A stretch of 64,000 nt of DNA from Bolinopsis microptera (taxonomy: Eukaryota > Ctenophora > Tentaculata > Lobata > Bolinopsidae). Made by a program: the position numbers and the translations under genes. The notes below the pieces were generated by a model. The model saw only the letters and a program-made list of their open reading frames with translations, made no database searches and was not told the origin of the DNA. Location of the stretch: NCBI RefSeq assembly GCF_026151205.1, contig NC_087072.1:12872169-12936168 (forward strand). The letters run 5' to 3'. Of this stretch, positions 1 to 64,000 are shown piece after piece; the first letter of the stretch is position 1, and the number at the start of each line of letters is the position of its first letter.

Positions 1-494
1 GTTATAATACTTGAATGACAACCCAAAAATAGGAAGAGATCAAGAGGCAGGTCTATAGGAAGAGCTTAAATGTAGTAGAAATGTTACCTACCCTCCGAAG
101 ATGTATAAGTAAAGTAATAAAACAGCTCGCGCAGACTAATCTTTTTGGATGGAGATCTCGCTAGAGTAACATGTTACTTGGTTCAATCCAATAACATATA
201 AAATTAAAGAGTTTAAGAGTCCAAAATAGGAATTTAACACAAATATATTATATTAAATTCATTCACTGCAACAATCACTCCATAAAATCATGTAGGAGTA
301 TTGATAAGATTGAGTTCCAGATCACCTATATTGCTGTGGATGCTAAAATCCTGACACCTCTATAACCCCTAAAAGAAACTATACGTGTCATGGGTAATGG
401 ATATCATTAGTAGGTAGTTATTGCAAACAGAGTGCTACCAAGTGCCACGTCTTATGATTTTCTAGAAATCAGAAACAAAAAGTAAAACTCTAAT
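1..494. other. No supported feature
   Basis: No open reading frame of note, tandem repeat or terminal repeat was recognised here. The stretch lies just upstream of a decayed LINE reverse transcriptase, so it may be further decayed LINE sequence, but I could not read any conserved motif in it. Confidence 0.4.
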
Positions 495-923
495 CAAAAT
501 GCTGAGCAGGATGAAGCAAAGACTTGAAGAAAAACTAAGAGACAACCAGAATGGCTTCAGACCTGGTTGCTCTACAACTTCGCACATTCTTGTTCTGTGA
601 CGAATTATATAGGGTCTAAAGAGTGTGAAGGCCACTATGATGTTTATAGATTTTAATAAAGCCTTTGGCAGTGTACATAAAGGTTTGCTTATTAAGATAC
701 TTAAAGCAAATGGTATACCAGAATACATAGTGCGATTGATCTACACAAACACAGTGGCTTAAGTAATCACAACTGCAGATGGTATTACAGGGGTCTTCGA
801 AGTCCTGGTAGGATCAGGATTCGGGAGTACTGCAAAGAGACACCTCATACTTGTTCATCATCGTGATTGACTATATCATGACAGTGGCTATAGATGATGA
901 CTTAGACTCTGGGTTCACTCTTA
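495..923 (+). pseudogene. LINE reverse transcriptase fragment, 5' half (interrupted)
   Basis: The plus strand reads as a broken non-LTR reverse transcriptase. NQNGFRPGCSTTSHILVL matches the finger-region motif seen as QxGFRPGxST in many LINEs. After a stop and frame change comes FIDFNKAFGSVHKGLL (the usual F-D-x-x-KAFDSV catalytic box, with G where Asp is expected) and then FIIVIDYIMTVAID followed by SGFTL. Several stops and frameshifts show it is dead. The reading stops at 923, where a 9.67-kb element begins, and resumes at 10591 after a duplicated CACTCTTA. The wording resembles RTE-like LINEs of marine invertebrates, but the clade is only a guess. Confidence 0.8.
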
Positions 924-1219
924 GGCACTATCCGTCGCGGAGTCGAGTCCGCGGCGGAGCCGCCGGACTCCGAGCGGACTCCGGCGGTGCTCCGCCAAAA
1001 TGTATTTACAGTGGACTCGAGTACATTTTGGCGGACTCCGAGCGGAGCCGAGCGGACTCCGCCGGACCTCTCCGCCAGACTTGAATCCGGCGGAGTCCGG
1101 CGGAGCTCGGACTCCGCTCGGACTCCGCTCGGAGTCCGCCGGACTCCAACAGAGTCCACTGACTTCCGACCTCCGACTTCCGACTTCCGACCCTCGGCTA
1201 AATTTGTCACGTGACATAC
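924..1219 (+). repeat. Left GC-rich terminal inverted repeat
   Basis: This is the left arm of the 9.67-kb element. After a unique tip it is a run of degenerate units around GGACTCCGAGCGGACTCC, then a short array of GACTTCC-type units, then a block ending GTCACGTGACATAC. The same order occurs inverted at 10102-10590. Several apparent open reading frames here arise only from the lack of AT-rich stops in the GC-rich repeat and are not genes. Confidence 0.9.
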
Positions 1220-1241
1220 TTGACCATTGTTAATGATCTGG

Positions 1242-1284
1242 CCCGGCGCGCGCTACTTCGTAGCACTTGCCGTCGGGCCAGACC
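1242..1284. repeat. Short GC-rich hairpin
   Basis: CTGGCCCG at the left pairs with CGGGCCAG at the right, with a second inner stem (GCGCTAC, TTC loop, GTAGCAC). The motif GGCGCGCGCTACT recurs near 8560, 9800 and 17070, so this is probably one member of a family of small GC-rich hairpin repeats. Confidence 0.6.
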
Positions 1285-2120
1285 ATAGAAAAACGTAGAG
1301 TTTTACTCCACATTTATGGAGTAAATCAGACATTGGCTACGACCTATGTCACGTGACGTACGCGCGCAACCAATTACAAGGCCAGAAATTGATCACGCTC
1401 AAAATGAGCGCTGTACTCCAAGACACGCGATTACGATTGGCCAAAACTGCGCCACGTGATGCGCTGCGTGATATATTTTTCAGCCAATTACGACGTCAGA
1501 ATTGCATCATCTGAGATGACCCATATGTCACATGGTATATCTATTAACGCGCTGAATAGATTTTAGCAAACTTTGGTGAATTCGCAGCCATTTCTCATTG
1601 ACATTACTCATTAGTTCAATACTCGATTTTGATAGATGTCGCTTGCTTGTATTTTTGCCAATGCTACATGCCCTAACATAACTGAGCTGAAATATGTGCC
1701 ATATAACTGAGCAATCTTATTTGCTGTTCACATCTGTTCCATTCCTCCTAGAATTGTATTTCTCTCAGATGTTGTCGAGCTTTTGCATTTTGGCATCGAT
1801 CAACAGTTTATTTACTTCGTATTATCACGCCCACTTGAATGATCAATCGATACTATAATGTTAGGTTTTTATTCCATCTGCATGTTATTGTTTACTGTTT
1901 TTAGCATTGCTTGTGGTATTACTATATTATATGATTGACTAAAGAAATTAGTCATGATTTAAATCAGAACTTTAAGCTGACATCTTATTTTACGCTTAAT
2001 CTATAATCATCAATGAGCTCTTGCTATGTTACTTCGAAATTCATAACATATCTTCTGAATAATCATTGTAGCGATGAACTCGTTAACAACATCCAACATC
2101 AGCTCCGTCCAAACTCTTTA

Positions 2121-3664
2121 CAATTAATTAATTATAGTCTTTTCATCTGAATTGTTTAATACGATTTAACATGATCTGTTTCAACATTGGAAATTCTAGT
2201 CGGATTATAATGGGACTCGGATTCAAGGTATGAGAATTGAGATTGTTAGGTTGAAGAATATGTATCAAACTGCAGTTTACTTGGTTATATTATAATTAAC
2301 GCCTGTACAAACCTTGTGGATAATTTACATTCTCCGCCCCTTGCAGTGTCGAACTTATCTCTGTACTAGATTCTTATCTGGCCTGAATTTGTTATGATAC
2401 ATTCCTTTATCCGACTCTATTGATATAAATTCTACACTTCTGGACAGTTTTAATACAACGGTTCCACTTTACAGTTACTTAAAATGTAACTGCCCATGAA
2501 TATGTGATAACACATTAACACGCCCCGCAGCTAAATGGTAATACATTTGACAGTACTCCCTGTTCCCATGGCAACCATAATTTTCTACAGAGATAAGTTA
2601 AACCTAAGAAGTAGTTCTGTTCACTTTTATGGCTAATATGCTTTGATTCGATCATACATCGGGCTAATAAGCTACAACATTACATATCCCCCACGGTCCA
2701 CCCCTTCCCCCTTTATCCGAATCTATTGATATCAATTGTACACTTCTGCACAGTTTTAAAATGACGGTTGACACTACTGCAATCATAACTATGATATCAT
2801 TACACTGAAAATGCGACTGCTCATGACAATGTGATAACACCCTCCCCCATCTGTAACCCCATCTGTAACCCTAAATAAATGTAAATAGACTACAATTAAT
2901 TAATTATAGTCTTTTCATCTGAATTGTTTTATACGATTTAACATGATCTGTTTCATCATTGGAAATTCTAGTCGGATTATAATGGGACTCGGATTCAAGG
3001 CATGAGAATTGAGATTGTTAGGTTGAAGAATAAGTATCAAACTGCAGTTTACTTGGTTATATTATAATTAACGCCTGTACAAACCTTGTGGATAACTTAC
3101 ATTCTCCGACCCTAATTGCAGTGTCGAACTTATCTCTGTACTAGATTCTTATCTGGCCTGAATTTGTTATGATACATTCCTTTATCCGACTCTATTGATC
3201 TATAAATTCTACACTTCTGGACAGTTTTAATACAACGGTTCTACTTTACAATTTACATCATGATTATTACACTTAAAATGTAACTGCCCATGAATATGTG
3301 ATAACACATTAACACGCCCCGCAGCTAAATGGTAATACATTTGATACACATCCGTCCTCCCTGTTGCCATGGCGACCATAATTTTCTCTTACAACTTGCT
3401 GTTGAGTTTTATGATATAACATAATATAGTGAAGGGTCATCAATCTGCAATTTACATCATGATTATTACTCTTAAAATGTAACTGCCCATGAATATGTGA
3501 TAACACATTAACACGCCCAGCAGCTAAATGTTAATAAATTCGATACACCTCCGTCCTCCTTGTTGCCATGGCGACCATAATTTTCTCTTACGACTTGCTG
3601 TTGAGTTTTATGATATAACATACATAATATATATAGTGATTAGTGAAGGGTCATCAATCTGCAT
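2121..3664. repeat. Stacked direct duplications
   Basis: A block of about 460 bp starting CAATTAATTAATTATAG at 2121 is repeated from 2893, with few differences and an offset of 772. Its end part is repeated again: units starting ATTTACATCATGATTATTA at 3250 and 3450 form two tandem copies of about 200 and 215 bp. Each copy carries the same TGTGATAACACATTAACACG and CCATGGCGACC motifs. No protein is encoded. The pattern looks like successive segmental duplication inside the large TIR element. Confidence 0.85.
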
Positions 3665-4734
3665 TCTGCACCGTACTGTGTTTAAAATGACGACATATTA
3701 GTACCATATTGGGTACTGCAGTTAACTTGGTTATATTATGGCTGTTAAAGCTAAAGTATGGTAGTTCTGCTCACTTTAATTGTTCTGTTTTAAAAAATCC
3801 TACATCTAGGGCGCTTTCGATATTATTATTAATATTGTAAAACCTTGCATTAATACTTTTACGATAATCCTCTGTTTCCATGGCGACAAACAGGCTAGAC
3901 TTATAAATTCCACGTGATGTAAGAGACTTATTTGCCTTGTAGAATATTTATTTCCCATGGGCCCACGTGCACACCGCGCGCCAAACGGTCACGTGGACAA
4001 ATTATCAACCTTATCGTGATCCTGTAACTCACACCATATGTGCGTATTTTGGTAAGGAGGAATATTCTTGATCTGGGTCCTGGGAACATTCCAACGGCGA
4101 GCCATTAACATGTTACACACATTAGTTACATATCATAGCATACAATTTCTTATTACACGCAGTATAGGCGGGACCTGTTATGTGTACAGTTAGCGATATG
4201 TAACTGTTATCAATATCAATATCATAAACACATGATAAAGAATGTAAGCTCAATAAAATTTAATTCATATATGCAGTGGCGTAACGTTGCCTGTTTTCAA
4301 AATTTGTCGTTATTAAGGTAAGTAAGTTATTCTATAATCTTGCATTAATTATATTTATTTAATAGCAAGGGTTAATCAAGTGTAAGATGATAAACATCAT
4401 GGACTCGACGATACCAATAACCAGACGACATCTCACATCAGTATTCGCTATGTGGACAGGCAAGTTATTAAATTACTGCTACTTATTATAGGTGGCTGTC
4501 AACTAAATTTTTATTAATTTAGAGAATAACACCCAATCAGACGATTTTGCGTTCGTAGGTTATACTTTCGTGCTTTCACTGTAGATTGTTACAGTGATAG
4601 CAAATGTTACAGTTACATTCAAATAACAGTAGTATACTGATATGTGTTTGGTATGAAACTGAAAGTAAACCAATATTATAATTATATCGAAAAGTAAACC
4701 ATCTTTTAAGATGTCTAGCGTTTTAATCTTACTA

Positions 4735-5040
4735 GCAGGAACCCGTATAACCCTAAAATAGTGTCAAGACTCAAGAGACTAAATAATTATTACCTATTTA
4801 ATTCGCGTTTTTGACACCACTTGGGGGTTCAAATTTTGGGCTCTAAAACTCGTATTCCTTGGCCAATTTTTTGTTTTTTCATGCTGATTTGGAGGCCATT
4901 AAAGCATTTGACCCAGTCAAAAAAGTATCAGTTGTATATCTTTTACGGAAAGTCGCGTTAAAGTTGATGCCGTGGTGTCAGTAAAATGGTACGGATATAC
5001 ACATCCATATATATCGTCTCGCTTTATATATAGTAAGATT
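4735..5040 (-). repeat. Interspersed repeat T, copy 1
   Basis: About 306 bp, bounded by AATCTTACTA and its complement TAGTAAGATT. The same sequence occurs inverted at 32429-34653 (split by a Penelope-like element) and partly at 37012-37190. Shared landmarks are TATATAAAGCGAGACGATA, CATTTTACTGACACCACG and GGGTTCCTGCTAGTA. It looks like a short non-autonomous DNA element; no coding capacity is seen. Confidence 0.8.
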
Positions 5041-6164
5041 ATGGCGAATCTTTTCATCGTGTGGCAAACTTGGCTCTAGCCGTTTTAGAATGGTACAGTT
5101 ATCCCTAGTTTTCAGTTATCCCTAGAACGAATAATCGATCGAAAGTTATAATTCCACAGAAAGGTAACCACAATTTAAAAACCCTAAAACATATTCGTTC
5201 TTACACCGGTTGACTTGACGATCTTATATTTTTTGTATACTATCATGATAGCAACTACTGTAACCATTATTAACTAGCGTAATTACTGAAGTTAACTGTT
5301 TCGATTCAGTTTATTAATTTATTTTACTATTAAACTCTAGCTATACGATACTTAACGCGAAACATAATTGAACACGTTACATACCGTCTAGCTAAGACCA
5401 AAGAATCCATTGACCATTACAGCTGTTTCGTACTGCAGTATATGAATATCACCTCAGACCGTGTTACTTTATCAAGTCTTTGTTTTAGCTGGACGGTATG
5501 AACTGAAGTTCGACTCTGTCGTTTCATTGGATTTGTTCAAAACATTTTGTCAGATTACGTAGTCACATTCATATAAAATTTGATAATTCTAATAATTACT
5601 GTACTGGTAAATAATATTGTATTATTATGTACACTAAATTTAACAAGCAACCACAATGGATCCCAAGCAAGCTGTCAATTAAGCCTTTAGTTTTCGAACT
5701 GCAGTGCGTGTCTTAGACAAGTCCAGGTACTCACGTACTTTAATTAGACACAGTCTAACTCTAATTATAATGCGTGAGTACCTCGACTCTTTCAGTTCTT
5801 GCACATTTTCATGACGTAAAGTCGGCAGTACTTTGATTGACAAACGAGAAATTATCTATTTCCGTATTATATCTTGTCCGATGTTCATTACTTTCAATTT
5901 AATTATGAATTGTTCAGTGAACTTAGTACTCACGAGGTTTGGATGATTTATTTGAAACGAACGGACTTCCATTATAATCTAAATTCAAATTAAACACATA
6001 AATAACACAATTCAAAATAGATTAGTGTTGGACATTTTGCAAGACTTCAACATTTATTGATTTATGCTTTATGGACAAGCTCAGTATAATTCTTAAGATG
6101 ATCAGGTGACGCGTTACGTGCCGTCTATACTCTATAAATGTATAATAGTTAGGATCGAATACTT

Positions 6165-6480
6165 TATACTGGATCACGTACTGCAATACATGCCGTCTAG
6201 CTAGTATCAAATACTGGATCACGTACTGCAATACGTGCTGTCTAGCTATTATTAAATACTGCAGATCTCGTACTGCAATACGTGCTGACTAGCTAGTATT
6301 AAATACTGGATCACGTACTGCAATACGTGCTGACTAGCTAGTATCAAATACTGGATCACGTACTGCAATACGTGCTGACTAGCTATTATTAAATACTGGA
6401 TCACGTACTGCAATACGTGCTGACTAGCTAGTATCAAATACTGAATCACGTACTGCAATACGTGCTGTCAAGGCAGAACA
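6165..6480. repeat. 45-bp tandem repeat array (about 7 copies)
   Basis: Units of 45 bp begin TACTGGATCACGTACTGCAA and continue with ATACGTGCTGACTAGCTAG; they start near 6167, 6212, 6257, 6304, 6349, 6394 and 6439. Because 45 is divisible by three, the minus strand reads as repeated 15-residue peptides, but these are a by-product of the array. Related single units (CCGTCTAGCTA) lie near 5390 and 6520. No spacers are present, so this is not a CRISPR array. Confidence 0.9.
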
Positions 6481-7106
6481 AAGACTCCATCACGTAATCG
6501 ACTACGTAACGCGTAACGTACTGTCTAGCTATGAGCTAGGGTCTAAGTTTCCGGGTTGTTTTGGATCACCCTGTGAATCTGCATTGCCGCCAAATTGATG
6601 GTGTGCAAAGAACCAATAACTAACGTTGAGTAACATTTATTATTTTCAGGTACCTAGAGTTTCAGTGTCTGAACTCTGAAATCCCTATAACCTACTCTTG
6701 CCCTCAGTCAGACTGCTGTTCAAACTAAGACAAGTTCTAGTTAAGTTTGAGATCAAGATTTAACTATTGAAGTATGTATAAATTGTATAAATTGCATGTA
6801 TAAATTAAAAAAGATTCCGTTCCTTGAATGACTTTAAAACATTTGAACATCAAATTTTTTACTGAGATACAGAGGGATTCGAATTTTTCTCTTCAATCTT
6901 ATTAGTTCTATCAATAATATTCTGATTTTGTTACAGGTCGACTGCAGGGCGCAGGCAACGACTGGCAACCGGAGATCAGAAATTCAGCTTGATCAGACTA
7001 AAGTATGCTTCATGATGAAAAACGAAAGACATCAAACTTGGTCAAATGGTATACAGATCAACGATTGGACATTCCTTCTACTTTAATGCTACATCAACAT
7101 GTAATA

Positions 7107-7867
7107 CAGGGTGGGCCAAAAGTCAGTGTGCAAACGTTGGCCTTAATAGCTCAGTCACTGAGTGCCCAATTGAAATACTTCCTTCTGGTATGACTTAGTA
7201 CCACCACTGGTTCGAGGAATTTGTCAACTCGAAAAATATTCGCGTTCATTTTTTTCAAATGGAGGTTCATTTTCACATTTATTTGATAGTTTGGATAGTC
7301 GGATCAAGCTAAATGTTATTGAATTGTGTTTGGCCATTCGAATTACGTTTGTCCTGAAAGAATTAGAACTGTAGCTTCTCAGATGACCGAGATATGAAGC
7401 ATAACGAGTTTATTCATTACGTGTGATCAGGTGATTGGTTTACCTAATCACGTGCAGATAAGGTTACCCCGTTAAACATTATGGGAATTGTTAAGGGTGC
7501 CCAATTAAGGTGTCGTGTCACGGTGTCACATAATCACCCAGTCAATATTGTTAACGAGATACAGAAAATGCTTGATAACTTCTTCATTTCTAATCCGTTT
7601 TGCCTCATGTTTTTAGATCATATGCAACATTTAATAATCTACCGTCTCTGAAAAAAATAGGCGTTCAGCATGTTCAGAGAAAACAATATAGGTGTTTGAT
7701 ATTGAATGGGCGTGGTCTAAAATATTCGAATTTTAAATTTTGACGACGGAATCCTCGAACCAGTAAGTACAGTATGCCATCTGCAAAGCAACAGCTCTCA
7801 AATATAAAACACGGCGGAGCTGAGGTATAAAACCCAACGTTTGCACACTAACTTTTGGCCCACCCTG
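7107..7867. mobile_element. Non-autonomous Tc1/mariner-type element
   Basis: The ends are CAGGGTGGGCCAAAAGT and its complement ACTTTTGGCCCACCCTG, and TA dinucleotides sit immediately outside (7105-7106 and 7868-7869). This is the usual arrangement for Tc1/mariner elements. Inverted similarity extends inward with gaps for more than 100 bp (for example ACTGGTTCGAGGA near 7206 and its complement near 7760). No transposase frame remains in the 761 bp. It lies inside the 9.67-kb TIR element, so it came later or was carried along. Confidence 0.85.
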
Positions 7868-8948
7868 TACTTGATAGACAATAACCTTCAAATATTTGTG
7901 AAATGTGAACACAATCCCAACCCTTCAATTATGATAGGATTTACCTCTACCAATATAATTATATATATATATTACAACTATGACAGTGGGTTGCATGTAC
8001 ATACGATGTTTCAGGAAGCCCGTGAACCCGGCTTGTAATATGCAATTTTTCAGCATTATCTGTGATAGCTGCACTGAAAGTATTTTGGGTGTCTCGTATT
8101 TGTAGTTTGTACGTGTGGAATTTACTCTTTACTGTTTATATTTCATATGTTATTTATCATATATTTGGCTTTTGTAATTGATCGTGGATGATTAAACTTA
8201 ACTTATAACTGTTGTGCATGTTGATAACGGTGATTGGCAAATGGCATACTTATATTGACTGTATTGAGTTATTGATGGGATGAAATGTATTAGAATTCTT
8301 GTTCTGCTTAAACAGACCGCTTAAAATTAACCAAGCCTATTTATTGAATGCCAACATAATGAAGAACTCAATCGATATAGCGAATTTACCAGATTACGTT
8401 CATATCAACTCTGTCCAGTATCTGTGCTGTCACAGTGTCACAATATGCTGAAATGATATAATGTGCTCGCGGTAACGCGCGATATTAGTCAAGTTTGCGC
8501 TAAGTTGAGCGCTCGATCTTTCGTTTCTCTCCCGTCTAACATTTCGAGAAGAAAGCGGCGCGCGCTACTTCGAAGAAATTTAGACGAGTAACATCCGTCA
8601 AGTGACATACAACATAGCATTTTGCAATATGGCCAGATGAAAAGGTCGCTAGTGATAAACCTTAACCATTACCCTCACAATGTCAATAGTGTACGACTCT
8701 AGTCCTAACTTTGACCCTATAATGTATAAACGTTGACCCTAACCCTCCACCAAACCGTCAGCAGCGAAATATCAATGTCATTGACTGGTCACGTGACCAA
8801 AACAATTTTTGTAATATTATCTCATATAGGGAAGCGTTTTTAGTTTTACCCTACACGTTGCATGTGGCGTCATTCGGCCGGATCCCAGCAAGCAAAAATA
8901 GTACGTCGACCATCACAGGACGACGCCAGCCAGCACTCTCTACGCTCT

Positions 8949-10074
8949 TCGAGCTCCGATCGTCCTGTGACGAAGTAAGGACGAAGCCTGAGGTCCTCAG
9001 GTTACATCGACCACCGATTGAAAATTCAAAGATTTTTTGACATAAAGGTCAAATGTAAAACTAAAATCTTGATGTTGATTGATTGACGACGTCAATTTTT
9101 GAGCACAGCGCGAGCGCATGCGGAAAAGGACCGCGTAGCTAGTCAAGATTGATTATTCTGTGGCAAATAAAATTCTCTTTTTCTTAAATTATCTTTTTCT
9201 TAATTCTTGTTCATTGAAATATTACCGCCAGCGAGGAGTCGCAGCTGCGACTGCAAGCCGTGTTACCCACTTCCCTGTACTGTATTGTGATCAGCATGAG
9301 GTTAATCAAAGTAATGTGTATCACTCGCTTCACTCGATCCGAAATTAAAGTATATAATCCTACAACGCCAAGCTAGTAATAGAGTTTTATGAAAGCACTC
9401 TGGCCAAGTCAGTGGATTCTTTTTACCTAATTTTACCTCATCCCATTAAGGAACGCGCGCTGGGTAAGAAGAAACCTAGCTAGAGTGGAAGTCGGCGCCC
9501 TCATTAAATTTTTGGAGAAAATCGCTCGCCAAAATTTGTTGGACCAGGACGATGTCCTAGCCTGGCAGCTCATTGCGCGGCGCGTCACAACGAGCTTCGT
9601 TGTTCGTCGACGTGCGACGAGCAACGAGAAAAATTGTGTGGCGCGTCGAGTGGCACATCTTAACGGGGGATACGCGTATAAATTTCGATCGCTGACGTAC
9701 AGCGAGCAGCACAGCTGCAAATGGCGTCAGCTAGTAGGATTTCATCCTACAAGGCACATCGCGTTTACCTAGCTAACCAGGTCATTTCCGCCTCCGGCGG
9801 TCGCGCGCTACTGCAAGCGAGAGGGCTATAGTTAGAGCAACACATCGCGCCACAAGCCAAATATTTATCAACATCTTGACTAGCTACGCGGTCCTTTTCC
9901 GCATGCGCTCGCGCTGTGCTCAAAAATTGACGTCGTCAATCAATCAACATCAAGATTTTAGTTTTACATTTGACCTTTATGTCAAAAAATCTTTGAATTT
10001 TCAATCGGTGGTCGATGTTACCTGAGGACCTCAGGCTTCGTCCTTACTTCGTCACAGGACGATCGGAGCTCGAA
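8949..10074. mobile_element. Nested inverted-repeat element, arms about 200 bp
   Basis: Arms of about 200 bp (8949-9150 and 9879-10074) are near-perfect inverted copies: TTCGAGCTCCGATCGTCC at the left is mirrored by GGACGATCGGAGCTCGAA at the right. The middle is GC-rich and includes further small palindromes, such as around 9585-9630. A second outer pair (8599-8629 and 10084-10112) also mirrors. No target duplication and no transposase were found. Open frames across the middle on both strands are likely chance products of base composition. Confidence 0.75.
9785..9842 (-). repeat. GC-rich hairpin repeat H, partial copy
   Basis: On the minus strand this reads TTGCTCTAACTATAGCCC, then CTCTCGCTTGCAGTAGCGCG and CGACCGCCGGAGGCGG. 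That matches the insertion at 54843-54952 and the copy at 11675-11744. Only one end of the repeat is present here. Confidence 0.7.
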
Positions 10075-10101
10075 CATAGCATTATTGCAAAATGCTATGT
10101 T

Positions 10102-10590
10102 GTATGTCACGTGACAAATTTAGCCGAGGGTCGGAAGTCGGAAGTCGGAGGTCGGAAGTCAGTGGACTCTGTTGGAGTCCGGCGGACTCCGAGCGGAGTC
10201 CGAGCGGAGTCCGAGCTCCGCCGGACTCCGCCGGATTCAAGTCTGGCGGAGAGGTCCGGCGGAGTCCGCCAAGCACTCCGCCGGAGTCCGCGGCGGACCG
10301 GAGTCCGCCTAGTGGCTTAGTCCGCGGCGGACACTCCGCCGAGCCGCCGCGGAGCCGCTCGGAGTCCGCGGCGGACTTTAAAGTCCGCTCGGAGTCCGCT
10401 CGGCTCCGCTCGGAGTCCGCCAAAATGTACTCGAGTCCACTGTAAATACATTTTGGCGGAGCACCGCCGGAGTCCGCTCGGAGTCCGGCGGCTCCGCCGG
10501 AGTCCGCTCGGAGTCCGCTCGGAGTCCGCTCGGAGTCCGCTCGGAGTCCGGCGGCTCCGCCGCGGACTCGACTCCGCGACGGATAGTGCC
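10102..10590 (-). repeat. Right GC-rich terminal inverted repeat
   Basis: Inverted counterpart of 924-1219, about 190 bp longer because the GGAGTCCGCTC-type units are expanded in the middle. The order of blocks is otherwise the same, ending at GGATAGTGCC next to the duplicated CACTCTTA. Differences in unit number between the arms suggest unequal exchange or slippage since insertion. Confidence 0.9.
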
Positions 10591-11074
10591 CACTCTTAAG
10601 CCTGCACAGGGTGTAGATGGATTTGTGCTGAAAATATCGCATATGTCAAATTCTCAGATGATGGTGCCCTTATCACTGATATAATTGAATGGGGCAAAAC
10701 TACTCCTGGACAGGCTATAGGAAGCAGCAAAAAGTGTGGGGTTAGTCTTGAACAACTCTAAAACAAATCTCATGACTCTAAACACTACAGAGGAAAGTAG
10801 ACTTTAAAGCTGTTCTGGAAACCAGCTGGAAAACGTACCTTGGGGGCTTTGCCATATACACTGGCACCTTGAACTAGTTGCTAAGTGTGGGGTACTTAAT
10901 GAACCTAACCATGGTGTGCTGAGCAGGGGAAGAACAGTCATAACTTATGTTGATAGCCTAAGGGCTGATACGGGTTTGAGTAACACTGGAGAAATCACGG
11001 GACGTATGGAGGATAGAAATCTGTCGAGACAGTGCATCAATACTCGGACGCTGAAGCCTAAATTAAGAGAAGTT
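10591..11074 (+). pseudogene. LINE reverse transcriptase fragment, 3' half
   Basis: Continuation of the LINE cut at 923. In different frames one reads FTLKPAQGVDG, then FSDDGALITDI (the usual F/Y-A-D-D box with Ser for Ala), then KCGVSLEQ and LVLNNSKTNLMTLN (the KVGLKxNxxKTxxM motif), then a connector region ending near LREV. Stops and frame changes throughout show it is not functional. The first eight bases repeat the left flank of the large insertion. Confidence 0.75.
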
Positions 11075-11674
11075 TAAAAGTTCACAATCATAATTATTAT
11101 TTAAAATTGCCTCTAATAGCTACTGATAATCAGCTTGATAGTCGTCTTCCAGCCAGTTTATCAGAAATAAATAAAATGCAGAACCTAACAAAAGGACTAA
11201 AATAACTCCAAGATATATTTCATGAAAATTACTAAATTTGCATTGGCGCTCGATTCCAAAGGATTTTTGTTAATGAAGCGTTGACAAAATGCGCGGCGCG
11301 CAAAAATTATCATTTGAAATTGTTTGTTGTTCAAACATATTTCATAAAATAATCTGTAATATATAGTTCTAATAGTGTATAAAAAAGAATAATCTCAAAA
11401 TATAACACTAAACAGAGCAAAAACGAGGATCGCGCAAAAATTATATCTATTTTGACAATTTCCGCGATTTTAAATAGGAACCATTTAAATATATGTAAAC
11501 AAAATACGCAAACCATTAAAATCTTGATCCATAAATTTTTAATTGTAGAGTCCCCGGTCAATAGTTTGCAAAAATAATTTTATATACGAAAATATAAAGA
11601 ATTTAAAAATTTATGGATCAATAAATTAACGGTTTGCGTATTTTGTTAATTATACTATATGTATTAACATTCGC

Positions 11675-11744
11675 TCTAACCAGAGCCCTCTCGCTTGCGT
11701 GAAACAAGCGCGGCACGCAGTACGCGTAGGCACATGGCTATGTG
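11675..11744 (+). repeat. GC-rich hairpin repeat H, shortened copy
   Basis: CGCTCTAACCAGAGCCCTCT followed by CGCTTGCGTGAAACAAGCGC and GTAGGCACATGGCTATGTGA. Compared with the copy at 54843-54952 it lacks about 40 bp in the middle (the GTAGCGCGCGACCGCC part). It lies in the loop of the foldback element. Confidence 0.8.
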
Positions 11745-12032
11745 AAATGTTTAGTGTTATATTTTGAGATTATTCTTTTTTATACACTATTAGAACTATA
11801 TATTCCCGTGCCATCTCTGCTGCCGGGTCATCCCAAGACTCTCCTAACCCACTGAAGGAAGACCAACTTCATGTCTCAGAGTATGGTCTAAAAAAACTTT
11901 GTGTTAACATAAAACTTGGCCTTTATCGTGCCTTTGGTATGAGATCCCATAGAATGCAGCCCTCTACTGCAGAGCGCTAGAATAACCCTAAAATTCAAAA
12001 ACAAACAAGCCTCACGAGATCAAGTCGCTGTA

Positions 12033-14375
12033 ATGTCCTGGAACATTCAGGACAGTACAGGAGACGGATCTAACAAATTTGAAAATAACGAATTTCTGAC
12101 AATCCTCAAACAAGCAAACATTCTATGTCTCCAAGAAACTAAGAAGCAGGTTAAAATCGAAGGATACCTTTCCTTTAATAGCAACCGCAAAAATTCTCGC
12201 TCAGGAGGGGTCTGCATTCTTGCTGAAAATGATTTAAGAAAAGGTGTTTCCTGTGTTCCTTGTAGTGAATCTGACGATATTATTGTTGTTAAACTTGACA
12301 AAAACTTTTTTAAGCTTGATTTTGATCTATTTTTAGTATGTTATTATATTAGCCCTGCATATTCGTCCTATGTCAAGAAATATCCAGACTATACTGCTAA
12401 GACCTTCTCTGCTCTTGACACCCTCTGTATTAGACTACGTCAAAAAGGAGAAGTTATCATGTGTGGCGATGCAAATGCAAGAACTGGAAAACTCCCAGAC
12501 TATATCCTCTCTTGTAATGCACCTGCCATGCATGACATCTATAATGATATTGGACTTGAACATGACATTGAAGAACCCAGAAACAACTCTGACCTGACTA
12601 TATCTGAACCCCACTGCCAACATTTTCTTGACATGGTTATTAATAACCAACTGAAAATTCTTAATGGGCGTACCCTCGGGGACACCACTGGAAAAATGAC
12701 CTGTCACAAATATAATGGAAGCAGTGTGGTCGATTATTTTGTAATCACCTCGTGGGCAAGAGATCATGTAAACTCTCTTCAAGTTAAAGAGTTTACATCA
12801 TACTCTGACCACTGTCCCTTAGTCTTGAAACTCACCACATTCGAACCATTTGTTGCCAACTTCCAGCTCCCAGACTTTTCTAATTTACCGTGTGGCTATA
12901 AGTGGGACAACAACAACTCCCACTTACTATTTAAAGCAGCCCTCAACTCGCCCGAAATTGTCCATAATCTGGAAAACATTGTAGCAAACGAATTTAGCGG
13001 CACCTTGGAGGGCAATAATGAACTGAACGATGCAATCACTAACTGTCTCCACAGTGCTGCTGATATAGCATTAAAAGTGAAAAAACCTCCTAAAAATTCT
13101 GCCCAAAAGAAATGGTTTGATCCACAAGTCAACTCCTCGAGACGCAACCTAAATAGGCTAGCAAACCGGCTAGGTAGTAAACACTGCAACAACATTCTCA
13201 GACGAGAATATTATAAGCAACGCAATAAGCACAGCAATCTTGTTAACAATAAGAAATTATCCTTTCTTAGGAAGCTAAATGAAGCTATTGAAGAGGGTCA
13301 TATTCTTGACTGGAAAAAATTTAAAAGGCTAAAACAAGAACATGACACTAGTCCCCTACTAGACAAATTCGATCTGGCTAGCTTTCATGATTTCTTTGCT
13401 TCCCTCTATAGTAAACCAGACCAGGAACCAGATCTCACTCACCACAATCACAGACATTACCCTGAACCACCAGATCTGGACATCCTAAACAAGCCCATAT
13501 CTGATTCTGAACTTACTTCCGCAATCAAAAAGCTCAAAAAGGGTAAAAGTTGCTCAAATGACTTGATCTCAAACGAGATGCTTCAGAGCCTAACTCCGCT
13601 TTGTTTCCAAGTCATCCTCAAAACATTCAACCACTCTCTGGTCTCAGGCTACTATCCATGGCATACCAGTATTATCACTCCTATCTATAAATCAGGCAAC
13701 CCCTTCAGCCCAGACAATTACAGAGCAATAGCAGTTGGCAGTTGTATGGGTAAGCTGTTCTCTAGCATCTTACTTGAACGTCTGTTACACTTCAAAAAGC
13801 TCTACTGTCCTGACCCAAAAGAACAGCTTGGATTTTCGAAAGGTGCCCAAACTAACGATCACGTTTTCACCCTCAAGACAGTAATTGACAAATACACAAA
13901 AGCTAAAAAAGCTCGTCTTTATGCATGCTTTGTTGATCTAAGAAAGGCCTTTGACACTGTATGTAGGGACCTCCTTCTGCACAAAATTACATGCCTTGGA
14001 ATAACCGGTAACTTCTTCAACTGCCTAAGTGATATGTACAAAAACTCTATTGCCCATATAAAAATTTCCAAACTCTTGTCGCCTAAAATTGATATTGGCA
14101 AAGGAACGGAGCAAGGACACCCCCTATCGCCAGACCTCTTTAAAATCTACATTAATGACTTTTCATCTCTCCTGAAATCTGTTGGTGACTATCCAGTTCT
14201 TGCTGACGTTCTGATATCACATCTGCTGTGGGCTGACGATCTTGTCCTTCTTGCTCTAAGTCCCGAGGCCTTGCAAGTCAATATCAACATTCTATTTGAT
14301 TTCTGTAACTCCATGGGCCTTGAAGTAAATATTAAGAAAAAAATGGATCGTTTACAGCAGCAAATACTGAGCTGA
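12033..14375 (+). CDS. LINE endonuclease-reverse transcriptase, N-terminal part
   Basis: 780 codons. The N-terminal third is an AP-like endonuclease that would nick the target DNA: SWNIQ start, CLQETKK near residue 31, CGDANAR near 144 and SYSDHCPL near 257. The reverse transcriptase follows from about residue 480: YRAIAVGS, QLGFSKGAQTNDHV, the catalytic CFVDLRKAFDTV near 633, GTEQGHPLSPDLF, and LLWADDLVLLA (catalytic ADD at 734-736). The frame then ends abruptly after NIKKK, where coding sequence seems to have been deleted next to an A-run; the rest of the protein continues in another frame from 14351. The copy cannot make a full protein, but most catalytic motifs look intact, so it is fairly young. 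Confidence 0.9.
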   Translation: MSWNIQDSTGDGSNKFENNEFLTILKQANILCLQETKKQVKIEGYLSFNSNRKNSRSGGVCILAENDLRKGVSCVPCSESDDIIVVKLDKNFFKLDFDLFLVCYYISPAYSSYVKKYPDYTAKTFSALDTLCIRLRQKGEVIMCGDANARTGKLPDYILSCNAPAMHDIYNDIGLEHDIEEPRNNSDLTISEPHCQHFLDMVINNQLKILNGRTLGDTTGKMTCHKYNGSSVVDYFVITSWARDHVNSLQVKEFTSYSDHCPLVLKLTTFEPFVANFQLPDFSNLPCGYKWDNNNSHLLFKAALNSPEIVHNLENIVANEFSGTLEGNNELNDAITNCLHSAADIALKVKKPPKNSAQKKWFDPQVNSSRRNLNRLANRLGSKHCNNILRREYYKQRNKHSNLVNNKKLSFLRKLNEAIEEGHILDWKKFKRLKQEHDTSPLLDKFDLASFHDFFASLYSKPDQEPDLTHHNHRHYPEPPDLDILNKPISDSELTSAIKKLKKGKSCSNDLISNEMLQSLTPLCFQVILKTFNHSLVSGYYPWHTSIITPIYKSGNPFSPDNYRAIAVGSCMGKLFSSILLERLLHFKKLYCPDPKEQLGFSKGAQTNDHVFTLKTVIDKYTKAKKARLYACFVDLRKAFDTVCRDLLLHKITCLGITGNFFNCLSDMYKNSIAHIKISKLLSPKIDIGKGTEQGHPLSPDLFKIYINDFSSLLKSVGDYPVLADVLISHLLWADDLVLLALSPEALQVNINILFDFCNSMGLEVNIKKKMDRLQQQILS

Positions 14376-15403
14376 GGGCCAAGGCTCTCCGTGCTCTCTA
14401 TGGCCTCAAAGGCAAAATAGTTAAGGATGCCCTCTCACACCGTGCCCTTAATATTCTATTTGACTCCTTAATAAAACCAATCCTGCTTTATGGCTGTCAA
14501 GTCTTATGCCCCCACTCAAAAACCATGAGATACCTTTCAAAAATAGATGACAAAGCCAACCCCCAGCATACCTTGAAGTACATTGCACAAGACCACTATG
14601 AAAAATTCCACCTAAAGTTTATCAAGTGGTCTTTGTCTGTACATTCAAAAGCATCAAATATAGGTTGCTGGGGCGAAAGCGGGCGCCACCCTCTATTCTT
14701 TGAAGCCTGCAAACTTGCAATAGATTACTATAGTCGCCTTGAAAACACTGAAAACGAACTACTCTGTGCTGCATTTCACGAACAAATCATGTTGGGACTT
14801 CCTTGGTATACCAACATCTCAAAGCTTCTCACCAAATACAACTTCACCCCCTCATCTTCCTCAAAATCTAAGCTCTCCACCCAAATCAGTCATAACATGA
14901 GGGAAGAATTCGTGAATACCTGGAAAGCTGCCAAGGCCTCCTCGCCAAAACTAGAATTCTATAACTTAATTAAACATGATTTCGAACCGGAGGCATACCT
15001 ACGAATTATCAAAATACCGGATGTTCGAAAAAGTCTGACAAGGTTTCGTATCAGCTGCCACAACCTCTACATCGAAAGGGGCAGATACGAAACCCCCCTT
15101 GTACCAAGAGAAGAACGTTGGTGCACCTACTGCTTTTTCAGCAAAGGGCTCAAGCCTATTGAGGACGAAAGTCACGTATTGATTGACTGTTTGCTCTACT
15201 CCTCAGTTAGGGAAAAATTCAATTTCCATCCCCTAAACATTACTGACCTAGTCGGTTTGCTCTCCAACAAAACTCTAGATCCTACCACACTCACTGCCAC
15301 AGCAAGAGCAATCCATTCAATTCTCTCTGTGAACGAAAATTATACAGCCTACTATAAGAGCCCAGATTTCCACTCAAATACTGGCAAGTGCATAATGCTA
15401 TAG
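14351..15403 (+). CDS. LINE ORF, C-terminal part (frameshifted)
   Basis: Open from 14351 in a frame different from the upstream RT. It begins TAANTELRAKALRALYGL and continues KPILLYGCQVLCP, the usual thumb/connector of this LINE type. It ends with a Cys-His cluster: RWCTYC (about residue 255) and ESHVLIDCLLY, a CCHC-like C-terminal finger common to these elements, then stops at 15403. The YLG-type segment that should lie between the KKK and TAAN motifs is missing, so a deletion plus frameshift separates this from 12033-14375. The first in-frame ATG is at 14525, but the real protein would be a fusion with the upstream part. Confidence 0.85.
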   Translation, partial: FTAANTELRAKALRALYGLKGKIVKDALSHRALNILFDSLIKPILLYGCQVLCPHSKTMRYLSKIDDKANPQHTLKYIAQDHYEKFHLKFIKWSLSVHSKASNIGCWGESGRHPLFFEACKLAIDYYSRLENTENELLCAAFHEQIMLGLPWYTNISKLLTKYNFTPSSSSKSKLSTQISHNMREEFVNTWKAAKASSPKLEFYNLIKHDFEPEAYLRIIKIPDVRKSLTRFRISCHNLYIERGRYETPLVPREERWCTYCFFSKGLKPIEDESHVLIDCLLYSSVREKFNFHPLNITDLVGLLSNKTLDPTTLTATARAIHSILSVNENYTAYYKSPDFHSNTGKCIML

Positions 15404-15573
15404 GACCTTAAAATAAGATTGAACCATACAAACTCGATTTATCTATTTTTCTAAAACTAGCATTATATAACATTTCTAAATTATCCCTACACACTTGTAA
15501 ATAATTAGAATTGTGTAACTTAAATTATTTCAGAATTACAACTATTGTGTACTCAATAAAGTAATTATCACTT

Positions 15574-15607
15574 TTGTATCCTTGTATCCTTGTATCCTTG
15601 TATCCTT
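15574..15607 (+). repeat. LINE 3' tail, (TTGTATCC)n
   Basis: Four copies of TTGTATCC directly before the resumed foldback arm. This marks the 3' end of the LINE and fixes the orientation of insertion. Confidence 0.85.
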
Positions 15608-15757
15608 ACAGATTATTTTATGAAATATGTTTGAACAACAAACAATTTCAAATGATAATTTTTGCGCGCCGCGCATTTTGTCAACGCTTCATTAACAAAA
15701 ATCCTTTGGAATCGAGCGCCAATGCAAATTTAGTAATTTTCATGAAATATATCTTGG

Positions 15758-16985
15758 GAAACTTATGGGATGTCACTAGCATTTTCAAACTCGCGTCTAA
15801 TTTTTTTTTGTCGATGACAGTAGCCCAATTCCTATCACAAGCAGGTGTTAAGACCACCAAATGAGCACATACTCAAGTGGGTCTATTATATTTTATAAAC
15901 ATTTCTCATAACATAATTTCTCTTATAATGAGATTCTTGTACCATGCAATCATATGTTTGCTTTACTAATACTACTTTTAATATGTTGAGACCATTTCAA
16001 TCGGAAGAAGATAAATCTCAAGATCTTTCTTGCTTCAATACATTCAAGTGTAACCCACTAAAAAACATAATCTTTTTAAGGGGATTTTCATCGAATGGAA
16101 ATGATTACTTTACATTTGCTAGGAATTAAACGTAACAGCCACTTATTTGTCCTGTTTGCAAGCTTTCTAACATATTTAAGTGCTTTCAATGTCATTGGCA
16201 TCCATAATAACTTTAGATCATCTGCAATGATGAAACAAATTAGAAACAATATAAAATTTTGTCCATAAGTTTCGACTAGCGGGTTTCTATTAATATTTTG
16301 CACATATATATATGCAGAATAAATTAACTGAGACTTGACTAAGCTTCACTTTCATAAGTTGAAATAAAAAATTTGCCTTACAGAAAATATGCAGGAAATT
16401 ACCACGATCGCCCAAGCCCAGACAAAATAATGACGGGTAGAAAAAACAGAAACCCTTTCAGGAACCATCTCTATGACAAATACGATCCTTGTGGAGTAGG
16501 CAGTCAAAGAAGTAGCAGGAAGGATCTAGGTTCGGAGGTAAGGGACCCATAGATCACTCGAAGCAACAGTACTATACCTGGAAATGGATCTAATTAAATT
16601 GCCATGGAATTAATCTGAATGAAGGTCAAACTTGCTTACGTAAATATAAGTATATAGGGGGATTCGGTCTTGATTAGGTTTAATTCGGATGGGAGGTAAT
16701 AATTGCCAAAATATTGATTACGTATATGTGATCGATCAGCATCAGAAGCGAAGGTATTATTGTATTATATGTGAAGACGGAATTTTTCAAAAAATGGTTC
16801 AAAAATTCAATAGGAACCATTTTGCTTAATGCTTGTGTTTGGTGTTCAGTTTTAACATTTTTGAAAATATGTTACGTTAACTTTTAGAGATATTAATTGT
16901 TAATATGGAAGTTTTGTCTCGGCTTTACTTAGCTGATTCGGACTCCGATGTATACTTTATTTATAATTTTAAGCTTGACGAAAAT
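15758..16985. other. No supported feature
   Basis: AT-rich sequence with short open frames only. No terminal repeats, conserved protein motif or tandem repeat was recognised between the foldback element and the small repeat at 16990. Confidence 0.4.
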
Positions 16986-16989
16986 GTTA

Positions 16990-17232
16990 GGTTTCTATGA
17001 TAAACCTACCAAGTACACGCGCCGAGTTGGACTCGTCGACCGGTCTAGTTTTGACAATTGATAATAGTTTGGCCGGCGCGCGCTACTCGAGTGGTAGCAT
17101 TGCCATTTCGAGAGAAAAGCGGCGCGCTCTACTTCGAAGAAATTTATGATTTAGACGAGTAATATCCAGCGCGTCAATCTTAAATCGAGTCTTGATATAG
17201 ATATTTGAACAAAATATTTTCGAGTATCACCC
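16990..17232 (+). repeat. Interspersed repeat Q, copy 1 (interrupted)
   Basis: Landmarks shared with 25383-26788 and 28884-28970: an AACCTACC box, GCCGAGTTGGACTCGTCGAC and TATTTTCGAGTATCACCCG. In the short copy these last two motifs are about 25 bp apart. Here about 150 bp separates them, including a GC-rich hairpin segment (GGCCGGCGCGCGCTACT, and TTCGAAGAAATTTATGATTT) that is related to 8540-8600. The extra segment is therefore probably an insertion. Confidence 0.7.
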
Positions 17233-17639
17233 GTTAATAGTTAATATCACCGTTAGATAGTCATATATATAGTACAGACAGAGCTATATGATTAAAAAGA
17301 TAAATATATATTGACTAACATATTGTATATCCTTATTATTAGGTACTCAGGCTTTTGAGGTTTTTTCTTTTGTGTTCATAAACACCAAAGGGCCCATTTA
17401 CTTATAGGGCCGTCGTCAAATAGGGAGCCGCCCTCCCCCTTTCTGGAGATTTGTCCGAAATTTCAAAGCCACCCCCTTCCCGGGGAATTATCGAAAAGTC
17501 CCATTATTTCAACCTCTTGAATTTTATTAAAGTTGGTTTCAAAATTGAAATTTGAGTTGGTTTTATTTGTAATTTAGAATAACTGCAAACTTGAATCCGG
17601 GGTGAGGTTTTGAAAATTCGGGAACACACCCGGGACAGA

Positions 17640-17800
17640 TCGTGCGATTTCGGCGACGTCCTTACTTGATTCACGATGCAAATCATTTTCGCAGCTCGTG
17701 AGCATGCACTGTGGTGATCTCGCGATCTACCGCGAGATCTATGCGAGAAAGCATTATTGTTGCGCGCGGACCAGTAGTGCATCGCGCTACAAAGTCCATT
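17640..17800. repeat. GC-rich segment related to 28615-28720
   Basis: GATTCACGATGCAAATC, GATCTCGCGATCTACCGCGA and GTGCATCGCGCTACAA correspond in inverted order to TTGTAGCGCGATGCACTAG and CATCGTGAATCAATG in the interior of the TIR element at 26930-28793. A shared dispersed repeat is the simplest explanation. The stretch includes the short palindrome GATCTCGCGATC. Confidence 0.5.
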
Positions 17801-17803
17801 AAT

Positions 17804-17903
17804 GTCACCAAGAGTAAATCAGATCGAACGAGAATTAGATCGAACGAGAAAATTAGATCGAACGGCGTTCAATTTCGATCTGATTTACATCTTGGTGACA
17901 GTT
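17804..17903. repeat. Hairpin with ATCGAACGAGAA units
   Basis: TGTCACCAAGAGTAAATCAG at the left is mirrored by CTGATTTACATCTTGGTGAC at the right. The loop holds three units of AGATCGAACG. This could be a MITE-like or structural repeat; no coding role. Confidence 0.7.
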
Positions 17904-19546
17904 AAGTATATTTATATAGTATTTAGATGGCCCAAATTTGATTTCGATTGGAGATATGGTTGAATGACAATGACATGCTGGAGCGCCGCCCAGAAAATGG
18001 AAGAGACCTGGATATAAGATAACATTTTTTGGGGGCATGATGGACAATGGAAGACTCTCGCTAGGACATCAATAATGAGTATATTGCATACGCAGTGAAT
18101 TTTCAGATCGATACAAGATACAAGAGGTGCGATAGTTTCACCAGTGCAGGTTCGTACTCAAATTCTAAAACGTTTTTCTGGTATTCCACGCTTAGCAATG
18201 GCTTGTTCGTAATTGTAGTTATGGCGCCAAGCCTCTCATTGGCGGATGATCACCAATTGTGGGGGCATACACCAAAACCATTGACTTACTCGACTTAGGG
18301 CGGCGCTCTTAACGTCGAAACAGAGTAGTTTTTTCCAATTATGTCTTCTCCAGCTTGTGTTTGTTAATCTCCTTGCTGTCGTTGTTGTTGTTGTATGATA
18401 AATGAACTACATTACTGAAGTTGCCCTGTTCTGGACTGCGCTAGTAGTGGGGACTAACTAGGTAAGAGTACAGCATACAGGTTCCGGTATCATTGAGGAA
18501 AGTGTTCAGGTCAATGGTTTGGATTGCACCTGCGCTTGTGTGAGACGGGGAGCAGAGCTCACTCGAAACAGGGGACTGACATAGTTGTTATCCTCCACAA
18601 GACACTAAACATCACATTCTTCAATGGAAAATGCAAGGAATTTATATCGCGTAGGGGTTTCGTTAGCCCAGCATCCTCCATCACCAATACCATACCACAC
18701 AGAATTGCCGAGGCCCAGAGCACACTATTTAAACCCGAGGGTACGAGCGTGCGATTGTGCGATACAGCTAAGTGAGATACCTAGGACATCCTTGTCCGCC
18801 AGACTGGCACCCCTAATGGCAACAACATTGCAGTGAGGTGTTAGCCCATACAGCATTGAATCTACTGCAGGGCTGTAATAAAAGCACACCAAAGCTTCAA
18901 TTTACCCTGTTAGCAACGTCACATCTATGGTGATGGGGATTGCTGTCGTCAAACCCGTTGTACGGGGCGTCGCTCAGCCTGTCATTCCGCCGAATCTTTA
19001 TTATGAAATAATAGCCTTGGGGTTAGTTCGGTCCCATGGTAAAACCAGTGTCCTTCGAAGGATGTCAATATATGTGAGGTGTGGTCATTTCCCTTCGACG
19101 TTTGTCCTTTGAAGGGTGTTCCAGAAGAGAAGTTGAATGACTCAGAAAAGTTCTTCATGTCTGACCAAACTGTCCAACCAAAATTATCATAGGCAGTTCA
19201 GTACATCTAGCGCAGTTTCAACATTTAAATAAAATTATTTTGAGAATACCCATTTTTGTAATAGAGCATTTCCTGATAAGGTACATTTTCGAAAAAAACA
19301 ATTTTTTATGGAGAGGCTATAAGTTAATCATTTTTTGCGGTATCGGGTTGAAATTTTTTGTCGCGTCTATACACTATTTCACATCTTATTTCAGGTGTGT
19401 TGTAAATCTTGATATCGTATCTAAAAGACTGGTTTTGTGTTAACCACTGTTTTGTGTATGCCACCTTAAGCCGTAGTACATACAATTATCATATTGCAAT
19501 AGGTACTATGGCTTTAGGATTAAGTATATAATAGACTTCAGTATAT
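17904..19546. other. No supported feature
   Basis: Several short open frames occur but none shows a signal peptide, domain motif or repeat support. I see no terminal repeats or tandem arrays here. Confidence 0.35.
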
Positions 19547-19920
19547 TGGGGGGGGGGGGGGCATGACTACCATGGAGACTTTTGGGACTAATGGGGACTA
19601 AAAATCTGGGGACTAGAGTGGTCAACTCGTTGACGTAATTTCACATTTGTCCCCATAAGTCCCAGATATTTTTGACAGGTATTTTTGGTTTCAAGTTAGT
19701 TTAATAACGATACGATCGAGCTGTTTTGTCCAAGAAAGAGTAGGATAATCTAATTGGAGACTAATGGAGACTTTTGGGGACTAAAATATCATCTAAATGG
19801 GGAACTAATGAGACTTTGGGGACTAATGCAATGGGGAATAATAATCTGGGGATCGGGGTAAAATCGTTGACGTAATTCCCCAAGTCCAAAAAGTAGTCAT
19901 TGGCCCCCCCCCCCCCCCCC
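19547..19920. mobile_element. Small inverted element bounded by G and C homopolymers
   Basis: A run of about 14 G is followed by CATGACTAC, and the other end reads GTAGTCATTGG followed by a run of about 18 C, so the two tips are inverted copies. Inside, GGGGACTA and GTTGACGTAATT motifs recur. This looks like a 0.37-kb non-autonomous TIR element whose poly-G tips may have grown by slippage. No target duplication was resolved. Confidence 0.6.
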
Positions 19921-22103
19921 CGCCCGTCTCATTACGTTATTATTTTTCCAGAAGAAAGTTAAAACGCTGAATTAGAGTTAATGAATGTTAAAATTAATAA
20001 ATTACGATAAAATATAGTTAATTAAAGTAAAAAACCGTTTGTAGAAGTATTCTTCATGATGTATATACTCGAATGAGCGTCAGAATATTCAAGAAGGTTT
20101 GATTTCATCATAACCAGGAACGCCTGAAAGGGCTATATGTTTAGTGCTTACTGCTTTACAGGATACAGGAGCAATCGTTTAGTGGAATTTAAATCTTTAG
20201 TGGCATTTAAAACTCTAGACAATCCCAGCCGATGGTTTGCAGAATTCACCTCACTAACGTGCCACAGTGGGGCCCGTGGGTAAAAAAGCTTTTAATAAAT
20301 GGGTATAAAACCGGCAGGAGGAATTGCGCAGACCTCTCCAGAAGTTAAAGTTCCGATTTGTTAAAAAGTTTGACCTCATACAATTTAAAGTTTCAACAGT
20401 AAATATTTGGCAATTCTTTGGATCCCTTTCACGATTCTTATATTTGTCTTTGTATTTTGCCTTTCTGTATGAGTACACCGAACATGGTCTCTGAAAAATT
20501 CAAATCGTAAATACAAACACCAGCATTAAATTTAATAAGCAGTCGATGTTTAGGCTGAAACAAGAGGTTAAAATGTAATATTTTATCATTTTTAAAGGGA
20601 TGTGACCTTTGAAGGATGTTGACAAAGGACGTTGTTGGCTCGGCTTCTTCAATAGTTTAAAATGATTAGAGGCAAGAAAGTTAGTCCCTAGCAGCGAAAT
20701 CCTGCAATATCGAAAAATATATTTATTTAAAGAAAAAAGAATGAAGTAGTAGCAGTACATTCTGTTACTTAGACTAGATTACGTAACTACCTTTATCTTA
20801 ACAAGTGTAATAAGAAAAACTACGTGTTGTGCCAATAGCAGCACCGAGATCAGCTCTGGGGGGGGTACATAAACATAGGGCACTGTACTTTCCTCCACAC
20901 AGCACTGGGAAATGGGATATCACCATCCTGAAATGTTTAATTGGTTTAACCGCTGATGGGACAAACAGGTTGACTTTTCTATTCAAATATTGTTCAATCT
21001 CAAAAATATATAACAAATATTATGTATATAAAATAAGGAGAAATTAATAAAAGAGGCGCCAGTACATGAGATTTACCCTTTCGTATCCAGGTCCTTGGTA
21101 TAATCAGGAGAAATAAAGGATAAGGAAAAAGAAATATGTCATAAGTGGACATCATCAGCAAATGACTTGGCTATTCGGTTTCTGTACCGATATATAAAAA
21201 TTGCAAGCCCCCCTAGCACTACTCTTGCTGGAGCTTATAGTTTTCAACTTTCTAAGTTTTGTTACTTTAAGGTTGGACTACAAATTCGATAAGTATTGAG
21301 CAAGGTTGAGATGAAGGTGTTAAAATAAGATAAGAGCGAATGTTAATTTCCCGATAAACTGTTTCTTTCTTTTCTATTTAGCTGAAGTATAACTGTGCTT
21401 ACTAATTAAAGGAGGACGGCGGTCATTCTTTTTTTCCTGTCTAAATGCCATGCGACCAGAAGTTGAGATTAAATGGACATGCCCCCCCCCCCCTTCAAAC
21501 CATGATAAATCTTCAGGTCATCCATTATCAACCACTAACCAGTGGCCGCGTGAAATATCTTTTAGCATGCATTATGTTAGGTTTATATAAATTAAATGCG
21601 GTCCGTTTGAATGTGTGTGCAACGCAAGGTGAAACTAGACTCCTTCTCGGAAGATCAATAAATATTATTTCTTTTTGGCAGAATTAATATTTCTTTATAG
21701 TTTCTATATCCATATTGTTCAAATTTCATTGAGCTTAAACAAGATCTCAAAGTGGGATTTCTTTAATGCACAAAATATGACTATCTTAGCCAGGGAATCC
21801 AAGCAGAAATACTGCTTGATTCTTTTCTACAAGAGGGCTATAATTTTCTTGTAAATATCGTATATTTTTAAAGTGTGACTTATATATTTCAAGTTGCTCA
21901 TCAGTGCACAATATTTTCCGGAATATGTAGCCACAAATTTATTCACTTAATGAAGATGTCAGGAACTTGGGATTTCAACCAGTCAGAAGGGATCAACATG
22001 CCACAGGGCCCTTTGTAGACTCATTTCTAAAATTTATGCATTTGAGCTGTTGTCTCCACGACAACACAGTGTTTGGGAGTGATTCTTCATAGCTGCACAG
22101 CTT
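19921..22103. other. No supported feature
   Basis: About 2.2 kb of AT-rich sequence with short frames, a G8 run near 20862 and a C13 run near 21483. No domain, terminal repeat or RNA gene was recognised. Confidence 0.35.
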
Positions 22104-23990
22104 ATGTTTACGTTACCTGCTTTTGTTGTGCTCACACGACCTTGTGTTGGTAAGTGAGGTTGTTATTTGTTTCCCCTGTGGAAAGTGGTCATGTACACTG
22201 AGATTGTGGCGGATGAGGGCGACATACTTGTCAGCGAGAGGTTACGTGTTATCAGTTATATTTTGTCAGTATTGGGGATTTATAGGTAATTTAAAATTGA
22301 CATGCAGTAGATGTATGCGTCCTAAATCATTAATGGCAAGTTGAACTGTTCAGGTTATAAAGCGAGGAATTTGGCAAGATGGAATTCGCACTATTTTGCC
22401 CGCAACGATATCTCCCTATAACGTGCCACTATTTGCGGTTTTGGTACGAAATGGAAGGGTTTAAAGCTGTTTGTGGCCAAGACTCGGAGGAAAATTGAGG
22501 AATTAATAGCAGGATGCAGTACTCGGATAGTGACATAACGACAACCCTCTTAAAGAGCTCCCAATGACGGTTGTGTGTTCTCCGAGAGCGATACCAGATC
22601 CTGCCACCTGGTGAAGTCAACTTCAGTACAGCTACCATGTTCACTCATGCGGAAGTAGGACAGCTACTGTACCCGTGTAACCCGGGTTTTGTTAGCAATC
22701 TGTGCACTTTCTATCATTGCTCTACTATGGATTGGGATACAGATGGAGCTAAATGTGATACAGGTTAGTAAGGACTAGTTTATCAGATTCTACTTATTTA
22801 TACACCCCTACTACAAACACAAATGTCCCCTGTACCAGTTACCTGTCTAAAATAGAGAGAAGAAAGTAGTTATAAATGGTATAGGATGTGAAAATGTATA
22901 AATCTTTGCTATTCGAATTTTGTCTATTCGAATTTTAAAGGAACTATAACACTGAGCTCGAAACTCTTCGCTACGAAACTCTATGACTGTCAACGATTCT
23001 TAAGTTGTTTACTTAGTATTAATATTGCGCTTTCTCGAAACTCGCTATTGTATGGTTTTATACAGGATCATGAAATGATTTCCCAAAAGGACTGTACCAA
23101 TGTAAACACAGTTGCTCGATAAAGGATTGTGTCTACGAAGGAAGCAAACGCTCGGGGAGTACCCTTCAGACTGGCGCTATTCAAGCCGGTTTTGTCCCAG
23201 ACAAATGACAACCCACAGTATGTGCACTGCGTTTGTGATGAGGCGCAGTGCGCGGATCAGAACCTCACGGTGATGGCAGAGGCCAGTTAACTGAACGGTC
23301 ACGTGCTAATGTGCGTAACGTGACAACTATTTGCAACCAGGACTCTTTATTTGGTATCACTGTGCGTTCTGATTGTGAGGCATACCGGAGTATTGTACGA
23401 TAAAGTCGTGTGCAAAGAGAATCTGGTTGTGTGGGGACGGAGTTCACGACACAGACGGAGGGTACCAGTGCGTGTGCAAAGAAGGACCGTGTCAGAGTGA
23501 GGGTGTGCACTGATGCTTTGTTGTGGCAACAACAGTTGTTATCAGCAGACTAACCGACACGGTCACGCACACTGTATGTGGGGGGATAGAGTGTGCACTT
23601 TTGTAGTAAAGGATGTAAGGGGACATGGGCGTGCTGGGAGTGGTACTGGTCTGGCTTTTCATGAAAAATAGACGTTGGTTTGTAGGGGAAAAGAAGCTAA
23701 GACAAGGCAAGGCTACACTAGGACAATGTAATAAACAGGAAAAAGCTCAAAAGGAGGAAACCCATGGTGGACCTGTCGCTACGATCAAGATGGTTTGGAA
23801 AGATCGTAAGAATTCTTGTTCTTGTTCAACGATATTAAAAGGATAAGGAATCAAAAAATAAGAAAAAGTCGGATACTGGCTCAAGAGAAAAGAAATCGGA
23901 TAATGGAAAAGAAAACAGAATAAAAAAGCAAAGGAAAGTCAAAGGGTAAGAATTCGAAGAAATCGAGAAAGAAAAGATTAGTTGGAGGTA
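22104..23990 (+). pseudogene. Decayed Cys-rich (sushi-like) single-pass membrane protein gene
   Basis: Several pieces fit one eroded multi-exon gene. A possible first exon (22104-22149) gives MFTLPAFVVLTRPCVG, signal-peptide-like, before a good donor GTAAGTGAGG. At 22571-22763 is a sushi/CCP-like exon (PPGEVNFS, VGQLLYPCNPGF, YHC, MDWD, AKC) ending at a GT donor. From 23054, after TTTTATACAG, come short Cys-rich stretches in different frames separated by stops: GLYQCKHSCSIKDC, YVHCVCDEAQC and GGYQCVCKEGPC. At 23625 a hydrophobic segment GVLGVVLVWLF with KNRR stop-transfer begins a Lys-rich tail to about 23990. The stops suggest decay. The gene model is my inference; unrecognised introns could rescue parts of it. 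Confidence 0.4.
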
Positions 23991-24906
23991 CAGTCTGAAG
24001 AGGCTGACCTTCGTTCTTTAGAGATATAAACTATATTGTTATTGAGTGCAATCCGGGATTTCAAATATTATTTCTTCAACCACTTGAATGATTACAATTA
24101 AAGCGTAAGAATGTTGCCAAAACAACTGGATGAACAAAAGGTAGATTGTAGTGGTTGTTTTTTCTAAGAATTTTAGAGGTATTTCAGACGGGACTGACAT
24201 CTGGGTTCCAATTCTAACGGTGTTAGGTGGTAAATTTAATTGTTTTTAGGTGGCCCAAACCTTGGAGTGTCACGTTAAAGTTATTCTGAGTTTTTTGTCT
24301 TCTCGCTATCTTGTTTCTTTCAAATAGAAAAAACAATAAGAGACAAAAGCTTCAAGTCCCCCCCCACTTAACGTCGTGTAACTAAATAATTGGAGTTCAG
24401 AAGCTTTACATACAATATTTACTTAAATTTTAGGTTATAAAATATGCTTAAATTTGTTGGATGTTCCACTTTAGTCTATGCGTTTCTTTGCGAGCTGTTG
24501 GTTTTAGGATTGGAATATTATTAGTTACTCCAGTCTTCAAGATTCGGCATTTTCCTAATTTTAAGATTTTAGGTGCTCTACGGTAGTGTTTGCCCTGACT
24601 CGTTTATGAATTTTCATCAAGATAGACAAAAATGGACTGAGGTATGAGCCAAAAAACCATATGCCCCTATTGGACTTAATGCACCGATTGATGATTTTGG
24701 CCAATAAATTGGTCAAATATCAATATTTTTGACTGTGTGGACATCGATTCACCTGTTATGTATGTCTACTTTAAGATAAATAGAGATAAGGATAAAATAC
24801 ATATATAAATAGATAAAGATAGCGATTAGAAAATTAAATAGAGATTTTACAGCAATTTTACAAAAATGACACACATGGGCCACCTAATGATATACATGAT
24901 AAACCT

Positions 24907-25001
24907 GGTAGCGCATGTGTATCAAAAAATTTTTTGACACACATACGCTACCTAGGAAGCGCATGTGTATCATTATTTTTTTTTGACACACATGCGCTTC
25001 C
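24907..25001. repeat. Two adjacent palindromes sharing GCGCATGTGTATCA
   Basis: 24907-24952 is GGTAGCGCATGTGTATCA, a short A/T loop, and its near-complement TGACACACATACGCTACC. 24955-25001 is GGAAGCGCATGTGTATCA, a T-rich loop, and TGACACACATGCGCTTCC. The two palindromes share most of their stem and sit two bases apart. They could be tiny foldback elements or a duplicated structural element. Confidence 0.75.
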
Positions 25002-25382
25002 ATAGTTTACGTCACTTCGGTTTCCAATTTACAATTGGTAGTTCTAATTATCCAAAAAACCTTACTGGCTAGGGCGTTACCTTAAAAGCGAAAGAGATAT
25101 AGCAAATTCAGGTTTTTAGAAAAAATGATCGCTTTGTTGTTTGTAAAAATAACGTTTCCTCCCCAGGAGCAAAATTGGGGACATTGTACATTTTAAGTTA
25201 TTCCGAAAGGTATAATTTTGGGCCGAATAAAAGCAAAAAGGTCGCCGCTTTATCATTTATAACTTTGCAAATTAATATGATTAGTTGTTTAAAAAAATTA
25301 AATTTATAAAAAAAATTAAAACAATTAAAAAAAAAGATAAAAAAATTAAAAAATATGATTAGTTGTCGGTCATGACTTTGTA
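25002..25382. other. No supported feature
   Basis: AT-rich stretch with A/T-rich low-complexity sequence around 25290-25350. No gene or element end recognised. Confidence 0.4.
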
Positions 25383-25497
25383 GGTTTATAACCTACTAGA
25401 GGTGACCAATGAAATCACGGCATTAAAAACACGTGATAGCGCGCTGGCGAGTGAATTAGTAGAATCCCGCCGAGTTGGACTCGTCGACGGTCCTGTA

Positions 25498-26723
25498 CGG
25501 TGACCGACAACTAGGAACCTCTCATTTCGGCCTCACACAGGTATCACATCACATGGCCCAATCAGTGACGTATCATTTGTGATGTGATCCATATTATAAC
25601 CATCCTAACAGCCGGACAACCAAGAACCTGGGTAGGGTTCACATGACAGTTTAGTAAGTAGCTGTGTATTATGAAGTTTGAGCTCTCGGTATGTGTTCAC
25701 ATTACGGATGTGAGCCGGGTCCGAAAGGGGCTGGTTCTCGTATCCAAGGATCAAAGGATGTGAGCTGAGCATGCAATGGGAGTGATACGAGACATACAAT
25801 CACAAGTGCGAGAGTTGATCAGCTGTTAATATACAACCGCACTTCTGGTATATATACTGAAACGAGAACATGAAGAGTATCGGTTTCAATTCAACATGCC
25901 TGCTTTCTCCAAATTCATCTAAGGACAGAGAGGATCTCAACAGCTGGTGGACACGGATGACGGACGGGTACATCTACTCGGGTACATCTACTCCAAATAA
26001 CATACTACATCCAAGCTAACTATCCTCAGTTAATGGTTGTGGTAAATTATTTCGAGAAAATCTACCTTGGGTCAGTAACTGTCGACAGTGACGAAAGGGT
26101 TCCTCCCAAGTTTCCTTTGACGTTCTGGAATCACTATTCCAAGACGTTGGAGGATCCGGAGTTTCCCCGGACCTCTCACATGGTCGAGGGTTTTCATCGT
26201 GGATTTAAATCCAAGGTGAATCGACCTAAGCCGACCGTGCAAGAGTACTTCCGTGCTATTCGGGAGCAGCAGGTGATCATTGATTACCATATCGATCGAC
26301 TGGGTGTTGGAAAAACTCCGTCTAAGAAAAGGATTAGAAGGAAAACTTCCAATGACCAGTTGTTCCAGATCTGTTCCAAATACTCGGATTGCTCTAGCAA
26401 GGTTGACTATCTGTTTGAGATTGCCAAATACTTTGGCCATGAGATTGATATTGAGTAATGTATTCTGTATGTAATTATTATGTTGGGTTTGAACTATCAT
26501 TATCTTGAAAATAATCTTTGTCTTAATTAATGAGTGCAGAAATATATACAGCACAGCTGTGAAATCGGTGGACACCTGAATGTTTAAAGTATCTCCAGAG
26601 GTTCCTAGTTGTCGGGGATATGTCATGATTGGTTCCTAGTTGTCGGAGCTGATTGGATTTCCCAAGCTTGCATGTTAATTAGTTAACAAGGTAAAATTGA
26701 AAGGTTCCTAGTTGTCCGTCAGC
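25498..26723 (+). mobile_element. MULE-type derivative with about 9-bp target duplication
   Basis: Imperfect terminal repeats CGGTGACCGACAACTAGG and (complement of the right end) GGCTGACGGACAACTAGG. Flanks are GGTCCTGTA (25489-25497) and CGTCCTGTA (26724-26732), a 9-bp duplication with one mismatch, as expected for Mutator-like elements. The interior carries only the 3' part of a MULE-type transposase gene, so this 1.2-kb copy is not autonomous. TTCCTAGTTGTCGG also recurs at about 26596 and 26630, giving repeated subterminal sites. Confidence 0.8.
26033..26458 (+). pseudogene. MULE-type transposase, C-terminal fragment
   Basis: 141 codons. YFEKIYLG, FPLTFWNHY and PRTSHMVEGFHRGFKS follow the C-terminal end of the MULE transposase domain found with FLYWCH fingers in many animal proteins (family pattern: tYIG, fp-LWN, lPRTnN-vE-wH). 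The conserved Glu (residue 52) and His (55) of that last motif are present. The upstream DDE core is absent; the frame begins just where the catalytic domain should end, so the gene is 5' truncated. It sits inside matching terminal repeats with a 9-bp duplication, which supports the assignment. Confidence 0.75.
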
Positions 26724-27329
26724 CGTCCTGTATATATATAACAGATATTTATATATATGTGGAACAGATATTTTACGAGTATCACCCGTTAATCATGACT
26801 TCATGGATGAATTCAAATTATAACACGAGTGCAGAGTAGCGAGCTTTACGTCACGCGCGACAACAAACAGGCTATTGAAAAATTATCACCTCTAGTAACG
26901 CCAGCCAGTAATGAGCTAGTAAGGTTTGCCGCTCCTACTAAATTTTAAGAAAATTCTTGTGAAAAGGCCCTTTGGGCATGAAAGTGATGTAGATCGGTGT
27001 ATTTTTGGACGCTGATTCCGAATCACCCCACATGACGTAGGGTTAAAATGCTTCCCTGGAGATCAGAGTTATGGGCAAAAAACCGTTTTGGTCACGTGAC
27101 AGGCTACTAGGCGTTCAAAAGAAAGCTAATAACAACTTCTGCTATGGTGACACTGGTAGAAACTAGAACCCCCTGGACAGTTACCGTCATTCCCCAATGT
27201 TTAGCTTACTTCCATCGGGCATCCCTGGCGGTAGAAGGTAACGTGAACACTCTTTTGCACCACACCTTTCAAGAGCAAAAGCTACTGAATCTAACCTGGT
27301 ATGATTCGTGGTCAACTATTGCCAAGATG

Positions 27330-27697
27330 GGCTCTTACTAATTCGCTCGCCCAAAAATTTCACGTGACTTTGGTTTTTATGGTTTTGCAGCCGTACAAAA
27401 CGGTTTTACATAAACCCTAATCCCAACCCTAACCCTAACCATAACCCCGAAGCTATCCATAACCGGCCCTTACCACAACCCTAACCCTAACCCGAGCCCT
27501 AAACAATCGAATTCATGTTTTACTAGCCTGTCACGTGACCAAAACGGTTTTTTGCCCATAACTCTCCAGGGAAGCATTATTACCCTACGTCATGTGGGGT
27601 GATTCGGAATCAGCATCCAAAAATACACCGAACCTGATCAATTTCATACCCAAAGGGCCATTTTCTTAAAATTTGGGCGAGCGATTTAGTAGGAGCG
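27330..27697. mobile_element. TIR element family N, copy 2, 368 bp, 9-bp duplication
   Basis: Tips GGCTCTTACTAATTCGCTCG (left) and the complement of CGCTCCTACTAAATCGCTCG (right), flanked by GCCAAGATG at 27321-27329 and 27698-27706. The LINE coding sequence is interrupted by it. The interior holds runs of CCCTAA, a vertebrate-type telomere-like motif, at about 27425-27500. The length and lack of coding make it a MITE. Confidence 0.9.
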
Positions 27698-27849
27698 GCC
27701 AAGATGAGTACCGTCTCCAAGCCGCAGTTATCACCCACCCTAGACGCTTGTGAGTACATACATGAGACATTTGTTGACCACTGCACACTGGAAGAGAGAT
27801 CTCCTCAACCAGCCCAAAATGTCATTCTACACAGCGGTTAAATTCGAGT

Positions 27850-28281
27850 TTGGCGAAGAACCCTATTTGCTATTTACAGCTCCCCTGCAGGCTTAAAAGG
27901 GTCAATATTGCTAAAATCCGATCTAGCAGTCACGATGTTAGGATAGAAAAAGGTCGCTACACCAAAGATCAACTCAACACAGCTCTTAAAACGTGTCGCT
28001 TCTGCTGCTCCTCAGAAACGGATGTCATACGTTTTTTAGAAGAGCTCCCCTTCTTTGAAACTCCTATTCTAGAAACCGAAGACCACGTCTTAACTGAGTG
28101 CCCCTACTACCATCAACTCAGGTCCAACCTCTCTGACAACCTCAAAAGCCTGTTGATGCTAAAAGAATATGGAGCCATAATGAACTCAACCCATATAAAA
28201 GAGTTCGGGAAGTACCTTACAGACTCCTCAAATCTACGTAATCCTCCTGAAACGTCCCTTAACCCTCGCAAACAGATGTAG
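27850..28281 (+). pseudogene. LINE ORF C-terminal finger region
   Basis: 143 codons. RSSSHDVRIEKGRYTKDQ matches the R-SSH-L-IE-GRY motif of LINE C-termini; CRFCCSSETD and EDHVLTECPYYHQLR form the CCHC-like finger that ends these proteins. The equivalent region of the LINE at 11805 reads SCHNLYIERGRYE and ESHVLIDCLLY. Upstream coding exists before the 368-bp insertion but frames are broken, so this is a dead copy. Confidence 0.8.
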
Positions 28282-28883
28282 TACTCAAACTTTATTTACT
28301 GTATTACCTTAAATTATTATAGACGATCTTCTTTTATTTTCGTAAAATTGTAAACGGTTAAAATTTACTATTTTGAAATGATTCAGTTTTGATACTTTTA
28401 TTTATTGATTTATTCATTCTTTGTTCTTGTATAGCCAAGACGAGTCCGTTATATTAGTGTTCTCTTTGGTAATTTTATGTTTAATCCTGTTTAATCCAGG
28501 CTAGTAAAATACGAATTCGATTGTTAGGGCCCGGGTTAGGGTTAGGGTTGTGGTAAGGGTTATAGTTAGCTTCGGGGTTATGGTTAGGGTTAGGGTTTAT
28601 GTAAAATCTTGTAGCGCGATGCACTAGTCACTACTGGGTCGCGCCGCGCATTTTCTCGCAACCATGCCGTATGCAGATCGGCGAGATGCGAAGGATTGAC
28701 ATCGTGAATCAATGTAAAACCCTTTTGTACAGCTGCAAAACTATAAAAACCAAAGTCACGTGAAATTTTTGGGCGAGCGAATTAGTAAAAGCCAAGGTTT
28801 GCTGGGTATAGTAGCGCGTACGTGTTTTTTAAAGGCCGCCATTGCAATTGCTTATAAACGATTGTGCGAATGCTTGTTGGTTT

Positions 28884-28970
28884 ATAACCTACCAGGACGC
28901 GCGCCGGCCGCCGAGTTGGATTCGTCGACGGTTCTAATATATGGAACAAATATTTTACGAGTATCACCCG
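28884..28970 (+). repeat. Interspersed repeat Q, copy 3 (uninterrupted)
   Basis: GGTTTATAACCTACCAGG, then GCCGAGTTGGATTCGTCGAC, GGTTCTAATATATGGAACA and TATTTTACGAGTATCACCCG. It is the empty-site version that shows the copies at 16990 and 25383 contain insertions. Confidence 0.75.
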
Positions 28971-29008
28971 TAATATATATATTAAGTGAATGCTGATCAC
29001 GTGCGCTC

Positions 29009-29097
29009 TTGTATCACGTGGTGACCCCCACGGTCACTTCGACGATACAGGGGGAGCCGCGCACTTCGTGCGCGGCGGGTCATACAACGTATGACAA
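29009..29097. mobile_element. 89-bp hairpin mini-element, 8-bp duplication
   Basis: Starts TTGTATCACGTGGTGACC and ends CATACAACGTATGACAA. A perfect 8-bp duplication GTGCGCTC lies at 29001-29008 and 29098-29105. Inside is a strong stem, GCCGCGCAC / GTGCGCGGC with a 3-base loop. It is far too short to code; it would need to be moved by a transposase supplied elsewhere. Confidence 0.8.
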
Positions 29098-29221
29098 GTG
29101 CGCTCTAATGAGCATCCACATTTTTTTTCAGTACGATCATGGAGGTCGTAATCCACTCAGCCCGAATATAAAGATTTGACGGAATGAAAGGCTGAGCGCT
29201 GCCCAGTAACTAAACAGTTCA

Positions 29222-29328
29222 TTGTATCACGTCGTGACCCCCACGGTCGTTTCACTATGGTGAAATCGTTTTTACGATACAGGGGGAGCCGCGCACTCGT
29301 GCGCTGCGGGTCATACAACGTATGACAA
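29222..29328. mobile_element. 107-bp hairpin mini-element, second copy
   Basis: Same ends as 29009-29097 (TTGTATCACGTCGTGACC ... CATACAACGTATGACAA), with an extra small palindrome TTTCACTATGGTGAAA. Flanks ACAGTTCA (29214-29221) and ACATTTCA (29329-29336) match at seven of eight positions, consistent with an aged 8-bp duplication. Confidence 0.75.
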
Positions 29329-29336
29329 ACATTTCA

Positions 29337-29410
29337 CTAGTATCGTGGCTACGATACAGCCGCGCAATTGTCATCGTGCGCGGCATGGCAGTTTTACAAC
29401 GTATGACAAG
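29337..29410. repeat. Mini-element, third partial copy
   Basis: GTGGCTACGATACAGCCGCG followed by CAATTGTCATCGTGCGCGGC and TTTTACAACGTATGACAA. The right end and hairpin are kept, but the TTGTATCACGT left end is missing or diverged. Confidence 0.65.
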
Positions 29411-29444
29411 AATTTTATAGAATAGTCCATATTCTTCCAAAATC

Positions 29445-29548
29445 GTCCCTCCGTCCCTTCCTTCTTCCCTCCCTCCGTCCCTCCGTCCGTCCCTCTGTGC
29501 CTCCCTCCGTTCTTCCGTCCCTCCCTGGCCTCCCTCCCTCCCTCCTGT
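29445..29548. repeat. Polypyrimidine CCTCCCT/CCGTCC tract
   Basis: About 100 bp of almost pure C and T on the plus strand (CCCTCCGTCCCTCCGTCCGT and similar). A simple low-complexity repeat capable of unusual structure. Open frames on the minus strand through it are artefacts. Confidence 0.85.
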
Positions 29549-29744
29549 CGTGAACCGCTTTCCATTTTTATTTAAATCGTTTTAGAAATTAACCATTATT
29601 AACTCCACACCACACCCGCCTATTATGTTTGAAAATATGCATTACTTTGTCGTATTATATGAAAGTAAACAAACAAACCACAATGAGTGGCTCCCCCTCC
29701 TAATAATCTTATAGTATTACTCGCAGGTAACATAATTATGATTC

Positions 29745-30311
29745 ATGTACGCACGGATCCAGAAAGCCTCAGGAGCATTCAATCAGCTCGGTAATATTTG
29801 GAAGAATCGCAATATCCAAACTAACACCAAAATACGGATATATGTTGCAGCGGTTCTAACAATATTACTTTATGGAAGCGAAGTCTGGAACACTACTTCA
29901 AAGCAACTACATCGCTTCGAAGTTTTTCATCAAAACTGTTTGAGGAGAATCCTTCGAATTAAGTGGTTCCACCGGACGAGCAATGTTCAAGTGTTGGAGC
30001 GGGCAAGAATAAACCCGGTTATAACCTACATCAGTGCCAACCGTCTTCGCTGGTTTGGACATGTTTCTAGAATGCCGGACACCAGGCTACCAAAGTATCT
30101 ACTTGATTGGACCCCTGCTCACGGCCGAAGATCACGTGGGCGGCCAAGAAAGAATTGGCGAACCTGTGTCCTAGAAGACGCAGTAACATTCACAGGAGAT
30201 CCAGACATTGTATTTGATAAGGTCCGAGAGTTGGCAGGAAACCGAAAGCACTGGAGAGAGATGATACGACATAAGCGGCAATTCCTTGGTGCAGGCCACT
30301 CGAATGATTGA
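29745..30311 (+). pseudogene. LINE 3' fragment, RT C-terminal region
   Basis: 188 codons beginning YARIQKASGAFNQLG and continuing LLYGSEVWNTTSKQLHRFE, LRRILRIKWFHRTSN and RLRWFGHVSRM to the stop. This is the thumb/connector end of RTE-like LINE ORFs (family pattern: RI-KA--AF--L, LLYG-E-W, CLRRIL-I-W, R--W-GH--RM). The catalytic RT lies upstream and is absent, so it is a 5'-truncated insertion. The 3' tail reads TATCAAGTAAGTAAGTACG just after the stop, a short-repeat tail typical of this group. The frame is still open, suggesting a recent insertion. Confidence 0.85.
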
Positions 30312-30404
30312 GGAGACCTTATCAAGTATCAAGTAAGTAAGTACGAACGCTACATAATATGCAGTAATGGAAGAGAGAGCGAAGAGGAAAAAAAGTGAGC
30401 CATT

Positions 30405-30600
30405 TTATGTCACATTTGTGGTACAAAACCATCAATCAAACCACATACTACCGGCCGATTTTTGAAAAATTTGCTTATTGGCTTCTTCAGAGTTTTGTCG
30501 GCACTATACCGAAAAAAACCAGTCCCGCAACTCTCACCGTTTTTTAATTAAGCCGCTTGGAAATTTCTCGCACACATACATACACACACAGACACACTGA
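30405..30600 (-). repeat. Interspersed repeat C, diverged copy
   Basis: On the minus strand this matches 44095-44390 and 46835-47120: complements of TTTTGTGGTACAAAACCATC (diverged), CGGCCGATTTT, GAGTTTTGTCGGCACTATAC and AACCAGTCCCG. The ACACACATACATACACACAC stretch at its end corresponds to the microsatellite start of the other copies. Confidence 0.7.
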
Positions 30601-31089
30601 TTTATTGAGATTATTAGTATAGATAACACTTTGAGTTTTAGAGTATTTATGTCTATGATTTTAGGGAATATAAAGACTCCCACTTTACTTGTGCTTTTTC
30701 ATTTTGGAGGTTGAGAACTTAACGTCGTATAAATTAATGTCTTGAAGGGTTGACATGGTCAATCAATTGTGCTTTTTGCAATTGTCAATGTCATTGTATT
30801 GCAAATTTAGCTAAGACTTTCAATTTTTGTGGGTTGATACAAATTAATATAACTACTATATAGAACAAAAATATAAATCGATAATTATAATTATAAACTG
30901 AAACATGCAATGACCAAAAACGTTTTATTACTATAAGACATGATCACTAAACGTTGGGATTATAAACATTTTACACTACACTGATTTTAAGAGTGTCAAC
31001 GAATGAGAGTCAACAAATTTGCGTTTTAAGGTGTTTCTAACTAACGAATAAACGGCCGTAGCTAATCCCTGTTCAATTTTGCATTTCCT

Positions 31090-31102
31090 TTTAATGTTTA
31101 AT
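31090..31102 (-). promoter_or_regulatory. Candidate polyadenylation signals (ATTAAA) for the Ly6-like gene
   Basis: Two ATTAAA hexamers on the minus strand (31090-31095 and 31097-31102), about 105-115 bases after the stop codon of the Ly6-like gene. A plausible 3' end, not proven. Confidence 0.4.
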
Positions 31103-31205
31103 TACATTTATAATTATAAATGGTTTTACTATCTAGTTATAAATTCGACATAATATCAGAAATATAAGAACGAATGTCTTAAAATGTTGTAAAGAGTAAT
31201 TGTTT

Positions 31206-31724
31206 CTAAATAAGGAATGAGAAGATTCCAACGAGAAAGATCGATGTCTCCGCTCGAGTTTCCGATGACACATAGCTCTCGACGTCACTTTCCTCATCCT
31301 CTTCCTCACTTGTCTTGTCCTGAATAAAGTAATTGCACCCGGTTTCCGTGCACCTTTCAAAACGACAGGTAAAATCGGTAAATTCTTCCTTGAGGTACAT
31401 TTTTCTTTGCTGGTCACATATGCCTTCGTCATCAATCATTCCCCCAAGATCACAATCAAAAATATGAGTAGAGCTCTCCGTGGGTTTACCATCCACAATG
31501 GCCGAGTAGGACATGAAATAGCTTGTGCAGGTATCACCACGCATGTCACCCATAATTGTTGGACATTCAATGACACTCGTCTCTGAACACTGTTCCCCAA
31601 GAGAACCGTTTAGATCTTCGGTTCCTATTTCTTTTCCTGCCTGGTCCCAGCAAACTTGACAATTAAGAAGCCCCTGAGCTCGTGCCACCATTGCCACTAT
31701 TATGATAACTAGGGCTATCTTCAT
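31206..31724 (-). CDS. Ly6/uPAR-like GPI-anchored protein
   Basis: 172 residues, complete in one exon. Residues 1-18 (MKIALVIIIVAMVARAQG) form a signal peptide. The mature part opens LLNCQVC, the usual L-x-C-x-x-C start of three-finger domains, and has ten cysteines (22, 25, 46, 54, 66, 91, 103, 120, 125, 130). It ends RCTETGCNYF, matching the C-x-x-x-x-C-N finish of the fold. An acidic Ser/Glu linker (about 138-158) and a hydrophobic tail SIFLVGIFSFLI with no cytoplasmic residues indicate GPI anchoring, so it should sit on the outer cell surface. Ligand and role are unknown. A TATA-like TTTATAAATA lies about 40 bases upstream. The intact frame amid dead elements suggests selection. An unseen upstream exon is possible (TATTTACAG precedes the ATG). 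Confidence 0.8.
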   Translation of the reverse strand: MKIALVIIIVAMVARAQGLLNCQVCWDQAGKEIGTEDLNGSLGEQCSETSVIECPTIMGDMRGDTCTSYFMSYSAIVDGKPTESSTHIFDCDLGGMIDDEGICDQQRKMYLKEEFTDFTCRFERCTETGCNYFIQDKTSEEEDEESDVESYVSSETRAETSIFLVGIFSFLI

Positions 31725-31761
31725 TTCTGCTTCTTTATTTTACGCTACTGTAAATACATTG

Positions 31762-31773
31762 TTTATAAATATC
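31762..31773 (-). promoter_or_regulatory. TATA-like box upstream of the Ly6-like gene
   Basis: On the minus strand ATATTTATAAAC precedes the start codon by about 40 bases. Spacing suits a short 5' leader. AT-rich background makes a chance match possible. Confidence 0.3.
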
Positions 31774-32269
31774 AGTTTAAGATTCTTTGACTATTTCGAT
31801 TTAATTAAAAACTGACCCCACACAACCTTAGATGAAGGTTAATTAGTGGGAGCAATATTATTGAGATTATCACGCTCGGGCAACTAAAAAATAAGAAATT
31901 AGAAATTAGAAAGATCATTACAAATTTACATCATGTGTCAGGTCCAGATCAATTAAATGAAAATAATGGAAACTGTTACTGTTAGCATAAGGGCATAAAA
32001 TTTCGGAACACGATGTTAAAGTATACATTTCAAATTTCAGAAAATCAGTGCGAATAGTTTTGTAATCACACTCCCTATCACAAGTTAAGTTTAGCCTGGA
32101 GAAGGAAAAACCGTGATTATAAAAAATATCAGTGGCCGTCAAAGAGGTAAAACTAAAAAGTTACTGGACGGCGCTTACAGTTACAGCTTAGCCTGTCATT
32201 TCGCCGCAACTTCAAACAAATCGACAATGATAATAACAAATATGATTATGAATCAATTATTTGACAAAA

Positions 32270-32412
32270 ACCCATAGGCATAATCATGGGTAGAGTGGAC
32301 CGCTGCCAGTGTCTCTCTTTCCCAACCAAAAGGAAATGATGTTAATTTGAATAACCGTCCGCAAATGTAAAATGATACCAATATCAATGAAATCGGTCGC
32401 TCGCTTTTCCCA
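32270..32412 (+). repeat. MITE family M, single arm
   Basis: About 143 bp matching one arm of the foldback MITEs at 37870-38263 and 63372-63698: GGGTAGAGTGGACCGCTGCC, AGTGTCTCTCTTTCCCAACC and ATGAAATCGGTCGCTCGCTT. The opposite arm is absent here, so the copy is partial. Confidence 0.8.
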
Positions 32413-32470
32413 GCAACACGTGTCAGGTATCTTACTATATATAAAGCGAGACGATATATATATATATATC

Positions 32471-34350
32471 TCTCTGCTCTTACAGCGTATGAGCTTACTA
32501 AGGTTGATCTAAAATATGCCATCCAGGACAATAATCATATACTAAGAAAACTCGATGACTTGAATAACTCTAAATCCCTTGAGGGCAAGACAGTTATTCA
32601 CGCATCCTTTGACATAGAGGCTATGTTCCCGAGTATCCAAAAGGAGGTAGGATTGGAACAATGTAGGCTCCATTTAGACAAGAGAGAGGACCCAATACTC
32701 TCTACAGATTGTATAATAGATGCCTTAGAGACAACTCTAGACAACAACATAACAGAGTTTGAAGGTGTCATATACAAGCAGAAAAAAGGAACTGCAATGG
32801 GACCAAAGAACGCTTGTGCTTATGCAGATACAGCCATCGACAAGATAGACAGAGATGTCATGGAAGGGACTTGGAGCCACCCTCCTCTCCTATGGGCCAG
32901 ATACCGCGATGATGTGTATGTCCCTTGGACCCATGGACAGGAAATGCTCGAGGAATTCCACTTATGGCTCAATTCTAGAATGCCAGGCATAAAATTCACG
33001 TTGAAAGCTTCATTAGAGGGCACTGAATTCTTAGACACTTTTATATACATGAAAGCAGGCCAACTACATACCAAACCTTACAGTAAGCCATGTGATGACC
33101 ATGCCTTCCTAGTTCCCACCTCTTGCCATCCTACACATACCATAAAAAACATACCTTATAGCACTGCACTTAGAATCTTTAAACTTACTTCTGAGCATGA
33201 TGAGTACATACAAGCACGAGCACAATACACAAGCTATCTTGTGGCAAGAGGTTATAGCAATAGCTTAATTAACCAGGCCTTTAATAAAGTGGAAACCAAG
33301 AGCAGGCTCTCCTACTATCAACAACAGAGACATAAGGAGGATGACAGTAGCAAAGGGAGACTCATTCCCCTTGTAACAGATTTCAACCCAGGTCTCCCCA
33401 ACATAGGACGGATACTTAACTCCCACAAGCACATCCTCCGTCTAGATCTCGAGCTTTGCAAGGTGATTGACCCTGATGGTATTTTTACCTCTTTTAGAGG
33501 GACAAAAACACTTCATGAGATTCTTATTCATAGCAAACTCCCTCCTGTTGAAGAGCCAGCTGTAGAAGATCCAGGCCACGCCTCTCCAGACACAGCTGAG
33601 GATTCTGATTCTGGAGGTTGCTTCCCTTGTGCTAAGAAATGTGATCTTTGCAAAAACTTCCTGAAACCATCAACCACAATCGGCAGTTTCCACACCAACC
33701 AAGTATTCAGTATCAAAGGACGATTGGACTGTGATACCAAAAATGTTGTGTACATAGTTAATGATAATACTTGTAAGTTAAGTTATATAGGATGTACTTC
33801 AGACTCTTTAAAGGTTAGATTTAGGAACCATAAATCCCACATTAAAACTCAAAGAAGGACTTGTGAACTTTCCTGCCATTTTATAGATAATGAGATTTTG
33901 CACAATCTTGACCGTACAACCACTAAGTTGTTTACCAGTACTTTAAGTAAGGACATTAATGTTTCTATTATAGAGCAAGTTGACGTTGGGAATTTTGAGC
34001 AATGTGCCCAGGATAGACTAAGTATTTGTAAACAAAGGGAGAACTTTTGGCAAAACCAGCTTAAAACTTTAAAGCACTTTGGAGGGATGAACGTTAGAGA
34101 AGAAAGATGATTTTCTTCTTGCATATTTTATTTTCTCACCTCTACCACTCATTTGGGATTTCAACCCACCATAACTTGAATTGCTGAGTTACAAAAATTT
34201 CTAAATTTTAAATTTCTTTTATTTGATTGATTGATGGATTGATATTTTGAATAAATTTACTAACATGTCTTTATATCAGGATGACTGTAAAGGTACATTT
34301 TACCGACATTTGAAGTCAAGGCGTTGTTTTACTGATAGTTGTGGCTAACT
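32471..34350 (+). mobile_element. Penelope-like retroelement (5'-truncated)
   Basis: About 1.9 kb between two (TA)n blocks of one repeat T copy. It contains a long ORF with reverse transcriptase and C-terminal GIY-YIG endonuclease, the layout of EN-positive Penelope-like elements. The reading frame stays open to about 32371 through sequence belonging to the flanking repeat, so the element is cut at its 5' end and the first RT motifs are missing. No long terminal repeat of the pLTR type was recognised. Confidence 0.85.
32560..34110 (+). CDS. Penelope-type reverse transcriptase with GIY-YIG endonuclease
   Basis: 516 codons as counted from a TTG; there is no ATG near it and the frame is open upstream, so the true N-terminus is lost. 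RT motifs: SFDIEAMFPSI (about 16-26), KKGTAMGPKNACAYAD (75-90), RYRDDVYV with catalytic YRDD at 115-118, and ASLEGTEFLDT. Arg in the second box position is characteristic of some EN-positive Penelope-like groups. A linker with four cysteines (C354, C357, C361, C364: CFPCAKKCDLC) precedes the GIY-YIG nuclease: VVYIV (394), LSYIGCTSDS (407), RFRNHKSHI (421) and IIEQV with the likely catalytic Glu near 473. The linker finger is as reported for Neptune-type elements; this placement is inferred. The frame is intact, so the copy is young. Confidence 0.9.
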   Translation: MNNSKSLEGKTVIHASFDIEAMFPSIQKEVGLEQCRLHLDKREDPILSTDCIIDALETTLDNNITEFEGVIYKQKKGTAMGPKNACAYADTAIDKIDRDVMEGTWSHPPLLWARYRDDVYVPWTHGQEMLEEFHLWLNSRMPGIKFTLKASLEGTEFLDTFIYMKAGQLHTKPYSKPCDDHAFLVPTSCHPTHTIKNIPYSTALRIFKLTSEHDEYIQARAQYTSYLVARGYSNSLINQAFNKVETKSRLSYYQQQRHKEDDSSKGRLIPLVTDFNPGLPNIGRILNSHKHILRLDLELCKVIDPDGIFTSFRGTKTLHEILIHSKLPPVEEPAVEDPGHASPDTAEDSDSGGCFPCAKKCDLCKNFLKPSTTIGSFHTNQVFSIKGRLDCDTKNVVYIVNDNTCKLSYIGCTSDSLKVRFRNHKSHIKTQRRTCELSCHFIDNEILHNLDRTTTKLFTSTLSKDINVSIIEQVDVGNFEQCAQDRLSICKQRENFWQNQLKTLKHFGGMNVREER

Positions 34351-34797
34351 AATAATATATATATATATATATCTGTGCCATTTTACTGACACCACGGCAT
34401 CAACTTTAACGCGACTTTCCGCAAAAACCGTAAAAGATATACAACTGGAACTTTTTTGGCTGGGTCAAATGCTTTAATGGCCTTCAAATCGGCATGAAAA
34501 AATAAAAAATTGGCCAAGGAATAATGATTTTAGAGCCGAAAATTTGGGCCCCCAAGTGGTGTCAAAAACGCCGATTAAATAGGTAATAATTATTTTAGTA
34601 TTTTGAGTCTTGACACCGTTTAGGGTTATATTATACGGGTTCCTGCTAGTAGTTATAACGCAATAGGTACCCCAATAAGCTAATACGGTAAAGTTGATCG
34701 AAGCAAACCAATATCGCGAGAAGAGGTCACGTCAGGATGCCTCAGGAGGTAACTATGAGTTCTAGGAGGAAAGTTAGTCTATGTAATAAGCGCCATG

Positions 34798-35414
34798 TTT
34801 AAGAGAGTTCTCTGGCAGTTACGAAACTCGAGAGACTGTGGGATACTGAAGGGAAAGGAAGCAGTTCTAACGAGCTCTTCTCAAAACACAAGGATATATT
34901 CTTGTGAACTCGGCTAGTATATATGAAACATTTGTCATGGAGTTGTAGAGGGAGTTATGTGCCTCGCCGGGATAAAGTAGTGGATGACCTTGCTGTACGG
35001 CAAGTTAAACAAGGATCTGAAACTACTAGGTTCCGTACAGACTCAACTCTGCACCCGTGTCAATATGTTCATTATATGCAAGCCTCTTGATTTATAATCA
35101 CCGAGTCTAGTAATTGTTTAAGAGAGTTCTCTGGCAGTTACGAAACTCGAGAGACTGTGGGATACTGAAGGGAAAGGAAGCAGTTCTAACGAGCTCTTCT
35201 CAAAACACAAGGATATATTCTTGTGAACTCGGCTAGTATATATGAAACATTTGTCATGGAGTTGTAGAGGGAGTTATGTGCCTCGCCGGGCTAAAGTAGT
35301 GGATGACCTTGCTGTACGGCAAGTTAAACAAGGATCTGAAACTACTAGGTTCCGTACAGACTCAACTCTGCACCCGTGTCAATATGTTCATTATATGCAA
35401 GCCTCTTGATTTAT
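34798..35414. repeat. 298-bp direct duplication with 21-bp spacer
   Basis: Units 34798-35095 and 35117-35414 both begin TTTAAGAGAGTTCTCTGGCA and end GCAAGCCTCTTGATTTAT. I see one difference in about 298 bp (GCCGGGATAAAG versus GCCGGGCTAAAG). The spacer is only 21 bp. The units do not have TG...CA ends, so they are unlikely to be LTRs; a recent tandem duplication is the simplest reading. Confidence 0.85.
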
Positions 35415-35420
35415 GAGTTG

Positions 35421-36007
35421 GCACAGAATTTTTTGTCTCTGATTTTAATAAATTTGGTACCAAAAGTTGCCTTTAACTGTGAATAATGAAAATTCACCGT
35501 GTAGCACGATTCGTTGACATGTATGTGGGCCTCCTGTGCATAGCAAAAGTGTACTATGGACAAAAAATGGTTAATTTATTGCTTAAAATGCCTATAACTC
35601 CTAAAATATTGAATATTTTGAAATAATTCTTACAGAATCGTAATGAGCTTAATCAGACGCAACTTTTGGTACCAAAGTTATAATATTTAAAGCACCAAAT
35701 TTTTCGAAAATTTGTTCAAAATTTTACACAAGGGGGGACCCTTGTGTTCAGATTTAAAACTTTTGAAAAAAAATCCTTTAATTCTTAAAATATTAGTACT
35801 AAAAGTTTCGTCTCGATGTGATAATAATTTAAAATGTGAAAGTTATAGGCCAAAAACTAAAAATTTGCGCGAAAAAAGCACGCGCGGCGAACAAGCGCCG
35901 TGTAGCATTTTTTCCGAAAATTGCTACACGGTGGATTTATTTTATTCAAATTTTTAGACAACTTTTGGTACCAAATTTATCGAAATCGGAGAAAAAAAGT
36001 TCTGTGC
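35421..36007. mobile_element. Foldback element with GCACAGAA tips
   Basis: About 50-bp terminal inverted repeats: GCACAGAATTTTTTGTCTCT and, read inward from the right, GCACAGAACTTTTTTTCTCC, both continuing to AATTTGGTACCAAAAG. The motif TTTGGTACC also recurs internally near 35665. No coding potential beyond short frames; no target duplication resolved. Confidence 0.75.
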
Positions 36008-36099
36008 TCGCGCTTGGCGCTAATTATTACACTGACTAAGTAACAGTTCCTGCAGGGCCGGTGCACAAATCACCACTATCAGTTAGACTTTTCGTTCCA

Positions 36100-36575
36100 C
36101 TTGTTCCACGGAAGGAGTATTAAGAAGCCAGGAGTGTTCCGCAGAAGCAATAATATTAAGAGGCAAGGATCTCAAAGGAACTTTTAATTGAATTCCACAT
36201 TCAAAAGGTCGTATGTGGTGTGTGATTTGCCTTGAGTCACAGCAAAGGTATGTGTTTTTTAGTAATAGTATTACCTGTACAATTAGGATACCAGTCTGCA
36301 GGAGTAGGACTATATCAGTATATTTGTTTATATAGTCCTAGTCCTATTATACAGACTGGTAATCTAATTGTCCAGGGAGGAAATTTGTTCGTTCCATTTG
36401 TTCCGCGGAAGGATCAGTATTGAGAAGCCAGGATGTAGATGTGTCCCGCAGAAGCAATATTATTATTAAGAAGCAAGGATCTAATACTAGGAACTTTTAA
36501 TTGAATTCCACAATCGAAAGGGCGTATGTGATTTGCCTTGTGCCACAGCAAAGGTATGTGTTTATTGGTCAAATC
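36100..36575 (+). repeat. Interspersed repeat D, two tandem copies
   Basis: GAACTTTTAATTGAATTCCA, GTATGTGATTTGCCTTG and CACAGCAAAGGTATGTGTTT occur at about 36178-36260 and 36490-36565, and again at 38545-38625. Between the first two copies lies an inverted pair built from TACCAGTCTGCAG and CAGACTGGTAATCTAATTG. The right end of the window (63895-63930) holds one more fragment. Confidence 0.7.
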
Positions 36576-36589
36576 ACGTGATCGAGACA

Positions 36590-36905
36590 GTTTTTCGACA
36601 AAACATCCTACACATGCAAATCTAAAAGATAAGAAAGCGGGAGTGTCATCACCGCTTCTGAGAAGGTGCCCAAGCATCTTCCATCTTGCTTTCTTGATCC
36701 TTTCAGTAAGGGGTCTGACATTACATCTCTTATATAAATTCTCGTTACTGATAACCGTAGGCCAATAGGTGTTGATTATCTGTCTCAGATGCTTTCTTTG
36801 AAGAACGTCGACAGATGCCATTACGGTTTCAGGAGCAGCCCAGCTGCTACAGTTATACAACAACACTGAAGTGACAAGAGTAGACAAACTACTACTAATT
36901 AAAAA
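36590..36905 (-). pseudogene. LINE RT C-terminal fragment
   Basis: The minus strand reads TSVLLYNCSSWAAPE, LRQIINTYWPTVISNENLYK and ARWKMLGHLLRSGDDTPA. This is the post-RT connector of a LINE (family pattern: LLYN--SW, LR--I---WP--ISN--LY, RW---GH-LR---DTPA). The open frame runs on into repeat D to 36414, which is not LINE sequence. Only about 100 codons are kept. Confidence 0.75.
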
Positions 36906-37011
36906 TGTTGACCGGGACTAATGTTGACCGGGATTCTTGCAAAACTGCTCATTAGCAGTTTACAGGAAGTTAAATGTTCTCTTCGATATTCCTGACCCAA
37001 TAAATCACATT

Positions 37012-37190
37012 TTACTATATATAAAGCGAGACGATATATATGGGTGGATCCGTACCATTTTACTGACACCACGTCATCAACTTTAACGCGACTTTTCGCA
37101 AAAAACGTAAAAGATATACAACTGAAAGTGAAACCTTTTTGACTGGGTCAAATGCTTTAATGGCCTCCAAATCAGCATGAAAAATTAGCA
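37012..37190 (+). repeat. Interspersed repeat T, copy 3 (partial)
   Basis: TTACTATATATAAAGCGAGA through CATTTTACTGACACCACGTC to CCTCCAAATCAGCATGAAAA. It breaks off before the GGGTTCCTGCTAGTA end found in the other copies. Confidence 0.8.
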
Positions 37191-37194
37191 CCCA

Positions 37195-37400
37195 TTAGCA
37201 CCCTTTGATGACGTCATCAATTTAAGCGATTTTAAAACTTGATTTTTGACAAAGTAACAATGAACAACATTTCAAATCAATTTTACAGCATAAAGGAGTT
37301 ATCTTATTCAAAATTTGAGGTCTTGTTGCAGTTAGATAATTGTTTAAGCATTCTGAAAATCTACCGGAAAGTTTGCCTTAATTAAAATATTAAGAAAAAT
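37195..37400 (+). repeat. Interspersed repeat R, copy 1
   Basis: TTTGATGACGTCATCAATTT, AAAACTTGATTTTTGACAAA and AAGCATTCTGAAAATCTACC are shared with 61960-62118 and 62675-62710. The second copy is interrupted by a TIR element, which supports this as a dispersed repeat. Confidence 0.65.
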
Positions 37401-37869
37401 TTGGAATATCAGGTAAAAGCCAGTGTCATCCATCGCGTCGGGCAGACTAATAGTAATAGCCATATAGTTGGTTCGTGCGCACTTCACGCTCTTTAAAAAC
37501 ACAACGCACGAAACGATCTAAATTCACGCACTTTTAGCTACCTTTAGGGACTTTTTACCAAATACACTTATAAACGTGAGTAAAACCCCGATTTACCGCG
37601 CCCTGATTCACCACAAACCACGATTGACCGCGGCCGTATCCTTTCCCCCAATTAGGGCTTAACAAGTATAATGTAAATTGTAAACACAGTATAATGAGTC
37701 ACAGAGATAACTTAAACAACAATAAAAATCCTAGCTATAACTGGATCCTTCTGTAACCTTTACAGTCGCGGAAATATTTCAAAATTAGCGACTATCTAGT
37801 AATTGCTAATCGAAAGATAGTGAATATTAATTTTAAAATTTTGGTATTCAAAATATCGAAATACCAAAA

Positions 37870-38263
37870 TTTGACCAAAACCCATAATCATGGGTAGAGT
37901 GGACCGCTGCCAGTGTCTCTCTTTTCCAAACAAAAGGAAATGATATTAATTTGAATAACCGCCCGCAAATGCAAATTGAAACCGAGAATGAAATCGGTCG
38001 CTCGCTTTTCCTATTCAATACTACTAGGTATTGACGCGAAAGCAACACAAAGAGATTTTTGCAGCATGTGATTGACATAATTGATTGAAACTTATTCCAA
38101 TTCGTAAGTTGTGAATGAATGGGAAAAGCGACCGACCGATTTCATTATCGGTATCATTTTGCATTTGCGGACGGTTATTCAAATTAATATCATTTCCTTT
38201 TGTTTGGGAAAGAGAGACACTGGCAGCGGTCCACCCTACCCATGCATATGGGTTTTGGTCAAA
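37870..38263. mobile_element. MITE family M, foldback copy
   Basis: Arms of about 145 bp (37870-38015 and 38120-38263), inverted copies starting TTTGACCAAAACCCAT. Both arms contain CAGTGTCTCTCTTTTCC- and GAATAACCG-type blocks and end at the CGGTCGCTCGCTTTTCC boundary. The loop is about 105 bp. Not coding; short frames on both strands are shadows of the arms. Confidence 0.85.
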
Positions 38264-38454
38264 TTTATAAACAGAGAGAATTTAAAGCATTATACTTGAA
38301 ACACATGCAATATGGCCCGCAAGACAAGAGCCAATATACTAAATTACTCTAAATCTATCGTACCCTGCAACGTAGCCAGTTTTATAAATGGCTACGTTCC
38401 TTGCAACGCGTGATCCTTTATATTAACTCAAACTGATATATAGTCCAGACTGGT

Positions 38455-38735
38455 AATCTAATTGTCCACTGTCCAGGTAACACAAATTCCAACTATACAC
38501 TCTCCACTTGTTCCGCAGAAGCAATATTAAGAGGTGCAAGGATCTCAAAGGAACTTTTAATCGAATTCCACAATCAAAAGGTCGTATGTGATTTGCCTTG
38601 AGTCACAGCAAAGGTATGTGTTTATTACCTGTACAATTAGGTTACCAGTCTGCAGATATATACTTATAGTCCTAGTCCTACAGAGTACAGACTGGTAATC
38701 TAATTGTCCACTGTCCAGGTAACACTAATTCCAAC
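38455..38735. repeat. Repeat D copy with internal hairpin
   Basis: Contains the repeat D block (GAACTTTTAATCGAATTCCA ... CAGCAAAGGTATGTG) and an inverted pair ACCTGTACAATTAGGTTACC / GGTAATCTAATTGTCCAC at about 38627-38725. The segment CAGACTGGTAATCTAATTGT also occurs directly at 38448, making a duplicated flank. Confidence 0.65.
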
Positions 38736-38944
38736 TGCTCTGATCTACTTGATGAAAAAACGTACTACAATTCCAACTGCTGATGATTCTTTCAAAGAAA
38801 TTTCTAATAAAACAGTAAACTCAGTGCCAACAATTTAAAATGAAACTAAATAATTCGCAATACGACATTTGATTTTGATTGTTTGTCCTGAGAAATTGAT
38901 TGGGTATTTTAAGTCAAAATAAAATAAAATAAAGAAGCTGTTGA

Positions 38945-39060
38945 TAATACGGTTTTATATAAACCCTCACCCCAATCCAAACCATAAACACAAACCCGAA
39001 GAATCGGAGATAACCATAACTCTATAAATCATAACCCTAAACATTTGAATTTAGTTTTAC
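38945..39060 (+). repeat. Diverged interior of family N element
   Basis: ACGGTTTTATATAAACCCTC, CCATAAACACAAACCCGAAG and CATAACCCTAAACATTTGAA parallel the telomere-like middle part of the elements at 26930 and 27330 (TTTTACATAAACCCTAATCC ... AACCCGAGCCCTAAACAATC). No ends remain. Confidence 0.5.
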
Positions 39061-39409
39061 TTGAACACTCCAATTATTTCAGCCCTCAATAAAATGTATT
39101 GTGGATATAGACAATGGACATATTGATATATAAATACTTAAATACAGCGACTTCACGGCGCATTATAATGTACAAGGAGTAAATGTGCTATCCATTTATC
39201 AAAGTAGGTAATTGATAAATGACGAAGGAACTGTCAACTGATATGAAGGAACGGGAAAAGCAAGCTTGTCAAACAGTGTAAGAACTACACGAAAATGACA
39301 ACGATTAATAGTTTGATACACAGTTTGAAGCATGGATCGACAAATTTCATTTTCTGTGTTATGGGAATTGGGTAATTTTAGTTCATAGGTAACGATTCGC
39401 TTTACCAAA

Positions 39410-39526
39410 TTTTGCAGGGCGTCTAGACGTTGACCAAATCGACTGCAAAAAAAGTTTAAAGTTTCAGGAGTATCGGGAAATTGGTTTTCTTGAACCCCTG
39501 TTTTACGAAAGATTGTCGTGATACAT
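39410..39526 (+). repeat. Repeat flanking the 391-bp array element
   Basis: TTTTGCAGGGCGTCTAGACG ... CAGGAGTATCGGGAAAT ... GATTGTCGTGA is repeated at about 46667-46775. In that second copy the sequence runs straight on into ACCTATATCACCTTAATAAC, which in the first locus appears only after the element, at about 43650. Confidence 0.7.
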
Positions 39527-42500
39527 ATACCTTACTCGGGAATATTATAACCGGGATAAAGTGGTGAGTTTTGGAAGATTCCGCCATATTTTTCCCGGTC
39601 AAAAATTTTACCAGTCATAAAAAAACCCGCCGACTCAGATTATGGGGTTCCAAGGGGGTGGTGATCATCATATTTTACCTGAAGTCTCATATGTGCTAGA
39701 GAAGACTTTTGAAGCAGTGGATGGAGGGCTGTAACTTTATTGGCGGTTGCTACCATAATTTCGTTATAAAAATCACAATTTGGTTATAGAAATCAGATTT
39801 CAGGGTGGACCGTGATTCTTACTTCTCTTGCCCACGAATCAGTGAATCGTAGAGAAGAAAACAATTTATATGTTATAGAAGAAAACGAAAATAATAATAA
39901 TATATAATATATATTATAATAATAATGTCTCTAAAGATTGATCGCTTCTCGTGTGCAGTGTGTAGACTGTTGTGGAACACAACAAGAAAATTGAGAATAA
40001 TCTTGTGCGAGGGTAGGGACCCAGATGTCTTTTCTAACCCAAATAAACTTTAAGGAGGCTTCTCATCAGTAGCCGCACCTCCTTACTCGGTTTCTGAACT
40101 GGAATTCTATGGGCTTCCAGACGGCCAGACCGAGTATTACCACCCCATCCTTCTAGAGTTCATCACAAGTAGCACCCACCTTGAAGATCTTTGACACCCA
40201 GACACACCCCATTGGCGAACAAACTTTGGATATAATCTTACATGCTCCCGAAGGAATCCCTGGTTTATGGTCTTTCTCATCATCACCAGCACTTTCACTA
40301 GAGTCACCAGCCCTTTCACTGGAGTCATCAGCCCAATCACTGAAGTATACAGAAGTATAGTTGTGGAACACAACAAGAAAATTGAGAATAATCTTGTGCG
40401 AGGGTAGGGACCCAGATGTCTTTTCTAACCCAAATAAACTTTAAGGAGGCTTCTCATCAGTAGCCGCACCTCCTTACTCGGTTTCTGAACTGGAATTCTA
40501 TGGGCTTCCAGACGGCCAGACCGAGTATTACCACCCCATCCTTCTAGAGTTCATCACAAGTAGCACCCACCTTGAAGATCTTTGACACCCAGACACACCC
40601 CATTGGCGAACAAACTTTGGATATAATCTTACATGCTCCCGAAGGAATCCCTGGTTTATGGTCTTTCTCATCATCACCAGCACTTTCACTAGAGTCACCA
40701 GCCCTTTCACTGGAGTCATCAGCCCAATCACTGAAGTATACAGAAGTATAGTTGTGGAACACAACAAGAAAATTGAGAATAATCTTGTGCGAGGGTAGGG
40801 ACCCAGATGTCTTTTCTAACCCAAATAAACTTTAAGGAGGCTTCTCATCAGTAGCCGCACCTCCTTACTCGGTTTCTGAACTGGAATTCTATGGGCTTCC
40901 AGACGGCCAGACCGAGTATTACCACCCCATCCTTCTAGAGTTCATCACAAGTAGCACCCACCTTGAAGATCTTTGACACCCAGACACACCCCATTGGCGA
41001 ACAAACTTTGGATATAATCTTACATGCTCCCGAAGGAATCCCTGGTTTATGGTCTTTCTCATCATCACCAGCACTTTCACTAGAGTCACCAGCCCTTTCA
41101 CTGGAGTCATCAGCCCAATCACTGAAGTATACAGAAGTATAGTTGTGGAACACAACAAGAAAATTGAGAATAATCTTGTGCGAGGGTAGGGACCCAGATG
41201 TCTTTTCTAACCCAAATAAACTTTAAGGAGGCTTCTCATCAGTAGCCGCACCTCCTTACTCGGTTTCTGAACTGGAATTCTATGGGCTTCCAGACGGCCA
41301 GACCGAGTATTACCACCCCATCCTTCTAGAGTTCATCACAAGTAGCACCCACCTTGAAGATCTTTGACACCCAGACACACCCCATTGGCGAACAAACTTT
41401 GGATATAATCTTACATGCTCCCGAAGGAATCCCTGGTTTATGGTCTTTCTCATCATCACCAGCACTTTCACTAGAGTCACCAGCCCTTTCACTGGAGTCA
41501 TCAGCCCAATCACTGAAGTATACAGAAGTATAGTTGTGGAACACAACAAGAAAATTGAGAATAATCTTGTGCGAGGGTAGGGACCCAGATGTCTTTTCTA
41601 ACCCAAATAAACTTTAAGGAGGCTTCTCATCAGTAGCCGCACCTCCTTACTCGGTTTCTGAACTGGAATTCTATGGGCTTCCAGACGGCCAGACCGAGTA
41701 TTACCACCCCATCCTTCTAGAGTTCATCACAAGTAGCACCCACCTTGAAGATCTTTGACACCCAGACACACCCCATTGGCGAACAAACTTTGGATATAAT
41801 CTTACATGCTCCCGAAGGAATCCCTGGTTTATGGTCTTTCTCATCATCACCAGCACTTTCACTAGAGTCACCAGCCCTTTCACTGGAGTCATCAGCCCAA
41901 TCACTGAAGTATACAGAAGTATAGTTGTGGAACACAACAAGAAAATTGAGAATAATCTTGTGCGAGGGTAGGGACCCAGATGTCTTTTCTAACCCAAATA
42001 AACTTTAAGGAGGCTTCTCATCAGTAGCCGCACCTCCTTACTCGGTTTCTGAACTGGAATTCTATGGGCTTCCAGACGGCCAGACCGAGTATTACCACCC
42101 CATCCTTCTAGAGTTCATCACAAGTAGCACCCACCTTGAAGATCTTTGACACCCAGACACACCCCATTGGCGAACAAACTTTGGATATAATCTTACATGC
42201 TCCCGAAGGAATCCCTGGTTTATGGTCTTTCTCATCATCACCAGCACTTTCACTAGAGTCACCAGCCCTTTCACTGGAGTCATCAGCCCAATCACTGAAG
42301 TATACAGAAGTATAGTTGTGGAACACAACAAGAAAATTGAGAATAATCTTGTGCGAGGGTAGGGACCCAGATGTCTTTTCTAACCCAAATAAACTTTAAG
42401 GAGGCTTCTCATCAGTAGCCGCACCTCCTTACTCGGTTTCTGAACTGGAATTCTATGGGCTTCCAGACGGCCAGACCGAGTATTACCACCCCATCCTTCT

Positions 42501-43453
42501 AGAGTTCATCACAAGTAGCACCCACCTTGAAGATCTTTGACACCCAGACACACCCCATTGGCGAACAAACTTTGGATATAATCTTACATGCTCCCGAAGG
42601 AATCCCTGGTTTATGGTCTTTCTCATCATCACCAGCACTTTCACTAGAGTCACCAGCCCTTTCACTGGAGTCAAAGAGGGAGTTTTCCCGTTAAAGTAAC
42701 TTGTGGCCACATCCCGTTAGAAGCGAGTAAACTGTGCCACTATTTCATGGTCCACGGTGGATTGATTACTGGAGCAGTTGAAGCTGCAAAGCCAAGACGT
42801 TCCCCAATACCAAGCAGGGACAAAAGGATTTCGCGATTATTTTGGCCAAAAATCGCGATACCGCGAATTACATTTCGCGGTATGTTAAACTATACATAAA
42901 ATTTGTCGCAAATAATGGGGAAAATCGCGATTCCGTACATGCCGCGATTTCCTTTTGTCCCTGATACCAAGCGGTGGGCAGGAAATTAAGCTCCGGCTGA
43001 CCTTCAGAGCAGTAGCCCCATTAGCGGACAAAATGAAAGTCTTGTTAAGACAACAATACAACTTCGAATTTGATGGTCAGTAGCTCAGGGGGATATCAAT
43101 AATGATAATGGCGGGGACATTAGCGATAATGAGAATACGCTTTAATGAAGATTTGACTTATTATTGCTTAGATTTATTTTCCTTTATAAAATAGACGTGT
43201 CTTTTTTTTCTATTTCTGAGTAATACTAATATCAATAACTGTAAATTGAAATAACTTCTTTAACAAGTAACAAAAACAGAAATTTCGGTTGAAAATTTGT
43301 TGACCTCTGAAAAAAAACTTGAAAGGTCGGCCACCGGTAAATACATGACCGGGATAATTTGGCGGGTTTTGGGAAAGTCCGCCATATTTTTCCCGGTCAT
43401 TAATTTTCCCAGTCATAAATTAACCCGCTATAATATTCCCGAGTAAGGTATAC
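39527..43453. mobile_element. 3.9-kb element with TATACCTTACTCGGG ends and a tandem-repeat interior
   Basis: Left end TATACCTTACTCGGGAATAT and right end ATATTCCCGAGTAAGGTATA are inverted copies of about 27 bp. Just inside each end is a directly oriented subterminal block with CCGCCATATTTTTCCCGGTC (39580 and 43379). Flanks CGTGATACA and CGTGTACAT suggest an 8-9-bp duplication with an indel. About 70% of the interior is an array of 391-bp repeats. No transposase is present. A similar tip, GTACCTTGCTCGG, occurs at the right edge of the window. Confidence 0.7.
39969..42673. repeat. 391-bp tandem array, about 6.9 copies
   Basis: Units start GTTGTGGAACACAACAAG at 39969, 40360, 40751, 41142, 41533, 41924 and 42315; the last is cut after about 358 bp. 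The copies read as identical, so the array expanded or was homogenised recently. The minus strand of each unit has 79- and 72-codon frames. The latter (SDWADDSSERAGDSSES ... KIFKVGATCDEL) looks protein-like in composition and may derive from a captured exon, but there is no evidence it is expressed. An array of identical repeats may also be assembled with the wrong copy number. Confidence 0.95.
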
Positions 43454-43671
43454 GTGTACATATTTATTCAGGGATAGACGCTTTGCCAGTCAATTGTAGC
43501 CTGTATTTAAGCGTCCGTATAGATTCAAAAGTATAAAAGATACAGCCGTTTCCGACGGCTGTAGGTCTTAAAGATAATCGTTTACACAATAGTTTCACAA
43601 TGCTGGCAAGCATTACCGTTGCTGTTATATTCACAATACTATTTACCCCCTATCACCTTAATAACACCAGA

Positions 43672-44081
<410 letters not shown>

Positions 44082-44094
44082 GATCGTCTGTGTG

Positions 44095-44383
44095 TAATTT
44101 CCGGTCGGTTATACAAAAAAAACGGTAAGAGTTACGGGACTGGTTTTTTCGGTATAGTGCCGACAAAACTCTGATGAAGCCCATGAGACAATTTTCTTAA
44201 AATCGGCCGGTGGTAAGTGGTTTAATTGATGGTTTTGTACCACAAATGTTGCATAAAATTGCTTGAGCAGAACGGCAAGAGTTACGGGGCTTGCTCTCTC
44301 TCTCTCTCATTACTGTATGATATGTTATAGCTGCATTTAAGTAGCGTCATAATTGGATTAGCCCGGAAGATTCGCTGTTATTT
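44095..44383 (+). repeat. Interspersed repeat C, copy 1
   Basis: GTAATTTCCGGTCGGTTATA, GACTGGTTTTTTCGGTATAG, CGGCCGGTGGTAAGTGG and TTGCTCTCTCTCTCTC are repeated almost unchanged at 46835-47120. The sequence continues to GGAAGATTCGCTGTTATTTT, where a Helitron-like element starts. Confidence 0.85.
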
Positions 44384-44413
44384 TATACCATAAGCTTATT
44401 AGGGGAGGGGGGA

Positions 44414-45770
44414 CTGTTGATTTGATTTGATTTGAAACTTTTACAAAATAGCAAGTATACAAATGTACAGCAATTCGAACAAACATATAAAATGGGCCGA
44501 AATGTATAAATGCTAAAAAGCGTGGGTCAGTGAAACAAGTACAGAGGACAACTTTCAGAACAAGAGTTTTTTGGCCGCCCAAAGTCTCAATAACATCACC
44601 TCCACCTAGTAATAAAATTACGAAATGTGAAAAGTGTGAAACAATCAAATAATAATGTATGAATATAATATAATTGTCTCTCAAATACAGATAACGTCCG
44701 TTAACTCTTAAAATACCCCTACAACTTCCGAGAAACATGAATTACGTCATCATGGTGTCTTCTTAACCCGGCTACAGACCTTCCCGTTACGGATGTAGTG
44801 GTCGAGATGAGTCTGTTCAGCCCTCTTCTTCTTCAGGTCAGTTACCACGTTCTTCCTTACTGCACGCTCTTCACTGGATCTATCAGGACAGATCCATACA
44901 TTTTTGTGTGCATCAGCCATCTTCAGTCTCCCTGTTTTCATCAGAATCTGATGAACTGCTGTTGAGCTTGGGACGGTGATCTTGACTGGTCGGATAGCCG
45001 TACCAGGCCTCTTCCAGCCGACTCTAGTCGCTTCAAAATGAGGTTTCTCCCCGATCTCCTCCAATAGTGCGGTTACCAGAGCTGGTAGCTGTTCTTCATC
45101 CTCTTCTTTCAGACCAAACACTATCAGATTCTTGCTCCTGTCCTCCTCTGCAGCCACACTCTTCATTACATTCTTCAGAATTTTACTGTTGCAGACCGCG
45201 CCACTTGTGCTGTTCTTTTGTACAGCTGCACTGTAGCTCTTAATTCCTGTCTCCACCGTTGTTTGTACTGTCTCTTCAACTGACGTCTTAAACAACTGTA
45301 GTTGTTCGTCCTTCTGCACTAGCAACTGGTCCTGCAACCTGACCATCTTTTCCTTGTCTGCTAGTGCTTCCGTCTTGAGGCACTCAACGATTTCCATCAT
45401 AGCGCTCATCTGACTACTCTGCCGTCGTACGAGGTCTGCTGCTTGCATAACCCAGTTTGCCATATACCTTTTATAGATAGACGGAGACATGAGTATTTCC
45501 TGGTCCATATTTCCACGAATTTCGAAGTTTTCTAATTTCAGTTCTCTTGCCATCGAAGTAAACCATCTTTCAGTACAGCCCTCTACATCTTCCTTTTCTT
45601 CGTAGCTGAAATCCTTGATTTTCTTCTGAGATCGGGTCAAATTCAGATCATCCTCCATGGCCTGGTGTACTTGTATAATAATGTACCAGTACAATTACAC
45701 ACGCAAAGGCTAACTAGGCGGTAGCAGCAAACTGAACTTATCGCTAAGTTACAAAAGATAAGGGAGATCG
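44414..45770 (-). mobile_element. Retroposed LINE ORF1 segment inside the Helitron-like element
   Basis: On the minus strand a 314-codon ORF is followed by about 330 bp of 3' sequence ending TTTCAAATCAAATCAAATCAA, a (TCAAA)n tail typical of LINE 3' ends. The sister element at 61351 has only about 22 bp at this position, so the segment was inserted by reverse transcription. There is no endonuclease-RT ORF, so it is either an ORF1-only derivative or has lost ORF2. Confidence 0.6.
44750..45694 (-). CDS. LINE ORF1-like nucleic-acid-binding protein
   Basis: 314 codons, intact. An acidic N-terminal part is followed by a coiled coil (about residues 85-155: MSAMMEIVECLKTEALADKE and LQDQLLVQKDEQLQLFKTSV). 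Then comes an RRM-like segment, RSKNLIVFGLKEEDEEQLPA, and TRVGWKRPGTAIRPVKITVP, where RPVKI and the following strand resemble the RRM plus C-terminal domain of LINE ORF1 proteins. A basic tail ends RVKKTP. Such proteins form trimers and bind LINE RNA. The ATG at 45658 (MEDDLNLTRSQKK) is a likelier start than the upstream one. Assignment rests on motif resemblance; a host gene copy is possible. Confidence 0.6.
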   Translation of the reverse strand: MYWYIIIQVHQAMEDDLNLTRSQKKIKDFSYEEKEDVEGCTERWFTSMARELKLENFEIRGNMDQEILMSPSIYKRYMANWVMQAADLVRRQSSQMSAMMEIVECLKTEALADKEKMVRLQDQLLVQKDEQLQLFKTSVEETVQTTVETGIKSYSAAVQKNSTSGAVCNSKILKNVMKSVAAEEDRSKNLIVFGLKEEDEEQLPALVTALLEEIGEKPHFEATRVGWKRPGTAIRPVKITVPSSTAVHQILMKTGRLKMADAHKNVWICPDRSSEERAVRKNVVTDLKKKRAEQTHLDHYIRNGKVCSRVKKTP

Positions 45771-45773
45771 ATA

Positions 45774-46073
<300 letters not shown>

Positions 46074-46659
46074 ATACGACAATGTTATGCGTGTTTTCAA
46101 ATATAATAGGCGGGTGTGGTGCGGAGTTAACAAGGGTTAATTTCTATAACGATTTAAATAAAAATGGAAAGCGGTTCAAGACGGGAGTGATGAGGTGTAA
46201 TAGTCGGTGTTCAGACCTTATGATCATGGAATGTGGTGCCTCATGGCTAATAATGACTTAATTATCCACAATACAAGGAATAACTGATTATGAGATTATT
46301 GTTTAAGAAACTTTTGGGTCACCTAATGCGGGTTTTGACTCAGCGGGTAATTACTCCTACCCTTTTTAACTGCGGCAGTGAAATCCCGGCCGAAGGCCGG
46401 GTTACACTAGTACTATTATATCCCCTTTATTGTTTTCCAGGCATTAAGACTCATCGGAAGTAGTTTAGCAGGTATATTTAAGTTCAAAAACATTCTAATT
46501 CAATGTTAAAGATGACAGGAATAAGAAATAGTTATGTGGAGGTTTTTAAGAAATTTACGAAAAAAACGCGCCAGCATGTTATACGAAATTAGGTAAAAAA
46601 CCCAAAATCGCCATATTCAGGTGCCTTAAAAACCATGTTAAAATTGAGTTAGAGATCTG

Positions 46660-47122
46660 AAACTTTGCAGGGCGTCTAGACCTTGTCCAAATCGACTGTA
46701 CAAAAATTTTCATGTTTCAGGAGTATCGGGAAATGGGTTTTCTGGAACCACTGTTTTACAACAGATTGTCGTGAAGTACCTATATCACCTTAATAACACC
46801 AGGATGTGTGTCTGTCTGTCTGATCGTCTGTGTGTAATTTCCGGTCGGTTATACAAAAGAAACGGTAAGAGTTACGGGACTGGTTTTTTCAGTATAGTGC
46901 CGACAAAACTCTGATGAAGCCCATAAGAAATTTTTTTTAAATCGGCCGGTGGTAAGTGGTTTAATTGATGGTTTTGTACCACAAATGTTACATAAAATTG
47001 CTTGAACAGAACGGCAAGAGTTACGGGGCTTGCTCTCTCTCTCTCATTACTGTATGATATGTTATAGCTGCATTTAAGTAGCGTCATAATTGGATTAGCC
47101 CGGAAGATTCGCTGTAATTTTA
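46660..47122 (+). repeat. Repeat block: 39410-type segment followed by repeat C, copy 2
   Basis: 46667-46775 matches 39410-39526, and 46785-47120 matches 43650-44383 with the microsatellites reduced to GTGTGTCTGTCTGTCTG. This shows that the two segments belong to one repeat family, and that the 391-bp array element and the expanded microsatellites at 39.5-44.1 kb are later additions. The copy is cut at about 47122 by the 3' end of the large LINE. Confidence 0.8.
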
Positions 47123-47241
47123 TAATAAAACAAATATTTAATAAAACAAATATTTATTTTTACGGCACAATCAAACAATATCAATAATAAATAAATCAGG
47201 GGAGGTTTGAAGAGGTTTCAAGTGCCGAAGGCCACTGCTTA

Positions 47242-48215
47242 TGTAAGCAGTCGCCATCTGCTCCAGATTCGTAGATTATTTGTATCAATTTAAGGTACGA
47301 ACAACGAAAACAAGAGTAATAACGATGGTTACAAGATATTAAATTATAAAACAACACAATGAATAATTCGACAAACTCCTGCTTTAACTCCTAGTTCACC
47401 AGACGTATATTGCCCAAAATCGCCCACCGATCTAATGATCTTATCCTACCATAACATATCACATCATGAAATACTATCAATATACACATACTATAGCCAG
47501 ACATACTATTATATATAAAGTCGGCCGTCAATACTTGTCTATATTCACGCTGAAGCCTGAAACTCCTAGTTTAAATCCGCCATGACCCATGCCATTATGT
47601 CTACTATCAATCCCTCTCTAGGCCAACCAGAACTCAACCAGAGTTACAGGTTCCGACCACCAACTATCCTTCGATAGGACAAACCACCAACTCTCTCTCC
47701 CAGTTCAGGCTCCCTTACAGTCCGGCATCAATGACGCTCTATCGAATCGGGAAAACTCCATCTCCTTCTCGACCGTCCGTCCGGCCTTATATATTCCTCT
47801 ACCAGCCCTGTATGTGCCGCACCAAAATACGGCCCGCCTATGCTGTATGCTCCGAAAACTCATTATTCTCTATTAAATGCATTCTAATCTATAGCACGCA
47901 CTGTCTTGTCAACAAGTCTGCCTGATTTTCTCGTGCTCTCTTGTGCTTATTCAACCAACACCGGATTACTGGCCGTCTAATTTTATCTATGATTATCATT
48001 AATTCCCTACCAGTATTTTCAGCCACTACCCACATCACACTCCCGTCGTGTTCTTGCCATAAGCCTCTACATGCTCGTTGCACAATGATTATTTCGGCCG
48101 CTACTAATGATAACTCCGCATTCTCTTGAGTAAACGGTTAATATTATAAATCTATATAATTTAACTTAATAATGATACTTCCAGAAAAATTGACTCAAAA
48201 TATTCACTGCGTACA
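47242..48215 (-). repeat. LTR (3' LTR in element orientation)
   Basis: 974 bp. A few substitutions and small indels separate it from the other LTR (for example GTCGCCATCTG versus GTCACCATCTG, and an 8-base indel near 47567), so the insertion is fairly young. Both LTRs contain the same short frame starting MTLYRIGKTPSPSRPSV, not a gene. Confidence 0.9.
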
Positions 48216-48978
48216 CAACTTTACAAAATATGATCTTTTTTAGAACCTTACTATAATAGTATAAAAATTTAATAGAAAATCTCGAACTAAAGACCCTATA
48301 CCTTGCCCGATCACGGCTTACACAACTTAACAAAATCTGATCTTTCTTAGAACCCTACTATACTGGTATAATAATTTACTCTCCTTAAAAACCCCTTTCT
48401 GCACTTCCTCAACATTTCTAAATCACAAATTTTTAGAACCCAACTTTAATAATTTAATAACAACTCACAATTTCTAAACGTTTTTTAATGTGTCCATTTC
48501 ATTCTTCGTCTCTTCTTACCCGTGTCTTGTTCGTCGTTCAGCATATCAACTTTTTATCTTCGCTTAGGATATCAGCAATCATCTCCGATATCTTCGGTGG
48601 TCTCCGACTCTGTGTCCCCGTCCAGGATATCAGCCTTTGTCCCCGACTTGGTGTCTCCGTCCAGGATATCAGCAATTTCCTCCAACACTGTCTCGCCGTC
48701 TCCGACACTTTCTCTCCGTCTAGGATATCAGCTATTTTCTCCGACACTTTCTCTCCGTTTAGGATATAAACAGTTGTCCCCACCTCTTGGTCTCCATATC
48801 TCCAATCTATCCCCCTTTTATGCTTCCATGTGATCTCCAATTCATGTGTTCTCGAATCCTGTTTCTGGTCATGCTTTCATGCAACCCCCAATCCATGTGT
48901 CCTCGACTCTGGTCACAGATATATTGTCTTTCAATTTCTTCCCCCTTTTTTTTTTTTTTTTTTAGCTTGCATGTACTT

Positions 48979-49638
48979 CTACTTTTCCCCGGTTGGTTTC
49001 TTTATCTGTCTTTCTTTTCCAATTACCTCAATCTGTAAGTTTTCTTTCCCCTTTAGTTCTCTTTTTCTTCTTTTTTCGTCCATCCTTTCTAAGATATCTA
49101 TTCTCTGTAGCAGTTTGCCTTCTGTTATCGTCCTTGAATCTTCTAGCATCTTTATTCTTTTCTCCAAAACACTAATCATTTCCGCTCCTAAATTGTCTCT
49201 TCTTTTCCGTACTTTTTCTAGTTCCGTATACATTCCCGTCCAATTCTCCTTCCTTCCACTTTTATCCACCTCTACGGCTTCCAGGTACAGTCTAAAACGC
49301 AACCATTTCTCGTGCCCTATTGCATTCTCGTCTTCATATTTTAATTTTTTCGCCTTTCTTGTCATTGACTCTTCTTCATCTGCATTACTGATCTCTGTAC
49401 TGCTATCTGAGTCGTATCCTGTGCTACTTTCTGTATCAGTTTCCTCTTCTCTTCGTTGATGAATGTATGGTCTTTCCTTAAAGTTCTCATCTTCCTTTTT
49501 GTATTTTTTATTTCCTCCCTCCGCACCATTTGTCTCTAAGTTACTCTCTGAATCAGTGCTTGAATTTGGTTCGCACCCTTCCACTCCCATTACCATCTGT
49601 CTTTCTCTTTTCCCCACTTTACACTTTACCGTATGCAT
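48979..49638 (-). CDS. Unrecognised charged coiled-coil protein of the LTR element
   Basis: 219 codons on the element's coding strand. Residues 20-95 are acidic and Ser/Glu-rich (SSTDSESNLETNGAEGG, EEETDTESSTGYDSDSS); residues 125-219 are Lys/Glu-rich and likely coiled coil (LEKVRKRRDNLGAEM, LEKRIKMLEDSRTITEGKLL, RIDILERMDEKRRKREL). No zinc knuckle or other gag hallmark is visible. It may be a gag-like remnant or an unrelated captured ORF. A poly-T run on the plus strand (48945-48963) adjoins its C-terminus. Confidence 0.4.
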   Translation of the reverse strand: MHTVKCKVGKRERQMVMGVEGCEPNSSTDSESNLETNGAEGGNKKYKKEDENFKERPYIHQRREEETDTESSTGYDSDSSTEISNADEEESMTRKAKKLKYEDENAIGHEKWLRFRLYLEAVEVDKSGRKENWTGMYTELEKVRKRRDNLGAEMISVLEKRIKMLEDSRTITEGKLLQRIDILERMDEKRRKRELKGKENLQIEVIGKERQIKKPTGEK

Positions 49639-49659
49639 TCTGAGCTATAGACCTCCAAT

Positions 49660-50560
49660 CGATATGTCCTCCAATCTTGTATCCTATCTATGCTTTCATG
49701 CGACCTCTAATCCACGTGTCCCCCAATCTTGTCTCCGATCTATGCTTCCATGTAACTTCCAATCGATATGTCCTCCAATCTTGTCACCGATCTATGTTTT
49801 CATGTATCCTTGTGTCTTCTTCCAATGTCTCAATGTGTCTCCTTTCAATGTCTCCTTTTAGTGTCTTTCAATGTCTCCCCATATCTCTAGTATTCCCACC
49901 GCAATATCTCCAAGATTATCCATATGTCTTCTTCCAATATGTCTGCGTGTCTCCTTCCAATTTCTCAAGGTGTCTCCCTTAAATCTCTGCGTATCTACTT
50001 CCAATTTCTTTACGTGTCTCCCTCCGATGTCTCCTCGTTTCTCCCAACAAAGTCTTCTAATATCTCCTCGTATCTCCTTCAAATGTTTCTCCTTCGATAT
50101 TTACCCTGGAATGATATTTAATGCTCTGTCACCACTCACTACATTCTACACGTTATTTCATCACTCACCATGTTTAAATAATGTTTCCACTATTTACCAC
50201 TTGTATATTTGCCACCACAATGTTTCCAATATCATCCATATCTCTCCTTACTATGTCTCCATGTGTCTCCTTCCACGTGTTTCACTCCACTTGTCTCCTT
50301 GTTTCCCTTACCAATGTCTCCTTCCAATGTCTCCTTATATCTCCTTCAAATGCCTCCTTCCATGTTCCCTCCAATGATACATGCGTCCTTTCCAGTCTCT
50401 CTCCAATTTATCTCCAATACGTCCACCCATACTTCCTCCAACCAGTCTCCAACCCATCCCTCCAGATGTCCTCCGATCATATTTCTCATTCCAATATGAC
50501 CCCCCACCACATTCTAATAATATTTCCACTAGTTACCACTAGTACTGCCACTGCACTCCT
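49660..50560. repeat. Degenerate pyrimidine-rich repeat region of the LTR element
   Basis: Dense, irregular copies of motifs such as CCAATGTCTCC and ATCTCCTTC on the plus strand (GGAGACATTGG on the minus). Open frames on both strands here come from this composition. Probably a decayed minisatellite. Confidence 0.7.
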
Positions 50561-50752
50561 AATGCATCTATGCCTTTCCCTCCAACATCACTCCTCACCA
50601 CGTTCCAACAGCTGGTTCCAATAATAATTCTGCTATTTATCCTCTCTCACCATGCTCTAATAGTAATTCCACTATTGTCACCTGTCACCATGCTCCAATA
50701 GTAATAACACTAGTCACCACTAGTACCACCACCTCCAATAGTAATTCGCCAC

Positions 50753-50955
50753 CACCATGTCTCCAATAATAATTCCTCTAGTCACCTCTATTATCGCCAC
50801 CACCATGTCTCCAATAATAATTCCTCTAGTCACCTCTATTATCGCCACCACCATGTCTCCAATAATAATTCCTCTAGTCACCTCTATTATCGCCACCACC
50901 ATGTCTCCAATAATAATTCCTCTAGTCACCTCTATTATCGCCACCACCATATTGT
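50753..50955. repeat. 48-bp minisatellite, about 4.2 copies
   Basis: Units begin CACCACCATGTCTCCAATAA and include TTCCTCTAGTCACCTCTATT; ATG-containing starts fall at 50757, 50805, 50853 and 50901. Length divisible by three gives repeated peptides on both strands. No evidence of function. Confidence 0.9.
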
Positions 50956-50999
50956 CTCCAATAATAATTCCAATAATAATTCCACTTTTATCACCTCTC

Positions 51000-52371
51000 G
51001 CCACGTTTCACTAGCATTTCCACTAGTAAAGTAGTAACTACCACTATTAATGCCACCGCCATGTTTCCAGATGGATTTATATGTAAAACAAGCAAAACAA
51101 GCAAAACAAGCAAACGTGCAAACAACCGCTACCTCGTTTAATAGAGGAAACTGAATACTTTATAAAACTCGCAAACTATAACTGAACATTTAACAATAGC
51201 CACTCTATAGGGAATTTAGACCATGGCTCAGCTCCAGATGTTCTTATTATAGTAAACACACCGCTCAGACGTAACATAGTATGTCAGTTCAACTAATATG
51301 ATTGTTTCCAGTGGACACCAACATATCCACAGCTTTCTATCTCGCCCTAACTCCATACTATACAAAATTTACACTCACTTAATACAATACTCACCTGTCC
51401 GTTCCATTTCTCAGCTCCGCATTTCTCGGCTTTTACTCTAATTGAAAAACCAGTGTCTCACACAGTCACTCCATGACTTAATATTCAAAGTTGCCGTGTC
51501 TCACACAGTCACCTGATGACTTAATTTCCAAAATCGCCGTCGGATCATCTTTGTCATATATTCGGCCTGTCAATTCATCGCACTCTTCACAGAAAAGTAG
51601 TCCTAGTTTCTTTCATCATAGAAAATACCATTCCCCTCAAAATTTAAATCTCACTCAAAACGTACCACGTTTTCAAACTTATACACAGCTTTAATTCGAT
51701 ACAAGTGACGTCACATCTCTCTGAATAACCTCCCTCTCCCTTTCCAGTGCTAGCAGCACCCGGGTCTCATTTATATAAATTACATCTCTCCCCCAATCCT
51801 TGAAATGTTGGTCGCAATTTCGCCAGCCCACTCCAAACTCCCCCTCTCGCTCTCTTCCATAATATAAAATATGTAGCGCTACAAAAAGAAAACAAGTCTG
51901 ACACACAACAGAACGATTCAGCAGGCAGCCACTCCCACTGAGGTTCTGGTGGCTGAAAGTATGTCAAGTCTGCCGTCTTAAAACTTAAAATAAGAAACAG
52001 TAAACCATGAACTGCTCACGTACCCCCCTCGATAATATTCATAACACTCTCTCGATACAATCTCTCAACGGACTGATATTTATTCCTCAAAATATCCCCT
52101 TAGCTCCTCCTAATCTATGCCCCTCCGGTACCTAACCTTCCTTCCCTTACATGATGAAAGAAACCCAAAAATTTCATTTAAACTCCACACTTAACCGTGT
52201 ATTCATTTACTGCTCTTGCACTGAACTAATCGATGACCCTAATCTGACTGGCAACACTGTTACAACATAACGTAACTCTACTCCTCACACCGGTCAATTC
52301 ACATTCGAATAATAAGCAATCTCTCCCTTACCTCAATTAAAATACAAATAATCTATCCTATAATAAAATAG
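51000..52371. other. LTR element interior, no recognised gene
   Basis: AT-rich sequence in the LTR element's 5' internal region (minus orientation). Contains CAAAACAAGCAAAACAAGCA near 51090 and a duplicated GTCTCACACAGTCAC near 51455 and 51499. No gag, protease or polymerase motif seen. Confidence 0.45.
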
Positions 52372-52372
52372 G

Positions 52373-52390
52373 ATCCTACCGTTCGCGCCA
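52373..52390 (-). promoter_or_regulatory. Candidate tRNA primer-binding site
   Basis: Minus strand TGGCGCGAACGGTAGGAT, one base inside the LTR that begins at 52392. A TGG start at this spot is expected for pairing with a tRNA CCA end. The tRNA is not identified. Confidence 0.6.
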
Positions 52391-52391
52391 T

Positions 52392-53357
52392 TGTAAGCAG
52401 TCACCATCTGCTCCAGATTCGTAGATTATTTGTATCAATTTAAGGTACGAACAACGAAAACAAGAGTAATAACGATGGTTACAAGATATTAAACTATAAA
52501 ACAACACAATGAATAATTCGACAAACTCCTGCTTTAACTCCTAGTTAACCAGACTTATATTGCCCAAAAACGCCCACCGATCTAATGATCTTATCCTACC
52601 ATAACATATCACATCATGAAATACTATCAATATACACATACTATAGCCAGACATACTATTATGTATAAAGTCGGCCGTCAATACTTGTCTATATTCACGC
52701 TGAAACTCCTAGCTTAAATCCGCCATGACCCATGCCATTATGTCTACTATCAATCCCTCTCTAGGCCAACCAGAACTCAACCAGAGTTACAGGTTCCGAC
52801 CACCAACTATCCTTCGATAGGACAAACCACCAACTCTCTCTCCCAGTTCAGGCTCCCTTACAGTCCGGCATCAATGACGCTCTATCGAATCGGGAAAACT
52901 CCATCTCCCTCTCGACCGTCCGTCCGGCCTTATATATTCCTCTACCAGCCCTGTATGTGCCGCACCAAAATACGGCCCGCCTATGCTGTATGCTCCGAAA
53001 ACTCATTATTCTCTATTAAATGCATTCTAATCTATAGCACGCACTGTCTTGTCAACAAGTCTGCCTGATTTTCTCGTGCTCTCTGGTGCTTATTCAACCA
53101 ACATCGAACTACAGGCCGTCTAATTTTATCTATGATTATCATTAATTCCCTACCAGTATTTTCAGCCACTACCCACATCACACTCCGTCGTGTTCTTGCC
53201 CTAAGCCTCTACATGCTCGTTGCACAATGATTATTTCGGCCGCTACTAATGATAACTCCGCATTCTCTTGAGTAAACGGTTAATATTATAAATCTATATA
53301 ATTTAACTTAATAATGATACTTCCAGAAAAATTGACTCAAAATATTCACTGCGTACA
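52392..53357 (-). repeat. LTR (5' LTR in element orientation)
   Basis: 966 bp, about 98% alike to 47242-48215 by eye. On the minus strand it starts TGTACGCAGTGAATATTTTG and ends CTGCTTACA next to the primer-binding site. Confidence 0.9.
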
Positions 53358-53631
53358 CTTATCTTTAGGATTTGAGAGTGACCTGTGCTTGAAACCCCCT
53401 CAACCATCCACTACGTCAATATACTAATTACAGTATACAAATATAGAAAAATATAATAATCTTAAATTACTTATTGGTTTAGTTTGGTGACAAAGGAGAG
53501 CCCAGTTGAGTTTTAGTTTAGCTTTAGGTTTTGAATCACAGTTAAAAGGTTAGCCATGTTTCATGGCAGAGAGAGATATCATGTGTGCATAGCCGTACCG
53601 GATGTAGAGTTTGAGATATAATATAGATTAG

Positions 53632-54842
53632 TTACCATGTATTAGGGTCATCTCGATTTTGGAGGGATAGCAAGTGCTTTTTAAGGTTAGATTTAATAAC
53701 ACCTGACGAAGCTGATAAGTCTGAATTCTTGGAAGAACCCGGGATTATCAACCCATCTACATTAGCATCACATATTTCGAATACATAGGGGCTGAGGTCA
53801 TTCCAAATTTTCGTAGAGGTGTACAAAAAGTTCTGTTGGGAGATATCTAACCTCAGTAATGGGACAATCAGACGAAGTTTTTCATTTCTAGGACAGAACT
53901 TGAAAAGATCTTTAATCGACTGGGGGACATCAAATTTAAGAATTTTGAATAATTCCATAAATGTATGGTACATGTGCAGATTCTCCAGGTTCATAATTTT
54001 CTGCTCGGTGAATAGCGGTTTAGTGTGTTCAAGACAGTAGTTCTTGCTAGCCATATGTTCGTTATAAGTTCTTGAACGTGCACAGGTTAAATAGTATTCT
54101 TTATGATCAAAATTGGGAATGTTACCAAATAGCAGTCTTATACATCGTTTTTGAATTGCAAAGATTTTATTCAGCTTATGTTTAGGGATCCCACCCCAGC
54201 AACTTATACAATAGCTAAGATGTGACATAAAAAGAGCATTGTATAGTTTCAAATATTCAGATTTGGGAATGAATTTGCAAATTCTCTTAATCGATACAAT
54301 ACTGGAGTTCAGCTTTAAAGATAAATGATTAAGATGTGGTTCCCAGCTTAGCTGTTCGTCTATTATCACCCCAAGAAACTTTGTACATTGAACTTTTTCT
54401 AGCTTTTTTCCATCTATTAAAATCGTTAGATTCCTGTTAAAGGGCCGTGTTCTGGCACAGGTCTGTGTTGCTCTTGACAAACCTGGCTGAAAATGCATAT
54501 AACAACTTTTCCCTGCATTTATATGTAACTTGTTAGACTCCATATAGTTACTGACTTGTTTCATTACATGATTAGCTTTTTCAAAAGCTTCCTGTGCTGA
54601 ACTACCTATCACAAAAATATTTGTATCATCAGCAAACAGGACGAATTCAGCCAAGCTTGAGGAGCTCACAATATCATTTATATAAATCAGAAATAGTAGA
54701 GGTCCTAACACTGACCCCTGGGGTACACCATACTCAACTGAACACTTGTCCGACTTTTCAGTTTGAAAAGAAGTTACTTGGCTACGGTTTGTTAGATAGC
54801 TAGCAAGAGTTTTTAGTGCAATACCTCTTACTCCATAGTGTT
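53632..54842 (-). CDS. LINE ORF2 C-terminal part: RT palm to end
   Basis: 399 codons after the 110-bp insertion, in frame with the upstream part. It begins VRGIALKTLASYLTNRSQ, then YGVPQGSVLGPLLFLIYIND, LFADDTNIF (catalytic ADD), HINAGKSCYMHF and KFLGVIIDEQLSWEPHLNHL. The wording is that of CR1/L2/Jockey-group LINEs. The C-terminal part (LYNALFMSHLSYCISCWGG, IQKRCIRLLFG and IWNDLSPYVFE) is the normal end of these ORFs. It stops at 53632. No internal stop. Confidence 0.9.
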
Positions 54843-54952
54843 GCTCTAACCAGAGCCCTCTCGCTTGCAGTAGCGCGCGACCGCCGTAGGCGGCTATCCT
54901 ACTTGTGAAACAAGCGCGTCACGCAGTACGCGTAGGCACATGGCTATGTGAA
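54843..54952 (+). mobile_element. 110-bp GC-rich hairpin insertion (repeat H) with 11-bp duplication
   Basis: Flanked by TCCATAGTGTT at 54832-54842 and 54953-54963. Begins GCTCTAACCAGAGCCCTCTC and ends GGCACATGGCTATGTGAA. It contains several stems (GCTCTAACCAGAGC; CGCCGTAGGCG; CTTGTGAAACAAG; CATGGCTATG). Its minus strand GCTCTGGTTAGAGC resembles a tRNA D-arm. Related copies are at 9785 and 11675. It breaks LINE ORF2 within the RT. No tail or TIR typical of known classes. Confidence 0.8.
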
Positions 54953-57184
54953 TCCATAGTGTTCAAGTTTATGCAGGAGTTTATCGTGCTCAATTGTGTC
55001 AAATGCTTTACTTAGATCAATAAATATTCCAATTACATGATTTTTCTGTTCAATCTCATTAAGTATTTTATTGACAGAATAGTTTACGGCATGAGATGTT
55101 GAGTGTTGTTTTCTAAAACCAAATTGTCGATCATAAATCACGTTCATAGCACTGAGGTAATTATATAACCTATTATAGATTATTTTTTCAAGTATTTTTC
55201 CAAATATCGGTAATGTAGAAACAGGTCGATAGTTATCAAGGCATCGTGAGTCTCCTTTTTTATAAATTGGTGTAATAGAGCCCGTTTTAAGCTTGTTTGG
55301 AAAGACCCCATTGTCCAAGAACCAATTAAAGAATCTAGAGATATGACCAGACAGATAATTTACACTCTTTTTTAAGACTTTAACAGAGATATCACTTGCC
55401 TTCCCATTTTCAAGGCTACCAATGATTTTACTTATCTCTTCCTCGTCACAGGGGCTGAGAAAAAAAGAGTTCACTATTCTTTCTCTGCCCTTGAGGTATT
55501 GTTTAAACTTCGTCTTAATAAAATTGCCATCAGTTACCGTACGAGATGGTACAGAAGATTGAACTTTTGAATTAAGATTACGAGCAATAGACGAGAAGTA
55601 GATGTTAAATCCGTTAGCAATCTCACGGCGTTCAGTTACAATTCGACCATCAATTAAGAATGATGCTTTTATATCTTTTTTAGATTTACCCCTGAGTTCG
55701 TTAATCAATTCCCAGGTTTTTTTAATATTTCCTTTAGCAAGTTCAAATTTTTTTCCATAGTGGGCTTTTTTCGCAGATTTTATAGCTTTGTTTAGGATAG
55801 AACGATACTCCTTATACTTAAGATATACAGTTTCCTCACCTAATGGGTTGATTTTGGTACACGAAGCCTTCCATCGCTTGTAGTGAAAGCCTTTAGTAAA
55901 CACAGATTTAATTAACGCAGAAGTGATCCATGGATTCATCAATCTATTGCGTTTTGATTGAAAACCAGCAGTAGAGTCCAATTTGAAATTCAGTTCGATT
56001 TTTTCGTGGACAGTTTCGACAAATTTTTCAAAACCTTCCTCATCATACGAAAAGTTCGATCGGTAGATATCCCTTCCAATATCATTAAGGAAGCTTTCTA
56101 TATTAGACTCACAGTAATCATACTTAGGTTTAAGTTTGGTATCATTTGGACTCTCTTTAGTATTACACGATATGAAACAGAAGATTGGGTTATGATGGGA
56201 AATCTTGGATTCAAGAATTCCAGATCCTAAGACACGCTCAGTAGAGTTCACTAAAATATTATCAATTAAGCTTTCGTTGCAACCCGGCTTGGCATGGGTG
56301 GCAATCGATATCAAAGGGATTAAATTGTTACTGTAGATAGTTTGTTCAAATTCAGCTATGTTTCGTCCCTGGGCCAAAAGATCAACATTGAAGTCACCTG
56401 TCAAGGCTACATTATTAGACGGTAGGAATTTCATCAACACGTCAAGCTCAGCAAGTGCATCTAGAATATCACCACTAGGGGGCCTGTAGACAACACCAGC
56501 AATCTGTGGAACCTCTGTGTTAGTGATCTCAACAAAAAGTGTTTCAAGATTGTCAGAGCATTTACATAACTTTTCGATTCGGCTGTATTGGTACTTATTG
56601 TCAATATATACACCAAGGCCACTACCTTTCTTTTTCCCATCAGTTTTGGAGTTATACTCACTGCTGTAACCATCAATTTTGTATAAATCTTTATTTTCCT
56701 CATCAATGTTTGTTTCAGCTAGCGCAATAACTGCAAATTTCTCATCATATTGACTCATATCAGTAATAAAGCTGTCAAAGTTAGATGCGTTCCCATCAAT
56801 GTTGTTAAACACAATAGATATAAACGGCTTGTTATGGTTAAGTATGTTTTTTGACAGCCGGTTGAAATTTGTCATGTTATAAGACCTACAGTCTTTTAGA
56901 ATGTTTGAAATAGTCTCCATATCTTTGTCTCTTTCTACAGTGTTGGGATCATATTTGTCATAAATAATTGAGTTGAAAGGATTGTACCTTTGGGATTTGA
57001 AGGCGAAACATTGACTGCAGTGCCACATTTGTTTAACATGGTCAAATTTAAAGCTCTGTTCAGAACATTTGGCATGATATATTGTATCGCAACACTCACA
57101 TATTATGACTTTATGATGGCTTAGTACATTGCTATCACAACCTGGACATCTCTCTCTTGTAATATTAAAGTTTATTGAGGTCAT
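54953..57184 (-). CDS. LINE ORF2 N-terminal part: PHD-like finger, APE endonuclease, RT start
   Basis: 744 codons of LINE sequence. Residues 13-59 form a C4HC3 PHD-like finger (CPGC, ICECC, YHAKC, WHCSQC). Residues about 105-345 are an AP-like endonuclease: FNNIDGNASNFD, AETNIDEENKD, GVVYRPPSGD, LTGDFNVDLL, SLIDNILVN and SKISHHNPIF (the usual SDH is SHH here). RT begins near 580: TPIYKKGD, DNYRPVSTLPIFGKILEK, RQFGFRKQHSTSHAV and the catalytic FIDLSKAFDTIEHDKLL, up to HYG where the 110-bp insertion cuts it. Its ATG overlaps the ORF1 stop (ATGA, 57181-57184), suggesting translation by termination-reinitiation. With the second part the protein is about 1,143 residues. Confidence 0.9.
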
Positions 57185-58236
57185 ATCGGTAAGATATCAC
57201 CCCTACTACCCCTACTTAGGGCACTCCTATAGTCACCATTTCCACCTTTAAATCTTTCCGTGGACTGACTTCCACCACGTTGTACAATACATCGTTTTAT
57301 ACTCATGCAAAATATTTTCAGGCCTTCTCTTCCGAGATGTACAACATCATTGACCAATGGTGTGCCATCACGTGAGAATCGACCATACTTAGAAGGCATG
57401 CATCCGTTAACAGAACCTAGTACAGAGTTATCTATAATAAACATGTTTTTCCTATTATAAACCATGTCGACAATTAAACTGTTTAACTCCCCTATACGTG
57501 AGTTAACAAACTGTGATTTAGTGGGCAAGAGTAGACTAATATGAACTTTACTATTAGGATAAAATTGCTGAATTTCACTACATTTCTTCTTAAGCTTAGC
57601 AATAAGTGTTCTAGTAGATGGTCTGTTGGAATCATCCCGAATATCATTGATTCCCGTGTGTATAACAATGTTCCGATAAGGGCCTATGTTTTTCGGAGCA
57701 GGAATATCGTCAATTTTAGCAGCCCACATTCGCTTACCAGGAACCCATTTTCCGAGAGTTCCAACATCTTTACCAAATTTAATGTATTTAGTGTTTGAGT
57801 CCCCAATTAAAACTGTGCTATTTTTGTAGTAAGGCGCAATATGCCTAAAGGTAAAGCTGTACCTCACAGAATTTTTCTCATCAGATTCTTCTTCATCTTC
57901 TTCATTAGTGAGAGGTTCAATACCATGATTCCAGATTTCCTGGGACAACCTGGACATCACGTACACACTTCCATCTTTGAGCTTTAAGGACTTTTCAGTC
58001 GACTTATGAGTGAACTTTATTGTGCGTTCTTCACCAAGAGACACAGTGACTATTATTGATTCAGGGTCAATAAGTACCTCATTGTCACAGTGCTGAGGGA
58101 TATGGCTACTGTTGCCTGTATATCTTGTTACAAGGCAAGAGTTCAGCCAGCTCTTCCTATTGGGGAGAGAGGGGCGCACACAGTCCAAAAGATCTTGTAT
58201 CTCTACTGGAGTTTCCTTTGCCTGATGATATGCTCC
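57181..58236 (-). CDS. LINE ORF1 C-terminal part: AlkB-like dioxygenase plus SGNH esterase
   Basis: 351 codons of LINE sequence (an ORF start at 58278 lies in the insertion). Numbering from that start: residues 15-147 read as the main AlkB domain: GAYHQAKETPVEIQDLL, then IPQHCDNE with iron ligands H63 and D65, TVSLGEERTIKF, LKDGSVYVMS, IWNHGIEP with ligand H118, and VRYSFTFRHI with 2-oxoglutarate/fold arginines R139 and R145. Residues 154-320 are an SGNH esterase: VLIGDSN (Ser161), VIHTGINDI (209-213) and VNDVVHLG with the D311-x-x-H314 pair. Esterases are known in CR1-like ORF1; AlkB here is unusual. AlkB enzymes remove alkyl groups from DNA or RNA; a role on LINE RNA or cDNA is inference. 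Stop overlaps the ORF2 start. Confidence 0.85.
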   Translation of the reverse strand, partial: GAYHQAKETPVEIQDLLDCVRPSLPNRKSWLNSCLVTRYTGNSSHIPQHCDNEVLIDPESIIVTVSLGEERTIKFTHKSTEKSLKLKDGSVYVMSRLSQEIWNHGIEPLTNEEDEEESDEKNSVRYSFTFRHIAPYYKNSTVLIGDSNTKYIKFGKDVGTLGKWVPGKRMWAAKIDDIPAPKNIGPYRNIVIHTGINDIRDDSNRPSTRTLIAKLKKKCSEIQQFYPNSKVHISLLLPTKSQFVNSRIGELNSLIVDMVYNRKNMFIIDNSVLGSVNGCMPSKYGRFSRDGTPLVNDVVHLGREGLKIFCMSIKRCIVQRGGSQSTERFKGGNGDYRSALSRGSRGDILPI

Positions 58237-58801
58237 TATATCCACCAGCGTGCGCTTTTTCGCATAGCGGGCTCTCACCAGCCCGCTGTCAAAGGGCCCG
58301 ATATCTCTACAGCCCGCTCATGATATAGCCCGCTAACAAGTGACATTTAATTTGACCAGTAGCAATATAGCCCGGAGTTCTCTAAAATATTTTCAGTTTC
58401 TGTATCGTCTCCATGTGAAATTCCTTATTACACTGACTATATAATACATTTTATTTTTGTGTCCGGTAGGGCTGCTCATGCAGACATGATACTTTGATTT
58501 ATATCAAAGTTATTATAACACACTACAAGTACATAATACACATCAGCACTATAATCCCCCTATATTATTGATATTCATCGTCACTGACATTACATTCATT
58601 ATTCCCACGGCCCAGGAATGCAGTGCATCTCCAGCCCCTATATACGACACAGCCCTTTATGATTGGCTTACATTGAACACGTGACGTGTTACCATGGTTA
58701 CAACAATAAGTGGCGACCTTTTCTAGAGTTGACTTTTATACAAGCTCCATTGTTTATTTATAAAATTATATATTAACTGTAATACGCCCGCTGGTGGATA
58801 T
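58237..58801. mobile_element. 0.56-kb inverted-repeat insertion splitting the AlkB domain
   Basis: Left tip TATATCCACCAGCGTGCG and right tip CGCCCGCTGGTGGATATA are inverted copies. Near the left end AGCCCGCT recurs several times. About 58600-58720 carries promoter-like boxes: TATATACG, ATTGGCTT (inverted CCAAT), CACGTGAC and the RFX-like GTTACCATGGTTAC. No ORF. Exact junctions and any TA duplication are ambiguous because both flanks are TATA-rich. Confidence 0.65.
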
Positions 58802-58804
58802 AAT

Positions 58805-58981
58805 CCACATCACCTCGACCCGCGGGCGGAAAAATCGTATAGCACTCGGGCCCGATGGGCCCTCCGTGCTATACGAAAATATGTCCTCCTCGGGCTAGCG
58901 CCCTCGGGGACATATGAAATATTGCACGCGCGTGCGCGTGCAATATTTTGTTCCGCCCGCGAGTCTCCGGTGATATGTATA
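58805..58981. mobile_element. GC-rich palindromic element next to the AlkB breakpoint
   Basis: Ends ATCACCTCGACCCGCGGGCG and, read inward from the right, ATCACCGGAGACTCGCGGGC. The middle contains two long perfect-looking stems: around 58836-58880 (CGTATAGCAC ... GTGCTATACG) and 58917-58950 (AAATATTGCACGCGC ... GCGTGCAATATTT). It is adjacent to, or inserted in, the end of the previous element. Non-coding. Confidence 0.65.
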
Positions 58982-60091
58982 TGTATACCAGTATCCATGT
59001 TCACCAAAGTAGATGACATCCCTGCTGCCACCAACCGAAGAAAAATCTGCACTACTGTCCTCCAGCAGCTTTATAAGTTTGCTGTGAAGCTCAACAGGCA
59101 CTATATCTTCCTGATAAGTTATATAAGGGTCACATGCAGGGTCTATAGAAATTTGAGATGGAGCAAAGTGAGGGGAAGTAGTGTTAGGGGTCATAACGAT
59201 AGAGTCGTTGTTGGGTAGTTCACCTTCATCAAATTTCTGTGTGGACGTTGAGGGACAAACATGATCATTGATCTTTTCCAATTGCACTTTGATCTGGGTC
59301 ATCAGGTTATCAACATGATCGAAAGTACTGCTGTTGGTCGGGGGTTGCTCTGTAATAGGAATACTTTTGAGAGAGTCCTTCAGGTCATCAATCTCCTGTT
59401 TGAGAGAATAACTGGTTGTCTCAAGAGCTGAGCCACTCTCCTTTACTTTCGTAAGTACATCCTTGATAACAGCTATGTCTTCAGTGATGTCTTCAATTCC
59501 AGTTACTAATCGTTCTGTTTTTTTGGAGTGATCTTTGTAACTGTCCTCCTTGAGTATGAGGTGTTTGATATGCTCGTTGAAGAACTCTATGGTTGTTGTA
59601 CTATCTTTGAGGTCCTCATTACATTTGGATATCTTAGCAATGTTGCTAAAGAATTCTGTTAAGGCTTTGGATTTATCCTCCTCCTTCAATCTTCTTGTGT
59701 AAGGAAAGATAAAGCAGTCCGGGCACTTCCAGGAAGTGCTGAGCTTCCTCAGAGAAGCTATTGTGAGGCCAGCCAGGTTAACACAGGTGGCATGGAAGGT
59801 CTGCTTACAATTAACACATAAGATTGCGGGGTTCTTTGACTCTACAAAGCAGGGACACTTAGAGAGTAGCGTGCCTGGGATCGCTGCTGGTTCGTTGCTC
59901 TCTACATCAACAAAGTCTCCGTCAGATGTTAGATCTGCATCTAGATCTGTGTTCCTACTATGCAATCTGCTAGTGACTTTTCGGCTTAAAACAGGGCTTG
60001 AAATAGGGGTGGATCCAGCTGACTTGCACCCTCGAGACGTGGCATTAAAGAGGTCCGATCTCCTGTCGAGTTTCTTGTCGTTCCCTTTCAT
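58982..60091 (-). CDS. LINE ORF1 N-terminal part: PHD finger, coiled coil, start of AlkB domain
   Basis: 370 codons. Start ATG at 60091 (MKGNDKKLDRRSD). A Ser-rich basic region precedes a PHD-type C4HC3 finger at residues 79-126 (KCPCF, ILCVNCKQTFHATC, WKCPDC). Residues about 135-290 are predicted coiled coil (NEDLKDSTTTIEFFNEHI, LKQEIDDLKDSLKS, IKVQLEKINDH). After a Ser/Pro linker, residues 325-370 read YQEDIVPVELHSKLIKLLED, RDVIYFGEHGYWYT, the N-terminal part of an AlkB domain, before the insertion cuts it. The last 28 residues of the open frame come from inserted DNA. Joined in order with 57181-58236, ORF1 would be about 720 residues, long for a LINE ORF1. Confidence 0.85.
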
Positions 60092-60190
60092 GGTGATAAT
60101 GGATGCGGAGTACAGGGGTGAGCGGAGGGGGCCAGGGTCAGACCCATCGAACCAGACCAGTAAACCTGAAACAAGCTAGGCGGCAGTGAG

Positions 60191-60541
60191 ATGAGTAACA
60201 TAAATTTATCAGTGATCACGTTAAGCTTAGCAGGAATCACCAGTAGATTTAAGGCTAGTTAATGAGTTATAAAGTACGATCGAAAATAAATAAAGTATAC
60301 TGAAACGTAAAATGTGTTGGATGAGATGTAAAATGGAGTGAATGTGCAATGATGGGGAAGGGGCTGGGGTAAGGAGGGGCTGCTAAATCATATTCAATGT
60401 AAATTTTCAACTTTATCAATAAACAATCGCACACAAATATTAGTTAGAATCTCAAATCTGAATGGATGTACACATATAAAGGGTAAATAGTCCGCGGGTA
60501 TTATATATATATTTTTGAATTTAAAAAATAAAAATTTTAAA
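60191..60541. other. LINE leader or flank; no gene
   Basis: Mixed sequence upstream of the large LINE's ORF1, partly AT-rich. The LINE 5' end lies somewhere here but cannot be fixed by eye. No promoter motif is convincing. Confidence 0.4.
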
Positions 60542-60543
60542 AA

Positions 60544-60589
<46 letters not shown>
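60542..60589. repeat. A-run of about 42-48 bp
   Basis: A near-continuous A homopolymer on the plus strand. It may be the poly(A) tail of an unrecognised retroposed sequence or simple slippage. The poly-Phe frame on the minus strand is an artefact. Confidence 0.9.
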
Positions 60590-60591
<2 letters not shown>

Positions 60592-61350
60592 GCGGGTGGC
60601 AGAGTGGGAAAAAGTGGGGGGAGGGATTTTGCAAGACTGCAGGTGGATATCTTCACTTTTTAGATTTCCATTGACCAACTGTCTTGGGTCGAATAATCTT
60701 CTAACTATAACACGAATAGGACAGCATAATAATAAAACCACAGCTAAACCTCAAGTACAATGTTCATAATTTAAAAAATTAATAAACATCTCATAGAACT
60801 ATTGATACTTTTAGAGTTATAACAATCAAAGATATCAGTATAAATTTAAATTTAAATTTGTCATACATTAAATCAGCAATAAAGTACTTAAGTACGTACT
60901 TATCAATACGTTTTCATATTTGCAGTGGTTCACAAAACCATTGCTTATAATAACTGTTATTTTATTGTGGCACTTCAATTTGAGTGCAAACCGTAATCAC
61001 CATACATTTCAACACTACATACAGCAGTATCATATATATACAAACATTTGAGGATATCCAGACTGCAGCCAAGCAAGTTCACAAGGTTAAAAGTAGGGTC
61101 AGGGTAGGGTCACGTGGATGTGAATGATGATGTTTATGATGGTGTTGATGCTGATTGTAGAAAATGATAATTACTCAACTTGCTTCAAGAGTCCATGGCT
61201 AGTCTTCTGAGTACACGACCCGGCCACCCCGCATCACCCCCACACACCTTTTCCGATTAGTGCTGCATTACTTGCGAACTTGCTTGACTGACATTCTTTT
61301 TCGACATCCTCAAATTATTTGTTATATAGTAGTGTTGAAAGTATTAAAAC
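60590..61350. other. No supported feature
   Basis: AT-rich sequence without recognised ends or motifs; ATGATGATGTT-type short repeats at 61120-61150. Confidence 0.35.
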
Positions 61351-61410
61351 TATACCATAAGCTTATTAGGGGAGGGGGGACTGTTAGTGTTTGGGGTCTG
61401 TTTGGACTGC

Positions 61411-61446
<36 letters not shown>

Positions 61447-61786
61447 TTCATACGACAATGTTATGCGTGTTTTCAAATATAATAGGCGGGTGTGGTGCGG
61501 AGTTAACAAGGTTTAATTTCTATAACGATTTAAACAAAAATGGAAAGCGGTTCAAGACGGGAGTGATGAGGTGTAATAGTCGGTGTTCAGACCTTATGAT
61601 CATGGAATGTGGTGCCTCATGGCTAATAATGACTTAATTATCCACAATACAAGGAATAACTGATTATGAGATTATTGTTTAAGAAACTATTGGGTCACCT
61701 AATGCGGGTTTTGACTCAGCGGGTAATTACTCCTACCCTTTTTAACTGCGGCAGTGAAATCCCGGCCAAAGGCCGGGTTACACTAG
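61351..61786 (+). mobile_element. Helitron-like element, copy 2 (short)
   Basis: 436 bp. TATACCATAAGCTTATTAGG start, an interrupted GA tract of about 40 bp, the shared body (GAGTTCATACGACAATGTTA ... GAAATCCCGGCC), hairpin CCCGGCCAAAGGCCGGG and end TTACACTAG followed by T. It matches copy 1 (44384-46410) closely, without the ORF1 insertion. It sits next to a segment (61800-61930) similar to 43465-43590. Confidence 0.65.
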
Positions 61787-61799
61787 TAGATGTATATAA

Positions 61800-61930
61800 T
61801 ATATAGATGTATAGACGCTTTGGCAGTCAATTGTAGCCTACATTTAAGTGTCCGTAGATTCAAAAGTATAAAAGATACAGTCATTTCGAACCACAGGTTT
61901 TAAAGATAATTGTTTATACTTTAGTTTACA
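61800..61930 (+). repeat. Dispersed repeat similar to 43465-43590
   Basis: TATAGACGCTTTGGCAGTCA, ATTGTAGCCTACATTTAAG and TTCAAAAGTATAAAAGATAC match the segment after the 391-bp array element. Confidence 0.7.
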
Positions 61931-61959
61931 TTATATCGAAAAATAATTTATCCTCATCA

Positions 61960-62720
61960 TCATCACTTGATGACGTCATCAAATTAGGTGTTTTTAAAAC
62001 TTGATTTTTGACAAAATAATAACTTTTCAAATCGATTTTACACCATTAAGGAGTAATTTTATTCAAAATCTGAGGCAATATTCACCTTAGATAATTATTC
62101 AAGCATTCTGAAAATTTTTTAGTAGTGGAACAGCAATACTAAGGTAATGGGAACTACTGCGGACCCTCTACCGACCAAACCTTGTTAACAAAGCCGCAGT
62201 CAAGGTTCGGTGAACGGTAGTTAAAAGCGCTTAAGGGACATAAGTCAAATTGGTAGAGCAACATCATGTAGTGGACATCTTAAGAAATGAGGAGTGGGTA
62301 GAATGTTAGGTTGCTCCTTTATAAATCGTCTTTTTCTCCGATATTAAGTTGACATCAAGTCTTGAAAATTATTCGAGAAAAATCTCGAATAATTTAGTTG
62401 CAGCGTGCCACATGGCTATCTAAACTGCAAACCCTACCCATTGCTGAGCAAGGCCTTTATCTTCTCCGACGAGCGGGATCATCAATAATGATGGCTTTGT
62501 TAACAAGGTTTGGTCGGTAGAGGGTCCGCAGTAGTTCCCATTACCTTAGTATTGCTGTTCCACTACTAAAGAATTACTCCCGATAACACTCAACCTCTGC
62601 CTGATCCAGAGGATATCACCATTTTACCTTCACACAGACATCGAACGCTGTAAGAAGATGACGATCAGACCTCATTATTCTGAAAATTTACCGGAAAAGT
62701 TTCCTACTTTGCTCCTTCAT
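61960..62720 (+). repeat. Interspersed repeat R, copy 2 (interrupted)
   Basis: TTGATGACGTCATCAAATTA ... CAAGCATTCTGAAAATTTTT matches 37195-37340; ATTCTGAAAATTTACCGGAA at 62678 matches the end of copy 1. The TIR element at 62118-62570 and further sequence lie between. Confidence 0.65.
62118..62570. mobile_element. 453-bp TIR element with about 75-bp near-perfect arms
   Basis: Left arm TTTAGTAGTGGAACAGCAAT ... CCGACCAAACCTTGTTAACA and right arm its complement (62495-62570), nearly perfect. The tip TAGTAGTGGAAC is reminiscent of hAT ends, but no 8-bp duplication is visible. The interior has the hairpin ATTATTCGAGA / TCTCGAATAAT. Non-autonomous. Confidence 0.8.
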
Positions 62721-63371
62721 AAAGATATTCGCTATTGAAGTTAGTGCTTTTTTGAAGAATAATTTTATAAAAACACAAAAGTTGTGAATTAGTATTCTCT
62801 GGTGTTGGGCCATCCCTTAGGTTGTGGAACTCAACTTTGCTTCCTAAAGGTCTAAATTGTGTTATAGGCTAGTTTTAAAGTTGAAAATCGAAAAGTTGCA
62901 CACGTGGGGACACGCCCAAATTGATAGAAAATTGCTAAAATTACTGAAAATTGCTGTTTTCACCATTTTTATCAACTTTGGAGTCCCGTTGTGATCCAAG
63001 TTCTTTTTGAAATCTTCTGAAACTTTGCATGCTTATTAAACTCTATATAAAATACCGCTATGCAAAAATGTAGGGTGATTCAATATTGTATGCACACGCA
63101 ACGTCCGCTCAAAGTTTGCACGTGCGAAAGGTGAGAATTTTGCTCATTCGTGATTTCGAATAAATTCTGCTTTCCCACGATATTTAAATGGCATTATATA
63201 TGAATTTAATGCCAACTTGAAAGTTGAATGAGTAAAAAGTGCCATATGCAGTCAGGTAAAATTTCGAAATCGATGAAATTACCTCTGTATTAATATAAAT
63301 ATTAATGAAGTTATGAGTTTACATTTCGGCTTTGTAAATTATCCTGACATTATAATCAAAAAGAGATGATA
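62721..63371. other. No supported feature
   Basis: AT-rich, no conserved coding or terminal repeats recognised. Confidence 0.4.
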
Positions 63372-63698
63372 TTTGACCAAAACCCATATTCATGGGTAGA
63401 TTGTACCGCTGCCAGTGTCTCTCTTTTCCAAACAAAAGGAAATGATATTAATTTGAATAACCGTCCGCAAATGCAAATTGATACCGAGAATGAAATCGGT
63501 CGCTCGCTTTTTCCAATCAATAAGCTTTATTACAGTTCGTAAGCCGTGATCGAATGGAAAAAGCGAGCGACCGATTTCATTCTCGGTATCAATTTGCATT
63601 TGCGGACGGTTATTCAAATTAATATCATTTCCTTTTGTTTGGAAAAGAGAGACACTGGCAGCGGTACACTCTACCCATGATTATGGGTTTTGGTCAAA
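63372..63698. mobile_element. MITE family M, compact foldback copy
   Basis: Arms of about 140 bp starting TTTGACCAAAACCCAT on the left and mirrored on the right, separated by a loop of about 45 bp. TA dinucleotides flank both tips. The arms agree with each other almost base for base, so this copy is young or homogenised. Confidence 0.9.
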
Positions 63699-63848
63699 TA
63701 CATTATATGAAAAAACTAGGACGGAAGTTCGCCAAAACTGCATGAATGTACATTCAAATCTAGAACAGGTTGCAAGAAAGAAGACCACGTCACCAATATT
63801 TTTTTACAAATTCAGTCGCGGACCACATGTGATTTAATGCAGCCTCCG

Positions 63849-63876
<28 letters not shown>
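63849..63876. repeat. C homopolymer, about 28 bp
   Basis: A long C run preceded by CCTCCG. Simple repeat; length is unreliable in raw sequence. Confidence 0.9.
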
Positions 63877-63879
<3 letters not shown>

Positions 63880-63889
63880 AATTATGAAT

Positions 63890-63935
63890 CAACGGAAATT
63901 TGCCTTGTGTCACAGCGAAGGTATGTGTTTTTCGA
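63890..63935 (+). repeat. Interspersed repeat D, fragment
   Basis: GGAAATTTGCCTTGTGTCAC followed by AGCGAAGGTATGTGTTTTT, matching 36220-36250 and 38590-38625. Confidence 0.6.
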
Positions 63936-63986
63936 TCTAGGAAAAGATTTGAAACATCATTGAAGAATTCAGGAAACATGTACATT

Positions 63987-64000
63987 GTACCTTGCTCGGA
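63987..64000 (+). mobile_element. Possible left tip of another TACCTTACTCGGG element
   Basis: GTACCTTGCTCGGA at the window edge differs from the tip at 39527 by few bases. The element, if real, continues beyond the window. Confidence 0.35.

Follow-up and report, generated by a model that had tools for sequence, protein, structure and literature searches.

Results

The window, the whole 64,000-nucleotide stretch of Bolinopsis microptera DNA analysed here, contains on its reverse strand a retroelement that, judged by its reverse transcriptase (RT) and APE-like endonuclease, is an APE-type LINE (non-LTR retrotransposon; Table 1). This copy is decayed and dead: ORF1 and ORF2 are both interrupted, and no second full copy of the element was found within the window. 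The ORF1 protein (ORF1p) carries an AlkB domain between a part with a PHD finger and a coiled coil and a part with an SGNH esterase. The insert that splits AlkB is delimited by a break in coding similarity, which ends at YWYT and restarts at GAYHQ, the relatives being continuous at this point of the alignment. The first piece of ORF2 matches RVT_1 (E 8.3e-18), and its endonuclease matches Exo_endo_phos (E 3.3e-4) as well as Exo_endo_phos_2 (E 0.0043); these matches fall below the curated cut-off but lie at the expected position upstream of the RT.

Table 1. Parts of the LINE copy and its inserts (positions in the window)
Feature	Position	Strand	Basis or detail
ORF1 5' piece: PHD, coiled coil, N-terminal part of AlkB	58982..60091	-	370 codons from ATG at 60091
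PHD finger (C4HC3), ORF1p residues 79-126	59714..59857	-	spacing, Pfam, model and Foldseek
Coiled-coil helix, ORF1p residues 182-242	59366..59548	-	model and heptad test
AlkB N-terminal part, CDPYITY to YFGEHGYWYT, residues 320-370	58982..59134	-	alignment with relatives
Insert foreign to the element, at most 745 bp, palindrome-rich, interrupts AlkB	58237..58981	.	break in coding similarity
ORF1 3' piece: C-terminal part of AlkB, SGNH esterase	57181..58236	-	351 codons and stop
AlkB C-terminal part	57844..58236	-	HCD 58092-58084, second His 57927-57925, RYSFTFR 57864-57844; PF13532
SGNH/GDSL esterase	57277..57822	-	GDSN 57804-57793, GIND 57654-57643, NDVVHLG 57351-57331
ATGA overlap of ORF2 ATG (57184-57182) and ORF1 stop TGA (57183-57181)	57181..57184	-	
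ORF2 first piece: PHD-like finger at the N end, APE-type endonuclease, RT start	54944..57184	-	Pfam; 3' end consists of insert sequence
Second PHD-like C4HC3 finger, N end of ORF2, C13 to C59	57008..57148	-	Pfam E 0.067, below cut-off
Small insert in ORF2, about 110 bp	54843..54953	.	direct repeats AACACTATGG at 54954-54963 and 54833-54842
ORF2 second piece: remaining RT, C-terminal region	53632..54918	-	RVT_1 E 7e-15; 5' end consists of insert sequence

The ATG assigned to ORF1 coincides in the alignment with the start of P0011, a Mnemiopsis protein. In the frame that it opens, the PHD ligands are C79, C81, C92, C95, H100, C103, C123 and C126, with C4HC3 spacing, in exact agreement with the cysteines that an earlier note on this DNA had placed at residues 79-126. 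The Pfam PHD match (E 1.3e-4, 22.3 bits) falls just below the cut-off of 24; PHD fingers also rank first in a Foldseek search with the structural model of the 5' piece (3zpv, E 0.015, probability 0.99), which gave no PHD match at E <= 0.001. The coiled coil proposed in the same note was recovered as a modelled helix, in the best register of which 71% of the a and d positions are hydrophobic, compared with 28% overall, a value reached by 0 of 5000 shuffles.

The AlkB call of the earlier note stood up to profile search (PF13532, E 9.7e-19), and the double-stranded beta-helix fold of AlkB was recovered. The iron and 2-oxoglutarate (2OG) signature is complete in the window (HCD, H131 and RYSFTFR): the ligands previously numbered H63, D65, H118, R139 and R145 become H76, D78, H131, R152 and R158 when counted along the stop-to-stop frame, with the same shift for each. 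In the 2OG motif, RxSxTxR, Ser stands for the Asn of the RxNxTxR of the AlkB family. In sequence as well as fold, the solved proteins nearest to the LINE AlkB are ALKBH2 and ALKBH3, not ALKBH5, FTO or human ALKBH1. A Foldseek search of a viral library also gave matches, including one from Megavirus baoshan at 28% identity.

The SGNH triad announced for the downstream frame is present as GDS, GIND and DVVH. The Pfam score of this domain is weak in the window (E 0.032) and below the cut-off in all scanned relatives, the best being P0071 (E 1.1e-6, 29.8 bits against 32.9), although PF13472 appears in the precomputed Pfam annotation of P0049, P0071 and P0110. With the family profile, the best solved match is 4c1b, an 'ORF1-encoded protein' (E 1.3e-6), which we take to be zebrafish ZfL2-1. 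The Ser, Gly, Asn and Asp-xx-His blocks are all kept, five residues in total, in 115 of the 118 rows that cover them.

The AlkB domain also occurs in relatives with unbroken reading frames, and neither of the two refuting outcomes named in the earlier note came about. P0046, P0067, P0077 and P0079 each combine the PHD pattern, AlkB and the SGNH blocks in a single uninterrupted protein, with Pfam AlkB above the cut-off, Pfam PHD below it (E 1.5e-4 to 3.8e-3) and no Pfam GDSL at E <= 0.1. The family is diverged (36-70% identity among the relatives listed) and includes P0011 and P0037 from another ctenophore, Mnemiopsis leidyi. AlkB and SGNH occur together in 175 of the 248 collected proteins, counting both profiles at i-E < 0.01 and including partial AlkB; 27 lack SGNH, non-LINE AlkBs among them. 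Only one of the 248, P0011, has SGNH with at least 40 upstream residues and yet no AlkB, and it is read as a probable gene-model splice because TFRH of the AlkB C-end is retained at the join. Searching proteins with the SGNH profile added 90 of them among the best 120 of 125 matches, of which 49 also match AlkB and 41 have fewer than 40 residues upstream; a long AlkB-free SGNH protein was not found among these 90. The region before AlkB is more variable: simple patterns applied to the 66 proteins with at least 100 residues there score 36 as 'GKGN', 4 as full PHD and 26 as neither, several of the last looking truncated.

All five AlkB ligands are intact in 93 of 104 covering rows, and their columns rank among the most conserved of the domain in 88 rows chosen for their match to arginine-motif and GDSN patterns. 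This conservation supports a catalytic role. The 11 remaining rows comprise five gapped at the iron sites, P0011 without the domain, and five with substitutions: at least one iron ligand and one arginine are lost in P0083 and P0085, both arginines in P0081, and the second arginine in P0007 and P0057. Because their ligands are substituted, AlkB activity may be dispensable in these five proteins. At the position of ALKBH2 N159, 75 of the 88 rows have Thr or Ser. The RKK loop of ALKBH2 binds double-stranded DNA; the LINE family lacks it and has at that site an acidic loop, with a mean charge of -2.8 in the 85 parsable rows of the 88, as opposed to +3.

Trees were built from 79 (quick), 73 and 34 (careful) LINE rows, selected by arginine-motif, GDSN and NSC[LI] patterns. 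The AlkB and SGNH trees are congruent (73 rows), and the two domains were inherited jointly. Whether the LINE domain stems from a single capture was a question of the earlier note. The LINE sequences form one clade in the quick tree (79 LINE and 17 other rows), with support of only 77, and in the careful tree (34 of these LINE and 16 of the other rows), with support of 93/85; the latter omits P0158, which has a long branch. Four of the non-LINE rows are excerpts from solved chains. One capture is favoured by the trees, albeit unproven. Considered as candidate donors, eight short standalone AlkBs (P0141, P0142, P0144-P0146, P0148, P0149 and P0151) lie closest to the LINE clade in the careful tree; they hold together at 100/99, but the branch that joins them to the LINE clade has only 71/38. 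In 1000 bootstrap trees with few cellular rows, the LINE clade grouped with these eight in 710 and with ALKBH2/3 in 59. Because this sparsely sampled tree does not tie the LINE clade to ALKBH2/3, the substrate of these enzymes is not transferable by kinship. No confirmed relative emerged when viral contigs were scanned with the alignment of the LINE family, with that of the eight standalone AlkBs, or with P0145 and P0151 themselves.

Discussion

The recurrent fusion and the mostly retained active site suggest that this element may clean its own nucleic acid. Accordingly worded as a model, which we judge somewhat better than an even bet, a diverse lineage of APE-type LINEs would use an ORF1p whose captured AlkB is fused to an SGNH esterase as a dealkylase of self nucleic acid. 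An N-terminal module, here PHD and coiled coil and in many relatives another one, precedes the AlkB-SGNH unit, and by analogy with other LINEs the coiled coil would let ORF1p multimerise on its own RNA. The predicted AlkB enzyme would use Fe(II) and 2-oxoglutarate to remove methyl groups from base-pairing positions, of the 1-methyladenine and 3-methylcytosine type. These two lesions block reverse transcriptase. With element RNA or single-stranded cDNA as putative targets, reverse transcription would be neither stalled nor error-prone. The esterase may mediate association with membranes or lipids, as proposed for other LINE esterases, and the PHD-type fingers in both ORFs may assist in targeting chromatin. 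More tentatively, AlkB could have been captured once and kept as a built-in demethylase that shields RNA, cDNA or DNA from damage or host methyl marks, the few ligand-less branches being natural knock-outs. The retrotransposon would then encode its own counter-defence, one that works on base modifications.

It is also conceivable, if doubtful, that the enzyme acts on host marks specifically, stripping methyl groups from LINE RNA (m6A, m1A) or DNA (6mA) and so escaping silencing. Such an activity has a precedent in the AlkB of an orchid LTR element, a Ty3/Gypsy ALKBH5-like protein that demethylates in vitro and for which escape from silencing by mark removal is suggested (PMC9289625). Marks of this kind also matter to LINEs: loss of mouse Alkbh1 is reported to increase 6mA on young L1s, alongside repressive marks and silencing (PMC4982230), and m6A on human L1 RNA alters L1 mobility (PMC7873242); the PHD finger, moreover, would take ORF1p to chromatin. 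However, the affinity of the domain in sequence and fold to ALKBH2/3 rather than to ALKBH5, FTO or human ALKBH1 speaks against this reading, and removal of m6A by ALKBH5 lowers human L1 mobility, the opposite of the m6A prediction (PMC7873242).

Improbable, in our judgement, is a purely structural role, in which the AlkB fold would give the esterase a platform for binding nucleic acid or for dimerising, with no need for catalysis. P0083 and P0085 fit this notion, for they still match the AlkB profile without iron ligands (E 4.9e-7 and 4.8e-8) and have intact SGNH blocks, but a pure scaffold leaves the conservation of the five ligands unexplained. That a host AlkB gene or pseudogene lies by chance in or beside the LINE, as the interrupted, dead copy might suggest, has hardly any probability left, given that relatives with AlkB and SGNH regularly separate were not found among the 248 proteins; insertion of a host gene as the source of AlkB is rejected on the basis of the intact fusions, the frequent co-occurrence of the two domains and the congruent trees.

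Several known systems come close to this element. Kapitonov and Jurka reportedly described esterase and PHD domains in ORF1 of CR1. Like the esterase-type (type IV) ORF1 of CR1/L2 LINEs, such as zebrafish ZfL2-1, the present ORF1 has an SGNH domain that carries GDS, Asn and DxxH; unlike it, it includes AlkB. PHD and esterase ORF1s of CR1/L2 (Jockey superfamily) are described in PMC4120745, where the esterase type is given for only two vertebrate groups, whereas the relatives found here include ctenophore ones. As in the PHD-bearing lineages treated there, a PHD finger stands at the N end of ORF1, and also at the start of ORF2; in Table 1 of that paper, however, PHD occurs alone or with RRM, CCHC or transposase-22, never with an oxygenase or an esterase. 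The layout of the present ORF1 is absent from those listed there for 448 Jockey-superfamily elements, 24 of which (L2_1, CR1_2) have mostly unassigned ORF1s that could share it.

The orchid (Phalaenopsis) Ty3/Gypsy element likewise encodes an AlkB-family dioxygenase, but this is a separate ORF of an LTR element and a recent capture of plant ALKBH5 (PMC9289625), in contrast to the fusion within a LINE ORF1 and the diverged family seen here; an ALKBH5-like domain in an LTR element is not what the window contains. Human ALKBH2 and ALKBH3 differ in that the LINE AlkB is part of ORF1 and has the acidic loop in place of RKK. The AlkBs of RNA viruses and the standalone AlkBs of giant viruses resemble it in residing on mobile genetic elements, but lie outside any retroelement ORF1. 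A description of AlkB in a LINE was not found among the papers listed by searches of the CC-licensed PMC literature.

LINE ORF1 proteins are usually regarded as RNA-packaging. The present family represents a second retroelement case of AlkB uptake, in an element class different from that of the orchid Gypsy. If the proposed activity is real, a conserved ORF1p dealkylase would imply that base methylation or alkylation genuinely limits LINE copying, a limit that is testable within one ORF1 family holding both members with an intact active site and a few without.

Structure and decay of the LINE copy

ORF1 of the LINE is split into two pieces. In the first, a C4HC3 PHD finger (C79, C81, C92, C95, H100, C103, C123, C126) lies exactly where the earlier note had placed the PHD cysteines, at residues 79-126; the second holds the C-terminal part of AlkB (HCDNE, NHG, RYSFTFR) and the SGNH esterase blocks (GDSN, GIND, NDVVHLG), so the AlkB motifs and SGNH triad previously read in the downstream frame are recovered as well. 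Coding similarity ends at YFGEHGYWYT and restarts at GAYHQAKETP (58236), with up to 745 bp of foreign, palindrome-rich DNA between them. Given its strong GC-rich palindromes on one side and an inner stretch with TATATCCACCAGCG and CGCTGGTGGATATA as its ends, this insert (58237-58981) may contain nested elements, one of them a non-autonomous DNA element. ORF2, in which a PHD-like finger is followed by the endonuclease and then the reverse transcriptase, is also interrupted, near 54.9 kb, and the copy is dead on two counts. Two more pieces resembling the ORF2 insert lie at 9784-9843 and 11673-11746, and a relic of a second, diverged LINE reverse transcriptase, 31% identical to ORF2, at 13494-14006 on the plus strand.

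The ORF1 stop TGA and the ORF2 start ATG overlap in ATGA, which would be compatible with stop-start re-initiation. Because ORF2, too, begins with a PHD-like finger, both element proteins may bind chromatin.

Features of the LINE copy (window positions unless residues are stated)
Feature	Position	Strand	Remarks
Two-ORF LINE	about 53.6 to 60.1 kb	minus	
ORF1 start ATG	60091	minus	
ORF1 first piece, 370 codons	60091 to 58982	minus	PHD, coiled coil, N-terminal part of AlkB
Coiled-coil helix	ORF1 residues 182-242		
AlkB domain, first part	from ORF1 residue 320		
ORF1 second piece	58236-57181	minus	rest of AlkB, SGNH esterase
Second PHD-like finger (C4HC3), N end of ORF2	57008-57148	minus	Pfam E 0.067
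ORF2 insert, ~110 bp, palindrome-rich	54843-54953		flanked by 10-bp AACACTATGG direct repeats

A constant AlkB-SGNH unit

Three protein searches, the first of which gave 130 relatives with 120 of these among the matches listed, together supplied 248 proteins. Within this set, both AlkB and SGNH were matched in 175 proteins, SGNH had fewer than 40 residues upstream in 45, and the 27 without SGNH were fragments and non-LINE AlkBs; only the Mnemiopsis protein P0011 combined SGNH and a long upstream part with no AlkB. Another gene model from Mnemiopsis, P0037, starts within the end of AlkB, continues across SGNH and enters a LINE endonuclease that shares 68% identity with ORF2 of the window. The earlier note had proposed to seek uninterrupted copies; among the relatives, P0046, P0067, P0077 and P0079 each carry the PHD pattern, AlkB and SGNH blocks in a single unbroken frame, with PHD matches below the Pfam cut-off, GDSL absent from the Pfam listing at E <= 0.1, and SGNH assigned from the family profile and a model of P0077. 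The SGNH-family relative P0191, labelled a Cytophagales MAG protein, is probably eukaryotic contamination of the MAG bin.

The AlkB-SGNH unit is constant across relatives and the N-terminal module changes. In 66 proteins the N-terminal sequence was long enough to judge: a GKGN-like module is present in 36, the full PHD pattern in 4 and neither in 26. The GKGN-like module is conserved and takes the place of the PHD finger in many of the relatives (e.g. P0049, P0068, P0071); Pfam scans of two of them (P0068, P0071) gave no clear match for it.

For 73 proteins, the AlkB and SGNH trees had 36 of 70 splits in common, compared with a mean of 0.2 and at most 1 in 50 label shufflings, and the Mantel r was 0.86 (0/1000 permutations as high); thus, AlkB and SGNH diversified jointly. 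The AlkB tree suggested earlier as a check on single capture places the LINE rows in one clade, both in the careful tree of 34 LINE rows and 16 others (93/85; 930/1000 bootstrap trees) and in the quick tree, which had 79 LINE rows (support 77). A tentative neighbour of this clade was a group of eight short standalone AlkBs in 710/1000 bootstrap trees (71/38), the cellular rows being few and taken from the same profile search as the LINE rows; the LINE clade joined ALKBH2/3 with P0153 in 59/1000.

Active-site conservation

All five AlkB ligands (two histidines, an aspartate and two arginines) are present in 93 of the 104 rows covering them, and all five SGNH residues in 115 of 118. In the 88 AlkB rows, whose selection relied on a pattern covering the arginine motif, the ligand columns rank 2, 13, 19, 23 and 25 of 184 in conservation, and the columns aligned to ALKBH2 F102, R110, Y122 and E175 are conserved in 83, 79, 86 and 84 rows, respectively. 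Among the exceptions, P0011 is missing the domain, P0023, P0105, P0106, P0111 and P0114 have iron-site gaps (P0106 also has the second arginine replaced by Trp), and P0007 and P0057 have the second arginine substituted. Both arginines are substituted in P0081; P0083 and P0085 have Gln and Tyr in place of the first and second His, and Ser in place of the first Arg, and the shorter P0112 likewise has Tyr at the second His and an Arg-to-Ser change. P0081, P0083 and P0085 cluster in the quick tree (support 85), P0112 being outside its rows.

Discussion

A survey of 448 Jockey-superfamily elements (PMC4120745) describes ORF1s built of RRM, CCHC, transposase-22, PHD and esterase parts, and leaves the ORF1s of 24 elements mostly unassigned. 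In that survey, esterase ORF1s were seen only in vertebrate groups, PHD and esterase are not combined, and AlkB, oxygenase, dioxygenase and 2OG have no match in the text, whereas the ORF1 analyzed here has AlkB, PHD and esterase together. Among the papers listed by searches of an openly licensed library, judged mostly by title and opening of the abstract, none describes AlkB in a LINE ORF1, although Repbase or other papers may know it, and we read the layout as a LINE ORF1 that captured a dioxygenase.

Where ALKBH2 has a basic loop, the LINE AlkBs instead have acidic loops (mean charge -2.8 in the 85 of 88 rows parsed, some boundaries being rough), which makes duplex DNA a less likely main substrate. 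In the role that we favour, AlkB would remove alkyl groups at base-pairing positions from the RNA or single-stranded cDNA of its own element. Three points speak for this role: ORF1p is expected to coat the element RNA, reverse transcriptases are blocked by 1-methyladenine and 3-methylcytosine, and the fold and substrate-side residues are ALKBH2/3-like.

The main rival is that AlkB would strip host marks from the element. For this there is a precedent in the AlkB of an orchid Gypsy element (PMC9289625) and a hint from mouse, where young L1s are reported to gain 6mA and to be silenced upon loss of Alkbh1 (PMC4982230); however, m6A is reported to help rather than hurt human L1 (PMC7873242), and the LINE AlkB sequence is unlike ALKBH5. 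That AlkB serves as a scaffold alone agrees with the relatives that lost its ligands and fits only those members. In P0081, P0083, P0085 and P0112, AlkB iron or 2OG ligands are lost and the esterase residues are kept; these four proteins represent a natural test of the need for AlkB activity.
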